Source: Azospirillaceae bacterium
GTDB taxonomy: Bacteria > Pseudomonadota > Alphaproteobacteria > Azospirillales > Azospirillaceae
Assembly (NCBI GenBank): GCA_031291675.1
Contig: JARLIO010000013.1
Span: forward strand, 1 to 64,000
Direction: 5' to 3'
DNA length: 64,000 nucleotides
This document shows positions 1 to 64,000 of this stretch, piece after piece; position 1 is the first letter of the stretch; each line of letters starts with the position of its first letter. Both the position numbers and the translations under genes were made by a program. Below the pieces are notes generated by a model. It worked only from the letters and a program-made list of their open reading frames with translations, made no database searches and was not told the DNA's origin.

Positions 1-1
1 C

Positions 2-199
2 CCGCGTTACCTCCGGGAATGGGCCTATCGCTTCAACCGGCGAAATCTCCCCGCCGGCATTGCCCCCTATCTCATTCGCCGCGCCGTTGAATGCGCCACA
101 ATCACCTACGATCAGATTGTCGCCGGGGCTATGGACAGTGGTGCTATCCGAAATCCGCGTATTCCCGCAATGGTAGCCGCACCTGCCTTAGCCGGATAG
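2..199 (+). CDS. C-terminal end of an IS1595-type (ISXO2-like) transposase, cut by the window edge
   Basis: Reading from base 2 there is an open frame of 65 codons ending in TAG at 197-199. It begins with RYLREWAYRFNRRN, which matches the end of the DDE domain in ISXO2-like (IS1595 family) transposases, where a Y-L-x-E-(F/W)-x-(Y/F)-R-F-N-R-R motif closes the catalytic core. Only this tail is inside the window, so it cannot be told whether the element is complete to the left. No clear terminal inverted repeat was found in the 300 bases after the stop. The family assignment rests on this short motif alone. Confidence 0.6.
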   Translation, partial: PRYLREWAYRFNRRNLPAGIAPYLIRRAVECATITYDQIVAGAMDSGAIRNPRIPAMVAAPALAG

Positions 200-495
200 G
201 AAGATCATTGCAACTGCGCGGGATGCACAAACTCCGTGAAGGCGGTGGCGATTGCCGGAAGATGTCGATTCAACCTGCCGCGTTGGCAACGGGAGGCAGG
301 GATTGACACATCTTCGATCGAAATCACCGGTGGATCCGACCTCGTCTCTCAGCATGGAGCACGCAAAGGAAATGCCTGGCCGCCGTAGCGTTGGCACTTC
401 GGGCGATTTTGAAAGGATTCCTGTTCACTTCCATCGTAACCTCCAAATATTTCTTTTTTCGACGACAGTGTCCGAAACTGTGGTACTGCCACCAT
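200..495. other. Intergenic stretch, possible small RNA ahead of a terminator
   Basis: No convincing protein-coding gene lies here; the short open frames lack good ribosome sites and family resemblance. A TTGACA hexamer at 303-308 has no good -10 at the usual distance. Near 440-452 a CCTCC anti-Shine-Dalgarno-like motif is followed by an AT-rich run. The stretch ends in a textbook intrinsic terminator at 496-517 on the plus strand. A small RNA, or the 3' end of a transposase transcript, would fit; nothing else is visible. Confidence 0.3.
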
Positions 496-517
496 GAGCA
501 TCTTCGATGCTCTTTTT
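496..517 (+). terminator. Intrinsic terminator
   Basis: GAGCATC (496-502), loop TTC, GATGCTC (506-512) form a perfect 7-bp stem directly followed by TTTTT (513-517). The T run is on the plus strand, so it stops rightward transcripts, although the nearest recognised plus-strand gene ends 300 bases earlier. It could also act weakly for the minus-strand gene that ends at 551. Confidence 0.75.
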
Positions 518-550
518 CTGCCAAACGGTCACCAACACCCAAGGTGACTA

Positions 551-838
551 TTATGACAGATCGATGCTTCGCGCCGCTCTTGCGTCTTTTTCGACCAGAT
601 CACGGTCCGACGTTCGACCCGCGGCCATGCGATCGGGGTCGGTCGGATTGACCCTGATCCTCCGCCGCTGAGTCTCGGTCGCAAGCACGGTCATCTCGCC
701 GCCCCTCCGCGTCGACGCATGAGGAGCCTTGCCATTGACCATGACGTGAAGAAGAGCTTGTGCCCCGTCCCCTTCGGCAAGGCCGAACACTGTGGCGGAA
801 AGGCGCGGTACACCTGGAATTCGGGAATTTTTCTTCAT
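551..838 (-). CDS. Small hypothetical protein (95 aa)
   Basis: I do not recognise this protein. The start at 838 is chosen because GGAGGGAG lies five bases upstream of the ATG, one of the strongest ribosome sites in the window. The product (MKKNSRIPGVPRLSATVFG...) is basic, has no membrane segment or signal peptide, and ends in a charged tail. A longer frame starting at 856 would ignore the ribosome site. A 7-bp inverted repeat (857-883) overlaps the likely promoter or leader, and two LacI-type operators lie further upstream, between this gene and the divergent LacI regulator. It may therefore belong to that regulon. Function unknown. Confidence 0.5.
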   Translation of the reverse strand: MKKNSRIPGVPRLSATVFGLAEGDGAQALLHVMVNGKAPHASTRRGGEMTVLATETQRRRIRVNPTDPDRMAAGRTSDRDLVEKDARAARSIDLS

Positions 839-856
839 GAGCTCCCTCCAGATCAT

Positions 857-883
857 TGTCGAAATGTTACAACCACTTCGACA
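857..883. promoter_or_regulatory. Inverted repeat upstream of the small gene
   Basis: TGTCGAA (857-863) and TTCGACA (877-883) are perfect inverted arms separated by 13 bases, ending 19 bases before the ATG of the minus-strand 95-aa gene. The flanking 880-905 is AT-rich and promoter-like. An operator, or a hairpin in the 5' leader, is possible; no protein is assigned. Confidence 0.4.
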
Positions 884-960
884 TTTGTCTGATTTTTATT
901 TTTTGAGCGCCGACATCTGCGGCGATGCGGGCGGCTTGTACCGCCAAATCTGACCTCCGC

Positions 961-976
961 ATGTTAGCGTTAACAT
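961..976. promoter_or_regulatory. GntR/LacI-type operator, copy 1
   Basis: ATGTTAGCGTTAACAT has perfect outer arms ATGTTA/TAACAT with a four-base centre. This is the published consensus form (ATGTTA-N4-TAACAT) for GntR and IdnR, the gluconate regulators of the LacI family. The regulator encoded about 200 bases downstream resembles GntR, so autoregulation and control of the divergent gene are the simplest reading. Confidence 0.7.
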
Positions 977-988
977 TGCCTGCTCTCA

Positions 989-1004
989 GTGTTACCGCTA
1001 ACAT
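989..1004. promoter_or_regulatory. GntR/LacI-type operator, copy 2
   Basis: GTGTTACCGCTAACAT shares TGTTA-CNG-TAACA architecture with copy 1 and differs from the consensus arms by one base. Its centre is 28 bp from the centre of copy 1, close to whole helical turns, which would favour cooperative binding of two LacI-family dimers on one face. Confidence 0.65.
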
Positions 1005-1171
1005 CGTCCTTTGGCAAGGGCGACTTGCAAAAAATTTGCCGCAGGCTATCGTGCAGGCTCCGAACGGGACAAAAGCACGAGACTTGGGCCTGTCGATTGC
1101 GGGTCCGGATCAATCGAAAATCATGAGCGCTCAGTCAGGATGCTGTTTTGCCGCCAACGCCCTCTTCTCCA

Positions 1172-2233
1172 ATGTCCCGCCAGCGGGCTAAAGACAGCGC
1201 GACATCCCCCGAGAACGCCAGCCCCCGGGGTGCGCGGCCGTCCCGGGGAACCGTAACCCTCAGCGATGTCGCGAAATTGGCGGGTGTCTCGGCGATGACG
1301 GTCTCACGCGTGCTCAATCGTCCCGAGACGGTGGCAGCGGAAACGGTCGAGACGGTGCGCAAGGCCATCGCCCGCACCGGCTATGTCCCCAATCTGCTTG
1401 CCGGGGGTTTGGCAACCACGCGAACGAAACTGGTCGCGGCGATCGTTCCGACCATCAGCGGCTCGATTTTCGCCGCCTGCATCCAATCCTTGACCGACCG
1501 GTTGGAGATCGCTGGGTACCAGATGCTGCTGGGCCTATCCGGCTATCCGGCAGCCCGTGAAGAGGGATTGATCAACGCCATTCTCAGCCGACGTCCCGAT
1601 GCCCTTTTCCTGACCGGCACCAGCCACTCGGCGCAGAGCCGACGGCGTCTGCGCGGGGCGAAGATACCGATTGTCGAAACCTGGGATCTGTCAACCAGGC
1701 CGATCGACATGGCGGTCGGTTTTTCCCACGCCCGGGTCGGACGGGACACCGCCCAATTCCTGTTTGACAAAGGATATCGGCGGTTTGCGGTGATCGGCGC
1801 CGAAGACGAGCGTGCCAAGATCCGGTGGCGAAGCTATCTGGCGACCCTGACGGAATTGGGCGTGACCGATGTCGCCTCGATCACGACACCGGCACCGACC
1901 AATTTATGGATGGGTCGCGACGGCCTCGGCAAGCTGCTGGGCGAGGGCTTCACACAGGGCGCCATCTTCTGCAGTTCGGATGCTCTGGCCCATGGCGTCC
2001 TTCTCGAGGCGCAGGCCCGCGGTTTATCGGTGCCCGGCGACATCGCCGTGGTCGGATTTGGTGATCTTGATTTCGCCGCCTTCACGGTTCCGGCACTGAC
2101 CACCGTGCGCATCGACCGCTTTGCCGTCGGGCGCCTCGCCGCCGAGCTCATTCTGGCCCGCCTTGCCGGCGAACGGGTTGCTGAAAAAACGATCGATGTC
2201 GGCTTTCAGATCATCGAACGGGAGAGTACCTGA
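1172..2233 (+). CDS. LacI-family transcriptional regulator, GntR (gluconate repressor) type
   Basis: The protein has an N-terminal LacI helix-turn-helix (VTLSDVAKLAGVSAMTVSRV, about residues 29-48, with the hinge helix after it) and a periplasmic-binding-protein-like effector domain to the C-terminus. The TVSRVLNRPETV... hinge and the effector domain resemble E. coli GntR rather than LacI or PurR. I use the ATG at 1172; an in-frame TTG at 1148 would add eight residues. Two operators of exactly the GntR type lie at 961-1004, upstream of the gene. No gluconate transporter or kinase lies in the window, so target genes other than itself and the divergent small gene are unknown. Role as sugar-acid-responsive repressor is inferred. 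Confidence 0.85.
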   Translation: MSRQRAKDSATSPENASPRGARPSRGTVTLSDVAKLAGVSAMTVSRVLNRPETVAAETVETVRKAIARTGYVPNLLAGGLATTRTKLVAAIVPTISGSIFAACIQSLTDRLEIAGYQMLLGLSGYPAAREEGLINAILSRRPDALFLTGTSHSAQSRRRLRGAKIPIVETWDLSTRPIDMAVGFSHARVGRDTAQFLFDKGYRRFAVIGAEDERAKIRWRSYLATLTELGVTDVASITTPAPTNLWMGRDGLGKLLGEGFTQGAIFCSSDALAHGVLLEAQARGLSVPGDIAVVGFGDLDFAAFTVPALTTVRIDRFAVGRLAAELILARLAGERVAEKTIDVGFQIIEREST

Positions 2234-2271
2234 CCGGGCCGGTGACGAGGCCCGCTAATCCTCGGCCCGGT
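2233..2271. terminator. Convergent hairpin between lacI-type gene and arfB
   Basis: ACCGGGCCG (2233-2241) pairs with CGGCCCGGT (2263-2271), a perfect 9-bp stem with a 21-base loop. It sits exactly between two convergent genes and overlaps the last codons of arfB. There is no T run, so it is a candidate bidirectional, not a classic, terminator. Confidence 0.4.
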
Positions 2272-2677
2272 CGGTCCGTCCCCGTTTGATCTGACCCCGT
2301 CGCGACTTCTCCTCAAGCCGGCGCTGCTTCGATCCCAGAGTGGGTCGCGTCGGCCGGCGCGCCACCGGGGCAACCGAGGCCTCCCGGATCAGTTCGACCA
2401 GGCGGTCGAGCGCGTCCAGGCGATTGCGGTGCTGCGAGCGGTGGCGATCGGCAACCAGAATCAGCACGCCGTCCAGCGTCAGGCGACTTCCCGCCAATCG
2501 CTCCAGGCGCCGGCGGACGCCGTCCGGCAAGGACGGCGAATGACGCACGTCAAAGCGCAACTGAACCGCGGTTTCAGTCTTGTTGACATGCTGGCCGCCC
2601 GGCCCCGACGCCCGGATGAAGCTCTCTTCGATTTCATCGTCGTCGAGCGCGATGCTATGGGTGATCCGGATCGTCAT
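2255..2677 (-). CDS. arfB: Alternative ribosome-rescue factor ArfB (YaeJ-type peptidyl-tRNA hydrolase)
   Basis: The 140-aa product has the RF-1-like catalytic loop SGPGGQHVNK, with GGQ at residues 27-29. It has a long basic C-terminal tail (KQRRLEEKSRRGQIKRGR) that in ArfB enters the empty mRNA channel. It has no stop-codon recognition domain and its length is typical of the family. ArfB hydrolyses peptidyl-tRNA on ribosomes stalled without a stop codon, backing up trans-translation. It is monocistronic, convergent with the LacI regulator and divergent from hcp. The alternative in this fold is the mitochondrial ICT1-like branch, which is the same function. Confidence 0.92.
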   Translation of the reverse strand: MTIRITHSIALDDDEIEESFIRASGPGGQHVNKTETAVQLRFDVRHSPSLPDGVRRRLERLAGSRLTLDGVLILVADRHRSQHRNRLDALDRLVELIREASVAPVARRPTRPTLGSKQRRLEEKSRRGQIKRGRTDRAED

Positions 2678-2728
2678 GCCCCAATCTAGCTCAAAATCCG
2701 CTGGCCGTGCCAGGGGAACGGCAACCGC

Positions 2729-2742
2729 TTGACCATGGTCAA
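2729..2742. promoter_or_regulatory. FNR/CRP-type palindrome upstream of hcp
   Basis: TTGACCATGGTCAA is a perfect 14-bp palindrome of TTGAC-N4-GTCAA form, as bound by FNR, Dnr and NnrR-type regulators. Its centre is about 88 bp before the hcp start. hcp genes are commonly induced by oxygen limitation or nitric oxide through such regulators. The regulator itself is not in the window. Confidence 0.6.
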
Positions 2743-2823
2743 GGCAGGGTTATTGCCGACCGCGCAACCTGATGCTCACAACAGTCCGCAATCATCGGGC
2801 CACAATCATCAGGAGGATGCTTC

Positions 2824-4482
2824 ATGTTCTGTTATCAGTGTGAACAGACAGCCCATGGCACCGGTTGTACCGTCCAGGGAACCTGCGGCAAAGACCCGCA
2901 GACCGCAGCACTCCAGGATCTGCTGCTCCATGCCGTTCAGGGCATCGCGCAATACGGTCATCGCCTGGCAGGGCTCGGTGTCCGCTGCCCCGAACTCGAC
3001 GCCTTTACCCTGGATGCCCTGTTCGCCACGGTCACCAACGTGGATTTCGATCCCGATCGGATCGCGGCCCTGGTGTCGCAGGCCGTGACGCTGCGCACCG
3101 GCGCGCGCGAACGCTATGTCGCCGCGGCCCAGGGCGGCGGGCAAACCCCGGCAATGCCCGATGGTCCCGCGCTTTGGCAACCCGCCGCCGACCGTGCCGG
3201 CCTGGTGGCCCAGGGCGAGGCGGTGTCGATCGCCCTGCGCAGCGCCCGCCTCGGCGCCGACATTGTCGGGCTTCAGGAACTGCTGACCTACGGCATCAAA
3301 GGGATCGCCGCCTACGCCTGCCATGCCCGGACGCTGGGCCGCGAAGACCCGGCGATCATCGACTTCATTTACGACTCCCTGACCGAACTGGCCGAAGCGG
3401 CACCGACGACCGAAGCCCTGCTTGATCGCGTGATGCGCTGCGGGGCGGTGGCCCTGACCACGCTCGAACTCCTCGACGCCGCCAACACCGGCGCCTATGG
3501 CAATCCGGAACCGACGCCGGTGCGCATGGGACCGATTGCCGGCAAGGCGATCCTGGTCTCCGGCCATGACCTCAAGGACCTTGAGATCCTGTTGACCCAG
3601 ACCGCGGGCACCGGGATCAATGTCTATACCCATGGCGAAATGCTGCCGGCCCATGGCTATCCCGCGCTCAACAAGCATCCCCATCTCGCCGGTCATTTCG
3701 GCGGCGCGTGGCAGCGCCAGCGCAGCGAGTTCGCCGCCTTCCCGGGTGCGATCCTGATGACGACCAACTGCATTCAGGCACCGCAATCAGCCTACCGTGA
3801 CCGCCTGTTCACCTCGGGCCTGGTCGGCTGGCCCGGCATCCGCCACATCGCTGATCACGACTTCACCCCGGTGATCGAGGCCGCCCGGCACGCCGCCGGC
3901 TTCACCGCCGCCGATGCCGCGGCCCCGGCAGCGGAACATCTGGTCGGCTTTGGTCATCACGCGGTGCTCAATGTCGCCGGCACGGTGATTGACGCCGTGA
4001 AATCCGGCGCGATCCGACGCTTTGTCCTGATCGGCGGTTGCGATGGCGTGGAACAGGGCCGCTCCTACTACACCGACGTCGCGGCACAGTTGCCGCCGGA
4101 TACCATGATTCTGACCCTGGGCTGTGGCAAGTTCCGCGTCCTGGGTCCTGATTACGGAACCGTCGCCGGCCTGCCCCGGCTGCTCGACCTGGGTCAGTGC
4201 AACGACAGCTATTCGGCGATCAAGGTGGCCCAGGCGCTGGCCGAGGCCTTTGGCGTCGGTATCAATGAACTGCCGTTGTCGCTGCTTCTGTCCTGGTACG
4301 AGCAGAAGGCGGTCACGGTCCTGCTGGCACTGCTGCATCTGGGCGTCCGCAATATCCGGCTCGGGCCCAGCCTGCCGGCGTTTGTCACCCCGGCGGTGCT
4401 GAAGGTTCTGGTCGATCTGTTCGCGATCAGCCCGATCGGCACCGCAGACGGCGACATCGCCGCGATGGGCCTCGCCGCGTAA
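2824..4482 (+). CDS. hcp: Hybrid-cluster protein (hydroxylamine reductase / NO reductase-type Hcp)
   Basis: The 552-aa product starts MFCYQCEQTA. C3, C6, C15 and C21 (C-x2-C-x8-C-x5-C) ligate the proximal cubane cluster, the spacing seen in class I Hcp rather than the C-x2-C-x11-C pattern of E. coli. Further hybrid-cluster ligand motifs are present: GHDLKDLEILL, TTNCIQAP, GGCDG and LTLGCGKFR. Hcp reduces hydroxylamine in vitro and is thought to detoxify nitric oxide in vivo. No hcr reductase follows, so the electron donor is encoded elsewhere. An FNR-type palindrome lies at 2729-2742. An AGGAGG-like ribosome site (aggagg, 2811-2816) precedes the ATG. Confidence 0.95.
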   Translation: MFCYQCEQTAHGTGCTVQGTCGKDPQTAALQDLLLHAVQGIAQYGHRLAGLGVRCPELDAFTLDALFATVTNVDFDPDRIAALVSQAVTLRTGARERYVAAAQGGGQTPAMPDGPALWQPAADRAGLVAQGEAVSIALRSARLGADIVGLQELLTYGIKGIAAYACHARTLGREDPAIIDFIYDSLTELAEAAPTTEALLDRVMRCGAVALTTLELLDAANTGAYGNPEPTPVRMGPIAGKAILVSGHDLKDLEILLTQTAGTGINVYTHGEMLPAHGYPALNKHPHLAGHFGGAWQRQRSEFAAFPGAILMTTNCIQAPQSAYRDRLFTSGLVGWPGIRHIADHDFTPVIEAARHAAGFTAADAAAPAAEHLVGFGHHAVLNVAGTVIDAVKSGAIRRFVLIGGCDGVEQGRSYYTDVAAQLPPDTMILTLGCGKFRVLGPDYGTVAGLPRLLDLGQCNDSYSAIKVAQALAEAFGVGINELPLSLLLSWYEQKAVTVLLALLHLGVRNIRLGPSLPAFVTPAVLKVLVDLFAISPIGTADGDIAAMGLAA

Positions 4483-4571
4483 TCCGCGCAAGCCTTGCGG
4501 GTTGTCAAAACTCTTTGACACTATAATGGATGTACTATAGGAGAATTCACCAGCAACGAATGACGCTGATG

Positions 4572-4625
4572 CCCGCCATGATCCCCCGGCCGCCGATGCC
4601 GCGTCGCCCGGGGTGAGATGGCGGG
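4572..4625 (+). terminator. Stem-loop in the metN leader, attenuator-like
   Basis: CCCGCCAT (4572-4579) pairs with ATGGCGGG (4618-4625), with further inner GC pairing (CCCCCGG/CCCGGGG). A pyrimidine-rich TTCTTCTTT follows, 21 bases before the metN ATG. Upstream, 4515-4540 holds TTGACA and TATAAT/TATAG promoter-like hexamers. A hairpin between promoter and metN could be a terminator for hcp or an attenuator of the met transporter. It does not match the SAM-II riboswitch sequence that I know. Confidence 0.4.
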
Positions 4626-4646
4626 TTCTTCTTTCCGAGGGCACGG

Positions 4647-5708
4647 ATGATCGAACTCCAGCAGATCGAGAAACGATTCAGTACCCGGACCACCGGTGAT
4701 GCGGTGCGGGCCCTGGACGGGATCGACCTGACCATCAACGCCGGTGAGATCTTCGGCATCATTGGGCGCAGCGGTGCGGGAAAAAGCACGCTGTTGCGCG
4801 TCATCAACATGCTGGAACGGCCAACGGCGGGCCGGGTCCTGGTCGACGGTGTCGACATGGCGCGGCTCAACGCCACCGACCTGCGCGCGGCACGGCGCCA
4901 TATCGGCATGATCTTTCAGCACTTCAATCTGCTGTCGTCGCGCACGGTGTTCGCTAATGTCGCCCTGCCGCTGCAACTGGCCGGCACGCCGCGCGCTCAG
5001 ATCGGCGCGCGGGTCGCGGCATTGCTTGACCTGGTCGGGTTGACGGCGCTGCGCGACCGCTATCCCGCCGAACTGTCCGGCGGACAAAAACAGCGGGTGG
5101 GTATTGCCCGCGCCCTGGCCAGCGGCCCCAAGGTCCTGCTGTGTGACGAGGCGACCTCCGCTCTTGATCCCGAAACCACGCGCGCGATCCTGCGCCTGCT
5201 GGCCGACATCAATGCCAAGCTCGGCCTGACCATCGTGCTGATCACCCATGAAATGCCGGTGATCCGCGAGATCTGCCACCGCGTTGCCGTCATCGAGGCC
5301 GGGCGGATCATCGAGCAGGGCACGGTGTTCGACATTTTCACCCGGTCGGAAAGCCCGATCACGCGGTCCTTCATCGACCAGGTCATGGGGCGCGCCCTGC
5401 CCGAGCATCTCCAACGCCTGCTGCGCGATCAGCCGCAGGATGGCGATCAGACAGTGCTGCGTATCACCTTCACCGGGAACACCGCGACCGACCCGGTCAT
5501 CAGCATGCTGAGCCGCACGCTGGGCGTCGACCTCAATATTCTCCACGGTCAGATCGACTATATCCGCGATGAGCCGTTCGGGATCCTGGTGGTGGCCACC
5601 CGGGCCGACCCGTCGCAACGGACCGCAATCGAACAATTCCTGACCCGCAATCAGCTCGGCCTTGAGGTTCTTGGTTATGTCGCCGCAAATCCTGTCATTG
5701 CTGTTTGA
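4647..5708 (+). CDS. metN: Methionine ABC importer ATP-binding protein MetN
   Basis: The 353-aa ATPase has Walker A GRSGAGKST at residues 40-48, signature LSGGQKQRVGIARAL, Walker B VLLCDEATSALD, and the H-loop THEM. The C-terminal ~80 residues (after ~270) form the NIL domain that binds methionine and inhibits transport, diagnostic of MetN. It overlaps metI by 32 bases, so the two are translated together. It energises uptake of D- and L-methionine. The expected metQ lipoprotein does not follow; the binding protein must be elsewhere or replaced. Confidence 0.93.
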   Translation: MIELQQIEKRFSTRTTGDAVRALDGIDLTINAGEIFGIIGRSGAGKSTLLRVINMLERPTAGRVLVDGVDMARLNATDLRAARRHIGMIFQHFNLLSSRTVFANVALPLQLAGTPRAQIGARVAALLDLVGLTALRDRYPAELSGGQKQRVGIARALASGPKVLLCDEATSALDPETTRAILRLLADINAKLGLTIVLITHEMPVIREICHRVAVIEAGRIIEQGTVFDIFTRSESPITRSFIDQVMGRALPEHLQRLLRDQPQDGDQTVLRITFTGNTATDPVISMLSRTLGVDLNILHGQIDYIRDEPFGILVVATRADPSQRTAIEQFLTRNQLGLEVLGYVAANPVIAV

Positions 5709-6342
5709 TTCGCTGCTCCAGACTCTGTGGATGGTGGCCGTTTCCGGCGTGCTCGGTACGGTGATCGGCACCCCGATCGGCCTGCTGCTGGCAACGACGG
5801 GCCGCGGCGAGCTGCTGCAATGCTGGACCTTCAACCGGATCGGTGGCGTGATCATCAATGCGACCCGCTCGACACCGTTCATCATCCTGGTTGTCGCGAT
5901 CATCCCTTTTACCCGGCTGATCACCGGCACGTCGATCGGCACCAACGCGGCGATCGTCCCGCTGACCGTGGCCGCGGCCCCCTTCATCGCCCGGATTGTC
6001 GAGGCCGCCATCCGTGCCGTCGAACCCGGCCTGATCGAGGCGGCCCAGGCCATGGGCGCCACGCCGCTGCAGATCATTGGCAGGGTTCTGCTGCCCGAAG
6101 CCCTGCCGGCGATCGTGCTGGGCCTGACCCTGGCCGCGGTCAGCCTGGTCGGCTATTCGGCGATGGTTGGCGCTGTGGGCGGCGGTGGTCTCGGTGACCT
6201 GGGCATTCGTTACGGCTATCAGCGCTTTCTGCCTGACGTCATGGCCGCCGTCGTGATCGTCCTGATCCTGCTGGTCCAACTGATCCAGTCCCTGGGCGAG
6301 GCGATCGCGCGCCGGGTCAACAAGCGCCAGATCACGCGCTGA
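5677..6342 (+). CDS. metI: Methionine ABC importer permease MetI
   Basis: The 221-aa membrane protein has about five transmembrane helices and the EAA motif EAAQAMGATPLQIIGRVLLPEALP that docks on the ATPase. The start ATG at 5677 (MSPQILSLLF) lies inside the end of metN; an in-frame TTG at 5662 would add five residues. Length and sequence (GAVGGGGLGDLGIRYGYQRF) are typical of MetI. The next gene is an unrelated antitoxin, confirming that metQ is missing from the locus. Confidence 0.93.
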   Translation: MSPQILSLLFDSLLQTLWMVAVSGVLGTVIGTPIGLLLATTGRGELLQCWTFNRIGGVIINATRSTPFIILVVAIIPFTRLITGTSIGTNAAIVPLTVAAAPFIARIVEAAIRAVEPGLIEAAQAMGATPLQIIGRVLLPEALPAIVLGLTLAAVSLVGYSAMVGAVGGGGLGDLGIRYGYQRFLPDVMAAVVIVLILLVQLIQSLGEAIARRVNKRQITR

Positions 6343-6417
6343 GCCCCTCGCAGCGCCAACAACGCGCTCAAGATCGTCAAGCCGTCCGTCAACAACCGCA
6401 TGTTTCTGACAACCGCA

Positions 6418-6446
6418 TTGACAGACCACCATCGCCACCACATGAT
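6418..6446 (+). promoter_or_regulatory. Candidate promoter of the Phd/PemK module
   Basis: TTGACA at 6418-6423 and CATGAT at 6441-6446 are 17 bases apart, with the antitoxin ATG 25 bases further on. The -10 region lies in CATG-ATATA-CATG (6441-6453). Two ACAACCGCAT repeats lie just upstream (6392-6401, 6409-6418). Such repeats around a promoter are usual operator sites for autoregulated toxin-antitoxin pairs. Confidence 0.45.
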
Positions 6447-6470
6447 ATACATGGTTTATGGAGATGTGGC

Positions 6471-6728
6471 ATGTTGCGGTTTGGCTCTTATGATCTTCAG
6501 CGCAAGGTCGCGGAAGTCCAGGAAGCGGCGATGCGGGAACCCGTGGTGATCAGCTACCACGGCCGCGATCGCCTCGTGATGATGTCGATCGACGAATTCG
6601 AAAGGCTGAAACGCCGCGACAAGATGGTGATCGCCATGGAGGAGGTTCCCGAAGAATTTATCCTGGCAATGTCCGAACCCTACGATGACGCCGAACAGGC
6701 TGCGCTCGACCACTTGATGGAAGAGTGA
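6471..6728 (+). CDS. Phd/YefM-family antitoxin
   Basis: The 85-aa protein has the Phd/YefM N-terminal fold signature: SYDLQRKVAEVQEAAMREPVVIS followed by a strand-turn and MSIDEFERLKRRD. An acidic C-terminal tail (EPYDDAEQAALDHLMEE) is the part expected to wrap the toxin. It is four bases upstream of the toxin gene, the normal antitoxin-first order. It would neutralise the toxin and repress its own promoter, where repeats are visible. Confidence 0.85.
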   Translation: MLRFGSYDLQRKVAEVQEAAMREPVVISYHGRDRLVMMSIDEFERLKRRDKMVIAMEEVPEEFILAMSEPYDDAEQAALDHLMEE

Positions 6729-6732
6729 CCGA

Positions 6733-7209
6733 ATGCCGCTGCCGAGGGTGCGGCCTGGCCTCGTCTTCCGCTACGAATATGTCTGGAAAAGACAGTCGCT
6801 CGCCGGCCGTGACATCGGGGAAAAGGAACGGCCGGTTTGTTGCGTCGCGCTGGCGGTCAGCGCGGTTGACGGCGGTCAAAGGATTCTGATCGCGCCGATC
6901 ACCACACAGGCTCTGGAATCGTCAACGCCGGCCGTCGAAATACCGATGGCGGTCAAGATCCATCTCGGCCTCGATGTCGATCGGCGCTCCTGGATCATTC
7001 TGAACGAGGCCAATGTCGATAGCGGACCGACGCCGGACATGCGGCAGGTGCCCGGCAAGCCGGGATGCTTCGAATATGGCGTGTTGCCGCTTAAGATGGT
7101 GAAGATCATTTGGGAAACGGTGGTGTCGGAACGGGCCGCAAGGCGGTTGGCCCTGGTGAACCGCGATGATGAAGATCCGCCGAAACCAACCGACCGGGAC
7201 CCTGGCTGA
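6733..7209 (+). CDS. PemK/MazF-like toxin of a type II toxin-antitoxin pair
   Basis: The 158-aa product begins RPGLVFRYEYVWKRQS and continues with EKERPVCCVALAV, ILIAPIT and DRRSWIILNEANV. This order (PG-x-V near the start, then a R-P-x-x-V-V-A strand) is that of the PemK/MazF SH3-like RNase fold, in a longer variant common in alphaproteobacteria. MazF relatives cleave mRNA at short sequence motifs. Pairing with a Phd/YefM antitoxin rather than MazE is a frequent mosaic. Activity is inferred; no catalytic test can be made from sequence alone. Confidence 0.7.
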   Translation: MPLPRVRPGLVFRYEYVWKRQSLAGRDIGEKERPVCCVALAVSAVDGGQRILIAPITTQALESSTPAVEIPMAVKIHLGLDVDRRSWIILNEANVDSGPTPDMRQVPGKPGCFEYGVLPLKMVKIIWETVVSERAARRLALVNRDDEDPPKPTDRDPG

Positions 7210-7220
7210 ATACCAGGGGT

Positions 7221-7265
7221 GATACGCTCCGGACTGACACGCTCCGAACTGTCACGCTCCGGACT
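7221..7265. repeat. Three tandem 15-bp repeats
   Basis: GATACGCTCCGGACT, GACACGCTCCGAACT and GTCACGCTCCGGACT follow one another without gap, 11 bases after the toxin stop codon. They are not coding. They resemble the other short tandem arrays placed at gene ends in this window. Confidence 0.8.
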
Positions 7266-7408
7266 TGTTCCCGTCCAGGGCCCTGTCTATAATTTTGAAC
7301 TTTTCCAAGACCAGACCGCCTCGCAAGGGCATGGAGACGGTGGAACCGGATCCGGGAGCAACCCGGACCGCAAAAAAGAACGGATGCCAGGGAGGCCCAG
7401 AACCACCG

Positions 7409-8347
<939 letters not shown>

Positions 8348-8415
8348 AGGCGCCGCCACTGTGATTGCACAACGGGCCTCGGCCGCCATTGGCGCCGGGG
8401 CCGCACGGGGGAGTC

Positions 8416-8862
8416 ATGAACGTCGTCGAATGGACCAAGGACATGTCGGTGGGCTCGGAGGTTCTGGACGGGCACCATCAGATGATCATCGATTGCCTGA
8501 AGCGTCTGCAGCCCCTGATCGGATCCACCGGTCATGATGACGAGGTCAATGCCGTGCTGGCAAAGCTGGAGGACTTCGTCCTGGTCCACTTCAGTGAAGA
8601 AGAACAGGCGATGAAGAAGGCCGGCTATCCGGATTGGCGCCGCCATAAGGAATTGCACGACCGGATGTACGACATCGTCTTCAACCTGAAGTCAGATGTC
8701 GAACATGGCCGTAACATTGATGCCGCCCGCCTGCACGAATTGATCTACAACTGGCTGATCCAGCACATCCTGGGCGAAGACCGCCAATACATCCCCTATC
8801 TGGAACATCCGGCCCCCGAATCCGCCGGCCTCTGGACCCGTGCCAGCGGCCGACCCTACTGA
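8416..8862 (+). CDS. Bacteriohemerythrin
   Basis: The 148-aa protein has the diiron ligands of the hemerythrin fold in order: DGHHQ, HFSEEE, HKELHD and HILGED. The ATG at 8416 follows GGGGGAG and yields the usual N-terminus MNVVEWTKDMSVGSEVLDGHH. It is a soluble O2-binding four-helix bundle, used for oxygen supply, sensing or NO/iron handling. It lies beside feoAB, encoded convergently, which is suggestive for iron or redox status but not evidence of a shared operon. Confidence 0.92.
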   Translation: MNVVEWTKDMSVGSEVLDGHHQMIIDCLKRLQPLIGSTGHDDEVNAVLAKLEDFVLVHFSEEEQAMKKAGYPDWRRHKELHDRMYDIVFNLKSDVEHGRNIDAARLHELIYNWLIQHILGEDRQYIPYLEHPAPESAGLWTRASGRPY

Positions 8863-8893
8863 GAAGGATCTCGCCACCCGGGGCCACCCGGGT

Positions 8894-10768
8894 TCACATC
8901 AATGCCGTGGCGACACGAAAGACCATAAAGGCCGCGCCATAGGCCATCGCCGTCATGTAGAGGAACATCACCACCGGCCAGCGCCAGGAATTGGTTTCGC
9001 GGCGCACCACCGCCAGCGTCGAGGCGCATTGCGGCGCGAACACGTACCAGGCCAGCAAGGCCAGGGCCGTCGGCAGTGACCATTGCGCCGCAAGAATCGG
9101 CTGCAAGGCGGCGCCCGCCTCCTCCCCGGTCGCGCTGAGCGCATAGACCGTCGCCAGCGCCCCGACCGCCACCTCGCGCGCCGCCATGCCCGGGATCAGC
9201 GCGACAACGATCTGCCAGTTAAAGCCGATCGGCGCAAAGAACCCGACCAGCGCGTGGCCAACGATCCCGGCGATCGAATAGTTGATCGCCGGCTCCACCG
9301 CATCCGCCGGTGCCTGCGGGAACGAGCTGAGGAACCAGATCAGTACCATCATCGCCAGGATGATGGTGCCGGCACGATGGAGGAACGCCGACACCCGCTG
9401 CCACAGGCTGAGCAGAATATTGCTGGCCCGGGGCCATTTGTAAGACGGCAGCTCCATCAGGAACGGCTCGGCAACCTGGCGCCACACCAGGCGCTTCAAC
9501 ACCCAGGCCACCAGCAACGCCGATACGATGCCGACGGCATAGAGCCCGAACATCACCAGCCCCTGCAGCCCCATGCCGCCCCAGACCGCGCGATGAGGCA
9601 CAAAAGCCGAGACAATCAGCGTGTACACCGGGATCCGGGCCGAACAGGTCATCAAGGGCGCGACCAGAATCGTCGTCAGGCGGTCGCGCGGGTTTTCGAT
9701 GACCCGGGCGGCCATGACCCCGGGAATGGCGCAGGCAAAACTCGACAGCAGTGGAATGAAGGCGCGGCCATGCAAACCCGCCCCGCCCATCAGGCGATCC
9801 ATCAGGAACGCCGCGCGCGCCATGTAGCCAAAATCCTCGAGCAGGATGATGAACAGGAACAGGATCGTGATCTGCGGCAGAAACACCAGGACGCTGCCAA
9901 CGCCGGCGATCACACCATCGGTCAGCAGACTGCGCAACAGAGTATCGGGCATCAGGGTCTGAACCTGACGCGCCAACAGGTCGAACAGTGCGGTAATGCC
10001 GTCCATCAGAGGCGTCGCCCAGGCAAACACCGCCTGGAACATCAGGAACAGCACCGTCAACAGGATCAGCAGGCCGAACACCGGATGCAGCAGCACCTTG
10101 TCGAGCCGCCCTGTCAGCTTCTCGTCACCGGGCCGAAAGGCGCAGGCCTTGAGGATCCGGTCGGCTTCGCGGTGGGCGGCGCGGATCTCCGCGGCCTTGG
10201 GCTCGCGCCAGCCCGCCGCCGGTGCGGATGCGGCGACGGCAACATCGCCGGTATGGCGATCGATCGCCGCAAGCAATCCGTCTATCCCGCCCTTGCGCAC
10301 GGCAATCGTCGGAACCACCGGGATACCCAGCTCGACCGACAGCCGCTCGACATCGATCTCGCAGCCCTGGCGCCGCGCAATGTCGATCATGTTGAGGGCC
10401 AGGATCAGCGGCCGGTTGAGTGACTTCAGTTCCAGGACCAGGCGCAGAAACAGCCGGAGATTCGTCGCATCGGCGACGCAGACCAGAACGTCGGGCAGCA
10501 TTTCACCGTCCAGGCGCCCCAATACGACATCGCGGGTCACCGCCTCGTCCGGGCTGCGGCCGCGTAGCGAATAGGTTCCCGGCAGATCGAGCACGCGGAC
10601 GGTCCGGCCTCCCGGGGTAATCAGCCGGCCTTCCTTGCGTTCGACGGTGACCCCGGCATAATTGGCAACCTTTTGCCGACTGCCGGTCAACGCATTGAAC
10701 AGGGCGGTCTTGCCGCAGTTGGGGCAACCGACCAGAGCGATCCCTGACATCACTGTCGCAGATGACAT
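8894..10768 (-). CDS. feoB: Ferrous iron transporter FeoB
   Basis: The 624-aa protein starts with a GTPase domain: G1 GCPNCGKT at residues 14-21, G3 DLPGTYSL, and G4 NMID. A helical spacer follows, then a membrane domain with two Gate regions (GRAFIPLLSSFACAIPGVMA and GMAAREVAVGALATVY). It imports Fe2+ across the inner membrane. It is shorter than E. coli FeoB (773 aa), with a small C-terminus and no FeoC gene. The ATG at 10768 lies five bases after the feoA stop, so the two genes are cotranscribed. A Fur box is upstream of feoA. Confidence 0.95.
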   Translation of the reverse strand: MSSATVMSGIALVGCPNCGKTALFNALTGSRQKVANYAGVTVERKEGRLITPGGRTVRVLDLPGTYSLRGRSPDEAVTRDVVLGRLDGEMLPDVLVCVADATNLRLFLRLVLELKSLNRPLILALNMIDIARRQGCEIDVERLSVELGIPVVPTIAVRKGGIDGLLAAIDRHTGDVAVAASAPAAGWREPKAAEIRAAHREADRILKACAFRPGDEKLTGRLDKVLLHPVFGLLILLTVLFLMFQAVFAWATPLMDGITALFDLLARQVQTLMPDTLLRSLLTDGVIAGVGSVLVFLPQITILFLFIILLEDFGYMARAAFLMDRLMGGAGLHGRAFIPLLSSFACAIPGVMAARVIENPRDRLTTILVAPLMTCSARIPVYTLIVSAFVPHRAVWGGMGLQGLVMFGLYAVGIVSALLVAWVLKRLVWRQVAEPFLMELPSYKWPRASNILLSLWQRVSAFLHRAGTIILAMMVLIWFLSSFPQAPADAVEPAINYSIAGIVGHALVGFFAPIGFNWQIVVALIPGMAAREVAVGALATVYALSATGEEAGAALQPILAAQWSLPTALALLAWYVFAPQCASTLAVVRRETNSWRWPVVMFLYMTAMAYGAAFMVFRVATALM

Positions 10769-10773
10769 CGTGC

Positions 10774-11076
10774 TTATTCTTTCCCGACAACGATGATCGC
10801 GTTGGCATCGCGGCGGCGGATCGCGATCGTGGTGTCGTCGAGCCGGACCGCGATCGGGTCCCCGTGGATCGGGCCCTCATGGAGGACCTCAACGGCCGCT
10901 CCCTCAACGAAGCCCATTTCCAGCAGACGGCGTTCCAGTTCGGGCCAGGCCATGCCGCCATCGCCGGCCTGCGCCAGCCCGACGATCGAGCCTCGCCAGC
11001 CTTTGCGGCACGTCCCCAATCGCAGCATCGTTGCAGCCCCCGCCGACGCATCGGTGGTCGAAAACGAAACCGACAT
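10774..11076 (-). CDS. feoA: FeoA-family accessory protein
   Basis: The 100-aa protein has the SH3-like FeoA pattern: RRLLEMGFVEGAAVEVLHEGPIHGDPIAVRLDDTTIAIRRRDANAIIV. The ATG at 11076 has GAAGGGA eight bases upstream; a frame reaching 11127 is less likely because it runs into the Fur box. FeoA is a small cytosolic protein needed for FeoB-dependent ferrous uptake, probably by contacting the FeoB G domain. It is first in the feoA-feoB operon. Confidence 0.9.
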   Translation of the reverse strand: MSVSFSTTDASAGAATMLRLGTCRKGWRGSIVGLAQAGDGGMAWPELERRLLEMGFVEGAAVEVLHEGPIHGDPIAVRLDDTTIAIRRRDANAIIVVGKE

Positions 11077-11127
11077 CTGCACATTCCCTTCGCCCAGGCC
11101 CGGGCGCGCGATCCATAGCCGAAACAA

Positions 11128-11142
11128 TGATAATCATTATCA
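11128..11142. promoter_or_regulatory. Fur box of feoAB
   Basis: TGATAATCATTATCA is a perfect 7-1-7 palindrome, the classic core Fur recognition sequence. It lies about 50 bases upstream of the feoA ATG and overlaps a plausible minus-strand promoter (TTGTTT and TATCAT 16 bases apart). Iron-loaded Fur would repress feoAB. Sequence agreement with the gammaproteobacterial consensus is notable because many alphaproteobacteria use Irr or RirA instead. Confidence 0.85.
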
Positions 11143-11285
11143 GGCGCAAAACAAGAATTAGATGAATAACCCTAAAAAGAAATCTTCAAACAATATTCGC
11201 AGTAAATATGCATTAACGGTCGGCACTGCCGGATCTTGCGATCGCGAATATTTCGTACACCCGGCAGCCGTCGCCCTGTCCGCCG

Positions 11286-11750
11286 TCAACCGGTCCGGCT
11301 GGCCTGCAGCGCCCGGCATAGTGCCATTGTTTCGCTTTGCAAGCGCTGAAGCTGACCAAGGCTCATCCCCGACGCCGCAAGAATGCAATTTGGGATCGCG
11401 TTCGCCCGCTCGCGCAACGCCCGGCCGGCGTCGCTCAACTGCACCCGAACCTGACGCTCGTCATCCGGATCGCGCGACCGCCGCAGGTAATTCGCGGTTT
11501 CCAGGCGCTTCAACAGCGGCGTCAATGTGCTCGATTCCAGTGAGAGTTTGTCGCCGATGCTGCCGACCGTCTGATCGTCGCGTTCCCACAAGGCGACCAT
11601 CACCAGATATTGCGGATAGGTCAGGCCCAGCGGATCGAGCAGCGGCTTGTAGACCCGGGTGAACGCGTGGCTGGTCGCATAGATCGCAAAGCAGAGAAAG
11701 TCATCCAGCGACGGCATCACGTCGGGCGGCACGGGCGTTTCGGCCATCAT
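11286..11750 (-). CDS. ohrR: OhrR, MarR-family organic-peroxide sensor
   Basis: About 154 residues, starting at ATG 11750 or 11747. The motif LCFAIYATSHAFTRVYKPLL carries the reactive cysteine of OhrR near residue 20, followed by the conserved LGLTYPQYLVMVALWE and the winged helix (LESSTLTPLLKRLE, then RDPDDERQV). OhrR represses ohr until its cysteine is oxidised by organic hydroperoxides. A second cysteine (IPNCILAA) is in the C-terminal part, as in two-cysteine OhrRs. The target ohr is divergent, with a promoter at 11808-11837 and AT-rich repeated GCAAT/ATCGC motifs at 11775-11805 as possible operator. Confidence 0.92.
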   Translation of the reverse strand: MMAETPVPPDVMPSLDDFLCFAIYATSHAFTRVYKPLLDPLGLTYPQYLVMVALWERDDQTVGSIGDKLSLESSTLTPLLKRLETANYLRRSRDPDDERQVRVQLSDAGRALRERANAIPNCILAASGMSLGQLQRLQSETMALCRALQASRTG

Positions 11751-11807
11751 GAACCTCAAGGGCAGATCACCCGCAATTTATATCGCACGCAATCAAATCG
11801 CAAGCGC

Positions 11808-11837
11808 TTGACACCGCGCGGCGCAACAGGCTATACA
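11808..11837 (+). promoter_or_regulatory. Sigma-70-like promoter upstream of ohr
   Basis: TTGACA (11808-11813) and TATACA (11832-11837) are 18 bases apart. Transcription would start near 11845, leaving a leader of about 360 nt before ohr. The AT-rich stretch 11775-11805 between it and ohrR holds imperfect inverted GCAAT-CAA-ATCGC and is the best candidate OhrR operator. Confidence 0.55.
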
Positions 11838-12203
11838 TCGCCAACAAAACAATCGCGTACGATATGACGACCAAAAACGTTTGAGGGGGATCGGATGACG
11901 CCCGATGACGGCGACGGTATTTCTCATTTTCCGTGGCGCCCCGGCATCCCCGGTGATACCAAGGCCAGGCAGCAAACGGGACGCACACGGAAGAGTCGTA
12001 ACGGTTCGCATCCCCGATGTATCGCTTTGGTCCCGCGACTCCCGGTCCCGGCTGGGGCAGCGACGCCGCGGTCGCGCTGTCGAACGTGAACGTTTCCCGG
12101 GGCCCCGGACGCCAGGCCGCACGCCTGGCCGCGACAAAGCCCCGATCACCGACGCCCGATGTGCGGGCGCCTTTTTTGCCAATGTCGAAGAAGGATCGTG
12201 AAA
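11838..12203 (+). other. Long ohr leader or independent small RNA
   Basis: Between the promoter and ohr there is no gene of a known family. A strong ribosome site (GAGGGGG) precedes ATG 11895, opening a 64-codon frame. Another frame (11905-12201) stops two bases before the ohr ATG. Both are arginine/proline-rich and look non-functional. Hairpin GCCAGGC...GCCTGGC lies at 12112-12129, and a full intrinsic terminator at 12153-12177. Either a ~330-nt RNA is made and ohr is read through, or this is an attenuated leader. Confidence 0.4.
12153..12177 (+). terminator. Intrinsic terminator 27 bases before ohr
   Basis: CGCCCG (12153-12158), loop ATGTG, CGGGCG (12164-12169), then CC and TTTTTT (12172-12177). 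It is complete and on the same strand as ohr, so transcripts from 11808-11837 must pass it to express ohr, unless a second promoter exists. Confidence 0.7.
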
Positions 12204-12629
12204 ATGTCTGTCAACGTTCTCTATCGCACCACCGCCCGCGCCACCGGCGGCCGTGATGGCCATGCCGCCACCCTTGACGGCACGCTCGATGTCAAGCTGA
12301 CGACCCCCAAGGAGCTCGGCGGCGCCGGGGGTGCGGGCAATAATCCGGAGCAACTGTTCGCCGCCGGCTATTCCGCCTGCTTCCTGGGCGCGATGAAGTT
12401 CGTCGCCTCACAGGGCGGCCCCAAGGTTCCGGCGGACACCAGCGTCACCGCGACGGTCGGTATCGGCCCGCGTGCCGAGGGTGGCTTCGGCATCACGGTA
12501 TCGCTCGACATCGCCCTGCCCGGCCTGGATCACGCCGCGGCCGAGGACCTGGTCGCCAAGGCCCACCAGGTGTGCCCCTACTCCAACGCGACCCGTAACA
12601 ATGTCGACGTCAAACTGACCGTCGTCTGA
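12204..12629 (+). CDS. ohr: Organic hydroperoxide resistance protein Ohr
   Basis: The 141-aa protein has both catalytic cysteines in context: [13 protein letters not shown] and [13 protein letters not shown], plus the typical [11 protein letters not shown] segment. Ohr is a dimeric thiol peroxidase that reduces organic hydroperoxides using lipoylated proteins as reductant. The ATG at 12204 has GAAGGAT upstream and gives the usual N-terminus [20 protein letters not shown]. Its repressor OhrR is divergent. A hairpin without T run (12661-12689) follows the gene. Confidence 0.95.
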
Positions 12630-12660
12630 GCAACCCGGGATCCGCGCGGCCGGCCCTTCT

Positions 12661-12689
12661 GATCCCGCGGGACGCATCGCGGCGGGATC
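12661..12689 (+). terminator. Hairpin after ohr
   Basis: GATCCCGC (12661-12668) pairs with GCGGGATC (12682-12689), an 8-bp stem with a 13-base loop, 31 bases past the ohr stop. No T run follows, so it is a weak terminator candidate. Confidence 0.35.
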
Positions 12690-12761
12690 AGAGGGGCGCG
12701 GATGCGACCCCCGGCCTGACCAGAACGATCCGGAGGGCGCGGTGGGGGACCGCTCACGCCT

Positions 12762-12971
12762 TCAACCGCGCCCTCCGGCCATCGCATCGTCAAGCAGAAT
12801 CCGGAGCGCCCGGGCGCGCGCCGTGAGGCGATATTCCCGGTAGGTTCCGCCATCGGCGGCGGGAACCGCCTCCAGAATGCCGCGCGCTTCCATCTTTGCC
12901 ACGCGCATCAGAAGCGCCTTCTTCGCAAGCGCGAGACGGTGCCCGATTCTCTCAAAGTGCTGCCTGCCCAC
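12762..12971 (-). pseudogene. Remnant of an HxlR-type winged-helix regulator
   Basis: The 69-residue frame reads FERIGHRLALAKKALLMRVAKMEARGILE followed by YREYRLTARARALRILL. This is the second half of an HxlR-family DNA-binding domain (recognition helix, wing and the Y-x-L-T-x-x-G-like segment). The first ~35 residues of the family, with the CPV and GGKW motifs, are missing, and an in-frame stop lies not far upstream of the GTG at 12971. I read it as a truncated remnant; a functional short variant is possible but less likely. Confidence 0.5.
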
Positions 12972-13121
12972 CGATGCACCTCTCCCGTCTTCAACGGACG
13001 CGGCGTCAGCCTAGCGCGATTGATGAGAGCGGCGCAGCAACAAAAGCGGCGCGGTTCGACAAAGGGGAGCGCCGCCTGGCATCGCGCGCAACGCGCCGAG
13101 GCCGGGTCTCACCATCGGCAA

Positions 13122-13151
13122 ACCTCAACAACGCAGACCTCAACAACGGGG
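13122..13151. repeat. Two tandem 15-bp repeats
   Basis: ACCTCAACAACGCAG and ACCTCAACAACGGGG are adjacent. They belong with the other short tandem arrays seen in this window. Confidence 0.6.
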
Positions 13152-13242
13152 TCCGCGGTCAGCCGGGTTGTCGAATCAAGGACTTCATCAAGGGTCTGGC
13201 TGCCCGGGGCGTGGTCTCGTGGGGTGCGTCATCGAATTTGCG

Positions 13243-13338
13243 ACCGTCGCCCTCGCGAACGCGGGGGCCCAGAGCCGCAAGCTCCGAACGATGGCGCCTG
13301 GGTCCTGGATGCCCGCGTTCGCGAGCATGACGGTGGCG
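13243..13338. repeat. Dispersed palindromic repeat element, copy 1
   Basis: The left arm contains CTCGCGAACGCGGGGGCCCAG and the right arm, reverse-complemented, reads GTCATGCTCGCGAACGCGGG, so the ends are inverted copies around a ~45-base core. The same arms and core words recur at 37133-37229. This is a mobile or REP-like intergenic element, non-coding. Confidence 0.7.
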
Positions 13339-13569
13339 AGAGACCCTCTCATTGTCAGCGACGCGAGCCAGTCGCCGCCCGGGACGTGGTCCAGGCCCGC
13401 TGCGGCGATGACCGCACGCGGTAGCGAGCAAGGGACCGGCGATCCGGCGGGTCCCGGCGCAAACCTCACTGCGGTCATTCCCGGTTTCACATTGAAATGC
13501 TCGCGAGATCGTCTTGAAACCTTTCCGGTCCATGATCCGCTCCACGATCACTTTGAAGGATGGCTGATC

Positions 13570-14079
13570 ATGTCACAGAATCGGTTTGATGAATTTTTGC
13601 GCCAATACGCGACGCAAGCGACGGCAGCCCTGTCGGTGATTGTCGCGGTCACCGGGGTCATCCTGTTCTTTTTCGCCGCCCATGGTCCGATCACGCTGCT
13701 GCATGAGTGGCTGGGGCTGGTGTTTGTCGTCGTCGCGATCCTGCATGGCTGGCGTCATCGCCGCGTCATCGCAACCTATCTCGGGCAAAATCGGACCCGG
13801 GTGATGGCGGGAACCCTGGTCGCCGTGGTCGCCGCGGTGTTCACGATCGTGCCTTCGGAAAATGGCGGTGCGCTGCGCAAGCTGATCACCCGGGTCCAGG
13901 CGGCGCCGCTCGCCGACGTCGCCCCGGTGCTGGGTGTTTCGGCCGAAGACATGATCGGCGCGCTGACGGCCAAGGGACTGCGGATTGATGCCGAAAAACC
14001 GACCCTGGCCAGCATCGCGACCACCAATCACCTGCCGCTGCGCCGTCTGCTGGAGATCATGGCCGAGATCCAGCCGTAA
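13570..14079 (+). CDS. DUF4405 membrane protein
   Basis: The 169-aa protein has three hydrophobic segments: about residues 16-37 (SVIVAVTGVILFFFAAHG), 45-60 (HEWLGLVFVVVAILHG, with the histidines typical of DUF4405), and 75-93. The C-terminal half is a soluble tail with LGVSAEDMIGALTAKGLRI and ATTNHLPLRRLLEIM. The first two helices carry spaced histidines, so haem binding is conceivable. The start at ATG 13570 has GAAGGAT upstream. The function of the family is not known. It converges on the minus-strand transporter gene with three bases between stops. Confidence 0.7.
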   Translation: MSQNRFDEFLRQYATQATAALSVIVAVTGVILFFFAAHGPITLLHEWLGLVFVVVAILHGWRHRRVIATYLGQNRTRVMAGTLVAVVAAVFTIVPSENGGALRKLITRVQAAPLADVAPVLGVSAEDMIGALTAKGLRIDAEKPTLASIATTNHLPLRRLLEIMAEIQP

Positions 14080-14082
14080 CCT

Positions 14083-15702
14083 TTATCCGCCCATAAGCAT
14101 ACCGGCCTCCAGGGCCGGCTGGCGGGTTTGTTCCCAGACCTGCCCCGGCGTCGCCGCGAGCAGTTCGGCGGTATAAGGATGCGACGGCCGCGCCAGCACG
14201 GTGAGCGTGACGCCGTACTCGACAACGCGACCCCGGCGCATCACCAGGATCCGGTCGGCGATCTGGGCCGCGACCCGCATGTCGTGGGTGATGAACAGCA
14301 TGGTCAGCCGGGTTTCGCGCTGGATCTCGGCGAGCAGGTCAAGGACCTGTTTTTGCACCGACACGTCGAGCGCCGAGACGCTTTCATCGGCGATCAGGAT
14401 CGACGGCCGCATGGCCAGGGCCCGCGCGATGCCGATACGCTGGCGCTGACCGCCGGAGAACGCCAGGGGTTTGCGCGCCAGAGCCTCGGGCTTGAGGCCG
14501 ACCCGGGCGACCAGGTCATGGGCCTGTTGCACCGCAGCATCGTGATCGAGCCCCCCCAGAACGCCGGCGCGGACCAGCAGCGCACCGACGCTGCGATGGG
14601 GATTGAGCGAACCGAACGGATCCTGGAACACGATCTGGATCAGGCGGCGCTGACGCGCCAGCGCGCTGCCGGTGATCGTCGCAAAATCGTGCCCGCCAAT
14701 GGTGATGCTGCCCTGGCTCGGTTCGATCAGGCGGATGATCGCCTTGGCCAGGGTACTCTTGCCCGAGCCGGACTCGCCGACGATGGCCAGCGTGCTGCCC
14801 GCCGCGACCTCAAGCGTCACGCCGTCGAGCGCCCGGACCGCGCCGTAGAATTTGCTCAGACCGGTAATCCGCAGGCTGGGGGCGGTGTCGATCGGCGCCC
14901 GCGCCACCGCGGCAAACCGCGGCACCGCGGCAACCAGGCGTCTGGTATAGGGATGGATGGCGCGGTGGAGAATGTCATCGACCGGGCCAATCTCGACCAG
15001 TCTGCCCTCCTGCATCACCGCGACCCGGTCGGCGATGTCGGCAACAACGCCGAAATCATGGGTGACGAACAGGATGCCGTGCCCGTGGATGCCACACAGC
15101 CGGCGCACCAGCTTCAGGATCTGCGCCTGGGTCGTGACATCGAGTGCCGTGGTCGGTTCGTCGGCCAGCAGCAGTTTCGGGTTCATCGCCAGCGCCATCG
15201 CGATCACGATGCGCTGGCACTGCCCGCCGGACAGTTGATGGGGAAAGCGCCGGGCGATAGCCGGGGGATCGGGCAGATTGGTATCGGTGATCAGGTCAAT
15301 GACCCGCTGGCGCCGTTCCGCGACCGGCATCGTCGGCGCATGAATCTCCATCACCTCTGCGATCTGCCGGCCGACCGGAATCGCCGGGTTCAGCGAGGCC
15401 ATCGGTTCCTGGAAGATCATCGCCATGCTGTTGCCGCGCATCCGGCGCAGCTGGCGTTCGGACAGGGTCGCCAGATCGACGCCATCGACCGTGATCCCGC
15501 CCTTCAGGTGGCCGAGGCCGCGCGGCAGGGCCCGCATGATGGCGCTCAGCAGCACCGATTTGCCCGATCCAGACTCGCCGACAATGCACAGGATCTCCCC
15601 CGGAAAGACCTCCAGCGAGAGATCATTGACCGCGAGCGCCCGATCGCTGCCGCCGGGCAGACCGACCGTGAGGCCGTCGATGCGGAGTACCGGTTCCGTC
15701 AT
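14083..15702 (-). CDS. Peptide/opine-type ABC transporter, fused double ATP-binding protein (DppD-DppF type)
   Basis: The 539-aa protein contains two complete ATPase modules in one chain. Module one has Walker A GESGSGKS (42-49), signature [16 protein letters not shown] and Walker [13 protein letters not shown]. Module two has Walker A GESGSGKS (around residue 310), signature [16 protein letters not shown] and Walker [13 protein letters not shown]. Each ends with the oligopeptide-family domain HPYTRRLV or HPYTAELL. It is last in a LysR-SBP-permease-permease-ATPase row; the start overlaps the permease gene by four bases. Fused ATPases of this type energise import of di/oligopeptides, opines or other amines. 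The divergent catabolic operon suggests the substrate is a methylated amine or related compound, which is inference. Confidence 0.9.
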
Positions 15703-16550
15703 GGCAGGTTTGTCCCGGTCGATTTCAGGGGTCGCTGCTCGCCATCGCGCAACCCGTCGGCGAGCAGCGACAGGCCGAGCATCAGCGAGGAGATCGCGAT
15801 GCAGGGGAACAGGATCAAATGGGGAAACGCGAAGGCCAATGGGCGGCCCTCATTGACCATGCCGCCCCAGTCCGGAGTCGGTGGTGGCAGGCCGAGGCCC
15901 AGGAAACCCAGGACGCCGATCGTGATCGTGGTGTAGCCCAGCCGCAGGCAGGCATCGACGATCAGCGGCCCGGCGGCATTGGGCAGCATGTCGAGCACCA
16001 TGATCCGCAACGGCGTTTCCCCCTGGCTGATCGCCGCCAGCACGAAATCACGCTCGCGCAGATCAAGGGCCAGAGCGCGGACGATCCGGAAGATCGCCGG
16101 CGCACTCGCGAAGGTCACGGCGAGCACGATGTTGAAGCCCGAGGCGCCCACTTTGGTAATGATCAGGATGTAGAGCACCAGGACCGGAAACGACAGCACG
16201 ACATTGGCCAGGAACGACAGCAGGCGGTCGGCGTGGCCGCGATAGAAACCGGCCACCAGGCCGCCGGCGATGCCGATGACATAGGCGGTCGCAGTCGCAA
16301 AGCCGGCCCAGACAATCACCGCGCGGGCGCCGAAGATCAGGCGTGACAGGATATCCCGGCCCAGCATATCGGTGCCCAACCAGAACATGCGCCCCGCACC
16401 CGCATCGCTCAACGGCGGCACGAGCGGCTGCAGGCTGTGCAGCGGATCAAATGGCGCCAGCCAGGGTGCCAACACGGCGCACAGGACCCAGAGCAAAACG
16501 ATCAACGCGCCGAACAGCACCGGCAGGCGCGGCAGCATGCGGCGCCTCAT
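15699..16550 (-). CDS. ABC transporter permease, DppC type
   Basis: The 283-aa membrane protein has the DppC/OppC N-terminal segment [31 protein letters not shown], about six transmembrane helices and the EAA-like loop [25 protein letters not shown]. It pairs with the DppB-type permease whose stop codon it overlaps by four bases, and with the downstream fused ATPase. Substrate not defined by sequence. Confidence 0.9.
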
Positions 16551-17539
16551 GGTGCCGCTCCGGCGGCCGGGGTCTCGCTCGGGATGCCCGCGGCGTCGGC
16601 TCGGGCCGTCTTGCGGTTCAGCCGCGGATTGAGCCAGGCATAGATCAGGTCCGACAGGAACTGGGTCGCCAACACGACAGCGACACTGATCATCGCGCAG
16701 GCCTCGATCAACGCGATATCGCTGTTGAGGCCGGCTTCGTAGAGCAGCGAGCCAAACCCGCGATAGGCGAAGAACACCTCGACCACGATCACCCCCGACA
16801 ACAGCCAGGGGATCTGCAACATGATCACGGTGACCGGTGCCACCAGGGCATTGCGCAACGCGTGGCCCAACACCAGCCGTGCCGGCGGGACCCCGCGCAT
16901 CATCGCCGCGCGGATATAGGGCGCCTCCATGACCTCAACCATCGAGGCCCGGGTGATCCGGGCCAGATAGCCGGCGGAATAAAGTGCCAGCACCAGCGTC
17001 GGCAACACCAGTTCCCGAATCGCAAAACCGGAGGTCATTGAACTGGCACCCGGCAGCACCCCCAGCCAGAACACGAAGATCGCTGCCAGAAACACCGAGC
17101 TGGCGAATTCCGGGATCGAGGTTGTGGCGACGCAGAAGAAGGAGATGATCCGGTCGGCGACCGAACCCTTGGCCATGCCGGCCAGGATTCCGAGGCTGAA
17201 GCTGACCGGGATCATCACCACCAGGGTGGCGCCGGCGAGCATCGCGGTACGGCCCAGCCGCTCGGGCAGCAATTGCCACACCGGAACACGGTAATGGGTC
17301 GACATCCCCCAGTCGCCGACGGCGAAACGCGCCAGCCATTCCAGGTAGCGCCACAGGAACGGCGCATCATAGCCATTTTGATGCATCCACAGGGCGCGCT
17401 GGTCCTCGGTCGAAAACGGCCCCAGAACCTTGACCGCGACATCACCCGAATTCGCCTCCAGCACCAGATACACGATGAAAGAAACCGCCAGCATGGTGCC
17501 GGCGATCTCCACGAGGCGTGCGAGGATCGGGGTCTTCAT
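16547..17539 (-). CDS. ABC transporter permease, DppB type
   Basis: The 330-aa protein has an N-terminal membrane segment, a periplasmic stretch and the DppB core: GILAGMAKGSVADRIISF, then the loop RAAMMRGVPPARLVLGHALRNALVAPVT. It ends in an alanine-rich tail ([13 protein letters not shown]). The gene follows the solute-binding protein gene by 31 bases. Forms a heterodimeric channel with the DppC-type partner. Confidence 0.9.
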   Translation of the reverse strand: MKTPILARLVEIAGTMLAVSFIVYLVLEANSGDVAVKVLGPFSTEDQRALWMHQNGYDAPFLWRYLEWLARFAVGDWGMSTHYRVPVWQLLPERLGRTAMLAGATLVVMIPVSFSLGILAGMAKGSVADRIISFFCVATTSIPEFASSVFLAAIFVFWLGVLPGASSMTSGFAIRELVLPTLVLALYSAGYLARITRASMVEVMEAPYIRAAMMRGVPPARLVLGHALRNALVAPVTVIMLQIPWLLSGVIVVEVFFAYRGFGSLLYEAGLNSDIALIEACAMISVAVVLATQFLSDLIYAWLNPRLNRKTARADAAGIPSETPAAGAAP

Positions 17540-17570
17540 CCTGCCATCCCGTTCCGGTCAGGCGCCGCCG

Positions 17571-19211
17571 TCAGGCGAGCCATGTTTTGAAAAGATTGAA
17601 ATAGTCGGACGGATGCTGCTGATAGTCGCGGACCTTCGATGAGATCGCGGTGAATTTGTTCGACCAGAACGGCTGCACCATGATTGCCTGATCCTGAAGG
17701 ATGCGTTCGACCGCCTCCATCGCCTGGCTGCGCTGCTTGACGTCGACGATCGCCATCGCCTTGTCGAGCGCGGCATCGAAAGCCTTGTCCGCGAGATGGG
17801 TCTCGTTCCAGGCGGCACCGCTGCGATAGGCCAGATCGAGGGTCTGGACCGCGAGCGGACGATGGGCCCAATAGGTCAGGCCGAACGGCACCTTGTTCCA
17901 CACCGGCCAATATTCGGTCGACGGCACGACGTTGAGATTGATGCGGATCCCGGCCTCGGCACAGTTCTGCTGCAGCACCTGGGCGGTGTTCTGTTCCCAG
18001 GTGCCCTGGGTATTGCCGACCATCAGGGTGACATCGACGCCATTGGGATGCCCGGCCTCCTTCAGCAGCGCCTTGGCCTGGGCGATATCGCGCTTCACCG
18101 GCGGCAGCGGGAAATATTCCGGCTGGACCTGGGCAACGTGATAGTCGGCGGCAACCGTGCCCTCGCCGCGATAGCCGAGTTCGAGCATCTGCTGATTGTC
18201 GGCGGCCAGCAGCACCGCCTTGCGTACCCGGATATCGTCGAACGGCTTCTGGTCGACCTGCATGCGCATCACGATGGTCTGCGCTGCCTTACCGGTCAGC
18301 AGTTGCACATTTGGCAGACGTTTGACCAGATCCAGATCGGAGACACCAATCCGGTACAGAATGTCGACCTGACCGGCCGAGAGCGCCGCCAGATGCGCGG
18401 CACTGCTGGTGCCCATATCGATGAAGCGGATCTCGTCAAGATAGGGTTCCGTGCCCCAATAGCCGGCGCGGCGCCGGAACGTCGCCTTTTGGCCGATGGC
18501 AAACTCGGCGAGTTCGTAAGGGCCGGTGCCAATCGGATTCTTGGGCCAGTCGGCGCCCATGTCATCAAACTTGCGGTGCAAGATCGGACAGTTATAGGCG
18601 TACAGCATTTCCGGGATCGCCAGGATCGCCCGATCGAGATGCAGGCGGATCGCCAGCGGCCCGATAATCTCGACCTGGGTCACCGCGGCGAACGAGGTCT
18701 TGTTGGATGATTTCGACTCCGGCGCCAGCCAGCGCTTGATGGTATAGGCGACGTCCTCAGCGGTGAAATCATCGCCATTCGACCATTTGACCCCGGACCG
18801 CAGCTTGAAATCCCAGGTCTTGAGATCATCCGACGGGGTCCAGCTTTCCGCCAGATAGGGATGGCTGACATTATCGGCGTCGACCAGGGTCAGATATTCC
18901 AGCGTGTTGCGAAACACCACCGACGCCTCGATCCAGGACACCGCCGCGGGATCGGTCATTTCCTGGATTTGACAGACGAAGCGCAGCGAACCGCCGCGCT
19001 TGGGCGCCTCCTGGGCGCGGGCTGCCGTGGGGAACAGCGCGTCACCGACCACCGCACTGGCAAAGACACTGGCACTGGCGGCAGAAACGCCGAGCCAGGA
19101 CATGGTTTGCAGGAAATCACGGCGGCCGATTTCGCCGCGGATCAGACGGTCACAAAGTTCGGGTGCAGCCGCGTGAAGGCGGCGGCCGCTCAACATCTTC
19201 AATCCAAACAT
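17571..19211 (-). CDS. ABC transporter solute-binding protein, family 5 (peptide/opine/nickel type)
   Basis: The 546-aa protein has a twin-arginine signal (GRRDFLQTMSWLG followed by a hydrophobic stretch to AARAQEA), so it is exported folded by Tat. The mature part has family-5 motifs: WTPSDDLKTWDFKLRSGVKW, NPIGTGPYE, and RVRKAVLLAADNQQM near DVTL. The start at 19211 has AGGGAAGG upstream. It lies within the last 62 bases of the LysR gene in another frame. It captures the imported substrate in the periplasm. The family binds dipeptides, opines, nickel and sugar or amine derivatives, so specificity is open. Confidence 0.9.
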   Translation of the reverse strand: MFGLKMLSGRRLHAAAPELCDRLIRGEIGRRDFLQTMSWLGVSAASASVFASAVVGDALFPTAARAQEAPKRGGSLRFVCQIQEMTDPAAVSWIEASVVFRNTLEYLTLVDADNVSHPYLAESWTPSDDLKTWDFKLRSGVKWSNGDDFTAEDVAYTIKRWLAPESKSSNKTSFAAVTQVEIIGPLAIRLHLDRAILAIPEMLYAYNCPILHRKFDDMGADWPKNPIGTGPYELAEFAIGQKATFRRRAGYWGTEPYLDEIRFIDMGTSSAAHLAALSAGQVDILYRIGVSDLDLVKRLPNVQLLTGKAAQTIVMRMQVDQKPFDDIRVRKAVLLAADNQQMLELGYRGEGTVAADYHVAQVQPEYFPLPPVKRDIAQAKALLKEAGHPNGVDVTLMVGNTQGTWEQNTAQVLQQNCAEAGIRINLNVVPSTEYWPVWNKVPFGLTYWAHRPLAVQTLDLAYRSGAAWNETHLADKAFDAALDKAMAIVDVKQRSQAMEAVERILQDQAIMVQPFWSNKFTAISSKVRDYQQHPSDYFNLFKTWLA

Positions 19212-20367
19212 TCGATTGTGCCTTCCCTGTTGCTGGGAGTCCCGTTGCCGGGGACCCGTTTGGTTGAGGCCTTTTCGCGGGGAACCCGGTCATTGCGGGT
19301 CCGTCGGTCAAGGCGGTGTCTCGAAACGCCTTGCCGACATTGGCTCTGTGCTCTGCGGTGCCGCGACAGCTGGCGCTGTCGCCGAATTCCTCATTCATTG
19401 TTGGTGACGGCGCGTCCGCCGGATCGTCAAAGCCCGGCTCGGAAACCGCGATCCGGCCCTGGATCCCGGCGAAATGGCGGATCATCCAGGACCGGAACAC
19501 GGCGATCACGGGATCGGCGAGATCTTCGACCTGGAAGTTCAGGTAATAGCCATAGCCGTCCTCGAAGGTGGCCTCGAACGGGGTCACCAGGCGACCCGCG
19601 GCAATGTCGTCGGCAAACAGGTCGATATCGAGCAACGCCACGCCTTCACCGCCCTGGGCGTATTGCGCGGCAAGAATCGCGGTATCGAAGGCCAGGCCGC
19701 GCTCGGAATCGACATTGAGCTGATAATGGCGGGAATAGGCTTCCCACAAGACACCCGGGGGCTCGCCCTCGAGCTTGACATGGAGCAGCTCGTTGGCGGC
19801 GATGAATTCCCGCATCGTCTTGCCGGCGTGGCGCCGCGCCAGCGCCGGACTGCAGGTCGGGGCGACCCGGTTCATCCAGAGCAGATCGGTGATGGCATCG
19901 CCAACCGTGGGCCGGTCATAGATCACGGCAACATCGGTGTCGGTGCGCGGCAGCCCGGTAAAACCCAGGCTGGAAAAGTCGACAAAGATGTCCGGAAAAT
20001 CCTTGCGAAAGCCCTGAAGGATCGGCAGGGCCAGTTTCTGGGCGAAAGACGGCGGCAGTTGCAGACGCAGCGTCTTTCGGCCGCCCCCCTCACGGACGAT
20101 ATCATTGAGCGCCTGTTCCATCCGGTCGAACGAACCGCGGACGATCGGCAACAACGCGGCGCCAGCCTTGGTCAGGACCAGCATCTGGGGCTTGCGCTCA
20201 AACAAGGGGCGACCCAGCAGCTTTTCCAGATTGATCACGTGCCGGCTGATCGCGCCCTGCGAGACGTTGAGCGCATGGGCCGCCGCGGTGAAGCTCAGAT
20301 GACGCCCCACGGCTTCGAACGCGCGCAACGCATTCAGGGGCAACCACCGTCGATCGAATCTGACCAT
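19150..20367 (-). CDS. LysR-family regulator, GcvA-like, with a long C-terminal extension
   Basis: Residues ~9-67 form the LysR helix-turn-helix (LPLNALRAFEAVGRHLSFTA, then SQGAISRHV), like GcvA/AmpR-type regulators, followed by the effector domain up to about residue 295. A ~100-residue tail then follows, rich in proline, glycine and threonine (GSPATGLPATGK). The tail's last 62 bases overlap the start of the binding-protein gene in another frame. Normal family length is about 300, so this 405-aa form is unusual. I use ATG 20367; ATG 20397 is also open with a GAGG site. It lies between the importer and the divergent catabolic operon and probably controls both. Confidence 0.85.
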   Translation of the reverse strand: MVRFDRRWLPLNALRAFEAVGRHLSFTAAAHALNVSQGAISRHVINLEKLLGRPLFERKPQMLVLTKAGAALLPIVRGSFDRMEQALNDIVREGGGRKTLRLQLPPSFAQKLALPILQGFRKDFPDIFVDFSSLGFTGLPRTDTDVAVIYDRPTVGDAITDLLWMNRVAPTCSPALARRHAGKTMREFIAANELLHVKLEGEPPGVLWEAYSRHYQLNVDSERGLAFDTAILAAQYAQGGEGVALLDIDLFADDIAAGRLVTPFEATFEDGYGYYLNFQVEDLADPVIAVFRSWMIRHFAGIQGRIAVSEPGFDDPADAPSPTMNEEFGDSASCRGTAEHRANVGKAFRDTALTDGPAMTGFPAKRPQPNGSPATGLPATGKAQSNVWIEDVERPPPSRGCTRTL

Positions 20368-20397
20368 GTACGCCTGCCTCAGGTCTCCGGTGCCCAT

Positions 20398-20678
20398 CCC
20401 GCCTCAATCCTTGTGCTGAGTGTAGCAAGACTCGTGCCGCGTACCATTCTTGTCCTTTCGTCGATCCTCCGCGCGTCGTTCCCCCTGTTTTATCGCGTCT
20501 CCGGTCCCGGCCCCGCTGCCGTGATCACCCTCGATGCGATGTTGACGGTCATTTTCGCCACAACCGTCAAATCACGATCCAATTTTGTCATGCGGGGATC
20601 AACGCTCAAAACGAGATAACCTCATGAGAATTTAAGATTGCCCTCGACGGCCCATCCTATGCCAAAATCTTCGCTGTC
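20398..20678. other. Divergent promoter region of the transporter and catabolic operons
   Basis: The 388 bases between the LysR start and the Rieske gene hold no supportable gene. The part 20560-20720 is AT-richer than its surroundings and carries the inverted repeat annotated at 20679-20710. LysR regulators normally bind here to control the two divergent units. Confidence 0.5.
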
Positions 20679-20710
20679 AATGAATGTCCACCGGCATCTC
20701 GGCATTCATT
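20679..20710. promoter_or_regulatory. Inverted repeat before the Rieske oxygenase gene
   Basis: AATGAATG (20679-20686) and CATTCATT (20703-20710) are perfect inverted arms with a 16-base spacer, ending 45 bases before the ATG at 20756. It may be the activator site for the catabolic operon. The arm-to-arm spacing is larger than the usual LysR T-N11-A box, so the assignment is tentative. Confidence 0.4.
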
Positions 20711-20755
20711 TGGCATTTGCCATCGAAACCCTGACGATGAGGCGAAGGATCTCGG

Positions 20756-21964
20756 ATGTACGATCTCAACCGGGTCAAGTCCCTCTTGCAGCAGCGCCGG
20801 CCGGGACACTCCCTTCCGCAAGCCCTCTACAATGATGCTGACATTTTTGATTTCGATATGGCGGCGATATTCCTTCGGTCATGGCTGATGGTCGGGTTCG
20901 AGGTCGAACTTCCCGATCCCGGTAGTTACCTGAGTCTCACAATCGGAAAATCACCGGTGGTGATCCTGCGCGATCGCGACGGCATCATTCGCGGCTTCCA
21001 CAACAGTTGCCGCCATCGCGGTGCCCAGATCTGCGCCACCGGCCGGGGCAAGGCGGCGCGGCTGGTCTGCCCGTATCATCAATGGACCTATGACCTTGCG
21101 GGACGGCTGGTCTATGCCGGACGGATGCCCGAGACCTTCGACCGGACGCCGCACAGCCTGGGCCCGATCCATGTCGAGACCGTGGCCGGCACGATCTATA
21201 TCTGCCTGGCCGCGGAGCCGCCGCCCTTCGATGCCTTCCGCGACAAGCTGACCCCGCTGCTGGCGGTCCATGACCTGCGCCACGCCAAGCTGGCCTTCGA
21301 AAGCACGCTGGTCGAGAAGGCGAACTGGAAGCTGGTGATGGAAAACGGGCGCGAATGCTATCACTGCGTCGCCGGCCACCCCGAACTTTCGCGCAGCTTT
21401 CCCACCGGGGCCAAGGCCCATTTCGAACCGGACGAGGCCGGTCAGGTCGACCGGTTCAACGATCGCATGGCGCGGGCCGGTCTGCCGGTGGGACCGGTCG
21501 AAGGCGAATGGTGGCAGGCGATTCGTTTCCCGCTGAATGAAGGCTATGTCTCGTTGTCGGTCGACGGCAGGCCGCTGGTGGCCAAACCGATGTGCCCGGC
21601 CGAAGGGGGCGATATCGGCTCACTGCGCTGGGCGGTCGAGCCGAACAATTTCAATCACGCCCTGGGCGACCACACCTTCATGTTCACGGCCCTGCCGGTG
21701 GGGCCCGAGGAAACCATCGTTACCGCCAAATGGCTGGTCCACCAGGACGCCGTCGAAGGCGTCGACTATGACCTCGCGGCGCTGACCCATCTGTGGACCC
21801 AGACCAATCTGCAGGACCGTGACCTGGCGGAGAACAACCAGCGCGGGGTTCATTCGATCGGATATCGGCCAGGGCCCTATAGTGACGACGCCGAGTCGTT
21901 GGCACGGCGTTTCGTCGACTGGTATTGCAGCCAATCGGCCCGCTTCATTGATGCCCATGCCTGA
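20756..21964 (+). CDS. Rieske-type betaine/quaternary-amine N-demethylase oxygenase (GbcA/Stc2-like)
   Basis: The 402-aa protein binds a Rieske [2Fe-2S] centre through C85-x-H87 and C105-x2-H108 (NSCRHRG, VCPYHQW). Mononuclear iron is bound by H203 and H208 in NGRECYHCVAGHPEL plus a distal aspartate. Sequence is closest in pattern to glycine betaine monooxygenase GbcA and stachydrine demethylase Stc2, which oxidise an N-methyl group of a quaternary ammonium compound and release formaldehyde. The partner reductase follows with a 14-base overlap. First gene of an eleven-gene plus-strand run, most of whose neighbours overlap. Actual betaine substrate unknown. Confidence 0.88.
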   Translation: MYDLNRVKSLLQQRRPGHSLPQALYNDADIFDFDMAAIFLRSWLMVGFEVELPDPGSYLSLTIGKSPVVILRDRDGIIRGFHNSCRHRGAQICATGRGKAARLVCPYHQWTYDLAGRLVYAGRMPETFDRTPHSLGPIHVETVAGTIYICLAAEPPPFDAFRDKLTPLLAVHDLRHAKLAFESTLVEKANWKLVMENGRECYHCVAGHPELSRSFPTGAKAHFEPDEAGQVDRFNDRMARAGLPVGPVEGEWWQAIRFPLNEGYVSLSVDGRPLVAKPMCPAEGGDIGSLRWAVEPNNFNHALGDHTFMFTALPVGPEETIVTAKWLVHQDAVEGVDYDLAALTHLWTQTNLQDRDLAENNQRGVHSIGYRPGPYSDDAESLARRFVDWYCSQSARFIDAHA

Positions 21965-22985
21965 GATGGCCGTTCCCTGGCGGGGTGGGTCGGACGAGCT
22001 GATTTGCGTCGACGTCCAGGATGAGGCCCCCGATGTCCGGACCTTCTGGTTTGCCGCCGCCTCGGACGCCGACTTCGCCTTCCGCGCGGGTCAGTTCGTG
22101 GCGCTGGCGCTGCCGACCCGCGCCGGTCCGCTGTGGCGTTGCTTTACCATCGCCTCGCCACCGACACGGCCCCGGCGCATCGCATTGACGGTCAAACGTC
22201 AGCCCGACGGCCAGGCCACCCGCTGGATGCATGAAGAGCTGCAACCCGGTATGCGGCTGCGCGGCCAACCCCCGGCGGGCCGTTTCGCGTTGGACGCACC
22301 CCCGGCGCGCAAGCTGGTGCTGATCGCCGCGGGTAGCGGGGCGACGCCGATGATCGCGATCGCCCGATGGCTCCAGGATCTGCGAAGCCACAGCCCGGTG
22401 CACTACCTCCATGTCGCCCGCCATGCCGCGGACCACCTGTTCCACGCCGAGGTCACCCGGATTGCCGGGGATCTGGGCGGATGGCGGCACGACTGGCTGA
22501 GCACCGGGGCGACCGGCCGCCCCAGCGCGGCCGTGCTGCGCACCCGGGTCCCCGATCTCGGCAACGCCGTGGTGTTCTGCTGCGGTCCCGCCGCGTTCAT
22601 GGCGATGGCCCGGACCGCCTTCGATCAGGCCGGCGGTTCCCCCGCGGACTGGCACGAGGAATCCTTCGCGATCGGCGCGACCGGCGCGACGGCGGAACCG
22701 GAACCGCCGGCCACGGCATCGGGCTTTGCCATCCGCTTCGAACCCGCCGGGGTCACGGCCATGGCCGGACCGGGCGAGACGCTGCTCGCGGTCGCAACCC
22801 GCGCCCGCCAGACCATTCTGCATGCCTGCCGCCAGGGGATCTGCGGCAGTTGCCGCATCCACAAGATTTCGGGAGAGGTCGAGATGACACAGCAGGGCGG
22901 AATTACCGCGACGGAGATTGCCGCGGGCGACATACTGGCCTGTTGTTCGCGGGCCCGCTCTCCGCTCGTGCTGGAGCTGCCGTGA
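21951..22985 (+). CDS. Ferredoxin-NAD(P) reductase-type electron-transfer component (GbcB-like)
   Basis: The 344-aa protein has an FAD domain (RCFTIAS), an NAD(P)-binding domain (LIAAGSGATPMIAIARWL, then FCCGPAAFMAMA), and a C-terminal plant-type [2Fe-2S] ferredoxin domain with cysteines HACRQGICGSCRIH and ACCSRA. This FAD-NAD-ferredoxin order is that of GbcB and StcB-type reductases, which feed electrons to the Rieske oxygenase just upstream. Starts at 21951, 21957 and 21966 are all in frame; the first gives a coupled overlap. The stop overlaps the next start (TGATG). Confidence 0.9.
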   Translation: MPMPEMAVPWRGGSDELICVDVQDEAPDVRTFWFAAASDADFAFRAGQFVALALPTRAGPLWRCFTIASPPTRPRRIALTVKRQPDGQATRWMHEELQPGMRLRGQPPAGRFALDAPPARKLVLIAAGSGATPMIAIARWLQDLRSHSPVHYLHVARHAADHLFHAEVTRIAGDLGGWRHDWLSTGATGRPSAAVLRTRVPDLGNAVVFCCGPAAFMAMARTAFDQAGGSPADWHEESFAIGATGATAEPEPPATASGFAIRFEPAGVTAMAGPGETLLAVATRARQTILHACRQGICGSCRIHKISGEVEMTQQGGITATEIAAGDILACCSRARSPLVLELP

Positions 22986-24256
22986 TGACCGGCGATCCCC
23001 ACGCCCCCGGCCCCACCCTGCATCCGGAAACCCTGACCGTGGCTGCCGGCTATGATGCCCAGGCCCACCATGGCGCGGTCAAGCCGCCGCTGTTCCTGAC
23101 CTCGACCTTCGTCTATCCCAGCGCCCAGCATGCCAAGGCGGCGCACGAGGCCTATTTTGCGCCGGAGCCGCCGACGGCGGGTCCGCGTCCGGCCTTCATC
23201 TATGCCAGGCTCGATCATCCCAATCTGGTGATGGTCGAGGAGCGGCTGGCGCGGCTCGATCGTGCCGAGGATGCCGCGGCCTTCAACTCCGGCATGGCGG
23301 CTATCAGCACCGTGATGCACGCCTTCCTGCGACCCGGCACGACGATCCTGCACACACGACCGATCTATGGCGGCACGGATGTTCTGATCCACCGCCAGCT
23401 CAGCCAATTCGGCATCACCCCGGTCGGGATCGAGGACGGACTGGACGCAGTGTCCGTCCGCCGCGCGGCGGCGGCGGCCCGCGCGATCGGGCCCCTGGCG
23501 CTGGTGCTGATCGAGACCCCGGCCAACCCGACCAGCGGCATCGCCGACATCGCCCTGATCGCGGCGGTCGCGGACGAAATCGGCCGGGACCAGGGTCAGC
23601 GCCCGGTCGTCGCGGTCGACAACACCTTTCTGGGGCCGTTCCTGCAGACGCCGCTCGAACACGGCGCCGACCTGACCATCACCTCGCTGACCAAATATGC
23701 CGGTGGCCACAGCGACCTGCTGGGCGGCGGCGTCAGTGGCCGGGCGGCCCTGATCGCGCCGCTCAAGCAATTGCGCACCGTGCTGGGCAGTCCGATGGAC
23801 CCGCACACCTGCTGGATGCTGCTGCGCTCGTTCGAGACCCTGCATCTGCGCACCGAACGGGCGGGCAGCAACGCCCGGGTCCTTGCCGAATTCCTGCGCG
23901 GTCACCCCCGGATCGCCCAGGTCAATTATATCGGCTTCCGGGAACCGGGCAGCGCGGCGCGGACCACCTTCGACCGCCAATGCCGGGGCGCCGGATCGAC
24001 CTTCTCGTTCCGGATCCACGGCGGCGAGGCCGAAGCCTTCCGCATGCTTGACCGGCTGCGCGTGATCCGCATGGCCGTCAGCCTGGGCGGCACCGAGACC
24101 CTGATCTGCCATTCCGCCAGCACCACCCATTACGCCGTGCCGCCGGAACGGCGGGCCCTGGTCGGCATTGACGACTCATCGCTCCGCATCTCGGTCGGCA
24201 TCGAACATTGCGATGACCTGATCGGCGATCTCGCACAAGCCCTGGAGGCGATCTGA
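22985..24256 (+). CDS. Cys/Met-metabolism PLP-dependent enzyme (cystathionine gamma-synthase/methionine gamma-lyase family)
   Basis: The 423-aa protein has the family fold: FIYARLDHPNLVMVEERLA, AAFNSGMAAIST, ETPANPTSGIADI, and the PLP lysine K237 in SLTKYAGGHSD. Members do gamma- or beta-elimination or replacement on sulfur amino acids and homoserine esters. The exact reaction cannot be told. It sits by translational coupling between the demethylase reductase and the flavoprotein pair, an unusual position for such an enzyme. It may act on a demethylated intermediate carrying a beta or gamma leaving group, which is inference. Confidence 0.85.
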   Translation: MTGDPHAPGPTLHPETLTVAAGYDAQAHHGAVKPPLFLTSTFVYPSAQHAKAAHEAYFAPEPPTAGPRPAFIYARLDHPNLVMVEERLARLDRAEDAAAFNSGMAAISTVMHAFLRPGTTILHTRPIYGGTDVLIHRQLSQFGITPVGIEDGLDAVSVRRAAAAARAIGPLALVLIETPANPTSGIADIALIAAVADEIGRDQGQRPVVAVDNTFLGPFLQTPLEHGADLTITSLTKYAGGHSDLLGGGVSGRAALIAPLKQLRTVLGSPMDPHTCWMLLRSFETLHLRTERAGSNARVLAEFLRGHPRIAQVNYIGFREPGSAARTTFDRQCRGAGSTFSFRIHGGEAEAFRMLDRLRVIRMAVSLGGTETLICHSASTTHYAVPPERRALVGIDDSSLRISVGIEHCDDLIGDLAQALEAI

Positions 24257-24257
24257 C

Positions 24258-25877
24258 ATGGACGGCAGCGCTGTGACACCGATCGATGCCAAATCGATCA
24301 CCGGGAAATATCCCGAGATCACCCGGCGGAGCCAACTGCTGGTCGTCGGTGCCGGTCCGGCCGGGATCGCGGCGGCACTCGAAGGCGCACGGCTCGGTCT
24401 GCAAGTGACGTTGGTTGACGAGAACCCGGTGCCGGGTGAGATGATGGGGCTGGATGTGCCCCAGTTCTATGGCCAATGCATGACCGGCGCGGTGCAAAAT
24501 CCCGGACGGATGGTCGAGCAGATTCTGGCAACCAGCCCGGGGCTGGAGGCGGCGTTCGACGCCGGGGTCGAGGTGCTGCTGGGCACCAGCGTCTGGGGCG
24601 CGTTCGTCAATGGCCCGGCGGTCCAGTCGCTCCCCGGGCGGGTCGCCGGGCTCGCCGACCAGAGCCAATCCTGGCTGTGCGGCTTCGATGCTCTGGTCCT
24701 GGCAACCGGCGCCCGCGATCTGGTGCTGTCCTTCGCCGGGATCGAGCGGCCGGGCGTGATCGGCGCCAATGCCTTCCACGCCCTGGTCGCCCGCTATGAT
24801 GCCTTCAAGGGCCGGCGCCTGGTGATCCTCGGCAGCGACACGCTGGCGATCGAAACCGCGTTCCTGGCGCTTGACCACGGCATCGAGGTCGCGGCCCTGG
24901 TCGAGGTCCGTGGCGAACCGCAGGGGTCGCCGGCCGCGGTCGCGGCCATCGAGGCGCGGGGTGTCGCGATCCTGACCCGCCATGTCATTGTCGAGGCAAC
25001 CGGGACCCTGGAGGGCGTCGACGCTGCGGTTGTCGTCGCGCTCGATGCCGGCGGCGGTGCGAGACCGGAAGGCCGCCGCGTGATCGCCTGCGATACCATC
25101 TGTCTTGCCATCGGGCTGGTGCCGACAGTGGAGCTGGCCGATGTGCTGGGCTGCCAATTGGCGGCGCGCGCGGACCGCGGCGGTCACGTCGCCACGCGCG
25201 ATGCCAGCGGCCAGTCCTCGGTCGCCGGCGTGTTTGCCGTGGGCGATTGTGCCGGCCCCGCGCCCGATGCTGCGGCCGCCGGCGCGGCCGCGGCCCGGGC
25301 CGCGGCACACTGGCTGGGCGTCGCGGTCCCCGACGAGCCACCGTCCCCGACCCCCGATCCGGGCAATTCCGATACTTTCGCCTACCGGATGGATTGGATG
25401 CGCGCCCTGACCGCAACCGGATCGCCCCGGGTCCTGGCCTGCCTGTGCGAGGAGGTCACACGGGCCGACCTGCTGGGGGTCAAGCCACCCCGCTATCTCG
25501 ACTGCACCTCACCGCAGATGGTGGCGCGCGACGCCCGCAGCCTGCTGGCCGACGGACCGCTGAACCACGATCAGTTCAAACGGCTGACCCGCGCCAGTAT
25601 GGGGCCGTGCCAGGCGCGCCGCTGCCGCGAACAGGTGGCGATGTTGTTGGCCCTGGCCTCGGACGTCCCGGTCGAGGCGGTGCCGCTGGCCGGCTATCGC
25701 GCCCCGGTGCGGCCCCTGCCGCTGAGCCTGCTGGCCACAACCGGGGAATCCCCGGCGATGACGGCCGGCTGGGATGTCTGGTTCGGCATCCCGGGGCAAT
25801 GGACGCCCTACGCCGATATCGGGACCGAACGGGAAGTCCTGGACGACGATGGCAGCGGCGACAGCATGCATCTGTGA
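24258..25877 (+). CDS. FAD/NAD-linked oxidoreductase, alpha-like subunit of an opine oxidase / HcnB-type dehydrogenase
   Basis: The 539-aa protein has a dinucleotide fold near the N-terminus (LLVVGAGPAGIAAALEGARLG), a second nucleotide-binding fold (RRLVILGSDTLAIETA), and the GVFAVGDC motif. The C-terminal BFD-like [2Fe-2S] domain has cysteines in ACLCEEVTR and MGPCQARRC. This layout matches OoxA/NoxA opine oxidase, HcnB of hydrogen cyanide synthase and D-hydroxyproline dehydrogenase alpha subunits. It would accept electrons from the DAO-type partner downstream. The small separate ferredoxin subunit often present in such complexes is missing here. Two bases after the PLP enzyme gene. Confidence 0.82.
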   Translation: MDGSAVTPIDAKSITGKYPEITRRSQLLVVGAGPAGIAAALEGARLGLQVTLVDENPVPGEMMGLDVPQFYGQCMTGAVQNPGRMVEQILATSPGLEAAFDAGVEVLLGTSVWGAFVNGPAVQSLPGRVAGLADQSQSWLCGFDALVLATGARDLVLSFAGIERPGVIGANAFHALVARYDAFKGRRLVILGSDTLAIETAFLALDHGIEVAALVEVRGEPQGSPAAVAAIEARGVAILTRHVIVEATGTLEGVDAAVVVALDAGGGARPEGRRVIACDTICLAIGLVPTVELADVLGCQLAARADRGGHVATRDASGQSSVAGVFAVGDCAGPAPDAAAAGAAAARAAAHWLGVAVPDEPPSPTPDPGNSDTFAYRMDWMRALTATGSPRVLACLCEEVTRADLLGVKPPRYLDCTSPQMVARDARSLLADGPLNHDQFKRLTRASMGPCQARRCREQVAMLLALASDVPVEAVPLAGYRAPVRPLPLSLLATTGESPAMTAGWDVWFGIPGQWTPYADIGTEREVLDDDGSGDSMHL

Positions 25878-25923
25878 TGCGCGGGATGATCCAGACGGAC
25901 ACGCCGTGGGGGAGAATGCGGAA

Positions 25924-27108
25924 ATGACATCCAATAGAGGGGCCGCGGTCGTCATTGTCGGCGGCGGTGTGTCGGGCCTCAGCGCCGCTTGGTGGCTGGC
26001 CCGCTCCGGTTATGATGTGCTGGTGCTGGACAAGGGGATCGTCGGCTGGGAGGCCTCGGGCCGCAATGGCGGTGGCGCCACCCATTATCAGAGCCCGCTG
26101 TTCCATGAAGAACAAAGGCTGTGGCCGCAGATGGACGCGTTGCTGGGCTATCCCACCGAATACCGGCGCGAACGGATCATCATCAATCTGACCCCCGCGC
26201 AGCAGGCGCGGACCCGCCACATGGCGACGGTGTGCCGCGACCTGGGCTATCCGTCGGTCGAACTCGACAATGGCCAGCTCCGCACGCTGGTGCCGCTGGC
26301 CGGGGATGATGCGCTGGGGGCGACGCATTTTCAGTTTGGCGGCCATGCCAACCCGCAACGCACCGTCCAGGCCTATGCCTGGGCGTTGCAGGACCATGGC
26401 GGCCGGGTGATGCAGCATTGTCCGGTGACCGGTTTTGTCACCGCGGGCGGGCGGGTCACCGCGGTCGAAACCCGGGCGGGCCGCTACGGCTGCGATGCTC
26501 TCGTGATCGCGGCGGGGCCGCAGACGGGGGTGCTGCTGCGTCAGCTCGGCATCACGCTGCCGCTCGCCGCGGCGCGGGCCGAGATGATCGTGACCGAGCC
26601 GCTGCCGCTGATGCAACATGGCGGGGTCGATGGCAATGGCCTGTATGGCCGTCAAACCCTGCGCGGCAACCTCGCCTATGGCGGCGGTCCCCACGAATGG
26701 CTCGACGAGAATGACGGCACCGAAATCGCCCGGCCGTCGACCCCGCTGCTCGGCAGCCTGTCCCGGCGGCTGGCAGCCCTGTTCCCCAAGGCCGCCCACG
26801 CCCGGGTGATCCGCAGTTGGGCCGGGATCATCGAAAATACCCCCGATGGTCGCCCGGTGATCGACCGCCTGGGCGATCCCGACAATGTCGTCGTCTGTAC
26901 CATGTCGAGCGTCGGCTTTGGCCTGTCACCGGCAACCGGCCATGCGATCCATGATCTGGTGCTCGACGGGACATGCAGCTTCGCCAACATCGACAAGCTC
27001 AGTCTTCGGCGTTTTGACGGCCTGCCCGCCGATTGGCGGCAGCGCCGCGGCTGGGTGCCGCCCCTGGCGGTCGCGGATCCGGTCGGCAGCGCGGTGGATC
27101 GGCGATGA
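25924..27108 (+). CDS. DAO-family FAD oxidoreductase, beta-like subunit (OoxB/HcnC type)
   Basis: The 394-aa protein opens with VVIVGGGVSGLSAAWWLARSG, the FAD-binding fold of D-amino-acid-oxidase-type enzymes, with the second FAD-contact segment GWEASGRNGGG. The C-terminus has the NTPDGRPVIDRL and SSVGFGLSPATGHAIHDLV elements. In opine oxidase, HCN synthase and proline-type dehydrogenases this subunit oxidises the C-N bond of a secondary amine or amino acid. It pairs with the preceding alpha-like subunit. ATG 25924 is preceded by GGGGGAG and overlaps soxB by four bases at its end. Substrate unknown; dimethylglycine or an N-substituted amino acid fits the neighbours. Confidence 0.82.
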   Translation: MTSNRGAAVVIVGGGVSGLSAAWWLARSGYDVLVLDKGIVGWEASGRNGGGATHYQSPLFHEEQRLWPQMDALLGYPTEYRRERIIINLTPAQQARTRHMATVCRDLGYPSVELDNGQLRTLVPLAGDDALGATHFQFGGHANPQRTVQAYAWALQDHGGRVMQHCPVTGFVTAGGRVTAVETRAGRYGCDALVIAAGPQTGVLLRQLGITLPLAAARAEMIVTEPLPLMQHGGVDGNGLYGRQTLRGNLAYGGGPHEWLDENDGTEIARPSTPLLGSLSRRLAALFPKAAHARVIRSWAGIIENTPDGRPVIDRLGDPDNVVVCTMSSVGFGLSPATGHAIHDLVLDGTCSFANIDKLSLRRFDGLPADWRQRRGWVPPLAVADPVGSAVDRR

Positions 27109-28364
27109 GCGGCGATTGTTTCTCGATCTTCACCCTGCTGCGCCAGGCCTGGACCGGCCAGGGCGGCCTGAAGCCGATGTGGCGGGAGCCGGAACCGAAA
27201 TCCGCCTATGACGCGGTCATCGTCGGCGGTGGCGGCCACGGGCTGGCGACCGCCTACTACCTGGCCAAGGAGCACGGGATGAGCAACATCGCCGTCCTCG
27301 AAAAGGGTTGGATCGGCTCGGGGAATGTCGGGCGCAACACCACGATCGTCCGGTCCAATTATCTGCTTCCCGGCAATATCCCGTTCTATGAACATTCGCT
27401 GAAGCTGTGGGAGGGGTTGGAGCAGGAGATCAATTACAACGCCATGGTCAGCCAACGGGGCGTGATCAACCTGTTTCATTCCGATGCCCAACGCGACGAC
27501 CATGTCCGGCGGGGCAATGCGATGCGACTGCACGGCGTCGACGCCGTGCTGCTCGATCGCGAAGGCGTGCGCCAACGGGCACCGTTCCTCGATTTCGACC
27601 ATGCCCGGTTCCCGATTCACGGCGGCCTGTTGCAGCCGCGCGGCGGCACCGTTCGGCATGATGCGGTCGCCTGGGGCTATGCCCGGGCGGCGGATCGCCG
27701 CGGCGTCGATATCGTGCAGAACTGCGCGGTCACCGGCATCCGGGTCGAGGCCGGGCGGGTGATCGGCGTTGAGACCAGCCGCGGTTTGATCCGGGCGCCA
27801 CGGGTCGGCCTGGCCTGCGCCGGCAATTCGTCACGGGTCGCGGCGATGGCCGGCCTGCGCCTGCCGATCGAGAGCCATGTCCTGACCGCCTTCGTCAGCG
27901 AAGCGCTGAAACCGCTGATCAACACCGTGATCACCTTCGGTGCCGGGCATTTCTATATCAGCCAGTCGGACAAGGGCGGGCTGGTCTTTGGCGCCAGCAT
28001 CGACGGCTATAATTCCTACGCCCAGCGCGGCAATCTGCCGACGATCGAGGATAGCTGCGAAGAGGCGATGGCGCTGATCCCGGCCCTGGGCCGGTTGCGC
28101 CTGTTGCGCCATTGGAGCGGGATCATGGACATGTCCATGGATGGCAGCCCGATCATCGACCGCACCCCGATCGCGGGGCTTTATCTCAATGCCGGCTGGT
28201 GCATCGGCGGCTTCAAGGCGACCCCGGCATCGGGCTGGTGTTTTGCCCATCTGATCGCGCGCGACACCCCGCATCCGGTCGCCGCCGCCTATCGCCTGGA
28301 CCGCTTCGCCACCGGCCACCTACTCGACGAAGCGGGAACCGGCGCCGACGTCACGATGCATTGA
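27105..28364 (+). CDS. soxB: Sarcosine oxidase beta subunit SoxB
   Basis: The 419-aa protein has the FAD fold AVIVGGGGHGLATAYYLAKEH, the strongly conserved NVGRNTTIVRSNYL, and the histidine in GGTVRHDAVAWGYARAADRRG that carries covalent FMN in heterotetrameric sarcosine oxidases. The C-terminal GWCIGGFKATPASGW is also diagnostic. SoxB oxidises the N-methyl group of sarcosine; the methylene passes to folate on SoxA. Starts with an ATGA overlap on the preceding gene; soxD is 13 bases downstream. Part of soxBDAG. Confidence 0.95.
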   Translation: MSGDCFSIFTLLRQAWTGQGGLKPMWREPEPKSAYDAVIVGGGGHGLATAYYLAKEHGMSNIAVLEKGWIGSGNVGRNTTIVRSNYLLPGNIPFYEHSLKLWEGLEQEINYNAMVSQRGVINLFHSDAQRDDHVRRGNAMRLHGVDAVLLDREGVRQRAPFLDFDHARFPIHGGLLQPRGGTVRHDAVAWGYARAADRRGVDIVQNCAVTGIRVEAGRVIGVETSRGLIRAPRVGLACAGNSSRVAAMAGLRLPIESHVLTAFVSEALKPLINTVITFGAGHFYISQSDKGGLVFGASIDGYNSYAQRGNLPTIEDSCEEAMALIPALGRLRLLRHWSGIMDMSMDGSPIIDRTPIAGLYLNAGWCIGGFKATPASGWCFAHLIARDTPHPVAAAYRLDRFATGHLLDEAGTGADVTMH

Positions 28365-28377
28365 AGGGACCCATCCG

Positions 28378-28656
28378 ATGCGCATCCCCTGTCCGCATTG
28401 CGGCGACCGCAGCCACGACGAGTTCAGCTATGGCGGCGCGGCCGATCGCCGGCGTCCCACCACGGCGGACTTCGGCCCGGAATGGCTCGACTATGTCTAT
28501 CTGCGTGACAACCCGGCCGGGCTGCATCGCGAGCTGTGGTATCACGGCTCGGGCTGCCGCTGCTGGCTGATCGTCGAGCGCAACACCCTGAGCCACGCGA
28601 TCACGGCGGTCCACGCGGTTCTCCCGGCATCGAGTCCCGCGATGGAGGACGCCTGA
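28378..28656 (+). CDS. soxD: Sarcosine oxidase delta subunit SoxD
   Basis: The 92-aa protein has the zinc-binding start MRIPCPHCGDRSHDEFSYGG and the central LRDNPAGLHRELWYH, followed by GSGCRCWLIVERNT, all typical of SoxD. It is a small structural subunit of the heterotetramer. Its stop codon overlaps the soxA start (TGATG). Order B-D-A-G is that of most sox operons. Confidence 0.95.
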   Translation: MRIPCPHCGDRSHDEFSYGGAADRRRPTTADFGPEWLDYVYLRDNPAGLHRELWYHGSGCRCWLIVERNTLSHAITAVHAVLPASSPAMEDA

Positions 28657-31649
28657 TGACCGGTGACCAGACCTATCGCCGTGCCGACGGCGGTGCGATC
28701 GATCGCAGCCGCCCCCTCAGCTTCCAGTTCGACGGGCGGCGCTATCGCGGTTATCAGGGTGACACCCTGGCCGCAGCGCTGCTGGCCAATGGCGTCCGGC
28801 TGGTCGGGCGTTCGTTCAAATATCATCGGCCGCGCGGCATTCTCTCGGCCGGACCCGAGGAGCCCAATGCCCTGGTCGAATTGCGCGGCGGGGCGCGACG
28901 CGAACCCAACAGCCGGGCCACGGTTGCCGAGTTGTTCGATGGTCTTGAGGCCCGAAGCCAGAACCGGTTTCCATCGCTGTCTTTCGATGTGCTGGCGCTC
29001 AACGGCCTGTTGGCGCCGCTGTTCGCCGCCGGGTTCTACTACAAGACCTTCATGTGGCCGGCGGCGTTCTGGGAAAAGCTGTATGAACCGCTGATCCGCC
29101 GTGCCGCTGGGCTGGGCCGGGCCTCGGGCCTGCCCGACCCGGACCGCTATGAAAAGGCTACGGCGTTCTGCGACCTGCTGGTCATCGGCGCCGGCCCGGC
29201 CGGGCTGGCCGCTGCGCTGGTTGCAGGGCGGAGCGGTTTGCGGGTGATTCTGGCGGAACAGGACTTCGCCCTGGGCGGTCGCCTGCTGTCCGATCGCCGG
29301 TGGATCGATGGCCGGCCGGCAATCGACTGGGTCGCCGGCGTCGTCGACGAACTGGGCACGATGACCGACGTCCGGGTGCTGACCCGGACATCGGTCATTG
29401 GTGCCTATGACAGCGGCACTTATGCCGCGGTCGAGCGGGTCGCCGACCATCTGGCGGAACCGCCGCCGTTCCAGCCGCGCCAGCGCTTGTGGCGGATCGT
29501 GGCCCGGCGCAGCGTGCTGGCCGCCGGTGCGATTGAACGACCCCTGGTGTTCGGCGACAATGACCGCCCCGGCGTGATGCTGGCCGGCGCGGTGCGCGGC
29601 TATCTCAACCGCTTTGCGGTCCGGCCCGGGGCGCGCGCCGTGGTGTTCGCCAACAATGACGAGGGCGCCCGCACCGTCGCCGATCTGGCCGCCGCGGGCG
29701 TCGCGGTCGCCGCCCTGGTCGATCCCCGTCCCGAGGCGGCGGCGGAAACGCGCCGGATCGTCGAAGCCGCCGGAGCCCGGCTGCTGCGTGGCGCCCAGGT
29801 GGTCCGGGCCCGGGGCGGCACACGGCTTACCGCGGTCGAACTGGCCGGCGTGGCGCCCGGCAGCGGCATCGACCCGGTGATCCCCTGTGACCTGCTGGCG
29901 ATGTCCGGTGGCTGGAACCCGACGGTTCAACTGACCTCGCATCATGGCGGCAAGCCGGTGTGGGACGCCACGATCGCCGGCTTCGTTCCCGGTACCGTGC
30001 CACCCGGGATGGTGGTCGTCGGCGCCGCGGCGGGCCATTTCATCCTGGCTGATGATCTGGCCCAGGGCGCGCAGGCGGGCGCCGCGGCGGCGCAGGCCCT
30101 GGGGGTGACGGCGGCACCGGTGCCCGGGTTCAGTGCCGACCCTGAGACGGCGGCGATCCTGCCGCTGTGGCGGGTCCCGGGCGCCCGGGGCAAATCCTTC
30201 ATCGATTTCCAGAACGACGTCGCGGTGTCCGATGTCGCCTTGGCCGAACGCGAGGGCTTTCGCGCGGTCGAGCATCTGAAACGCTACACCACGCTGGGCA
30301 TGGCCACCGATCAGGGCAAGACCGCCAATGTCAACGGCCTGGCGGTGATGGCCGAGTTGACGGCACGCAGCATCAGCGAAACCGGCACGACGACGGCACG
30401 GCCGCCCTTCACGCCGACGGCGCTCGGCGCGCTCGCCGGGCACCATCGTGGGCCGGATTTCCGTCCGACGCGTCTGACCCCGGGCCACGACTGGGCGGCG
30501 GAACAAGGCGCGCGGTTCATTGAGGCGGGCGCCTGGATGCGCGCCCAGGCCTTCCCGCAAGCGGGCGACGCCGATTTGCAGGCCACGATCGATCGCGAGG
30601 TCCTGGCGGTCCGCCAGGCCGTCGGGCTGTGCGACGTCACGACCCTGGGCAAGATCGATCTTCAGGGACCGGATGTCGCCGAATTCCTGGACCGCATCTA
30701 TATCAACGGCTGGAAAACGCTCGCGGTCGGTCGGGTGCGCTATGGCGTGATGCTGCGTGAGGACGGTTTCGTCCAGGACGACGGCACCACGGCGCGCCTC
30801 GGTCCCGACCATTATCTGATGACGACGACGACCGCGAATGCCGGATCGGTGTTCCGCCATCTGGAATTTTGTCACCAGGTGCTGTGGCCCGACCTCGATC
30901 TGCGCTTCATTTCGGTCACCGAGCAATGGGCCCAATATGCGCTGGCGGGTCCGCGGGCCCGGGACGTGCTGGCGGGGATCGTCGATCCGGGCTTCGACCT
31001 CGACAATGCCGCCTTTCCCCATCTGGCCGCCACCGAAACCAGGGTGTGCGATGGCGTCCCGGCACGGTTGTTCCGGATCTCGTTTTCCGGCGAGTTGGCC
31101 TATGAAATCGCGGTCCCGGCGCGCTATGGCGACGCGCTGGCCCGCAGGCTGATGCGCCAGGGGGCCGATCACGGCATTACACCCTATGGGCTGGAGGCGC
31201 TCAATATCCTGCGCCTGGAAAAAGGCCATGTTGCCGGCGCCGAGCTCAATGGCCAGACCACGGCACGGGATCTGGGGTTCGAGCGGATGATGTCGACGCG
31301 GAAGGACTATATCGGCCGGGTCATGGCGCGGCGTCCGGCGCTGCTGGCACCCGACCGCCCCTGCCTGGTCGGCCTGCGCCCGGTTGCGGCCACCGCGACG
31401 CTGAGCGGCGGTGCCCATCTGATCGCGCGCGGCGCTGTCGCCAATGCGGCTGCGGATCAGGGCCATGTCACCTCGGTCGGGGCCTCGGCAACCCTGGGTC
31501 ATTGGATTGGCCTGGGCCTGTTGGCCAACGGTCGGGCGCGCTGGGGCGAAATCGTCCGGGCCGTCGACCCGCTGCGCGGACAGGATACCGAGGTCGAGAT
31601 CGTCTCCCCCCTGTTCTACGATCCGGAAGGAAAGCGGCTTCATGCCTGA
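28656..31649 (+). CDS. soxA: Sarcosine oxidase alpha subunit SoxA
   Basis: The 997-aa protein has a [2Fe-2S]-fold-like N-terminal region (YRGYQGDTLAAALLANG), a FAD/NAD fold (DLLVIGAGPAGLAAALVAGRSG), and a C-terminal GcvT-like aminomethyltransferase domain from about residue 600, ending in QDTEVEIVSP. It binds NAD+ and tetrahydrofolate and turns the released methylene into 5,10-methylene-THF. Length is normal for the family. It overlaps soxG by eight bases. Confidence 0.95.
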   Translation: MTGDQTYRRADGGAIDRSRPLSFQFDGRRYRGYQGDTLAAALLANGVRLVGRSFKYHRPRGILSAGPEEPNALVELRGGARREPNSRATVAELFDGLEARSQNRFPSLSFDVLALNGLLAPLFAAGFYYKTFMWPAAFWEKLYEPLIRRAAGLGRASGLPDPDRYEKATAFCDLLVIGAGPAGLAAALVAGRSGLRVILAEQDFALGGRLLSDRRWIDGRPAIDWVAGVVDELGTMTDVRVLTRTSVIGAYDSGTYAAVERVADHLAEPPPFQPRQRLWRIVARRSVLAAGAIERPLVFGDNDRPGVMLAGAVRGYLNRFAVRPGARAVVFANNDEGARTVADLAAAGVAVAALVDPRPEAAAETRRIVEAAGARLLRGAQVVRARGGTRLTAVELAGVAPGSGIDPVIPCDLLAMSGGWNPTVQLTSHHGGKPVWDATIAGFVPGTVPPGMVVVGAAAGHFILADDLAQGAQAGAAAAQALGVTAAPVPGFSADPETAAILPLWRVPGARGKSFIDFQNDVAVSDVALAEREGFRAVEHLKRYTTLGMATDQGKTANVNGLAVMAELTARSISETGTTTARPPFTPTALGALAGHHRGPDFRPTRLTPGHDWAAEQGARFIEAGAWMRAQAFPQAGDADLQATIDREVLAVRQAVGLCDVTTLGKIDLQGPDVAEFLDRIYINGWKTLAVGRVRYGVMLREDGFVQDDGTTARLGPDHYLMTTTTANAGSVFRHLEFCHQVLWPDLDLRFISVTEQWAQYALAGPRARDVLAGIVDPGFDLDNAAFPHLAATETRVCDGVPARLFRISFSGELAYEIAVPARYGDALARRLMRQGADHGITPYGLEALNILRLEKGHVAGAELNGQTTARDLGFERMMSTRKDYIGRVMARRPALLAPDRPCLVGLRPVAATATLSGGAHLIARGAVANAAADQGHVTSVGASATLGHWIGLGLLANGRARWGEIVRAVDPLRGQDTEVEIVSPLFYDPEGKRLHA

Positions 31650-32277
31650 CACCGCGCTGTTGCCCCGTTCGGTTCTTCACGACCGCCTGCGCCCCGGGCG
31701 CCAGGGTGCGGCCACCGGTCCGGCCGGTGTCGTGATCCGCGAAAAGACCGGGCTGACCCTGGCGGCGGTCGCGGCGTTGCGCGGCCGCGACGGCGCGGTC
31801 ATCGCCGCCCTGACCGCCCTTTTCGGCGTCAGCCCGCCGACACGGCTGCGCCTGGTCCGCGACGAGGGGCTGGCCGTGATCGGCACCGGACCCGGTCAAT
31901 GGCTGATTGCCGTCGATCCGATGCCGGATGGTTCCCGGGATCTCCGGCACGGCGATCTGACCACAACCCTGCGCGACCGGCTGGGCGGCTTGGCCGCGGT
32001 GACCGACCAAAGCGACGCCTGGGTGGTTTTCGATCTGGCCGGAGCCCGGGTGCGCGACCTGCTGGCCCGATGCGTGGCCATCGATCTCGACCCCAGGCGG
32101 TTCGAACCGGGCGATGTCGCGCTGACCCGGGCCGGGCCTCTCGACGTCCGTCTGTGGCACGGGCCGAAGCCGGGGCGCTACACCCTGTCCTGTTTCCGGT
32201 CCTATGGCGCCTATCTCGCCCGGTGGTTGACGGACTCGGCTTTGCCTTTCGGGCTGGAGCTTGTCGAAACGCGATAG
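31642..32277 (+). CDS. soxG: Sarcosine oxidase gamma subunit SoxG
   Basis: The 211-aa protein has the SoxG core GTGPGQWLIAVDP, DQSDAWVVFDLAGARVRDLLARCVAIDL and the C-terminal SCFRSYGAYLARWL, structurally related to the GcvT fold. It starts by overlap within the end of soxA. It completes the BDAG heterotetramer. purU follows after 114 bases. Confidence 0.92.
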   Translation: MPDTALLPRSVLHDRLRPGRQGAATGPAGVVIREKTGLTLAAVAALRGRDGAVIAALTALFGVSPPTRLRLVRDEGLAVIGTGPGQWLIAVDPMPDGSRDLRHGDLTTTLRDRLGGLAAVTDQSDAWVVFDLAGARVRDLLARCVAIDLDPRRFEPGDVALTRAGPLDVRLWHGPKPGRYTLSCFRSYGAYLARWLTDSALPFGLELVETR

Positions 32278-32391
32278 CAGGACTTTGTGGCGCTGGCGCC
32301 GGGCCTTCGATATCGTCCGCCTCCGGTCGGTGACGGGTCGTACCGACAAGATCGCGTTTCCTTTCGACCTCGATCAACTGAGAGACCTTGG

Positions 32392-33255
32392 ATGCCTGGT
32401 ACCCGCTATATTCTCACCCTGTCCTGCCGCAATCGTCCGGGCATCGTCGCCGCGGTCGCGGCCCACCTGTTCGAGGGCGGGGGCAACATCCTCGACGCCC
32501 AGCAGTTCGACGATACCGAAACCGACCGGTTCTTCATGCGGCTGGTGTTCGATCAGGTCGACGACGGGGGATCGATCGAGACGATGCGGACCACTTTCGC
32601 GCCACTGGCGCAGCGGTTCAAGATGTACTGGAGCCTGCGCGACCAGGGCGAGAAACGGCGGGTCATGCTGCTGGTCTCCAAATTCGATCATTGCCTGACC
32701 GACCTGCTCTATCGCTGGCGCATCGGCGAGATGGCGATAACGCCGACAGCGATCGTCGCCAACCATCCGCGCGACACCTATACCCATATCGATTTCGACG
32801 GCATCCCGTTCCACTATCTGCCCGCGACGCCCGATACCAAGGCCCAGCAGGAGGCGCGGATCTGGGATCTGGTGCAACAAACCCGGACCGAACTGGTCGT
32901 GCTCGCGCGCTATATGCAGGTGCTGTCCGATGATCTGGCGGGCAAGCTGACGGGCCGCTGCATCAACATCCACCACTCCTTCCTGCCCGGCTTCAAAGGG
33001 GCCAAGCCCTATCACCAAGCCTACGCCCGTGGCGTCAAGCTGATCGGCGCCACGGCCCATTACGTCACCGCGGCGCTCGATGAGGGTCCGCTGATCGAGC
33101 AGGATGTCGAGCGCATCAGTCATCGCGACACCCCTGACGATCTGATCCGCATCGGCCGCGACATCGAACGGCGGGTGCTGGCCCGCGCCGTGCGCAACCA
33201 CCTCGACGACCGGGTCCTGCTCAATGGCAGCAAGACCGTGGTCTTCGGTTCCTGA
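32392..33255 (+). CDS. purU: Formyltetrahydrofolate deformylase PurU
   Basis: The 287-aa protein has an N-terminal ACT domain ([20 protein letters not shown], residues ~5-24) and a formyltransferase domain with the catalytic [20 protein letters not shown] and a later Asp in [14 protein letters not shown]. It hydrolyses 10-formyl-THF to formate and THF, freeing folate. In sarcosine/betaine operons purU consumes the one-carbon units made by Sox after conversion of methylene-THF. Start ATG 32392 is chosen by the family N-terminus [10 protein letters not shown]. It converges with the glucosidase gene, five bases between stops. Confidence 0.92.
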
Positions 33256-33260
33256 GCCGG

Positions 33261-34583
33261 TCACAGGCTGTGGGATGCGATCAGGTGGCGATAAAAATCA
33301 AACGAGTCCTTCGGCGTTCGCTTCTGGGTCGCGAAGTCGACATGAACAATGCCGAAGCGTTTGGCGTAACCCGCAGCCCATTCGAAATTGTCGAGAAGCG
33401 ACCACAGGAAATAGCCTTTCAGATTGACCCCCGCCTTGATCGCCTGCTGCGCCGCGTCCAGGTAGCCACGGTGATAGATGATGCGCTCGGAATCATGGAC
33501 CTGGCCGTCGGCACCGGGTCCGGTGCCATAGGCGCAGCCATTCTCGGTCACCAGGATCGGCAGGTCGCCATAGCGCTCGCGAACCATCAGCATCGTGTCG
33601 AAGAACGCACCGGGATCGACTTCCCAATTCATGTCGGTGACGGTGGCGCCGGGCGGCGGGCCGGCGGAGGCCGTACCGAGCAGGCCATCGGGATCCGCCT
33701 GGACATAGTCCGGGAAATAGTGGTTGAGCCCCAGAAAATCGACCGGCGCCGCGAAGGCGGCCTCATCCCCGGCCTGAACGATCCCCTCGAGCCAGGGCCG
33801 CAAACCTTCGGCATGGTGCCCCAGGATCGCGGGATCGGCGAAACCGCGATTCCATAAGGTGTCCAGGGTCTGGGCCGCGGTTTCACAAGCCCGATTGAAC
33901 CGTGCCGGGCGGTATGTCGTCATGGTGATGACGATCCCGACCTGGAGCCCCAGGCCTTGCGCCCGCATCATCGTGGTTGCGAGACCATGGGCCCGGTTGA
34001 CATTGTTGAGCGCCTGAAACATCGCGGTGCGATCGCGGCGCCCCGGGGCATGGACCCCATTGCCGTAGCCGTGAATCACAAAGACATTGGGCTCGTTGAA
34101 CGTGGTCCAGCGCCGCACCCGGCGCCCCAAACGATTGACGACCGCTTCGGCATAATCAGTGAACCACCCGGCGGCGTCGCGATTGGTCCAGCCGCCACGG
34201 TCCTCCAGGCTTTGCGGCAGATCCCAGTGGTAAAGCGTGGGAAACGGCTCGATCCCGGCCGCAAGCAGGGCGTCGACCAGACGATCGTAAAAATCGAGTC
34301 CCTTGTCGTTGACCGCCCCGGTGCCGCCGGGCACGACGCGCGGCCAGGCGATCGAAAAACGGTAGGCCTGGACCCCGAGCGTTTTCAACAGCGCGATGTC
34401 ATCGCGCCATCGATGATAGTGATCGCACGCGACATCCCCCGTATCATCGCCATCAACGGTCCCGCCCTGGTGGCTGAAATCGTCCCAGATGCTGGGCAGC
34501 CGGCCGTCTTCCGCGACGGCACCCTCGATTTGATAGGCAGAGGTTGCAGTTCCCCAGATAAAATCGCTACCAAAGGTAGACAT
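33261..34583 (-). CDS. Beta-glucosidase, glycoside hydrolase family 1
   Basis: The 440-aa protein has the GH1 acid/base TFNEP with E164 and the nucleophile VTENG with E347, together with FIWGTATSAYQIEGA at the N-terminus and DNFEWAAGYAKRFGIVHVD near the end. It hydrolyses terminal beta-glucosides (cellobiose, aryl glucosides). No signal peptide, so it is cytosolic and acts on imported sugar. Start ATG 34583 (MSTFGSDF) has GGGAG ten bases upstream; ATG 34592 is too close to it. Divergent from the sugar importer, sharing LacI-type operators in the intervening promoter. Confidence 0.93.
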   Translation of the reverse strand: MSTFGSDFIWGTATSAYQIEGAVAEDGRLPSIWDDFSHQGGTVDGDDTGDVACDHYHRWRDDIALLKTLGVQAYRFSIAWPRVVPGGTGAVNDKGLDFYDRLVDALLAAGIEPFPTLYHWDLPQSLEDRGGWTNRDAAGWFTDYAEAVVNRLGRRVRRWTTFNEPNVFVIHGYGNGVHAPGRRDRTAMFQALNNVNRAHGLATTMMRAQGLGLQVGIVITMTTYRPARFNRACETAAQTLDTLWNRGFADPAILGHHAEGLRPWLEGIVQAGDEAAFAAPVDFLGLNHYFPDYVQADPDGLLGTASAGPPPGATVTDMNWEVDPGAFFDTMLMVRERYGDLPILVTENGCAYGTGPGADGQVHDSERIIYHRGYLDAAQQAIKAGVNLKGYFLWSLLDNFEWAAGYAKRFGIVHVDFATQKRTPKDSFDFYRHLIASHSL

Positions 34584-34635
34584 CGCTGCCATACTCCCTG
34601 CTGAATGCGGCGCCGCCGCGACAGATGGATTTGCC

Positions 34636-34647
34636 TTTAACGTTAAA
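34636..34647. promoter_or_regulatory. LacI-type operator, copy 1 (bglA-like/ABC importer intergenic)
   Basis: TTTAACGTTAAA is a perfect palindrome with a central CG, the arrangement typical of LacI-family operators. It is about 55 bases before the glucosidase start. A second site is 111 bp away. Likely bound by the LacI-type regulator encoded at 37335-38354. Confidence 0.65.
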
Positions 34648-34746
34648 GCGCTTGCATCAGGTGAGCAATAGCAATCATCAGTGTCATTTTTCGGCAGAGG
34701 ATCGCCAAAGCCGTCTTGACAGTGGATCACCATGGGCGTTAGCGTC

Positions 34747-34758
34747 ATTAACGTTAAA
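34747..34758. promoter_or_regulatory. LacI-type operator, copy 2
   Basis: ATTAACGTTAAA differs from copy 1 at one base and keeps the TTAACGTTAA core. It lies about 105 bases before the binding-protein start. Two sites 111 bp apart across a divergent promoter would allow DNA looping by a dimeric or tetrameric LacI-type protein. Confidence 0.65.
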
Positions 34759-34864
34759 GCCCAACAAGGGCCAATCCCGCGAAAGCGGACCATGCGACCG
34801 ACCGGTTACCGACCGGGCCCGGGGTGCCGGCCATCGGGCTTCGCATGAAGGGGGGAAAAGCTTG

Positions 34865-36124
34865 ATGCGTAGGCGAAATTTCCTGTGCCTTGCCGTGTGC
34901 GTCGCGCTTCTCGGGCTCGCCGCGACCAATATACGGCCGGTTGCGGCGGCGGAGCCGACCGAAGTGATCCATTGGTGGACCTCGGGTGGTGAAAGCGCCG
35001 CCTTGAAGGTCCTGGTTCAGGCCTTCACGGCGGATGGCGGCATCTGGGTCGACAGCCCGGTTGCGACCGGTGACGCTGCCAAAACCGTGGCCCGGACCCG
35101 GTTGTTCGGCGGCGAGCCACCCCAGGCCATGATGTGGCAGCCGGGGCGGCAATTGCTGGCGATGGCCGGTGAAGGCGTTCTGGCCGACCTGACCCCGGTC
35201 GCGGTCGCCGGGAACTGGGATGGCGTCCTGCCCCCGCTGCTGCAAGCGGCGATCAAGCTGGACGGCAAATACTACGCGGTGCCGACCGACATTCATGGTT
35301 TGAACTGGCTCTGGGCCAGCAAGGCGGTGTTTGACAAGATCGGCGCCCCGGTTCCGACGACATGGGAGGCGTTCAATCAACTGGCGCCGAAAATCAAGGC
35401 GGCGGGCTATATCCCGCTCGCGCTCGGCGGGCAGGCCTGGCAGGAAACCCTGCTGTTCTTCGACGTCGCGCTGGGCGTCGGGGGCGAGGATTATTATCGC
35501 CGGGCCTTCGTCCAACAGGACCAGGCGGCTCTCGACAGCGACACCCTGGTCGCGATTTTCAGCCAGTTCAAGAAGCTCAAGGAATGGGTTGATCCGGCCA
35601 GCCAGGGGCGGGACTGGAATCTGACGGCGAATCTGATCATGAGTGACAAGGCCGCCCTGTTCATCATGGGTGACTGGGCCAAGGGGGAGTTCGTCAATGC
35701 CGGAAAGGTCCCGGGCAAGGACTATATCTGTCAACTGGCGCCCGGAACCGCCGATACCTATCTGTTCTCCGCCGATGTCTGGGCGATGCCCCGGGGAAAA
35801 CAGGGAAACACCCTGTCCGACGGCCAGAAGCTGCTGGCTGAGGTCATGATGAAGCCGGCGCTGCAGGAGAAACTGAGCCTGGTAAAAGGATCGATTCCGC
35901 CGCGATCCGATGTCCCGACCGACAAGTTTGACGCCTGCGCCCAGGTCGCCATCCATCAGGTGACCCGCAACCAGGACCATATGCTCCCGGCCGCCGATGT
36001 TGCCCTGCCATCCGCGGTGGTCCAGGCGATCACCGACACCGCGACACAGTTCTTCAATTCTGATACGACACCGGCAATGGGGGCGACCCAGTTGCGCAAG
36101 GCCATCGAGCAGGCTGCCGATTAG
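34865..36124 (+). CDS. Sugar ABC importer solute-binding protein (family 1)
   Basis: The 419-aa protein has an N-terminal signal (MRRRNFLCLAVCVALLGLAA) and a mature family-1 binding fold: VIHWWTSGGESAALKVLVQAF, YYAVPTDIHGLNWLWASKAVFDKIG, and KAALFIMGDWAKGEF. The pattern is that of the glucose/glucoside importers (GtsA/GluA-like). The ATG at 34865 has AAGGGGGG upstream. It captures beta-glucosides or glucose in the periplasm. The divergent GH1 enzyme points to beta-glucosides, which is inferred. Confidence 0.9.
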   Translation: MRRRNFLCLAVCVALLGLAATNIRPVAAAEPTEVIHWWTSGGESAALKVLVQAFTADGGIWVDSPVATGDAAKTVARTRLFGGEPPQAMMWQPGRQLLAMAGEGVLADLTPVAVAGNWDGVLPPLLQAAIKLDGKYYAVPTDIHGLNWLWASKAVFDKIGAPVPTTWEAFNQLAPKIKAAGYIPLALGGQAWQETLLFFDVALGVGGEDYYRRAFVQQDQAALDSDTLVAIFSQFKKLKEWVDPASQGRDWNLTANLIMSDKAALFIMGDWAKGEFVNAGKVPGKDYICQLAPGTADTYLFSADVWAMPRGKQGNTLSDGQKLLAEVMMKPALQEKLSLVKGSIPPRSDVPTDKFDACAQVAIHQVTRNQDHMLPAADVALPSAVVQAITDTATQFFNSDTTPAMGATQLRKAIEQAAD

Positions 36125-36162
36125 GCGGGGCACGACATCGGGTCCCGTGCGGGGAGGTCAGT

Positions 36163-37032
36163 GTGTATCGCTGGATATGCCGACGGATGAATATCCTGGT
36201 TCTGGCGCCAACACTGGTGGCGATGATTGTGGTCTATTATGGCTTCGTCGCCATCACGATCTGGATTTCGCTGACAAGATCGGCCGCGGTGCCGAATTTC
36301 ACGATTGTCGGCGGATATCAATATGCGAAGCTGTTCAACAATGATCGCTGGCACGTTGCCTACACCAACCTGTTCATCTTTGGTCCGCTCCTGATCGGGT
36401 GCAGCCTGTTGATCGGCCTGGTTCTGGCCGTGCTGATCGATCGCGATGTCAGAGGCGAGACCCTGTTCCGGACGATTTTCCTCTATCCCTATGCGCTGTC
36501 GCAGATTGTCACCGGCCTGGCGTGGCAATGGATTCTCAACCCGGCCTATGGCATCGAAAAGCTGGTGCACGACCTGGGCTTCGCCAGCTTCAAATTCGAT
36601 TGGCTGATCAACTCGAACCGGGCGATCTACACGCTGGTCATTGCCGGGACCTGGCAGGCGACCGGGCTGGTCATGGCCCTGTTTCTGGCCGGGCTGCGCG
36701 GCATCGACGGCGAGTTGTGGAAGGCCGCCCGGGTCGACGGCATCCCTTTGTTTCAAATCTATCTGCGCATCATTTTGCCGATGCTGCGCCCGGTTTTCCT
36801 GACCGCGATCGTGTTATTGTCGCTCAGCGTCATCCGCTGCTTCGATCTGGTGGTGGCCTTGACTCAGGGCGGGCCCGGTTTCGCCTCCGACCTGCCGTCA
36901 CGCTTCATGTTTGATTACACGTTCCGGCGCGATCAACTGGGCATGGGTGCCGCCAGTGCCGTCGTGATGATGACGACGGTGCTGGTGATCGTCATCCCCT
37001 ATCTTTATACCGAGGTGAAACACAAAGCGTGA
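36163..37032 (+). CDS. Sugar ABC importer permease 1 (MalF-like)
   Basis: The 289-aa protein has about six transmembrane helices and the EAA loop ELWKAARVDGIPLFQIYLRIILPMLRPV. I choose the GTG at 36163, preceded by GGGGAGG; ATG 36187 is an alternative eight residues shorter. It belongs with the second permease at 38482 but is separated from it by a LacI gene and a repeat element. Confidence 0.9.
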   Translation: MYRWICRRMNILVLAPTLVAMIVVYYGFVAITIWISLTRSAAVPNFTIVGGYQYAKLFNNDRWHVAYTNLFIFGPLLIGCSLLIGLVLAVLIDRDVRGETLFRTIFLYPYALSQIVTGLAWQWILNPAYGIEKLVHDLGFASFKFDWLINSNRAIYTLVIAGTWQATGLVMALFLAGLRGIDGELWKAARVDGIPLFQIYLRIILPMLRPVFLTAIVLLSLSVIRCFDLVVALTQGGPGFASDLPSRFMFDYTFRRDQLGMGAASAVVMMTTVLVIVIPYLYTEVKHKA

Positions 37033-37132
37033 CCGCCGCAACCGGCCGCCCGCCCCGCAAAGAAACGGGCTTGTCGGAGCGCAGGATCAAAGTTGAAGGC
37101 TCTTATGGCGAAGGCTGTTGGTTGTCACATTC

Positions 37133-37229
37133 ACCACCGTCATGCCCGCGAACGCGGGCATCCAGAGTCGCAGCCTCGATGGTTCTGAGCTTGTGCCCCT
37201 GAACCCCCGCGTTCGCGAGGGTGACGGCG
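37133..37229. repeat. Dispersed palindromic repeat element, copy 2
   Basis: Left arm CACCGTCATGCCCGCGAACG and right arm CGCGTTCGCGAGGGTGACGG are inverted relatives around a core containing GGTTCTGAGCTTGTGCCCCT. Arms match the element at 13243-13338 in opposite orientation. It lies between the first permease gene and the LacI gene, splitting the importer operon. Confidence 0.7.
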
Positions 37230-37334
37230 CAAGAGGACGTTAAGTTAGCGCCTATGGGGCGCGGTGATCTTACCAACAGCCTCCGCCATAAGAGCCAAGT
37301 CGCGACCAACGACGTCACTCGCCGGGAACCATCA

Positions 37335-38354
37335 ATGCGCCCCACGCTCAAGACCGTTGCCCAGATGCTCAATCTTTCGGCGACCACGGTGTCACGGGCC
37401 CTGAAAAATGCCAATGACATCAGCCCGGAAACCATCGAGCGGGTCAAGGAGGCTGCCGAACGCCTCGGCTATTCGCCCAACCTGCGCGGTGTCAATCTGC
37501 GTACCGGCAGGACCAACAGCCTTTGTGTCGTGATCCCGATGCCCCTGCCGGACGGGCTGGGCGATCTCGGGCATATCAATCTGATCACGGGCATGTCGTC
37601 GGTGTTGCGCCAGAGCAGCTATTCGCTGACCGTCGTGCCTCAGCCGATCGAAGAGGATGACATGGCGCCGATCCAGCGCATTGTCGAGCGGCAATTGGCG
37701 GACGGCATCATCTTTCAGCGCAGCAAGCCGCAGGATGTCCGCGTCAGTTATCTGGTCGAAAAGAAATTTCCCTTCGTCATCTTCGGGCGAACAGAAATGT
37801 ATTCACCCTATGCCTATGTTGACGTCGACCATGAGACGCTAATCCATCAAACCGTGACGCGCCTGCTGTCGCGCGGCCATCGGCGCATTGCCTTGCTCAA
37901 TCCGCCGCCGGCGCTGACCTATAGTCACCACCGGATCACGGGTTATCGCCGCGGCCTCGCCGACGCCAATGTGCCCTTTGCGCCTGACCTGGTCGTCGCC
38001 GGGGAACTGGATGGCGAGGCCGGAACGGCGGCGACCCAGGCCTTGCTGGCGCTGCCGGAACCGCCCACGGCCTTCATCTCGCCCGGCGAACTGGTGACAT
38101 TGGGCGTGCTGGCCCAACTGCGCGATGCCGGGATTGTCGTGGGCCGGGACGCCACGGTCATCAGTTTCGACGGAACGCCGATGGCCTGTTTTCAATCGCC
38201 GAAGGTCACCGCGTTCTTTTCGTCCCTGACGACGATCGGTGCCGACCTGGCCCATTTCCTGATCCGACTGATCGAGGGGGAGGACCCGATGACCCTGCGC
38301 CGCTTGCATCAGGCCACGCTGATCGAGCAGGGCCAGGACGCGCTGGGTGGCTGA
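37335..38354 (+). CDS. LacI-family regulator inside the sugar importer operon
   Basis: The 339-aa protein has a LacI helix-turn-helix (LKTVAQMLNLSATTVSRALK) with hinge ERLGYSPNLRGVNLRTGRTN, and a sugar-binding effector domain with FVIFGR and VISFDGTPMACF. The ATG at 37335 gives the family start MRPTLKTVAQML. It sits between the two permease genes of the importer, downstream of a repeat element. It probably represses the divergent glucosidase/importer promoter via the TTTAACGTTAAA pair. Inducer would be a glucoside or glucose. Confidence 0.88.
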   Translation: MRPTLKTVAQMLNLSATTVSRALKNANDISPETIERVKEAAERLGYSPNLRGVNLRTGRTNSLCVVIPMPLPDGLGDLGHINLITGMSSVLRQSSYSLTVVPQPIEEDDMAPIQRIVERQLADGIIFQRSKPQDVRVSYLVEKKFPFVIFGRTEMYSPYAYVDVDHETLIHQTVTRLLSRGHRRIALLNPPPALTYSHHRITGYRRGLADANVPFAPDLVVAGELDGEAGTAATQALLALPEPPTAFISPGELVTLGVLAQLRDAGIVVGRDATVISFDGTPMACFQSPKVTAFFSSLTTIGADLAHFLIRLIEGEDPMTLRRLHQATLIEQGQDALGG

Positions 38355-38481
38355 GCGTTTGGCCGCGACGTCATCGAGCGTATGTCCGGGAGCAACAGGA
38401 CTCGGGATATCGGTACGAAGACGTAAGCATAGCATCGCTCCCGCGGCTGCCGAACGATGAGAAACCCGAAACGACGGGACC

Positions 38482-39369
38482 ATGATGACAAGATTCCGGA
38501 TTGCCACGCCCCAGACGCGCAAGAAATTGGTTGGCCGTATCTTCATTTATTTCGTTTTGATCGTCGGGGCCGCGTTTTTTCTGGCGCCGCTCTATGTCAT
38601 GCTGACGACATCCCTGAAACCGATGGACGAGATCCGCCAGGTCCATATGCTGGCACTCCCGACCGCCTGGACGCTGGCGCCCTGGCTGAAGGCCTGGGGC
38701 TCGGCCTGTATCGGTGTCGCCTGCGGTGGCCTCAAAGGCAGTTTCCTCAACACCTTCGTGATCACCATACCGTCGGTTGCGATCTCGGTCATGCTCGGTG
38801 CCATCAACGGCTTTGCCCTGACCAAGTTCCGTTTTCGCGGCGACCGGCTGATCTTCGGCCTGCTGCTGGTCGGTGGCTTCGTGCCGTTCCAGGCCGAATT
38901 GCTGCCAACGGCGCGGCTGCTGGCAACACTGGGCCTGTTCGGCACCCTGCCCGGCCTGATCCTGGTTCACACCCTGTTTGGGTTGCCGGTCACCACGCTG
39001 TTGTTTCGTAATTTCTACGTCAGTTTCCCCGACAGCATCATTCAGGCGGCGCGGATCGACGGCGCCGGTTTCTTCGATATGTTCTTTCGCATCCTGTTGC
39101 CGGTCTCGGGGCCGATGCTGATCGTCGCCGTGATCCTGCAATTCACCGGCGTATGGAACGACTTCCTGTTCGGCCTCAGTTTCGGCCGCCCCGACACCGC
39201 GCCGGTGATGGCCGCGCTGAACAGCCTAGTGTCCACCAGCTTTGGCGAGAAGGAATACAACGTCAATATGGCAGCGACGATCCTGACGGCGCTGCCACCG
39301 CTGGTGATCTACATCGCGTCCGGCAAATATTTCGTGCGCGGCCTGACGGCCGGTGCCGTGAAAGGTTGA
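38482..39369 (+). CDS. Sugar ABC importer permease 2 (MalG-like)
   Basis: The 295-aa protein has about six transmembrane helices, the N-terminal APLYVMLTTSLKPMDEI of MalG-type permeases, and the EAA loop SIIQAARIDGAGFFDMFFRILLPVSGPM. Starts at 38482 or the adjacent ATG. A 127-base gap separates it from the LacI gene, and the ATPase follows after four bases. Forms the channel with permease 1. Confidence 0.9.
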   Translation: MMTRFRIATPQTRKKLVGRIFIYFVLIVGAAFFLAPLYVMLTTSLKPMDEIRQVHMLALPTAWTLAPWLKAWGSACIGVACGGLKGSFLNTFVITIPSVAISVMLGAINGFALTKFRFRGDRLIFGLLLVGGFVPFQAELLPTARLLATLGLFGTLPGLILVHTLFGLPVTTLLFRNFYVSFPDSIIQAARIDGAGFFDMFFRILLPVSGPMLIVAVILQFTGVWNDFLFGLSFGRPDTAPVMAALNSLVSTSFGEKEYNVNMAATILTALPPLVIYIASGKYFVRGLTAGAVKG

Positions 39370-39373
39370 TGCC

Positions 39374-40462
39374 ATGCCCGCTTTGTCAATCCGCGGCCTT
39401 TCCAAGGCCTTCGGCACCCAGGCCGTGCTGCACGACATCAATCTGGAGGTCGAGACCGGCGAATTCCTGGTGTTGCTGGGGCCATCGGGATGCGGCAAAT
39501 CAACCCTGCTGTCCGCGATTGCCGGACTGGACCCGGTGACCCGCGGCCGCATCGTGATCGGCGCGCGCGACGTGACCGATCTGGAGCCCAAGGATCGCAA
39601 CATCGCGATGGTGTTCCAATCCTATGCCCTCTATCCCTCGATGACGGTCCGCGAGAATATCGGTTTTGCCCTGAAGATGCGCGGTTTGCCCCGGGCCGCC
39701 GTCGCGGCGGCGGTCGACCAGGCGGCGCAGATCCTGCAACTGGAGTTGCTGCTGGACCGCAAGCCATCGCAGCTTTCCGGCGGACAGCGCCAGCGCGTCG
39801 CCATCGGCCGGGCCCTGGTGCGTCAGCCGGATCTGTTCCTGTTCGATGAGCCGCTGTCCAACCTGGACGCCAAGCTGCGCGATGCGATGCGCGGCGAACT
39901 CAAGATGCTGCATCGGCGCCTCGCGGCGACCATCGTCTATGTCACCCACGACCAGATCGAGGCGATGACCCTGGCCAGCCGCATCGTGGTGATGCGCGCC
40001 GGGCGGATCGAGCAGGTCGGAACCCCCGATGCGCTCTACAACCGCCCGGCCAATCTGTTCGTCGCCGGTTTCCTTGGCACCCCCGGAATGAACATCATCC
40101 CGGGCCGGCTCGCGACCCGGGGAAGCGGGGTCACCTTCCAGCGTCCCGGGCTCGACCTGCCGCTGGCCGATTACCGGCCCGCGGCACCGCTGGCGCCCGA
40201 CCGCGAGGTTCTGCTGGGCATTCGCCCCGAAGCGATCCTGGACGGTTCGCGGCCGTCCGACACGGCGATCCAGGTCAGCCTGCCGCTGACTTGGCTTGAG
40301 GCGACCGGCGCCGATACCTATGCCCGCCTCGACGCCGGCGGCCAGGAAATCGTTGCCCGTCTTCCGGGACATGTTCGACCCGACGGCGATCAACCCCTGG
40401 CGGTGTGGCTCGATCTGAGCGCTGTTTCGTTGTTCGATCCGGAAAGCGGCGTGCGGCTGTAG
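39374..40462 (+). CDS. Sugar ABC importer ATP-binding protein (MalK/UgpC-type)
   Basis: The 362-aa protein has Walker A GPSGCGKST (about 37-45), signature LSGGQRQRVAIGRALVRQPD, Walker B LFLFDEPLSNLDAKLRDAMR and the H-loop THDQIEAMTLA. A C-terminal OB-like regulatory domain (TOBE) follows. MalK-type length and motifs. It energises the importer. Also known to serve several sugar importers in some bacteria. Confidence 0.93.
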   Translation: MPALSIRGLSKAFGTQAVLHDINLEVETGEFLVLLGPSGCGKSTLLSAIAGLDPVTRGRIVIGARDVTDLEPKDRNIAMVFQSYALYPSMTVRENIGFALKMRGLPRAAVAAAVDQAAQILQLELLLDRKPSQLSGGQRQRVAIGRALVRQPDLFLFDEPLSNLDAKLRDAMRGELKMLHRRLAATIVYVTHDQIEAMTLASRIVVMRAGRIEQVGTPDALYNRPANLFVAGFLGTPGMNIIPGRLATRGSGVTFQRPGLDLPLADYRPAAPLAPDREVLLGIRPEAILDGSRPSDTAIQVSLPLTWLEATGADTYARLDAGGQEIVARLPGHVRPDGDQPLAVWLDLSAVSLFDPESGVRL

Positions 40463-40522
40463 GCACGGGCGGCCGGTCAAACGACCCCGATGTTGAGTAG
40501 TTTCCGATCCTGCCGACGCTGT

Positions 40523-40548
40523 GGAACGCGTGCTACCCCTCAATCGTT
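40523..40548 (+). promoter_or_regulatory. EcfG-type general-stress promoter
   Basis: GGAAC (40523-40527) and CGTT (40545-40548) are 17 bases apart, matching the GGAAC-N16/17-CGTT consensus of the alphaproteobacterial general stress sigma factor EcfG. It ends 44 bases before the ATG of the 61-aa gene. This is the main support for that gene's role in stress. Confidence 0.7.
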
Positions 40549-40592
40549 GCTGAGCGTCAAGCACAGCGAATAGCTATCCCGAGGAGAGCACC

Positions 40593-40778
40593 ATGCCCAA
40601 ATCCGATCACAAGCACGCCGCTGAACACCACGACAAGGCCGCAAAATCTCACCGTGCCGCGGCCGAGCAGATCGAAAAGAGTGATCCTGCTGCCGCAGCG
40701 AAGCTGGCTGAGGAAGCCCACGAACATTCGACCAAGGCGCATGCCGCGTCTGCAGAGGCTCACTCCAAGGCAAAGTGA
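40593..40778 (+). CDS. Small Ala/Lys/His-rich stress protein (61 aa)
   Basis: MPKSDHKHAAEHHDKAAKSH... is a short, highly helical protein made of A, K, H and E residues in a heptad-like pattern (HAAEHHDKAAKSHRAAAE, KLAEEAHEHSTKAHA). No membrane segment or signal is present. GAGGAGAGC precedes the ATG. Similar small Lys/Ala/His-rich proteins are common near stress genes of alphaproteobacteria; their function is unknown. An EcfG-type promoter lies upstream and a hairpin follows the stop. Confidence 0.75.
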   Translation: MPKSDHKHAAEHHDKAAKSHRAAAEQIEKSDPAAAAKLAEEAHEHSTKAHAASAEAHSKAK

Positions 40779-40814
40779 TCGACTGGCCTCTCATCGCCGG
40801 CTGATTTCGGGATC

Positions 40815-40846
40815 CCGCCACCTTTGTCACCGTGATGCGGTGGCGG
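40815..40846 (+). terminator. Hairpin after the small stress gene
   Basis: CCGCCACC (40815-40822) pairs with GGTGGCGG (40839-40846), an 8-bp stem with a 16-base loop, 37 bases after the stop codon. No strong T run follows. Confidence 0.4.
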
Positions 40847-40976
40847 CATCTTCGCCGGGGTGCCGGCCAGGTCAAGGCCCCGCCTGAAACGCGGCATCAA
40901 AGAAATGGGGACCAGGATCCGAAACCAGATCTGGCTCGCCGCGACGGCTGGCATCAATTCTCAAAGGAGGTACGTC

Positions 40977-41369
40977 ATGAACAAGTCAATTCAATATATC
41001 TCCGCGACAGCGCTTGTTATTGCGGCCCTGATGAGCGGCTCGGCCTATGCACAGGGCGCGCCGCAAACAGTAACCTTGATGAAAGTCGACCCCGCGACAA
41101 TCGCGACGGGGTACCGGACATCCAAGGTCGTCGGCGCCACCGTCGTCAACGATACCAACGAAGCCGTCGGTATCGTTGACGATCTGATCGTCACGCCGCA
41201 TGACACCGTTCCGTACGCCGTCCTGTCGGTTGGCGGATTCCTGGGCATTGGAACCAAATATGTCGTGGTCTCAGCCAGTGCCCTCGAAGTGCAAGACAAG
41301 AAGATGGTGCTTCATGGCGCCACCAAGGAATCCTTGATGAGCCTGCCGGAATTCACCTACGCGCGCTAG
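40977..41369 (+). CDS. Exported PRC-barrel domain protein
   Basis: The 130-aa protein has a signal peptide (MNKSIQYISATALVIAALMS, cleavage expected after AYA at residue 25). A PRC-barrel-like domain follows: SKVVGATVVNDTNEAVGIVD, FLGIGTKYVVV, LPEFTYAR. A perfect ribosome site AAAGGAGG precedes the ATG. Such secreted PRC-barrel proteins are frequent in alphaproteobacteria and often stress-induced. Role in the periplasm is unknown. Confidence 0.85.
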   Translation: MNKSIQYISATALVIAALMSGSAYAQGAPQTVTLMKVDPATIATGYRTSKVVGATVVNDTNEAVGIVDDLIVTPHDTVPYAVLSVGGFLGIGTKYVVVSASALEVQDKKMVLHGATKESLMSLPEFTYAR

Positions 41370-41427
41370 AGTTGCTTCCAACCAGGTTGGTTTTTGTTGG
41401 GTGTAGACAATGCGACGCAAGAGATAA

Positions 41428-41469
41428 CGAGAGCCCTGTCCGATCTGACTTGATCGGAAATGGCTCTCG
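41428..41469. repeat. Perfect-stem palindrome, RIME-like
   Basis: CGAGAGCC (41428-41435) pairs with GGCTCTCG (41462-41469), and inner TCCGAT (41439-41444) with ATCGGA (41453-41458). It lies between the PRC-barrel gene and the MCP gene. The inner TCCGAT...ATCGGA words resemble the repeat elements at 44.8 and 54.3 kb, so it is probably a shorter, diverged member. It may also act as a terminator. Confidence 0.6.
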
Positions 41470-41570
41470 ATTTTCTGTGCCAATGAGCCAAATCCGCTTT
41501 GGCAGCCGAGGCTGACGACCAACCCGCTCGTCGCCGCGACCGGGGCCGAGGCATCACGGGCGTTGCGCGA

Positions 41571-43667
41571 TCACAGGCGCTGGAATTCGCTATCCAACTT
41601 GTCCCCGGCATTGCCCAGGTCGAGGGAGAAGCCGGTAGCGCCGCGCCGCGAGGCAACAGCGCGGCTGGCCACCGTGGCCGGCGCCGCGACGGGACGGGCC
41701 GAGGCCGATTTGAGCGTTCGGGGCGCGCTGCGCGCGGTTTTCGCCGGGCGGCCCGTCGCTACGGTCATCCCCCCGGTCGTCAGGTCACTGCCGGTGCGGA
41801 AATAACCGATGGTGGCCTGCAATTCCTCCGCCTGGCTCTCCAACTCCTCCGACGTCGCCGAGGTCTCCTCCGACGCGCTGGCGTTCTGCTGAGTCACCTT
41901 GTCAAGCTGCTGGATCGCCAGATTGATCTGCTCGGCACCGAGATCCTGTTCCCGGCATGCTGCTGTGATCTCCTCGACCAGTTCCGCCGTCCGCTTGATG
42001 TTGGGTACCAGCTTGGCCAGCATCGCGCCGGCCTCCTGGGCCGCCGTCACCGTGCCGGATGACAGGGTGCCGATCTCGGACGCGGCGGTCTGGCTGCGTT
42101 CCGCCAGCTTGCGGACTTCGGACGCGACCACGGCAAAGCCTTTGCCATGTTCACCGGCCCGCGCCGCCTCGATCGCGGCATTCAACGCCAGCAAATCGGT
42201 CTGACGCGCGATCTCCTGCACGATCGTGATCTTTTCGGCAATGGTCTGCATCGCGACGACGGCACGGTCGACAACCTCGCCGCTCGATTGGGCATCGACG
42301 GCCGATTGCCGCGCGATCTTCGCGGTCTGGCTGGCATTGTCGGCATTCTGCTTGATGTTGGCCGCCATCTGCTCCATCGAGGCCGAGGCCTCCTCCATCG
42401 ACGCCGCCTGTTCGGTGGCCCCCTCCGACAGTTGGGCGGCGCTCGCCGACAATTCCTCGCTGCCTGCCGAGACATTGGCCGCCGCCGACGTCACCTCGGC
42501 GACGACGCGGCGCAGCGACTCGACCATGGCATTGATGTGATGAACCAGATCACCGATCTCGTCGCGCGTCGTTTGTTTTGCGGTCTCGCTCAGATCACCA
42601 CCGGCGACCGTGGCGGCCAGCGTGATGACACGACGCAGACTCCGCGTGATCGAGAGACTGATCCAGGTCCCGGCGGTGACGGCAATCACCAGCGAGATCA
42701 GGACCAAAACGGCCAGCAACAGACGGGACGCCTGATATTGCGCCGCGACATCAACCATGGTCGCCTGCATTTCCGCCTCATAGCGGCCAAACAGATCGGT
42801 GATGGTCTTCTCGGTATCACCAATCAGCCGGGTGCCTTCCGCTTTGGCAAGGGCAAACGCCTCGGCCTTCGCCGGTTGGCGGGCGATCTGCAGCACCTTA
42901 TTGTGAACCGCGATCCAGCCGTTGAACCGGTCGCCAAACTGGTCAAGCAAGGCGATATCCGAGGCACCGAGCAGGGGGCGCAGCGCCGCGGTGTCATCAT
43001 GCACGGCGGCCAGAACCCGGCTCATGGGCGCGGTCACGCTGTCACGACCCTGATCATCATCGGCAAGCAGGTAGTCGGCCTCGTCGCCCTGAGCGGCCGC
43101 CAGGCCCAATCTGATCCGGGTCGTCAGGGCCGTGGCCTGAAGGGTCTCTGGCGTCGGTGGCGCCGCGGCCACATGCTCCGCGAGCTGCCGCATCGCGTCG
43201 GTCGCCGCGGCCAGGGCCGGCTGCCCCGATGAACCGCGCAACGCGCGGGCATCGAGGGCATAGTCGTTCATGGCCAGCCCCAGCGCCTTGTTCTGGTAGG
43301 CGGAAAACTGCTGCCACATCGCGTCAACCGCAGCCAGTTTCTGCAGACCGGCCTCGGATGACTGCCCCTTCAGCTTATCGAGAACCGTTGTGAGGTCCTT
43401 GCGGTATTCCTGGATCCGGACTGCATAAGCGGCGATGCCTTTCGCATCGGTTTCAAGCATCAAATTGCGTTCAATCCGGGTGATCTGAAGAAAATCCCTG
43501 TCCAACTGATGGGCCAATTCCCGTCGTTGCACAGGTCCCCGCAATGTTTCGTCCAGCGAATCGTTCAGCGCGGCCAGTTTGACGATCCCGACCCCGGCCG
43601 AGACCACCGACAGAATGATGATCGCCGCGAAGGTCAGGCCGAGCTTCAGCTTGATGGTAACGCGCAT
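41571..43667 (-). CDS. Methyl-accepting chemotaxis protein
   Basis: The 698-aa protein has transmembrane helix 1 at about residues 9-29, a periplasmic sensor of about 290 residues without a named domain that I recognise (four-helix-like, alanine-rich), and helix 2 around 317-340. A HAMP domain and the cytoplasmic signalling domain follow, with the hairpin tip [41 protein letters not shown]. The C-terminal 60 residues are a linker-like tail with no CheR pentapeptide. It signals to the CheA/W complex; ligand unknown. Stands alone, not in a che operon. Confidence 0.92.
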
Positions 43668-44146
43668 GATTAGTCCTTTTCACGAAGCGGCCCGGGCCAG
43701 CCGGAAACCCCTTCCGTAATCGTTACGAATCCGACCGGGCTCATCGAGCCGCACGGGCCGCCACGCATTCGTGACGTCAGCTAAGCAAAAAAGTCCTAAT
43801 ACTTAATTGATAAATTACCGTTTTCACATTCCGTTTACGACATTCCGCAGCAATTTATCCTTCTTTTTACCGATCACGGCGTTCGTCGCATCATGTCATG
43901 ATCTCCCATCTTCGCCTCATCATCAGCATGATCATCGCCGTAACATCATGGCTTGATTGATTGATGGCCTTTGACCGCGGTATCTTCCGCCTATTCAAAG
44001 TCGGGATCAGTGTGCGCGGTCACCCGCAACAACGCCGAAATCATGCGGCGCAAACCAATGCCCCCATTTCAACGAATTTACGATGACCTGTCGATGCCAT
44101 TATCGTGCCCCCGGGTCGCCGCAACCCCCGGCAGGAGTCCCATCCG
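43668..44146. other. Intergenic region, AT-richer than surroundings
   Basis: About 480 bases between divergent genes, with AT-rich runs near 43790-43870. Several CATGAT/CATCAT words occur (43885-43960). No gene, RNA or strong operator was recognised. It must hold the promoter of the chemoreceptor gene (minus strand) and that of the 44147 gene. A ribosome site (GGCAGGAG) precedes 44147. Confidence 0.5.
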
Positions 44147-44656
44147 ATGAAACCGCAGACAGTGATCGTCAATGACAGGATGCAACAGGGCTACCAGTAC
44201 ATCCTGTCCGAAGCCGAAGGCGCGAATTTCGATCCGGAATTCCAGCCCGACCTGACGCCGCCGGCGATGCTGAGCCTGGGTGTGTTCGGCGGCAAATACA
44301 TGACCGATACCCGCGATGAGTTTCCGGCCGCCTGGTTCGAAAATGCCCGGCTGTCACCGCAGCGCCATGACAAGCGCTTCAACTATTTCGGCGTCGACGC
44401 CAGCCAGCCGCTCTCGGTATGGCGGGACAAGGGCTGGTTATCGCCCGACGATCCGCGCGGCTGGTTTCAATGGTATTGCCGCTATTATCGCGGACGGCGC
44501 CTGCCGGTTGAGGACGCCCGTCAGATCCGGCGCTGGAAGGCGATGCGCCGTCACGTCCGACAGATCCAGAAGAATTGCGAACCCTGTGATCTCGCCTGCC
44601 GGCCCCGGCAGCGCCAGGCGCTGCTGCAATGGGCCTATGACAGCCGGTTCCTGTGA
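44147..44656 (+). CDS. Conserved hypothetical protein (169 aa)
   Basis: I recognise the pattern but no function. The protein has LGVFGGKYMTD, FNYFGVDASQPLSVWRDKGW, DPRGWFQWYCRYYRGRR, RQIRRWKAMRRHVRQIQKNC and ends QRQALLQWAYDSRFL. Its segments rich in W, Y and R suggest a nucleic-acid or small-molecule-binding enzyme rather than a membrane protein. Length is constant in homologues that I remember from alphaproteobacteria. The ATG at 44147 has GGCAGGAG upstream. Followed by a 10-bp hairpin and a repeat element. Confidence 0.7.
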   Translation: MKPQTVIVNDRMQQGYQYILSEAEGANFDPEFQPDLTPPAMLSLGVFGGKYMTDTRDEFPAAWFENARLSPQRHDKRFNYFGVDASQPLSVWRDKGWLSPDDPRGWFQWYCRYYRGRRLPVEDARQIRRWKAMRRHVRQIQKNCEPCDLACRPRQRQALLQWAYDSRFL

Positions 44657-44657
44657 A

Positions 44658-44694
44658 AGCCCACCGGTTCGAGCATCTTGCGACCCGGTGGGCT
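44658..44694 (+). terminator. Hairpin after the conserved hypothetical gene
   Basis: AGCCCACCGG (44658-44667) pairs with CCGGTGGGCT (44685-44694), a perfect 10-bp stem with a 17-base loop starting immediately after the stop codon. No T run follows. Terminator or repeat-derived hairpin. Confidence 0.45.
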
Positions 44695-44768
44695 CCGGTT
44701 TGCCGGAGAAAAGATGACAGAACTGACAATCAAGCGCGGTTTTCGACCCGGCATGACTGGAAACAGCG

Positions 44769-44873
44769 CCAGAGCATTTTCCGACCAAGTGGGTTCCGGT
44801 TGGGCGTAGAAAATGCGACAAAACAAAGATCTAGAGCTGCTTCCGATCCAACGTGATCGGAAATAGCGCTAGA
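44769..44873. repeat. RIME-like palindromic repeat, copy 1
   Basis: The element runs CCAGAGCATTTTCCGACCAA... GTAGAAAATGCGACAAAAC... TAGAGCTGCTTCCGATCC ... GATCGGAAATAGCGC. It holds two inverted-repeat modules. A nearly identical copy in reverse orientation is at 54249-54355. The layout resembles RIME elements of alphaproteobacteria. Confidence 0.8.
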
Positions 44874-45090
44874 AGAGCCGCGTTTCCGGAGTCGTCGCTT
44901 TCGATCGTCCCAGGGATCCGGCGCGCGCTTTGGCCGACCCGGCATTAAGCGCCTGGGCAACGGGTTCAAGAATGGCAAAGACCTGATCGGCGGTGAGATG
45001 ATCCCGGCGCATCACGGCCTGAGCGACAGGGTCATCCAGAAGATCGGCAACGCGGTGGCGCCACGTCGTCGGTGATCCGATGTCGTGCAT
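44869..45090 (-). CDS. Small hypothetical protein (73 aa)
   Basis: From ATG 45090 the product begins MHDIGSPTTWRHRVADLLDD and contains VMRRDHLTADQVFAILEPVAQAL, a helix-loop-helix-like pattern. I do not know a function. The stretch WRHRVADLLDDP resembles short proteins of unknown role in related alphaproteobacteria, which supports it being real. Only a weak ribosome site (CCAGGA, ten bases away) precedes. The 3' end overlaps the RIME-like repeat by about five bases. An earlier start (45147) is open but less likely. Confidence 0.5.
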   Translation of the reverse strand: MHDIGSPTTWRHRVADLLDDPVAQAVMRRDHLTADQVFAILEPVAQALNAGSAKARAGSLGRSKATTPETRLF

Positions 45091-45302
45091 GGGCGGCGTT
45101 CCTGGCGTTTGAAGAACAAGACCGACACGAGCCGGCACCGTTGACATAGGTCGCCGGGGTCAACCGATCAATCGGGCGCGCATTAAGATTTCGTTGAGGT
45201 TTTCGGGCCGCCGCCGAATCACGAAAATCCTACGCTTCCTAACTTGAAACATTACCTATCATAAGCTACCTCATCGTAGGCACTGAAGGGTATTAACCGG
45301 CC

Positions 45303-45824
45303 ATGGATGATCAGCAACCGACACGAACCTTGGGCTTCGTTCTTCACGACGTCGCGCGGCTGATGCGCCGTGATCTGGAACAGCGGGGACGTCTCGCCAA
45401 TCTCACGATGACCCGGGCGCAATGGTCGGTGCTGGCGCATCTGGCGCGCAATCAGGGCATCAATCAGTCCGCTTTGGCGCAGATCCTGGACATCGAGCCG
45501 ATTACGCTGGTCCGGCTGCTCGACAAGCTCGAAGCCGCCCATTTGATCGAGCGCCGCCCGGCGCCGGGTGACCGGCGGTGCCGGCGCCTGTTTCTGACCG
45601 ATCAGGCCACCCCCTTTCTTGAGCAAATCCACGCCCTGGCCGTGCAAACCCGGGCCCGGGCCCTGCACGGCCTGTCACCGGCGCAACGTGAACAACTGAT
45701 GGAACTGTTGCTGGTCATGCGTAGCAATCTTTCAAACCAGAACTGTGATCCGGCCCCGGACCATCTGCCTGACAAGCTGCCTGACAATCTGCCTGACAAT
45801 CTGGAGGATCCCGCTCATGGCTGA
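45303..45824 (+). CDS. MarR-family regulator of the efflux operon
   Basis: The 173-aa protein has the MarR winged helix (INQSALAQILDIEPITLVRLLDKLEAAHLIERRPAPGDRRC). Its last 16 residues (HLPDKLPDNLPDNLED) are encoded by three tandem 12-bp units, an odd repetitive tail. Upstream, TACCTATCATAAGC and TACCTCATCGTAGG (around 45252-45280) are near-direct repeats, a possible operator. It overlaps the next gene by eight bases. It probably represses the emrAB-oprM-type operon and is released by drugs. Confidence 0.88.
   Translation: MDDQQPTRTLGFVLHDVARLMRRDLEQRGRLANLTMTRAQWSVLAHLARNQGINQSALAQILDIEPITLVRLLDKLEAAHLIERRPAPGDRRCRRLFLTDQATPFLEQIHALAVQTRARALHGLSPAQREQLMELLLVMRSNLSNQNCDPAPDHLPDKLPDNLPDNLEDPAHG
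45765..45800. repeat. Three tandem 12-bp repeats at the end of the MarR gene
   Basis: CTGCCTGACAAG, CTGCCTGACAAT and CTGCCTGACAAT are adjacent and in frame, encoding the L-P-D-(K/N) repeats at the C-terminus. They end 16 bases before the next start codon. Confidence 0.85.
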
Positions 45825-46962
45825 TGGCGGCGACATCGCAAGCACAAGCGAGGACGGGTCGGCGGCGGCCCCGGATTTCGTCATGCCGGTGCGGCGACGA
45901 CGGGTGCGGCTGCGCACCCTGATCCGCCCTTTGCTGCTGATTGCCGGACCGCTGGCCGTGCTGATCGGCGTTGGCTGGTTCTGGGTCACCGGCGGCCGCA
46001 TCGTCGCGATCGATGACGCCTATGTCCGCGCCGACAAGGTCGCCTTGTCGACCGACGTTTCCGGCATTGTCAGCGCCGTATTGGTTCAGGACAATCAGCC
46101 GGTCAAGGAAGGCCAGGTCCTGTTCACGCTCGATGATGAGCCGTTCCGTTTGACGCTGCAGCGCGCCGATGCCCAGCTCGGCAGCATCCGCAACCAGATT
46201 CAGTCGGCCAAGGCCAATTATCGACAAAAGCTGAGCGAACTCCAGCTCGCCCGAACCAATATCGACTACAGCCAGCATGAATTTCAGCGCCAGCAAAACC
46301 TGCTGCAACAGCACGTGGCCTCGCAACAGGAATATGACAAGGCCAAAAACACGTTCGATCTGGCCCGCCAGCAGGTACCGGTGATCGAACAACAGATCGC
46401 CGCTCTGGTGGCGGCCCTCGACGGCAATCCCGACCTGCCGGTCGAAGCCTATGTCAGCTATAAACAGGCGCAGGCGCAACGCGACCAGGCGGCGCGCGAT
46501 CTGCGCCATACCACGGTCCGCGCGCCGATGGACGGCATTGTCACCAATGTTCCGGCCCTGCGCCCCGGGGCGTACCTGCCGGCGGCGACCCCCGCCTTTG
46601 CCCTGGTCGCCGACAGCTCGGCCTGGATCGAAGCCCAGCCCAAGGAAACCGAACTGACCTTCGTCAAGCCGGGAGATCCGGTCACGGTGACCGTCGACAC
46701 CTATCCCGACGCGCAATGGCACGGTCACGTCGCCAGCCTCAGTCCGGCCAGCGGCTCGGAATTCAGCCTGCTGCCGGCACAGAATTCCAGTGGCAACTGG
46801 GTCAAGGTGGTGCAACGTATCCCGATCCGGATTGCCATCGACAAACGACCCGACCAGCCATCGCTGCGCGCCGGGATGAGCGCCGTGGTCGAGATCGACA
46901 CCGACCACCACCGCACGCTGCCCTGGGGCATCGGCGTCGCGCTGGGGATGGAGGCGCACTGA
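45817..46962 (+). CDS. EmrA/HlyD-type membrane-fusion protein of a drug efflux pump
   Basis: The 381-aa protein has one transmembrane helix after a basic stretch (LIRPLLLIAGPLAVLIGVGW, about residues 35-54), a lipoyl-like domain (DAYVRADKVALSTDVSG), a coiled-coil hairpin, and the beta-barrel region. It bridges the inner-membrane pump to the outer-membrane channel. Order MarR-MFP-MFS-OMF is the Emr-type tripartite system. Start overlaps the MarR stop. Confidence 0.92.
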   Translation: MADGGDIASTSEDGSAAAPDFVMPVRRRRVRLRTLIRPLLLIAGPLAVLIGVGWFWVTGGRIVAIDDAYVRADKVALSTDVSGIVSAVLVQDNQPVKEGQVLFTLDDEPFRLTLQRADAQLGSIRNQIQSAKANYRQKLSELQLARTNIDYSQHEFQRQQNLLQQHVASQQEYDKAKNTFDLARQQVPVIEQQIAALVAALDGNPDLPVEAYVSYKQAQAQRDQAARDLRHTTVRAPMDGIVTNVPALRPGAYLPAATPAFALVADSSAWIEAQPKETELTFVKPGDPVTVTVDTYPDAQWHGHVASLSPASGSEFSLLPAQNSSGNWVKVVQRIPIRIAIDKRPDQPSLRAGMSAVVEIDTDHHRTLPWGIGVALGMEAH

Positions 46963-48506
46963 TGGCCGAAGCACGCACCCCGCATCTCGGCATGATCACC
47001 GGGTGCGTCATGCTGGCCACCATCATGCAGGCGCTGGATACGACGATTGCCAATGTCGCCCTGCCCTACATGCAGGGCAATCTGTCGGCCAGCCAGGACC
47101 AGATCAACTGGGTCCTGACCTCCTACATCGTCGCCGCCGCGATCATGACGCCGCCCACCGGCTGGCTTGCGGCGCGGTTCGGCCGGCGCCGGCTGTTTCT
47201 GATCTCGGTGTTCGGCTTCACCATTGCCTCGATGCTGTGCGGTGCCGCGACATCCCTGGCCCAGATCGTGTTGTACCGACTGCTTCAGGGTGTGTTCGGG
47301 GCCGCCCTGGTGCCGCTATCCCAGGCGGTGCTGCTGGACAGCTATCCGCCCGAACGCCACGGCGCGGCGATGGCGATGTGGGGCGTCGGGGTCATGGTCG
47401 GTCCGGTCCTGGGGCCGATCCTGGGGGGTTGGCTGACCGAGACCTACACCTGGCGCTGGGTCTTCTATATCAACCTGCCCTTTGGCATCCTGGCGTTCCT
47501 GGGGATTGCGACCTTCATCACCGAAACGCCGGCGCGCTACGGCGCCCGTTTCGACTGGTTCGGCTTTGGCATGCTGAGCCTCGGCGTCGGCGCACTGCAA
47601 ATGATGCTGGACCGCGGTGAGCAGAAGGACTGGTTCTCCTCGACCGAGATCATCACCGAGGCGGTGCTGTCCGCGGTCGGATTCTATCTGTTCCTGGTCC
47701 AGATCCTGACCAGCCGCCAACCGTTCATTTCGCCAAAGCTGTTTCGCGACCGCAACCTGTCGGTCGGGCTGCTGCTGATCTTTGCGGTCGGCATCATCCT
47801 GCTGGCGACGCTGGCCTTGCTGACGCCGTTCCTTCAGACCCTGATCGGCTATCCGGTGTTCGCCGCGGGCCTGATCCAGTCACCACGTGGCATCGGCACC
47901 ATGTTTGCCATGCTTGTGGTCGGCCGTTTGGTCGGCAAGGTTGATACGCGCCTGCTCCTGACGATCGGCTTCGGGCTGACCGCGGCATCGCTGGCCTGGA
48001 TGACCACATTCACCGCCGATGTCAGCAGTCACGATCTGGTGCTCGACGGCTTGCTCCAGGGCGCCGGCCTGGGCTTTACCTTTGTTCCGCTCTCGGCGAT
48101 GACTTTTTCCACGATCGCGGTGGAATTTCGAACCGAGGCCACCGCCTTGTACAGCCTGATGCGCAATCTGGGCAGCAGTATCGGCATCTCGGTGGTCAGT
48201 GCGCTGCTGGCCAGCAACACCCAGATCAACCATGCGCTGCTGGCGACGATGATCACGCCCTATAACGCCGCGTTGCGCCTGCCTGAGATCGCGCGCGCCT
48301 GGAATCCCATGACCGCGGCCGGCCAGACCGCCCTCAACAGTGTGGTCACCCGCGAGGCCACGCTGATCGCCTTCATCGATGATTACAAGTTGATGATGAT
48401 CGTGGCCTTGGCGGTCATTCCCCTGACGCTGCTGCTGCGCCAGAAATCCCGGCGACCCGCCGGGGCCCCCGATGCCGGGCATAGCGCCGCGGCCGCGCTC
48501 GAATGA
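46962..48506 (+). CDS. MFS drug transporter, DHA2 family (EmrB-like)
   Basis: The 514-aa protein has 14 predicted transmembrane helices. Motif LDTTIANVALPYM, the inter-helix motif GWLAARFGRRRLFLIS and the helix-5 motif GPVLGPILGGWLTE mark the DHA2 (14-TMS) drug:H+ antiporters. Start is in an ATG overlapping the emrA stop by one base. It exports hydrophobic drugs with the MFP and OMF neighbours. Confidence 0.93.
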   Translation: MAEARTPHLGMITGCVMLATIMQALDTTIANVALPYMQGNLSASQDQINWVLTSYIVAAAIMTPPTGWLAARFGRRRLFLISVFGFTIASMLCGAATSLAQIVLYRLLQGVFGAALVPLSQAVLLDSYPPERHGAAMAMWGVGVMVGPVLGPILGGWLTETYTWRWVFYINLPFGILAFLGIATFITETPARYGARFDWFGFGMLSLGVGALQMMLDRGEQKDWFSSTEIITEAVLSAVGFYLFLVQILTSRQPFISPKLFRDRNLSVGLLLIFAVGIILLATLALLTPFLQTLIGYPVFAAGLIQSPRGIGTMFAMLVVGRLVGKVDTRLLLTIGFGLTAASLAWMTTFTADVSSHDLVLDGLLQGAGLGFTFVPLSAMTFSTIAVEFRTEATALYSLMRNLGSSIGISVVSALLASNTQINHALLATMITPYNAALRLPEIARAWNPMTAAGQTALNSVVTREATLIAFIDDYKLMMIVALAVIPLTLLLRQKSRRPAGAPDAGHSAAAALE

Positions 48507-50086
48507 ACCACGGTTCGCGCCTCGACAACCCCTGCCAACCGCCTCCTGTTGGACCCCATCGCATCATGCCTCTGGCTCTGCCGACCACGACCCGCACGAT
48601 CATAAGAATGGCCCCGATCGCCGCGGCGATCGCGCTGACCGCCTGCACCGTAGGGCCGGATTTCACGCCACCGGCGTCGCCGGGAACGCCCGGCTATGTC
48701 GCCGCCGGGGACACCACCCAAGCCGACGGCCCGGGTTCCGCGACACAACATGTCGCGTTGGGGCAGAAAATCGCCAGCGACTGGTGGTCACTGTTCCATT
48801 CCCAGGCACTGGACGACGTGATCCGTCAGGCGATCGCCGGCAACCGGACCCTGGCCTCGGCCAAGGCGACGCTGTCCCAGGCGCAGGAACAGATCGCCGC
48901 GGCGCGCGGCGAACAGCTTCCGCACGCCGATCTGTCCGTGGGCGCCGCGCGCGAGGAGGAGGACTACGCCGCTTTTGGCCTGCCCACCAAGAGTGCCACC
49001 TTCAACCTGTTTTCGGTCGGCCCCAGTGTCAGCTATGCGCTTGATGTCTTCGGCGGCCTGCGCCGCGCGCTCGAATCGGCCGAGGCCGATGCCGAGGCGC
49101 AACGCTTCCAACTGGCCGCCGCCTATCTCGTGCTGACCGGCAATGTCGCCGATGACTCGATTGACATTGCGTCGTCACGGGCCGAGCTGCGCGCCCTCGA
49201 CGATATCGTCGGCAATGATCAGCAGAATCTCGATCTGGTCCGCGCCCAGGTCGGCGCCGGCAGCGGAACCGAGGTCGATGTCGCGACGGCACAGAGCCAG
49301 TTGGCCAATGACCGGACCCTGATCCCACCGGTACGCCAGCGCCTGAGCGCGGCGCGGCATGCCGTGTCATTGCTGGTCGGCCGCGCGCCGGCCGACTGGT
49401 CGCCGCCGGCCTTCGACCTCAGCGAATTCACGCTGCCCCGGGAACTGCCGATCACCCTGCCCTCGGATCTGGTCCATGAGCGCCCCGACATCCTGGCGGC
49501 CGAGGCGCAACTTCACGCCGCCAACGCGACGATCGGCGTCGCCACGGCCCGGCTATATCCCCAGATCAACCTGACCGCGGCGATCAGCCAGGGCGCGCTG
49601 AGCGCCCAGAACCTGTTTGACCCCGCCTATACCGGGTGGAGCGTGGGCGCCGGTCTGGTCGCGCCGCTGTTTCATGGCGGTGAGTTGGAAGCCGGACGCC
49701 GGCGCGCGATTGCGGCGCTTCAAGGCTCAATGGCGACCTATCAGCAGACCGTGCTGCAGGCCTTTACGCAGGTTGCCGATGTGCTGCAGGCGCTGATCCA
49801 TGATGACGAGGAAGTCACCGAGCAGCGCCGCGCCCGTGACGCCGCCGATGAGGCCCTGCGCCTGACCCGTCTGCGCTATGCTTCGGGAAGCGTCGGCATT
49901 CTGCCGGTCCTTGATGCGCAGCGCCAGGTCGCACAGTCCCGGCTGGGCTATATCCGCGCCGATGCGCAGCGCTACCACGACTCGATTAAACTCCTCGTCG
50001 CAACCGGGAGTGGCTGGAGAAACGCGGCCCCCGCCGAGGCGACCACGCCGGCGACGGCCACGGTGCACGACATCGCCATGCCCTGA
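48503..50086 (+). CDS. Outer-membrane efflux lipoprotein (NodT/OprM type)
   Basis: The 527-aa protein carries a lipobox (ALTACTVGPDF) after a hydrophobic N-terminal segment. The pattern of two TolC-like repeats follows (SDWWSLFHSQALDDVIRQA, PSDLVHERPDILAAEAQL, and TGWSVGAGLVAPLFHGGELEAGRRRA). It trimerises as the outer-membrane channel. The start overlaps the MFS stop by four bases (ATGA). Later ATGs (48566, 48608) could be the true start because the lipobox is far from the first one. Confidence 0.9.
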   Translation: MNHGSRLDNPCQPPPVGPHRIMPLALPTTTRTIIRMAPIAAAIALTACTVGPDFTPPASPGTPGYVAAGDTTQADGPGSATQHVALGQKIASDWWSLFHSQALDDVIRQAIAGNRTLASAKATLSQAQEQIAAARGEQLPHADLSVGAAREEEDYAAFGLPTKSATFNLFSVGPSVSYALDVFGGLRRALESAEADAEAQRFQLAAAYLVLTGNVADDSIDIASSRAELRALDDIVGNDQQNLDLVRAQVGAGSGTEVDVATAQSQLANDRTLIPPVRQRLSAARHAVSLLVGRAPADWSPPAFDLSEFTLPRELPITLPSDLVHERPDILAAEAQLHAANATIGVATARLYPQINLTAAISQGALSAQNLFDPAYTGWSVGAGLVAPLFHGGELEAGRRRAIAALQGSMATYQQTVLQAFTQVADVLQALIHDDEEVTEQRRARDAADEALRLTRLRYASGSVGILPVLDAQRQVAQSRLGYIRADAQRYHDSIKLLVATGSGWRNAAPAEATTPATATVHDIAMP

Positions 50087-50252
50087 GGCGGCGCATCATT
50101 CGACCGTCAGGGGGGCCCGCGCGCCACCGTCCACGTCCGCACCTGCGGGTCGGCGTCGCCAAGCGCCCGACGGCATGAGTGTGCCGAGCAAGCCGCTGTC
50201 CGCGCACGGAATCCGTCCGGATGGATGCACCACGGCTCCCCTCGTCTTGTGG

Positions 50253-50717
50253 CTATGGCGCTTCTGAAAGCGAACCCAGTGCGGCTTCCAAGAGGGCTTC
50301 GGAGCCAACACCAAAGGGATTGACGATCGTCACCGCGCCGAGGGTGCGCCCCACCTGGCCGTCCTCCGAGAGCAGGAGCCGGCAGCCATGCCGCTTGGCA
50401 GTTGCCCAGATCATCGCGTCCCAAAACGACCAGCCATGGTGTGTCACCGCATCCATGGCGTCGATCAGGCTCGCATCGTCGGCCGCGACGACCGGGAAGA
50501 CATCCCGCCATTGCTGCACGATGTCAGCCGCCCGAGCCGATGGCACGCGGATTTTTGGCCCCGTGAGGGTCCGAAATAGTTCAGCGAGGGCCTGAAGCGT
50601 CAAAACGCAATCGCGCCCGCGAGCACGACGCGTGATGTCGAGGGCCGCGCGGTGGCGGTCACCGGCATCACGGTCGACAGCATAGACCAGGATGTTGGTA
50701 TCGAGCGTGAAACGCAT
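50253..50717 (-). CDS. PIN-domain toxin, VapC type
   Basis: The 154-aa protein has the PIN motif FTLDTNILVYAVDR with the first catalytic Asp at residue 6. Other acidic residues follow in AELFRTLTG and SFWDAMIWATAKRHGCRLLLSEDGQ. VapC-type RNases cleave tRNA or rRNA with Mg2+. The antitoxin gene ends three bases upstream, the usual order. No EcoRI-like or other fusion is seen. Confidence 0.9.
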   Translation of the reverse strand: MRFTLDTNILVYAVDRDAGDRHRAALDITRRARGRDCVLTLQALAELFRTLTGPKIRVPSARAADIVQQWRDVFPVVAADDASLIDAMDAVTHHGWSFWDAMIWATAKRHGCRLLLSEDGQVGRTLGAVTIVNPFGVGSEALLEAALGSLSEAP

Positions 50718-50720
50718 GAT

Positions 50721-50966
50721 TCAACGTTCGTAAAGGCCGTCGCGGTCGCCAGGGGCGCCGCCGAGAGACAGGCCCTTTTCCAAAGTGGCGAGCAAACGCC
50801 CCCACGCCGCGTCACGGGATTCGTCGGCAGGAGGCCGACCGAAGGGGACGAGTTGGGCAACAGGGTCGCCACGGCGGGTGATGATCACGGTTTCGCCCTT
50901 GGCGGCTTGTCCCAGAAGTTCCGAGAACTGGCGGTTGGCATCAGCAGCCGATACGAAACGGGGCAT
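50721..50966 (-). CDS. Phd/YefM-type antitoxin of the VapC toxin
   Basis: The 81-aa protein has the Phd fold MPRFVSAADANRQFSELLGQ, KGETVIITRRGDPVAQLVPF and a charged C-terminal tail. Start at 50966 with AAAGG seven bases upstream; a longer frame to 51023 is unsupported. It binds the toxin and its own promoter. A 5-bp inverted repeat (51031-51044) lies just upstream. Confidence 0.85.
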   Translation of the reverse strand: MPRFVSAADANRQFSELLGQAAKGETVIITRRGDPVAQLVPFGRPPADESRDAAWGRLLATLEKGLSLGGAPGDRDGLYER

Positions 50967-51030
50967 CGCAGCGCCTTTCTGTCGCGTGATCACGATCATC
51001 AGGCAGGCAGGAGTCCGGGTCAAGCCACAG

Positions 51031-51044
51031 TAGTGATAACACTA
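51031..51044. promoter_or_regulatory. Operator-like palindrome of the VapC/Phd pair
   Basis: TAGTGATAACACTA has 5-bp inverted arms (TAGTG/CACTA) with a four-base AT-rich centre. It lies about 65 bases upstream of the antitoxin start, on the promoter side, and is the likely autorepression site. Confidence 0.45.
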
Positions 51045-51259
51045 TGTACCGCCTTCGTCTCGCTCTCGCCGCCGGCGCCGGTCGCGACCCGCTTTGGTCC
51101 TCGACCCGGGTCCGCCGGTGGAACTACCCTGCTGCAAATTGAACCGAATTTTAATGGTTTCTGTGCGAAAATCATCTCAATCGAATTATCCATGATCAGA
51201 CACGGGATCAGTTTTGCCTTTGGGGGCTCTCGCCCTGTCATCGCCGGGAAAGCTTCTTG

Positions 51260-52393
51260 ATGATTCCCTTTAATCGACCGTTTCTTAGCGGGAGGGAGAT
51301 TGAATATATTCGCCAGGCTCATCAGCTTGGCCAATTGGCCGGAAACGGGAAATTTACCAGCGAATGCCAGCACTGGCTCGAACACAAGACCGGTTGTATC
51401 AAATCCCTGCTGACCCATTCCTGCACCGCGGCCCTGGAGATGTGCGCGATCCTGGCCGGGATCGCGCCGGGTGACGAGGTCATCATGCCGTCCTTCACCT
51501 TTGTCTCAACAGCCAATGCCTTTGTCCTGCGGGGCGGCGTGCCGGTGTTCGTCGACATCCGGCCCGACACCCTCAACCTGGACGAAGCCAGGATCGAGGC
51601 CGCCATCACCCCGCGGACCCGCGCCATTGTCGCCGTCCACTATGCCGGCGTATCGTGTGACATGGACGCCATCATGGACATCGCCCGGCGCCACGATCTG
51701 CTGGTGATCGAGGATGCCGCCCAGGGTCTGATGTCCACCCACAAGGGCCGTGCCCTCGGCTCGATCGGACATCTCGGGACCCTCAGCTTTCATGAAACCA
51801 AGAACGTGATCTCCGGCGAAGGCGGCGCGCTGCTGATCAATAGCGCCGATTTCGTCGAACGGGCCGAAATCATCTGGGAAAAGGGAACCAATCGATCCCG
51901 GTTCTTTCGGGGTGACGTCGACAAATACAATTGGATTGATGTTGGTTCATCCTATCTTCCAGGCGAGATCACCGCTGCGTTTCTCCTGGCGCAATTGGAA
52001 CAGGCCGAACCTCTCACGGCAAAGCGCCAGCACTGCTGGCAGCTTTATCATGATTTGCTGGAACCGCTTGAGGCAGCCGGAGTTCTCCGCCGCCCCGTGG
52101 TTCCCGGCGACTGCGGCCACAATGCGCACCTCTATTACGTGCTCCTCGCGCCATTGTTCAGCCGGCGGGCGGTGCTGAAGCAACTCGACGACCACGGCAT
52201 CACGGCCGTGTTTCATTATGTCCCGCTCCATTCCTCGCCGGCCGGCCGGCGCTTCGCCCGAAGCCACGGCACGCTCGCAACGACCGATGATCTGTCCGAA
52301 CGTCTGGTTCGCCTGCCGCTATGGATTGGCCTTGAGGAACAACAGCAGCGCTTCGTCGTCAAGGTTCTCGGCGAGGCGCTCCATGTCCTATGA
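51260..52393 (+). CDS. wecE: dTDP-4-dehydro-6-deoxyglucose aminotransferase, WecE/RffA type
   Basis: The 377-aa PLP protein resembles E. coli WecE over its length: PFNRPFLSGREIEYI, LLTHSCTAALEMCAIL, GDEVIMPSFTFVSTANAFVLRGG, VHYAGV, EDAAQG, and SFHETKN with the PLP lysine K181. It converts dTDP-4-keto-6-deoxy-D-glucose to dTDP-4-amino-4,6-dideoxy-D-galactose. Start ATG 51260; an in-frame TTG precedes. It is followed by a glycosyltransferase and a WecD-like acetyltransferase, giving a compact sugar-modification set. Upstream dTDP-sugar genes are not in the window. Confidence 0.88.
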   Translation: MIPFNRPFLSGREIEYIRQAHQLGQLAGNGKFTSECQHWLEHKTGCIKSLLTHSCTAALEMCAILAGIAPGDEVIMPSFTFVSTANAFVLRGGVPVFVDIRPDTLNLDEARIEAAITPRTRAIVAVHYAGVSCDMDAIMDIARRHDLLVIEDAAQGLMSTHKGRALGSIGHLGTLSFHETKNVISGEGGALLINSADFVERAEIIWEKGTNRSRFFRGDVDKYNWIDVGSSYLPGEITAAFLLAQLEQAEPLTAKRQHCWQLYHDLLEPLEAAGVLRRPVVPGDCGHNAHLYYVLLAPLFSRRAVLKQLDDHGITAVFHYVPLHSSPAGRRFARSHGTLATTDDLSERLVRLPLWIGLEEQQQRFVVKVLGEALHVL

Positions 52394-52525
52394 AACAGGT
52401 GGTTCCCGGCCATGATCCGCCACGCCCGACGACCTTACCGGTTGGCGAAACCATGCCTGGCCGGTTATACCCGGTTCGAACCGCGGCAGCCGGCACATCC
52501 TTGCGTCGAAGGTTTCAGCAATTCC

Positions 52526-53461
52526 ATGCCTTATCTCTCCGTCGTTGTTCCGGTCTATCGATCGGCCCCGGTCTTGAAGGAACTGCATCGGCGGCTCTCG
52601 GCGGTACTGACCGACGCGAAGGTTACGTTCGAAATCATTTTTGTCGAGGACTGCGGCGGCGACGGCTCCTGGGACGTGGTCCAGGCCCTGGCCCAGGCCG
52701 ACGACCGGGTCCACGGCCTGCGGATGAGCCGCAATTTCGGTCAACAGAATGCCCTTCTTGCCGGGGTCCGGGCGGCCCGGGGCGAAGTCATCGCAACCCT
52801 GGACGATGATCTGCAACACCCCCCCGAAGAGCTGCCGAAGCTCCTCGCCGTGTTTGGCCAGGGACACGATGTTGTCTATGGCTGGCCGGAACGGCAACAA
52901 CACGGGTTGCTGCGCAACGCGGCATCACACGTCACCAAGCTTGTCCTGCAAGAAGCGATGGGACTGGAAAACGCGGTCCGGATCAGCGCTTTCCGCGTCT
53001 TTTCAACCCGCCTGCGCGAGGCCTTCGCGGAGTTTCGCGGCCCGCCCGTCAATCTCGACATTTTGCTGACCTGGGGCACGCGGAATGTCACCGGAATTCC
53101 CGTTCGTCATGACCCGCGATGCCACGGTCGATCCGGCTATGATGCCGCGAAACTGCTCTCTATCGCCATCAACCTGCTGACCGGGTTCTCCGCCATTCCG
53201 CTGCGCCTCGCCAGCGCCATGGGCGTGCTGTTCGCCGCCTTCGGAATCCTGTTGATCGCCTTCGTCCTGCTGCGCCTTCTGATCACGGGCTATTCTGTTC
53301 CGGGCTTCCCCTTCCTCGCGGCCAGCATTTGCCTGTTCTCGGGTGTCCAACTGCTGACACTGGGAGTTTTGGGTGAATATGTCGCCCGGATTTACCTGCG
53401 TTCCATGAACCAACCCGCCTATCTCGTGCGTGAGACAACCCCATCGAAAGACCGGACATGA
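52526..53461 (+). CDS. Family 2 glycosyltransferase, polyprenyl-phosphate-linked type
   Basis: The 311-aa protein has the GT2 core: PYLSVVVPVYRSAPVL, VEDCGGDGSWDVVQALAQ, MSRNFGQQNALLAG, ATLDDDLQHPPEELP (the DDD metal site) and DVVYGW. Two C-terminal membrane helices (about 235-295) resemble GtrB/ArnC/DPM-type enzymes that transfer sugars to undecaprenyl phosphate. Start ATG 52526 fits family N-termini; a frame from 52412 adds 38 unrelated residues. Its stop overlaps the next start. Confidence 0.85.
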   Translation: MPYLSVVVPVYRSAPVLKELHRRLSAVLTDAKVTFEIIFVEDCGGDGSWDVVQALAQADDRVHGLRMSRNFGQQNALLAGVRAARGEVIATLDDDLQHPPEELPKLLAVFGQGHDVVYGWPERQQHGLLRNAASHVTKLVLQEAMGLENAVRISAFRVFSTRLREAFAEFRGPPVNLDILLTWGTRNVTGIPVRHDPRCHGRSGYDAAKLLSIAINLLTGFSAIPLRLASAMGVLFAAFGILLIAFVLLRLLITGYSVPGFPFLAASICLFSGVQLLTLGVLGEYVARIYLRSMNQPAYLVRETTPSKDRT

Positions 53462-54252
53462 CGCAAGCCGATCCGATTTTCCGCTGCGCCATCGGCGACG
53501 ACGTGATCGAAGCATCGATCGTCGCCTGGGACAGCGAGGTCCTGGGCGCACCGGTTGCGCAGATCGATCGCATCGAAATCAGCGACAACGGCGCCTTCGC
53601 CGCGACTTTGACGGAATTCGAGCGCTGGCGGGATGCGCTGGGCTGCGCTTTCGTCAGTTGCCGGCTGCCGCACACCCGCCTGCGTGAATCAATGCAGCTC
53701 GAGGACCGCGGTTTTCGCTTCATCGAAATGGTTTTCTGCATGGAACTCCGCCATCTCGACCGGTTGGAACTGGCCGACAGCGACCTGCAGATCGTCGCGG
53801 CTGATCCCGCCGACATCCCGGAATTGGCCCGTATCGCCGAAACAGGTTTCCGTTGGGACCGGTTCCATGTCGATCCAAGGCTGGGTGCCGGCTTTGGCGG
53901 TCGCCGCTACGCCCGCTGGGTCACCAGCACGCTGGTACACCAGCAGCAACGTTTGCTCAAGATCATCAAGGACGAGCTCACGATCGGCTTCTTCATCTAT
54001 GAAGAACTGCCCCGACAAACGATCCATTGGCAGCTGATCGCGATCGCACCAACCCATGTCGGCCAGGGCTACGGCCGACAATATTTCCTTGCACTCCTGC
54101 ACCACCATCGTGACCGCGGCTTTTTGACAATCAGAGGTATTGTTTCGGCCAACAATATGCCCATCGTCAACTTGTTGTCGTCACTGAATTTTCGGGTTAC
54201 GAAACCGCAGATCACACTTCATTGGATCCGTCCGGGTCTGACCATCTCTTAG
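53458..54252 (+). CDS. wecD: GNAT N-acetyltransferase, WecD/RffC type
   Basis: The 264-aa protein has a GNAT fold in its second half: LIAIAPTHVGQGYGRQYFLALLHHHRDRG, then IRGIVSANNMPIVNLLSSLNF, with the acetyl-CoA pyrophosphate loop GQGYGRQY. WecD acetylates the 4-amino group of the dTDP-aminosugar made by WecE. Low overall similarity to E. coli WecD makes the gene name tentative, but order and coupling with wecE support it. Stop lies at the edge of a RIME-like repeat. Confidence 0.7.
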   Translation: MTQADPIFRCAIGDDVIEASIVAWDSEVLGAPVAQIDRIEISDNGAFAATLTEFERWRDALGCAFVSCRLPHTRLRESMQLEDRGFRFIEMVFCMELRHLDRLELADSDLQIVAADPADIPELARIAETGFRWDRFHVDPRLGAGFGGRRYARWVTSTLVHQQQRLLKIIKDELTIGFFIYEELPRQTIHWQLIAIAPTHVGQGYGRQYFLALLHHHRDRGFLTIRGIVSANNMPIVNLLSSLNFRVTKPQITLHWIRPGLTIS

Positions 54253-54355
54253 AGCTGTTTCCGATCACGTTGGATCGGAAACAGCTCTAGATCTTTGTTT
54301 TGTCGTATTTTCTACGCCCAATCGGAGCCCACTTGGTCGGAAAATGCTCTAGCGC
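54249..54355. repeat. RIME-like palindromic repeat, copy 2 (inverted)
   Basis: AGAGCTGTTTCCGATC ... GATCGGAAACAGCTCT (54251-54289) is a long perfect hairpin, followed by GATCTTTGTTTTGTCG, TTTTCTACGCCC and GGTCGGAAAATGCTCTAG. The reverse complement is nearly identical to 44769-44873. It directly follows wecD and overlaps its stop codon. Confidence 0.85.
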
Positions 54356-54411
54356 CACGGTCACCCTGGGCACTGCACCCAAGCATCCCCGGGCCGCCAG
54401 GCCCGTCCGGC

Positions 54412-54924
54412 TCAGAGCGCCCGGTGAAGAAACTGGTTGAACGGGCTGGCAACATAATCAGCAAACGCCGGGCCGTTGACGAACCCCCGGGCACGATAGA
54501 GCGCCAGGGCTGGTTCGAATGCCGGGCCGCTTCCGGTCTCCAGGCTCAGGCGTTTCATCCCGCGGATCGCAGCCTCCCTGACAAGGGTGTCGAGCAAGAA
54601 GGAAGCCACGCCAGTCCTGAGATGGTCCGGATGCGTCCGCATCGACTTCAACTCGCCGTTGCCGTCGTTGAGCGCCTTCAAGGCGCCGACGCCGGCGAGG
54701 GCGGATCCCCGCCATACGCTCCACACCGTGATCTCGGGAACCTGAAGCCCGGACAGATCAAGCGCAAACACGTTTCCCGGCGGGGACCCGGCCTGCATTC
54801 CGGCCAGATGCAGCGCCAACAGCGCGCGCGTTGGCTCGCCGGCAAGGTCGTCATGACAGATGCGGAGCGGAATGACGGCGGTGACGTCATCGTTCGAACG
54901 CGGCGGCGAATTCAGTGTGCGCAT
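54412..54924 (-). CDS. GNAT-family N-acetyltransferase
   Basis: The 170-aa protein contains ICHDDLAGEPTRALLALHLAGM, ELKSMRTHPDHLRTGVASFLLDTLV and RLSLETGSGPAFEPALALYRARGF, typical of the GNAT family (acetyl-CoA-binding loop near RTGVAS). Its substrate is unknown. I use ATG 54924; a longer frame to 54999 would translate the 13-bp tandem repeat and has no family similarity. The repeat array lies just upstream of the start. Confidence 0.85.
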   Translation of the reverse strand: MRTLNSPPRSNDDVTAVIPLRICHDDLAGEPTRALLALHLAGMQAGSPPGNVFALDLSGLQVPEITVWSVWRGSALAGVGALKALNDGNGELKSMRTHPDHLRTGVASFLLDTLVREAAIRGMKRLSLETGSGPAFEPALALYRARGFVNGPAFADYVASPFNQFLHRAL

Positions 54925-54957
54925 CTCGGAAACCACGCCAGCAAAGGGACAGTCAAT

Positions 54958-55035
54958 CACGAATCCAGGGCACGAATCCAGGGCACGAATCCAGGGCACG
55001 AATCCAGGTTACGAATCCAGGTTACGAATCCAGGG
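54958..55035. repeat. Six tandem 13-bp repeats
   Basis: Units CACGAATCCAGGG (three times), CACGAATCCAGGT, TACGAATCCAGGT and TACGAATCCAGGG follow without gap. They lie between the divergent or same-strand neighbours at 54924 and 55085, in the likely promoter of the GNAT gene. No spacers, so not a CRISPR array. Confidence 0.9.
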
Positions 55036-55084
55036 CCGGCTCACGCCGCCGCATTAACCCCGGGTCAGGCAACCGGATCGGGGG

Positions 55085-58000
55085 CTATTTGTGGGGTTCC
55101 GCCTGATCGCCACCACCAAACAGCAGGGTGCGCAGAAAACCCGGCGCCAATGTCGCCAGCGGGTTGACACTGACGTCGGGATCGCCAAGCGCACCGCGGA
55201 CATGATAAGTCGCCGCAAACAGGCCCTGCCCACTGCCCCCGGCCAACAGGTCGCCAATCACCGGAATTTCGTCGATCAACGTGTTGACATCATGAAGCGG
55301 CACGATCGTTCCTTCCAGGTCGATGGTCTCGGCACCGGTATCGATGGTCCCGGCCGTCGTCAGCCCCAGCGACGACCCCGTCGTCCGCAGGCTGCTGATA
55401 TGGATCACGTCATCGTCGGTATGGCGGTAACGGGCGTCCAGCCGCCCGAAGCGAATCCCGCCGCCGTTGACGAGTTCGCTGAGGCCGCGCGGCGAGGTCG
55501 CGTTGAGCAGCCGGGCCAGGATCGGCGCCTTGTGAACCGTATAGTCCGTGACCACCAGTTGACCGTTGGTCGGCGTCCCCGCCTGAGCCGTATCCGTTGT
55601 TCCGGTCAAACTCAGATGCCCACCGTCGACGCCATCAAAGATATCGAAGACGCGCAAGGTGGCGCCGGCATCGGCTGATTCGACGGTCAACTGGCGCAAC
55701 GCTCCCTCGGGAACCATCTTGACCGACAGTTCGGGGCCGGCATGGTCGCCGATCTGGCCCACCAGCATGATCCGGTTCCAGTATTTGCCAAGATGGGCGA
55801 CGCTGCCGGAGACGCGCGACAGGACGCGGCCGTCTCCCAGGATCACCCGCCCCAGATCCGCCGACAGTTTCAAGCCGAAATCACGATCGGGTTTTTTCTC
55901 CCGGTGGTGCGGTGGTTTCGCGCCCGTTTTCTCGGCGGCGGCCTTGTCAGCATCCGTGGTGTGCAGCACCGGCCGAAGATCCAGCACCGGCCCTGACAGC
56001 TGAACCACATAGCCACCACTGGGGCCGCCACCGGGACCGCCACCGGAGCCACCCTTGGGGCCGGTGGCGGCCGAGGCCTCGACATCGCCCCGCACCCGGG
56101 TCTCGCCCAATGTCAGATCGCGAATATGCCCCCGCGCAAAATGGCCCGCCGCGCCGGTCAGATCGATATCGCCGCTGGCCGCCAGCCCCGGCGCATTGAG
56201 CTGGATATCGGTGACGCGCACCGGAATCTTGTTGGCAAACTGCACGGTGAACTGTGCGTCGCCGGCGATGTCCGGTGGTTTGCGCCATTCCAGATCCGGC
56301 AGCGCCACGGTCGCCCCCGTCAGGTCCGACACGACCGTCACGGTCGAGGATGCGGCCCGGGGTTTGAGGTAGGTCAGGTTGACCCCGATCGGACCGGTGA
56401 CATAGGGCGCGAGATCGGCGCCGAATTGCTGGCGTACCGCGTCCGAAACGACACCCTTGACCGCCATCCGGGTTGCCACCGGCGCGGTGTCCGAAAACAT
56501 CTCCGTCCATTCGACCTGGGCCGGTACATCGGCGATCCGGGTCTGGCCCGACAAGGTCAGATGCTCATTATCGACGGCGAGATCGAAATTTCCGGCGCTG
56601 ACGCCGGTGGTGCCGACCACATTTTCGATGCTCACGCCGCTGAGCCTGGAGGTGACCTTGACCACGACCTCGTCGATATCGAGGCCTTCCTCCAGCGGAA
56701 ACTTGAAACGGGCCTCGGTCTCTGCGGTGCCGGTCACGCCGGCCGGCTTCAGGTCGAACCGCGCCGCATAATGCAAAGGCGGATTGTCCAGCAAAGCCAG
56801 CGCCGCCGCCAACGGTCCCGTTATCGGAACATCGATGTCAATATCCTGATCATTGATATTCAGACCATTGATCACGACCTTGGATTGTCCCAACTTCAGC
56901 TTGCCGAATTTGGCGTCGACGATATGGCCGCTCTTCAGCGCCAGGGCACAGGTCGAAGGCGACAGCGTCGCCGTGCCCGAAACATGGGTAACCGCCGGCA
57001 GATCCTTGAAATATTTGACGCTGACATCGTCGAAATCAATATGGCCGTCCAATGCGACCAGGTCGGCATCCGCCGGATTCGCCAGGGGAACCGTGAGTTG
57101 GGCACTGGCGGTCGCGCTATCGATGTCTCCCACCGACAGGTTCGCCGTGATCCAGCGCCGCGCGGGTCGCGCCACCGATTCCGGCCACCAGACCGCAAGC
57201 TGATCAACCGGCATGGCCGTGACCACCGTCCGCAACTTGACCTCGGCCTGGCCCGCGCGATCGGCGGCCTGGAGCGACATATTGATCACCGGCCCGCCCA
57301 GGTTCAGCGACAGGCTCTCAATGTCGAGGCGGCGATCGCCGGGGGACAGAACACCCCGGATCCCGGCGCCGGCGATGGTCAGGGGCGCCCGGTAGAACTG
57401 CGGCAAAGTCACCGTCCCCGGTCCGGCCGACGCCTCGAACCGCACCGCCGTCATTTCAAACCCGGCATTCAGATCCAGCTCGACGCGGCCGGAAACACGC
57501 AATGCCGCCGCGGCCAGGGGCTGCAACACCGGCAGGCGCGCCGCCAGTTCCGGCGGATCGATACCGGCAACCTTCGCCGTCACGCGGGTCGCTCCCGAGG
57601 CCGAATCGAATTGCAGTTCAACCTCAACCGTGGTCACGGTGCGCGACGAGAGCGATAGATCAAGCCGGCCGTGACCGGTGACCCCGGTCCGGTCGCGGGT
57701 CAACTCCAGATCCGCCCGGGGAGCGCGCCACACCTGGCCAGCGGCCCGATCTTCAACGCGGAGCTCGGCATCGACGATGCTGAGCCGGGTCAAAGCACCG
57801 ATCGGGCTTTCCGGCGATGGCGGAACCCGCAAGGTCGCGATCAAATCGCCGATCCGGTTCAGCACCGAGGGCGTATCGGGCGCGGCCGAACCCGATGTCG
57901 GGCCCGCGGCGGGTGACAGCGTCGTCGGCGCGCCCGTGGGATCGGCGCCGGCCACGTCATCAATGCCCAGATCGATGGCGCCGTCCTCGTGACGCACGAC

Positions 58001-58387
58001 GCGGATCGCTGGACGAATCAGCTCGATCCGCGTTGGCGCGATCAGGCCCCGCAGCACCGCCCGCAGGTCGAATCCGACACCGACAACCGGCACCGTGGCC
58101 ACAATCGCGCCGTCACTCCGGGTGACACGGAACCCGCGGGCCTCGATCGACACCGGATCGTCCCAACCGCCCCAACGCGCCATCACCGTGCCGACCGTAA
58201 CCCGCACGGATGGCAGAACACCCTGGCTGAGAGCCTCCTGTACGACCGGGGTCAGGAAATCGACCTCGACCGGGCCCTGTTGCAGACGCCACGCCACGCC
58301 CCCCGCCGCCAGAAGCAATCCGGCCAACAGCGCACCGACGATCTCAAGACCAATCCGGATCACGGGCCGGATCACGGGACGGATCAC
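55085..58387 (-). CDS. Large AsmA-like / YhdP-family envelope protein (1100 aa)
   Basis: The protein has one N-terminal membrane anchor (LEIVGALLAGLLLAAGGVAWRL, about residues 14-35) and a very long beta-rich body with YhdP/DUF3971 signatures (VEVDFLTPVVQEALSQGV, DLSLSSRTVTTVEVELQF, LEGTIVPLHDVNTLIDEIPVIGDLL near the end). YhdP/AsmA-like proteins are bridge-shaped lipid transport proteins between the membranes. The start is a GTG within a 12-bp tandem repeat (IRPVIRPVIRI), so later GTGs are possible. A proline- and glycine-rich linker (GGSGGGPGGGPSGG) sits near residue 780. It stands alone. Confidence 0.85.
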   Translation of the reverse strand: MIRPVIRPVIRIGLEIVGALLAGLLLAAGGVAWRLQQGPVEVDFLTPVVQEALSQGVLPSVRVTVGTVMARWGGWDDPVSIEARGFRVTRSDGAIVATVPVVGVGFDLRAVLRGLIAPTRIELIRPAIRVVRHEDGAIDLGIDDVAGADPTGAPTTLSPAAGPTSGSAAPDTPSVLNRIGDLIATLRVPPSPESPIGALTRLSIVDAELRVEDRAAGQVWRAPRADLELTRDRTGVTGHGRLDLSLSSRTVTTVEVELQFDSASGATRVTAKVAGIDPPELAARLPVLQPLAAAALRVSGRVELDLNAGFEMTAVRFEASAGPGTVTLPQFYRAPLTIAGAGIRGVLSPGDRRLDIESLSLNLGGPVINMSLQAADRAGQAEVKLRTVVTAMPVDQLAVWWPESVARPARRWITANLSVGDIDSATASAQLTVPLANPADADLVALDGHIDFDDVSVKYFKDLPAVTHVSGTATLSPSTCALALKSGHIVDAKFGKLKLGQSKVVINGLNINDQDIDIDVPITGPLAAALALLDNPPLHYAARFDLKPAGVTGTAETEARFKFPLEEGLDIDEVVVKVTSRLSGVSIENVVGTTGVSAGNFDLAVDNEHLTLSGQTRIADVPAQVEWTEMFSDTAPVATRMAVKGVVSDAVRQQFGADLAPYVTGPIGVNLTYLKPRAASSTVTVVSDLTGATVALPDLEWRKPPDIAGDAQFTVQFANKIPVRVTDIQLNAPGLAASGDIDLTGAAGHFARGHIRDLTLGETRVRGDVEASAATGPKGGSGGGPGGGPSGGYVVQLSGPVLDLRPVLHTTDADKAAAEKTGAKPPHHREKKPDRDFGLKLSADLGRVILGDGRVLSRVSGSVAHLGKYWNRIMLVGQIGDHAGPELSVKMVPEGALRQLTVESADAGATLRVFDIFDGVDGGHLSLTGTTDTAQAGTPTNGQLVVTDYTVHKAPILARLLNATSPRGLSELVNGGGIRFGRLDARYRHTDDDVIHISSLRTTGSSLGLTTAGTIDTGAETIDLEGTIVPLHDVNTLIDEIPVIGDLLAGGSGQGLFAATYHVRGALGDPDVSVNPLATLAPGFLRTLLFGGGDQAEPHK

Positions 58388-58392
58388 GAAGC
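58357..58392. repeat. Three tandem 12-bp repeats at the start of the YhdP-like gene
   Basis: GGATCACGGGCC, GGATCACGGGAC and GGATCACGAAGC are adjacent. On the minus strand they contain three in-frame GTG codons and encode the repeated I-R-P-V start, so the number of units changes the N-terminus. Confidence 0.8.
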
Positions 58393-58853
58393 AAAATCCC
58401 CGTGCTCCGGGTCACGACCCCCGGCCGAATCAACCATGCCGGATATCGGGCAGGGCGTCGCATCGACCGCCGGTCGGGCGCGAACCGCGGTGATCTGTCT
58501 TGAAGAGGGGGCGCTGCGTGCCAAAGAACGACAAAACTCCTGTGACTTCGATCCGGCCTTGTTTCGGCCGCGGCGTGCCGGCAGGAACGCCGCGGCCCCG
58601 TGGTTTCGCCTGCATTATGGATCACGGCACCGGTAACGGCTATGTTTTCCATTGCGACCTGTACCTCTGAGCCCCACCGTGCCATCGCGGTGAGGCGGGC
58701 CGGGCGTGATGAGGACATGATGCCCAGACTGCAACGCCACCCGTCACCCTGCGTGCGAAACAGCGCCGCAACCCGGCCGGACGACGCGACGGCGATCCCG
58801 ACCCCGGACGGATCGCCGAGCGCGGCTTGCCCGGCCCCGCAAGGCCTGACGTC
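58393..58853. other. Divergent intergenic region with a strong hairpin
   Basis: About 460 bases between the YhdP-like gene and glnE. No gene is supported. GGCCGCGGCGT (58566-58576), a 10-base loop, and ACGCCGCGGCC (58587-58597) form a perfect 11-bp stem. No other signal was recognised. Confidence 0.5.
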
Positions 58854-61800
58854 ATGACCGCGGCGCCCCCCCCGGCCGCGTCCGGTCCGATCTTCGCCGA
58901 ACTGAACCCCGACCGGCTGCCACGTCCCGTCGATCCGGCGATGGCCGATCGCTGGCGCGAGGATTGGCGGATCGCCGCCGATGCCGCCGTCGCCGCCGGG
59001 TTGGCCTGGGGGACCGTCGCGCGCGCCCTCGCCTTGGGGACCGGCAACGCCGCGGCCGGGCGCCGCCTGCTGGACGCGGTCATGGGAAACAGCCCCTATC
59101 TGGCCGGCCTGATGATCCGCGAGGCCAATTTCGTTGTCGACATCGCCACCACCGGTTTCCAGGCCGCGCTGGATCGTGTGCTGGACACGCTCACCCACGA
59201 ACAGATCAACCAGACCGACACCGATCGCCTGATGACCGCGCTGCGGCACGCCAAGCGGCACGCGGCCTTGACGATCGCCCTCGCCGACATCGGCGGTGCC
59301 TGGACCCTGCAACAGGTCACCACGGCGCTGAGCCGGACCGCCGACACCGCCCTGCATCTCGCGGCAACCCATCTGGTGCGTCTGGCCGTGGCCGCGGGCC
59401 GGATCGACGTTGACGATCCCGCCGACCCCCTGGTCGGCTCGGGTTTGATCGTCCTGGGCATGGGAAAGCTGGGGGCCAACGAGCTGAACTATTCCAGCGA
59501 CATCGATCTGATCGTGTTCTACGACGACACGGTGGTGCGAACCCGCAGACCCGATGATCTGACCCAGACCTTCGTCCGCCTGACCCGGGATCTGGTTCGC
59601 ATCATTGATGAGCGGACCCGTGATGGCTACGTGTTCCGCACCGATCTGCGCTTGCGCCCCGACCCGGGCGCGACGCCGCTCGCGGTCTCGGTCTCCGCCG
59701 CCGAAGCCTATTATGGCAGCCTGGGCCAGAACTGGGAGCGCGCGGCGATGATCAAGGCGCGCTTCGTGACCGGCGACGCGAGCGCCGGCGCGGCAATGCT
59801 GCGGTTCCTGCGCCCGTTCGTGTGGCGGCGCCATCTGGATTTCGCGGCGATTCAGGACATCCACGCGATCAAGCGGCAGATCAACGCCTATCGCGGCTAT
59901 CATGCCGCCACCGTCGAAGGCCACGACGTCAAGCTGGGCCATGGCGGTATTCGCGAGATCGAATTCTTCGTCCAGACCCAGCAATTGATTTTCGGCGGCC
60001 GCGAGCCCGGGCTGCGCGCCCCGCAAACGCTCGCCGGTCTCCAGGCCCTGGTCGCGGCGGGACGTGTCCCCGCCGACGCCGCGGTCGAGCTGACCGCCGC
60101 CTACCGCTTCCTGCGCTGGGTCGAGCACCGCCTGCAAATGATGGAGGACCAGCAGACCCATCGCCTGCCGGAGACCCCGCAAGGGGTTGCCGCGTTTGCC
60201 GGCTTCCTCGGCTACAGCGACCCGGAGCGGTTTCGCGCCGAACTGCGGGCTCATCTCGCCCGGGTCGAGGACCATTATGCCAGCCTGTTCGAAGACGCGC
60301 CGCCCCTGGCCGATGCCGGTAATCTGGTGTTCACCGGGACCGACGACGATCCGGCCACCATCGCGACCCTGCGCGCGATGGGCTTCACCAACCCGGCGGC
60401 AATCGCAACAACCGTGCGCGGTTGGCACCATGGCCGCTATCGCGCCACCCGCAGCACCCGCGCCCGGGAAATCCTGACCGAGCTGATCCCGTCCCTGTTG
60501 CGCGCCCTGGCGGCAACCCCGCATCCCGACGACGCCTTCATCAATTTCGACAGCTTCCTGGCCGGGCTGCCCGCCGGGGTTCAACTGCTGGCGCTGGTCT
60601 ACAACAACCCCAGCCTACTGAACCTGGTTGCCGAGATCATGGGCACGGCGCCGCGGCTGGCGGCCGCGCTCAGCCGCCGCCCCGGCCAATTCGACGCGGT
60701 GCTGAGCCCGGGCTTCTTCGACACCCTGCCCTCCGCCGGCCACCTTGCCGATGACTGGGCACGGCTCCGTCCCCTGGCCGGATCGCTGGAGGAGACGATG
60801 GACCTGTGCCGACGCTGGACCGCCGACCAGATCTTCCAGGCCGGCGCCCATATTCTGCGCCATGTTACCGAGGCCGATGCCTGTGGCCCGTTCCTGTCCG
60901 ATGTCGCCGATCTCGGCCTGACCATCCTGACCGACGCCGTGACCGAGGACTTTGCCCGCCAGCATGGCCGGTTTACCGGAACCCGGATGGCGGTGCTGGC
61001 GATGGGGCGGCTGGGGAGTCGGGAGATGACGGTCCGATCCGACCTCGACCTGATCATGGTCTATGACGTGCCTCCGGAATTGACCCAATCGGACGGCCCC
61101 CGGCCGCTGTCGCCCGGCGAGTATTTCATCCGCCTGTGCCAACGCCTGATCACCGCGATCACCGCGCCCACCAGCGAGGGCCGGCTCTATGAGGTCGATA
61201 TGCGGCTGCGCCCCTCGGGCAATGCCGGGCCGCTGGCGGTCAGCGCCGCGGGTTTTGCCCGCTATCAGGCCGACAGCGCCTGGACCTGGGAGCATATGGC
61301 CCTGACCCGTGCCCGCGTCGCCACCGGCCCGTCGAGCCTGCGCCAGCGCCTTGAGGCCATTGTCGCCACCGTGCTGACGCGGCCGCGCGATCCCGACCGT
61401 CTGCTCTATGATGTCGCCGCCATGCGCCGCCGCATCGACAAGGAATTCGGTCACGACGACCCCTGGGATTTCAAATATTGTCAGGGCGGCTTCATCGACA
61501 TCGAATTCATCACCCAGTATCTGATGTTGCGTCACGGTCACGAACATCCGTCAGTGATCGCCCGTGACTGCCGAACCGCATTGCGGCACCTGGCCGAGGC
61601 TCATTTGATCGCGGCCGACGATGCGGCAACCCTGATCGAGGGCTTTGGTCTATGGCGCCGCCTGCAGGGCTTCCTGCGCCTCACAACCGAAGGCCGGTTC
61701 GACCCGGAGACGGCGACGCCGGGGCTGCGGCTTGGACTGATCCGTGCCGCCGCCGGCGCGGCCCCGACCGTAGCATTTGACTTCGGCGCGCTTCAGGCCA

Positions 61801-61904
61801 AGATCGCAGCGACCGCCGGGCGTTGCCATGCCATCTTTGATCGCCTGGTGGCACAACCGGCCGCCGGCCTGCCGCCGCCCGGCGATCCCAGCCCTCAGCC
61901 ATAA
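58854..61904 (+). CDS. glnE: Bifunctional glutamine synthetase adenylyltransferase/deadenylase GlnE
   Basis: The 1016-aa protein has two nucleotidyltransferase domains in tandem: GSGLIVLGMGKLGANELNYSSDIDLIVFYD, and MAVLAMGRLGSREMTVRSDLDLIMVYD. The G-S-D-x-D metal sites differ between the two, one for deadenylylation and one for adenylylation. Helical domains follow each. It controls glutamine synthetase by adenylylation in response to PII. ATG 58854 is chosen; a frame from 58827 lacks family similarity. Its stop codon lies within a 14-bp tandem repeat. Confidence 0.95.
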   Translation: MTAAPPPAASGPIFAELNPDRLPRPVDPAMADRWREDWRIAADAAVAAGLAWGTVARALALGTGNAAAGRRLLDAVMGNSPYLAGLMIREANFVVDIATTGFQAALDRVLDTLTHEQINQTDTDRLMTALRHAKRHAALTIALADIGGAWTLQQVTTALSRTADTALHLAATHLVRLAVAAGRIDVDDPADPLVGSGLIVLGMGKLGANELNYSSDIDLIVFYDDTVVRTRRPDDLTQTFVRLTRDLVRIIDERTRDGYVFRTDLRLRPDPGATPLAVSVSAAEAYYGSLGQNWERAAMIKARFVTGDASAGAAMLRFLRPFVWRRHLDFAAIQDIHAIKRQINAYRGYHAATVEGHDVKLGHGGIREIEFFVQTQQLIFGGREPGLRAPQTLAGLQALVAAGRVPADAAVELTAAYRFLRWVEHRLQMMEDQQTHRLPETPQGVAAFAGFLGYSDPERFRAELRAHLARVEDHYASLFEDAPPLADAGNLVFTGTDDDPATIATLRAMGFTNPAAIATTVRGWHHGRYRATRSTRAREILTELIPSLLRALAATPHPDDAFINFDSFLAGLPAGVQLLALVYNNPSLLNLVAEIMGTAPRLAAALSRRPGQFDAVLSPGFFDTLPSAGHLADDWARLRPLAGSLEETMDLCRRWTADQIFQAGAHILRHVTEADACGPFLSDVADLGLTILTDAVTEDFARQHGRFTGTRMAVLAMGRLGSREMTVRSDLDLIMVYDVPPELTQSDGPRPLSPGEYFIRLCQRLITAITAPTSEGRLYEVDMRLRPSGNAGPLAVSAAGFARYQADSAWTWEHMALTRARVATGPSSLRQRLEAIVATVLTRPRDPDRLLYDVAAMRRRIDKEFGHDDPWDFKYCQGGFIDIEFITQYLMLRHGHEHPSVIARDCRTALRHLAEAHLIAADDAATLIEGFGLWRRLQGFLRLTTEGRFDPETATPGLRLGLIRAAAGAAPTVAFDFGALQAKIAATAGRCHAIFDRLVAQPAAGLPPPGDPSPQP

Positions 61905-61933
61905 ACCCTTAGCCATAAACCCTCAGCCATTAA
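61892..61933. repeat. Three tandem 14-bp repeats across the glnE stop
   Basis: CCCTCAGCCATAAA, CCCTTAGCCATAAA and CCCTCAGCCATTAA are adjacent. The glnE stop codon TAA lies in unit one; the other units fill the intergenic space to bcp, whose ATG is 18 bases further. Confidence 0.85.
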
Positions 61934-61951
61934 CAAGGACAGTCGCAGCCC

Positions 61952-62416
61952 ATGACCCTCGAAACCGGTTCCTCCGCCCCCGACTTCACCCTGGCCACCG
62001 ACGGCGCGGGCTCGGTCACGCTGTCCGCCCTGCGCGGCAAGCCGGTGATCTTGTATTTCTACCCCAAGGACGATACCTCCGGCTGCACCAAGGAGGCCTG
62101 CGGCTTTCGCGATGCGCTTCCCGATTTCGGTGCCGTGGCCGCCACCGTGATCGGAATTTCCAAGGACAGCGTCGCCAGCCACGACAAGTTCAAGGCCAAA
62201 TACACCCTGCCCTTCACCCTGGCCTCGGACGCGGACGGCGCCGTCTGCGAAAGCTATGGCACCTGGGTCGAGAAGAGCATGTATGGTCGCAAATATTTCG
62301 GTATCGATCGGGCAACTTTTCTGATCGACGGCGACGGCGTGATCCGGCAGATCTGGCGCAAGGTCAAGGTCACTGGCCATGTCGAGGCTGTGCTGAAGGC
62401 GCTACAAGCGTTGTAG
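61952..62416 (+). CDS. bcp: Thioredoxin-dependent thiol peroxidase (BCP/PrxQ type)
   Basis: The 154-aa protein has the peroxiredoxin motif FYPKDDTSGCTKEACGFRD, with the peroxidatic cysteine in SGCTKE and the resolving cysteine five residues later (C45 and C50), the BCP/PrxQ atypical 2-Cys layout. It reduces H2O2 and organic peroxides with thioredoxin. It follows glnE by 47 bases and may be partly cotranscribed. The stop codon TAG is at 62414-62416. Confidence 0.95.
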   Translation: MTLETGSSAPDFTLATDGAGSVTLSALRGKPVILYFYPKDDTSGCTKEACGFRDALPDFGAVAATVIGISKDSVASHDKFKAKYTLPFTLASDADGAVCESYGTWVEKSMYGRKYFGIDRATFLIDGDGVIRQIWRKVKVTGHVEAVLKALQAL

Positions 62417-62453
62417 TCCAGGCGAATCCGACGAAGGGGTGGTGGAGAGAATC

Positions 62454-63278
62454 ATGCGCAAGACGGCAACGGTGGTCGCGACAGTCGCGCTGGCGGCGTG
62501 CAGCCTGTTCAAGGCCGAGGATCTGCCGGCGCGGCCGATCGAGGCGGCGCAATGCCGCGCCGATATTGTGCTGCCCCATGTCAGCACCGAACTGGACGGT
62601 ACGCACACGCCGTTCATCTCGGCCCTGGCGTTGCTCAACACCAGCGGCGATCCGGGCCCCAACACGGTCACGCTGTGCGCCTATACCACGGACGGGACCT
62701 TCCTGGGCGGCGGGGCCGTCGACCTGGCCCCCAACCAAAGGATCTATGCGACAACCAGCCCGCCCAGCCCAGGCACGGTTTCGCTGAGCGCCCTGGTCAA
62801 CAACGCCATTCTCGGGGAACGCCCGTTCCAGCTGCACCTGGGCGTGACCAAGCCGATCGCCCCCATGGTCGGTTTTGCAGGAAACAAGGGGCAGTTGATC
62901 GCGCTCTACCAACCGGTGCAACGCTGCGAGACGGGAAATTGCAGCAACACCGCCGCCAGCCTGCATTTCGCCCATCTCGGCCACACCGGTGGCATCGACA
63001 GCGTGATCTACATCGCCAATCCCAGCGTGACCAAGAGCCAGCCGGTCGACGTGATTTTCCGCAGCGACAACGGCCAGATCCTGAAAACGGTCGGAACCCG
63101 GACGCTGGCACCGGCCAGTCGCATCGCCATCGACGCCCTGCAATTTGTCAATGATTTCGGCAGTGTCAGCATCACCACCCCCGACGGCGGATCGGTCGCC
63201 GCGGTCGCCGCCGTGGTCTACCAGAATGGGGCGCTGGGCGGTTCCGACGCCGCCATGGTCACGCCGACCACGCCGTGA
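62454..63278 (+). CDS. Predicted lipoprotein of unknown function (274 aa)
   Basis: The product starts MRKTATVVATVALAACSLFK with a lipobox LAAC and the lipidated Cys at residue 16, so it is a membrane-anchored lipoprotein. The mature part is beta-rich and has repeated small-residue strands (VTLCAYTTDGTFLGGGAVDL, NPSVTKSQPVDVIFRSDNGQILK). Cysteines RCETGNCSN form a possible disulfide. I do not recognise a family. ATG 62454 has GGAGAG nearby. Ends in a perfect hairpin. Confidence 0.75.
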   Translation: MRKTATVVATVALAACSLFKAEDLPARPIEAAQCRADIVLPHVSTELDGTHTPFISALALLNTSGDPGPNTVTLCAYTTDGTFLGGGAVDLAPNQRIYATTSPPSPGTVSLSALVNNAILGERPFQLHLGVTKPIAPMVGFAGNKGQLIALYQPVQRCETGNCSNTAASLHFAHLGHTGGIDSVIYIANPSVTKSQPVDVIFRSDNGQILKTVGTRTLAPASRIAIDALQFVNDFGSVSITTPDGGSVAAVAAVVYQNGALGGSDAAMVTPTTP

Positions 63279-63304
63279 CCCCCGGAGGCCATGGCCTCCG
63301 GGGG
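63279..63304. terminator. Bidirectional terminator hairpin
   Basis: CCCCCGGAGGC (63279-63289), loop CATG, GCCTCCGGGGG (63294-63304) form a perfect 11-bp stem immediately after the lipoprotein stop, between it and the convergent DyP gene. There is no T run on either side. Confidence 0.6.
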
Positions 63305-63320
63305 CCGGTGCGCTGTCGTG

Positions 63321-64000
63321 TCAGGTCCCCGGGGCCGCGCCATGGTCCCGCAGGAAGTCCTGTGACGGCGCAAAGAGCGCGGCACCGGTTACCGCCCGGG
63401 TGAAGTCGAGCAGGCGGTCATGGTGGCCGTCACTGTCGCTCTCGATCATGTTCCGCAGCATGCGGCGGAACGGCTCCGGTGTCGCGCCATAGGCCACGAA
63501 ATACAGGCCGTGCTCGCGGGTCGTGCCATAGGGCAGGCTGTGACGCACGATCTGCAATTCCTCGCCGTCTTCCTCAATGACGACCCGGGCGATATGGGCC
63601 GAGGGCGGCTTGACCGCGTCGTCCATCTCCTGGTCATCCGCCTTGGTCCGACCGATCGCGCCTTCCTGGTCGGCGATGCTCAGCCGCTCCCAGCGGCCCA
63701 GCTCATGGACATAGCGCTGGACACTGACATAGCTGCCAGCAGCGAAAACGGCATCCGCATCCGCCACCAGCGCCGCTGGCGCCCGCTCCTCCCCCTCGGG
63801 ATTCTCGGTGCCATCGACAAAGCCGGTCAGGTCGCGACCACCCCGGGTGCGAAATCCGTGAATCTCCTCGACGACCGCGACGGCATCGCCCAGGTCGCGG
63901 ATCACGGCGCGGGCCAGCGCGAAATTCGCATCGTGGCGCTGGGAATGGATATGCAGGAAAACATCCGCCGGGGTCGCCGGGGCAACGCGCCCGCCCTGCG
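63321..64000 (-). CDS. DyP-type heme peroxidase, C-terminal part, cut by window edge
   Basis: The frame runs from the stop at 63321 to the right end without interruption; the visible part (226 codons) includes DVFLHIHSQRHDANFALARA, the GFVDGTENPEG motif with the distal Asp, and AHIARVVI with the proximal His, plus RHSLPYGTTREHGLYFVAY. These define dye-decolorising peroxidases. The N-terminus is outside the window. Such enzymes use H2O2 to oxidise phenols, dyes or haem-related compounds; a secretion or encapsulin tag cannot be judged. Confidence 0.92.
   Translation of the reverse strand, partial: QGGRVAPATPADVFLHIHSQRHDANFALARAVIRDLGDAVAVVEEIHGFRTRGGRDLTGFVDGTENPEGEERAPAALVADADAVFAAGSYVSVQRYVHELGRWERLSIADQEGAIGRTKADDQEMDDAVKPPSAHIARVVIEEDGEELQIVRHSLPYGTTREHGLYFVAYGATPEPFRRMLRNMIESDSDGHHDRLLDFTRAVTGAALFAPSQDFLRDHGAAPGT

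Follow-up and report, generated by a model that had tools for sequence, protein, structure and literature searches.

The window, i.e. the whole 64,000-nucleotide stretch analysed, carries a gene for an organic hydroperoxide reductase (ohr) and, divergently oriented beside it, a gene for a MarR-family regulator (ohrR), with feoA and feoB lying beyond the latter (Table 1). The ohr product scores 188 bits against TIGR03561 (curated cut-off 88.85), which places it among the Ohr peroxiredoxins of the OsmC/Ohr family. The ohrR product carries the MarR domain and scores 136 bits against the NCBIfam OhrR model NF052638, below the curated cut-off of 200, and with its position adjoining ohr it has the features of an OhrR-type MarR neighbour. 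The same arrangement of ohrR beside ohr with OhrR-type palindromes between them is described in Sinorhizobium meliloti, with an intergenic region of 113 bp and palindromes of the GCAAATT type (PMC3107159), and in Agrobacterium tumefaciens, where one operator with the site TACAATT-AATTGTA serves both ohrR and ohr (PMC5201249). The window differs from these described systems by its intergenic region of 444 nt, by an inserted leader and by a terminator-like hairpin between the operator and ohr.

Table 1. Features of the ohrR-ohr locus and of the leader preceding ohr, with positions in the window
Feature	Position	Strand	Basis
ohrR, MarR-family regulator, divergent from ohr	11286..11759	-	PF01047 E 2.8e-17; NF052638 E 6.7e-40
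OhrR-type palindrome O1, ATCGCACGCAAT	11782..11793		Exact ATYGYRYRCRAT match; same promoter-relative position in relatives
Predicted ohr promoter: TTGACA 11808-11813, 18-nt spacer, TATACA 11832-11837	11808..11837	+	Consensus counting; relatives
OhrR-type palindrome O2, ATCGCGTACGAT	11852..11863		Exact ATYGYRYRCRAT match
Extra leader sequence of the lineage, apparently non-coding	11872..12186	+	Box-to-ATG distance, homology searches; ends approximate (inference)
64-aa frame, GAGGGGG 11883-11889 before ATG 11895; probably not a gene	11895..12089	+	GC3 0.64, z 1.33
7-bp hairpin GCCAGGC-CGCAC-GCCTGGC preceding the terminator-like one	12111..12129	+	Read from sequence; in minimum-energy fold
Hairpin resembling a terminator: stem of 6 G-C pairs, 5-nt loop, CC spacer, T6	12153..12177	+	Sequence scan, folding
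ohr ribosome-binding region (GAAGAAGGATCGTGAAA)	12187..12203	+	Read from sequence
ohr, organic hydroperoxide reductase	12204..12629	+	TIGR03561 E 6.9e-56, above curated cut-off; OsmC PF02566

An upstream in-frame ATG at position 12159, inside the hairpin loop, would give ohr 15 more residues and may be picked by automatic gene callers; it was rejected as the start since the alignment with the relatives begins only at the ATG of 12204. The sequence GAAGGATC upstream of ohr is also present in L049. Further along, a 69-aa frame on the minus strand (12762-12971) reaches 19.4 bits against PF01638 (HxlR), for a threshold of 20.8, and is probably a truncated HxlR regulator gene. The stretch 13220-13490 looks non-coding and contains inverted G+C-rich words (GAACGCGGGGGCCCAG, with its mirror near 13300), presumably resembling dispersed alphaproteobacterial repeats.

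By consensus counting, the TTGACA-TATACA pair matches at 11 of 12 places and is the top site in the whole of 11760-12203, 366 nt ahead of the ohr ATG; the automated promoter scan misses it, as a -10 box must end in T to be recognised by that scan. The form ATYGYRYRCRAT has exactly two matches in the 64 kb, at 11782 and 11852, one on each side of this promoter. Palindromes of the same form surround a TTGAC promoter in the ohr upstream regions of the relatives, and several of these loci (L006, L012, L015, L029, L048 and L074) place it between two palindromes, as in the window, with AATCGCAAGCGCTTGACA identical between L048 and the window. Since it lies between two OhrR-type palindromes, like its counterpart in the relatives, 11808-11837 is, as judged from its sequence, a regular OhrR-controlled ohr promoter, in agreement with the initial annotation, which had assigned it to ohr. 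In Chromobacterium violaceum, the 12-nt palindrome ATAGTGCACTAT is reported to be common to both OhrR-protected regions and the ohrA promoter to be overlapped by the OhrR footprint carrying it (PMC3469484); related palindromes are found in the window. The operator form thus differs between C. violaceum, A. tumefaciens and S. meliloti, and the palindromes of the window are putative OhrR-binding sites.

The distance between this operator region and the gene is the first unusual trait of the locus. The sample considered here comprised 111 ohr loci with the window included, 14 others having been dropped as repeats of the window or of another locus; picked by Ohr identity and heavy in Bradyrhizobium, it is biased toward close Ohr sequences. 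A divergent ohrR within 1000 nt of ohr was found in 71 of the 111 loci, and 69 of these 71 have a recognised palindrome, which L109 and L113 lack; the count of distances leaves aside the divergent loci with a gap of more than 1000 nt (L057, L068, L071 and L080). From the last palindrome to the ohr ATG the window measures 340 nt, for at most 182 nt in the 68 other divergent loci and a median of 41 nt over all 69, and the earlier observation that the leader is unusually long is thereby borne out. The runner-up with 182 nt is L059 (Thalassospira). The gaps of about 350-400 nt seen in Roseibium (L045, L073, L078) result from where the start of ohrR was estimated, and the last palindrome of these loci is 33-85 nt from the ATG. 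The C. violaceum ohrA transcript is reported to start probably 36 nt before the start codon (PMC3469484), in contrast with the 340 nt that separate palindrome and ATG in the window. The leader is thus about eightfold the median length, and its lengthening by about 310 nt is most likely specific to the lineage. As a separate observation, the 182 nt of L059 (Thalassospira sp. HJ) include an 8-bp hairpin before ohr, GCAGGTGC-TCTT-GCACCTGC, which is not followed by a T run.

The second unusual trait is the hairpin at the end of the leader, with the stem CGCCCG/CGGGCG at 12153-12169 around the loop ATGTG, CC at 12170-12171 and six T at 12172-12177. The 6-bp stem and the TTTTTT had been read correctly in the initial annotation, and the distance from the T run to the ohr ATG, then given as 27 bases, is corrected here to 26 nt. 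Under a strict terminator definition (stem of at least 6 bp, at least 5 G-C pairs, T6) this is the sole site on both strands of the 64 kb, and 391 kb of the genome contain only one other, which has a 14-bp stem and lies 24 nt behind a gene. As hairpins with T6 are nearly absent from this genome, transcription of most of its genes probably stops through Rho or at hairpins devoid of a T run, which agrees with Methylosinus sporium, where hairpins of the latter kind are reported to be preferred (PMC12403871). Among the relatives, a hairpin with a run of at least five T within 450 nt upstream of ohr occurs in 0 of the 70 other divergent loci. Over the 81 loci with a palindrome, a run of at least five T between the last palindrome and the ATG is found only in the window and in L079, where T7 comes without a qualifying hairpin. 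Two upstream terminators of the loose type were rejected as comparable cases: in Burkholderia ubonensis (L083) the site closes an ohrR lying on the strand of ohr and is followed by a promoter-like stretch, and in L007 it lies beyond the end of a 205-aa frame, also on the ohr strand.

Whether the hairpin is just a chance sequence has to be weighed, in which case the length of the leader would be its only unusual property and little or no termination would occur. The Markov controls yield 0-3 strict sites per 391 kb, so that the genome-wide count is near chance, and a loose definition finds 2 sites in 3 kb where 2.6 are expected; moreover, the CC that separates the stem from the T run would be expected to weaken a terminator. 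Against this, the chance of a strict site in the 338-nt leader is about P 0.0013 under the Markov model, for a site that was itself picked out of 64 kb, and the stem, made of G-C pairs only, forms in all the nascent lengths folded, with a pairing probability of 0.68-1.0 at every start and end point. We accordingly regard a mere chance hairpin as unlikely, and because of the CC spacer the predicted terminator is likely to be leaky and imperfect.

Three ways by which ohr could be expressed in spite of this hairpin had been put forward in the initial annotation: read-through, antitermination or a second promoter. The last one is not upheld for sigma-70, as consensus counting gave no sigma-70-like site of at least 8/12 in 11866-12203, and the need for read-through or antitermination stands. 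A second promoter of another type close to ohr, making the leader irrelevant to the gene, appears highly improbable. The sequence GGGCGCCTTTTTTGCC at 12165-12180 does present the GG-N10-GC of sigma-54 promoters and matches at 8 of 12 places, but 127 sigma-54-like sites scoring at least 8 are present in the 64 kb, which is the level of chance. A terminator-like end of ohrR followed by a putative ohr promoter exists in B. ubonensis, whereas the relatives with the gene order of the window have their promoter-like site between the palindromes, and the 26 nt from T run to ATG leave little room for another one. With no second sigma-70-like promoter and so little room, transcription of ohr would have to come from the promoter at 11808-11837 and pass the hairpin.

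In a repeat search of its own genome the single match of the leader was itself, and no convincing relative of its DNA was found in 39 relatives, 82 family genomes, 22 named-locus genomes and 385 class genomes, the order being represented by the same 82 genomes as the family, the genus by one genome, and the own genome being counted in each set. Matches other than itself are G+C-rich stretches of about 23-53 nt, with a best per-genome E of 2.8e-5, none of them falling in the ohr loci examined, and we take them as chance in large searches; a search of plasmids gave matches of 23-35 nt in seven records at E 0.3. No match at the gathering score was obtained with Rfam in the 64 kb, and at a limit of E 10 the region 11760-12240 gave one chance match, to the lncRNA model HTT-AS1_3 (E 3). 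Compared with shuffled sequences, the leader shows no excess of structure when folded (z -0.12).

These results bear on the possibility that the leader is an independent, peroxide-inducible small RNA acting in trans (about 11844-12177), with ohr as its read-through product. The stretch from the OhrR-type promoter to the end of the hairpin-T6 would indeed make a 334-nt RNA with two hairpins at its 3' side. However, the short G+C-rich matches are all that the 82 family and 385 class genomes offer, and the lack of an Rfam match and of a folding signal also argues against such an RNA, which we consider very unlikely.

The reading frames of the leader do not resemble genes. Besides the 64-aa frame, a 98-aa frame (11905-12201) spans the terminator, and the frames of the leader have a GC3 of 0.62-0.70 with z of 1.3-2.8, for 0.84 and 8.6 in ohr. 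Searches of NCBIfam, Pfam and PHROGs returned nothing for the 64-aa and 98-aa frames. A 79-aa frame (12017-12256) had one Pfam match at E 0.085, which was rejected. In plasmids the 64-aa frame has matches at E 0.1, and the 98-aa and 79-aa frames have none; in the family genomes the best matches of the leader frames are at E 8.8e-4, 6.3e-4 (with two stops) and 1.9e-4. A decayed gene was likewise rejected: one frame over the whole leader reaches z 3.2, but 247 of 500 Markov leaders have a 30-codon stretch as good as or better than the best one. With neither coding signal, family nor convincing homologue, there is no indication of a translated leader peptide, and the suggestion that a short frame with a strong ribosome site couples translation to termination is not sustained.

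A broader form of this suggestion is that the leader acts in cis as an attenuator or riboregulator, termination at 12177 being relieved by peroxide, a ligand, a protein or ribosomes translating the 64- or the 98-aa frame, as a second layer added to OhrR. Several traits of the window would suit it: the hairpin with T6 stands directly before the ohr ribosome site, a strong-looking ribosome site precedes 11895, and the 98-aa frame crosses the terminator, so that a coupling to translation is possible in principle, ribosomes close to a Rho-independent terminator having been reported to repress it (PMC4824070). Ends of transcripts within 5'-UTRs are also documented in Alphaproteobacteria, with 62 of them in M. 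sporium (PMC12403871), and the window likewise has a predicted transcript end in a 5'-UTR. In addition, 11897-11907 is an exact 11-nt copy of the 5' side of the terminator, a coincidence seen in 2 of 5000 Markov leaders. However, exact repeats of at least 11 nt anywhere in the leader occur in 56 of 1000 Markov leaders, and the pairing probability between this copy and the 3' side of the terminator is 0 in the ensemble, so that no antiterminator is predicted and folding at nascent lengths revealed no mutually exclusive structure. The leader is conserved in 0 of 70 divergent relatives, and the frames on which a coupling would rely are without coding signal. As compared with attenuators based on intrinsic terminators, the window showed neither a leader peptide nor a ligand site, nor any alternative fold, nor conservation. 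The literature searched contained no ohr gene with an attenuation layer on top of OhrR, and we know of no RNA-level control layer in the ohr gene family.

A dedicated RNA switch or a peptide-coupled attenuator is therefore not supported, and a cis-acting regulatory leader in the wider sense is unlikely. The initial annotation had raised RNA-level control of ohr beside OhrR and named as its test the presence of the hairpin and T run in relatives of the same gene order; they are absent in 70 of 70, and this, with the negative results on conservation, Rfam families, folding and a competing helix, speaks against the proposal. Its most specific version, a genus-specific leader RNA of about 330 nt, inducible by organic peroxide and terminated or released by a second signal, so that ohr would be under both OhrR and attenuation, seems quite improbable.

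The history of the locus could involve a transfer. The family to which the window belongs is probably Azospirillaceae, since one of its genomes, G016, and Skermanella stibiiresistens (L067, Azospirillaceae) have identical Ohr sequences. A quick tree based on few columns groups the Ohr of the window, at supports of 87-91, with sequences from other alphaproteobacterial families and away from almost every other Azospirillaceae copy. On this sequence evidence the ohrR-ohr pair may have been transferred.

The explanation we favour, with a confidence that is moderate at best, is that of an ordinary OhrR-repressed, organic-peroxide-inducible ohr unit, whose 5' leader would have gained about 310 nt of non-coding sequence peculiar to the lineage and whose expression would proceed by leaky read-through. 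Inactivation of OhrR by peroxide would allow the RNA polymerase to start near 11844; a share of the transcripts would end at 12172-12177, giving an RNA of about 330 nt that would mostly be a by-product, and the remaining ones would pass the imperfect terminator, with its 6-bp stem and 2-nt CC spacer, and express ohr. The terminator would at most lower the ceiling of ohr expression, and no ligand, peptide or factor would be necessary. Leaky read-through is the simplest reading because it requires no additional component and fits a leader that is neither conserved nor coding. Two observations count against it: a strict site is improbable in the leader, and its place 26 nt before the start codon is the one expected of an attenuator.

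In a genome almost devoid of hairpins followed by a T run, such a site should be called a switch only once RNA data support it. Regulation of the terminator, if it took place, would put ohr under a further control at the RNA level besides OhrR. In the leaky read-through that we favour, the locus would illustrate that a gene can tolerate sequence inserted between itself and its operator, the promoter, the operators, the ribosome site and the coding sequence being intact.
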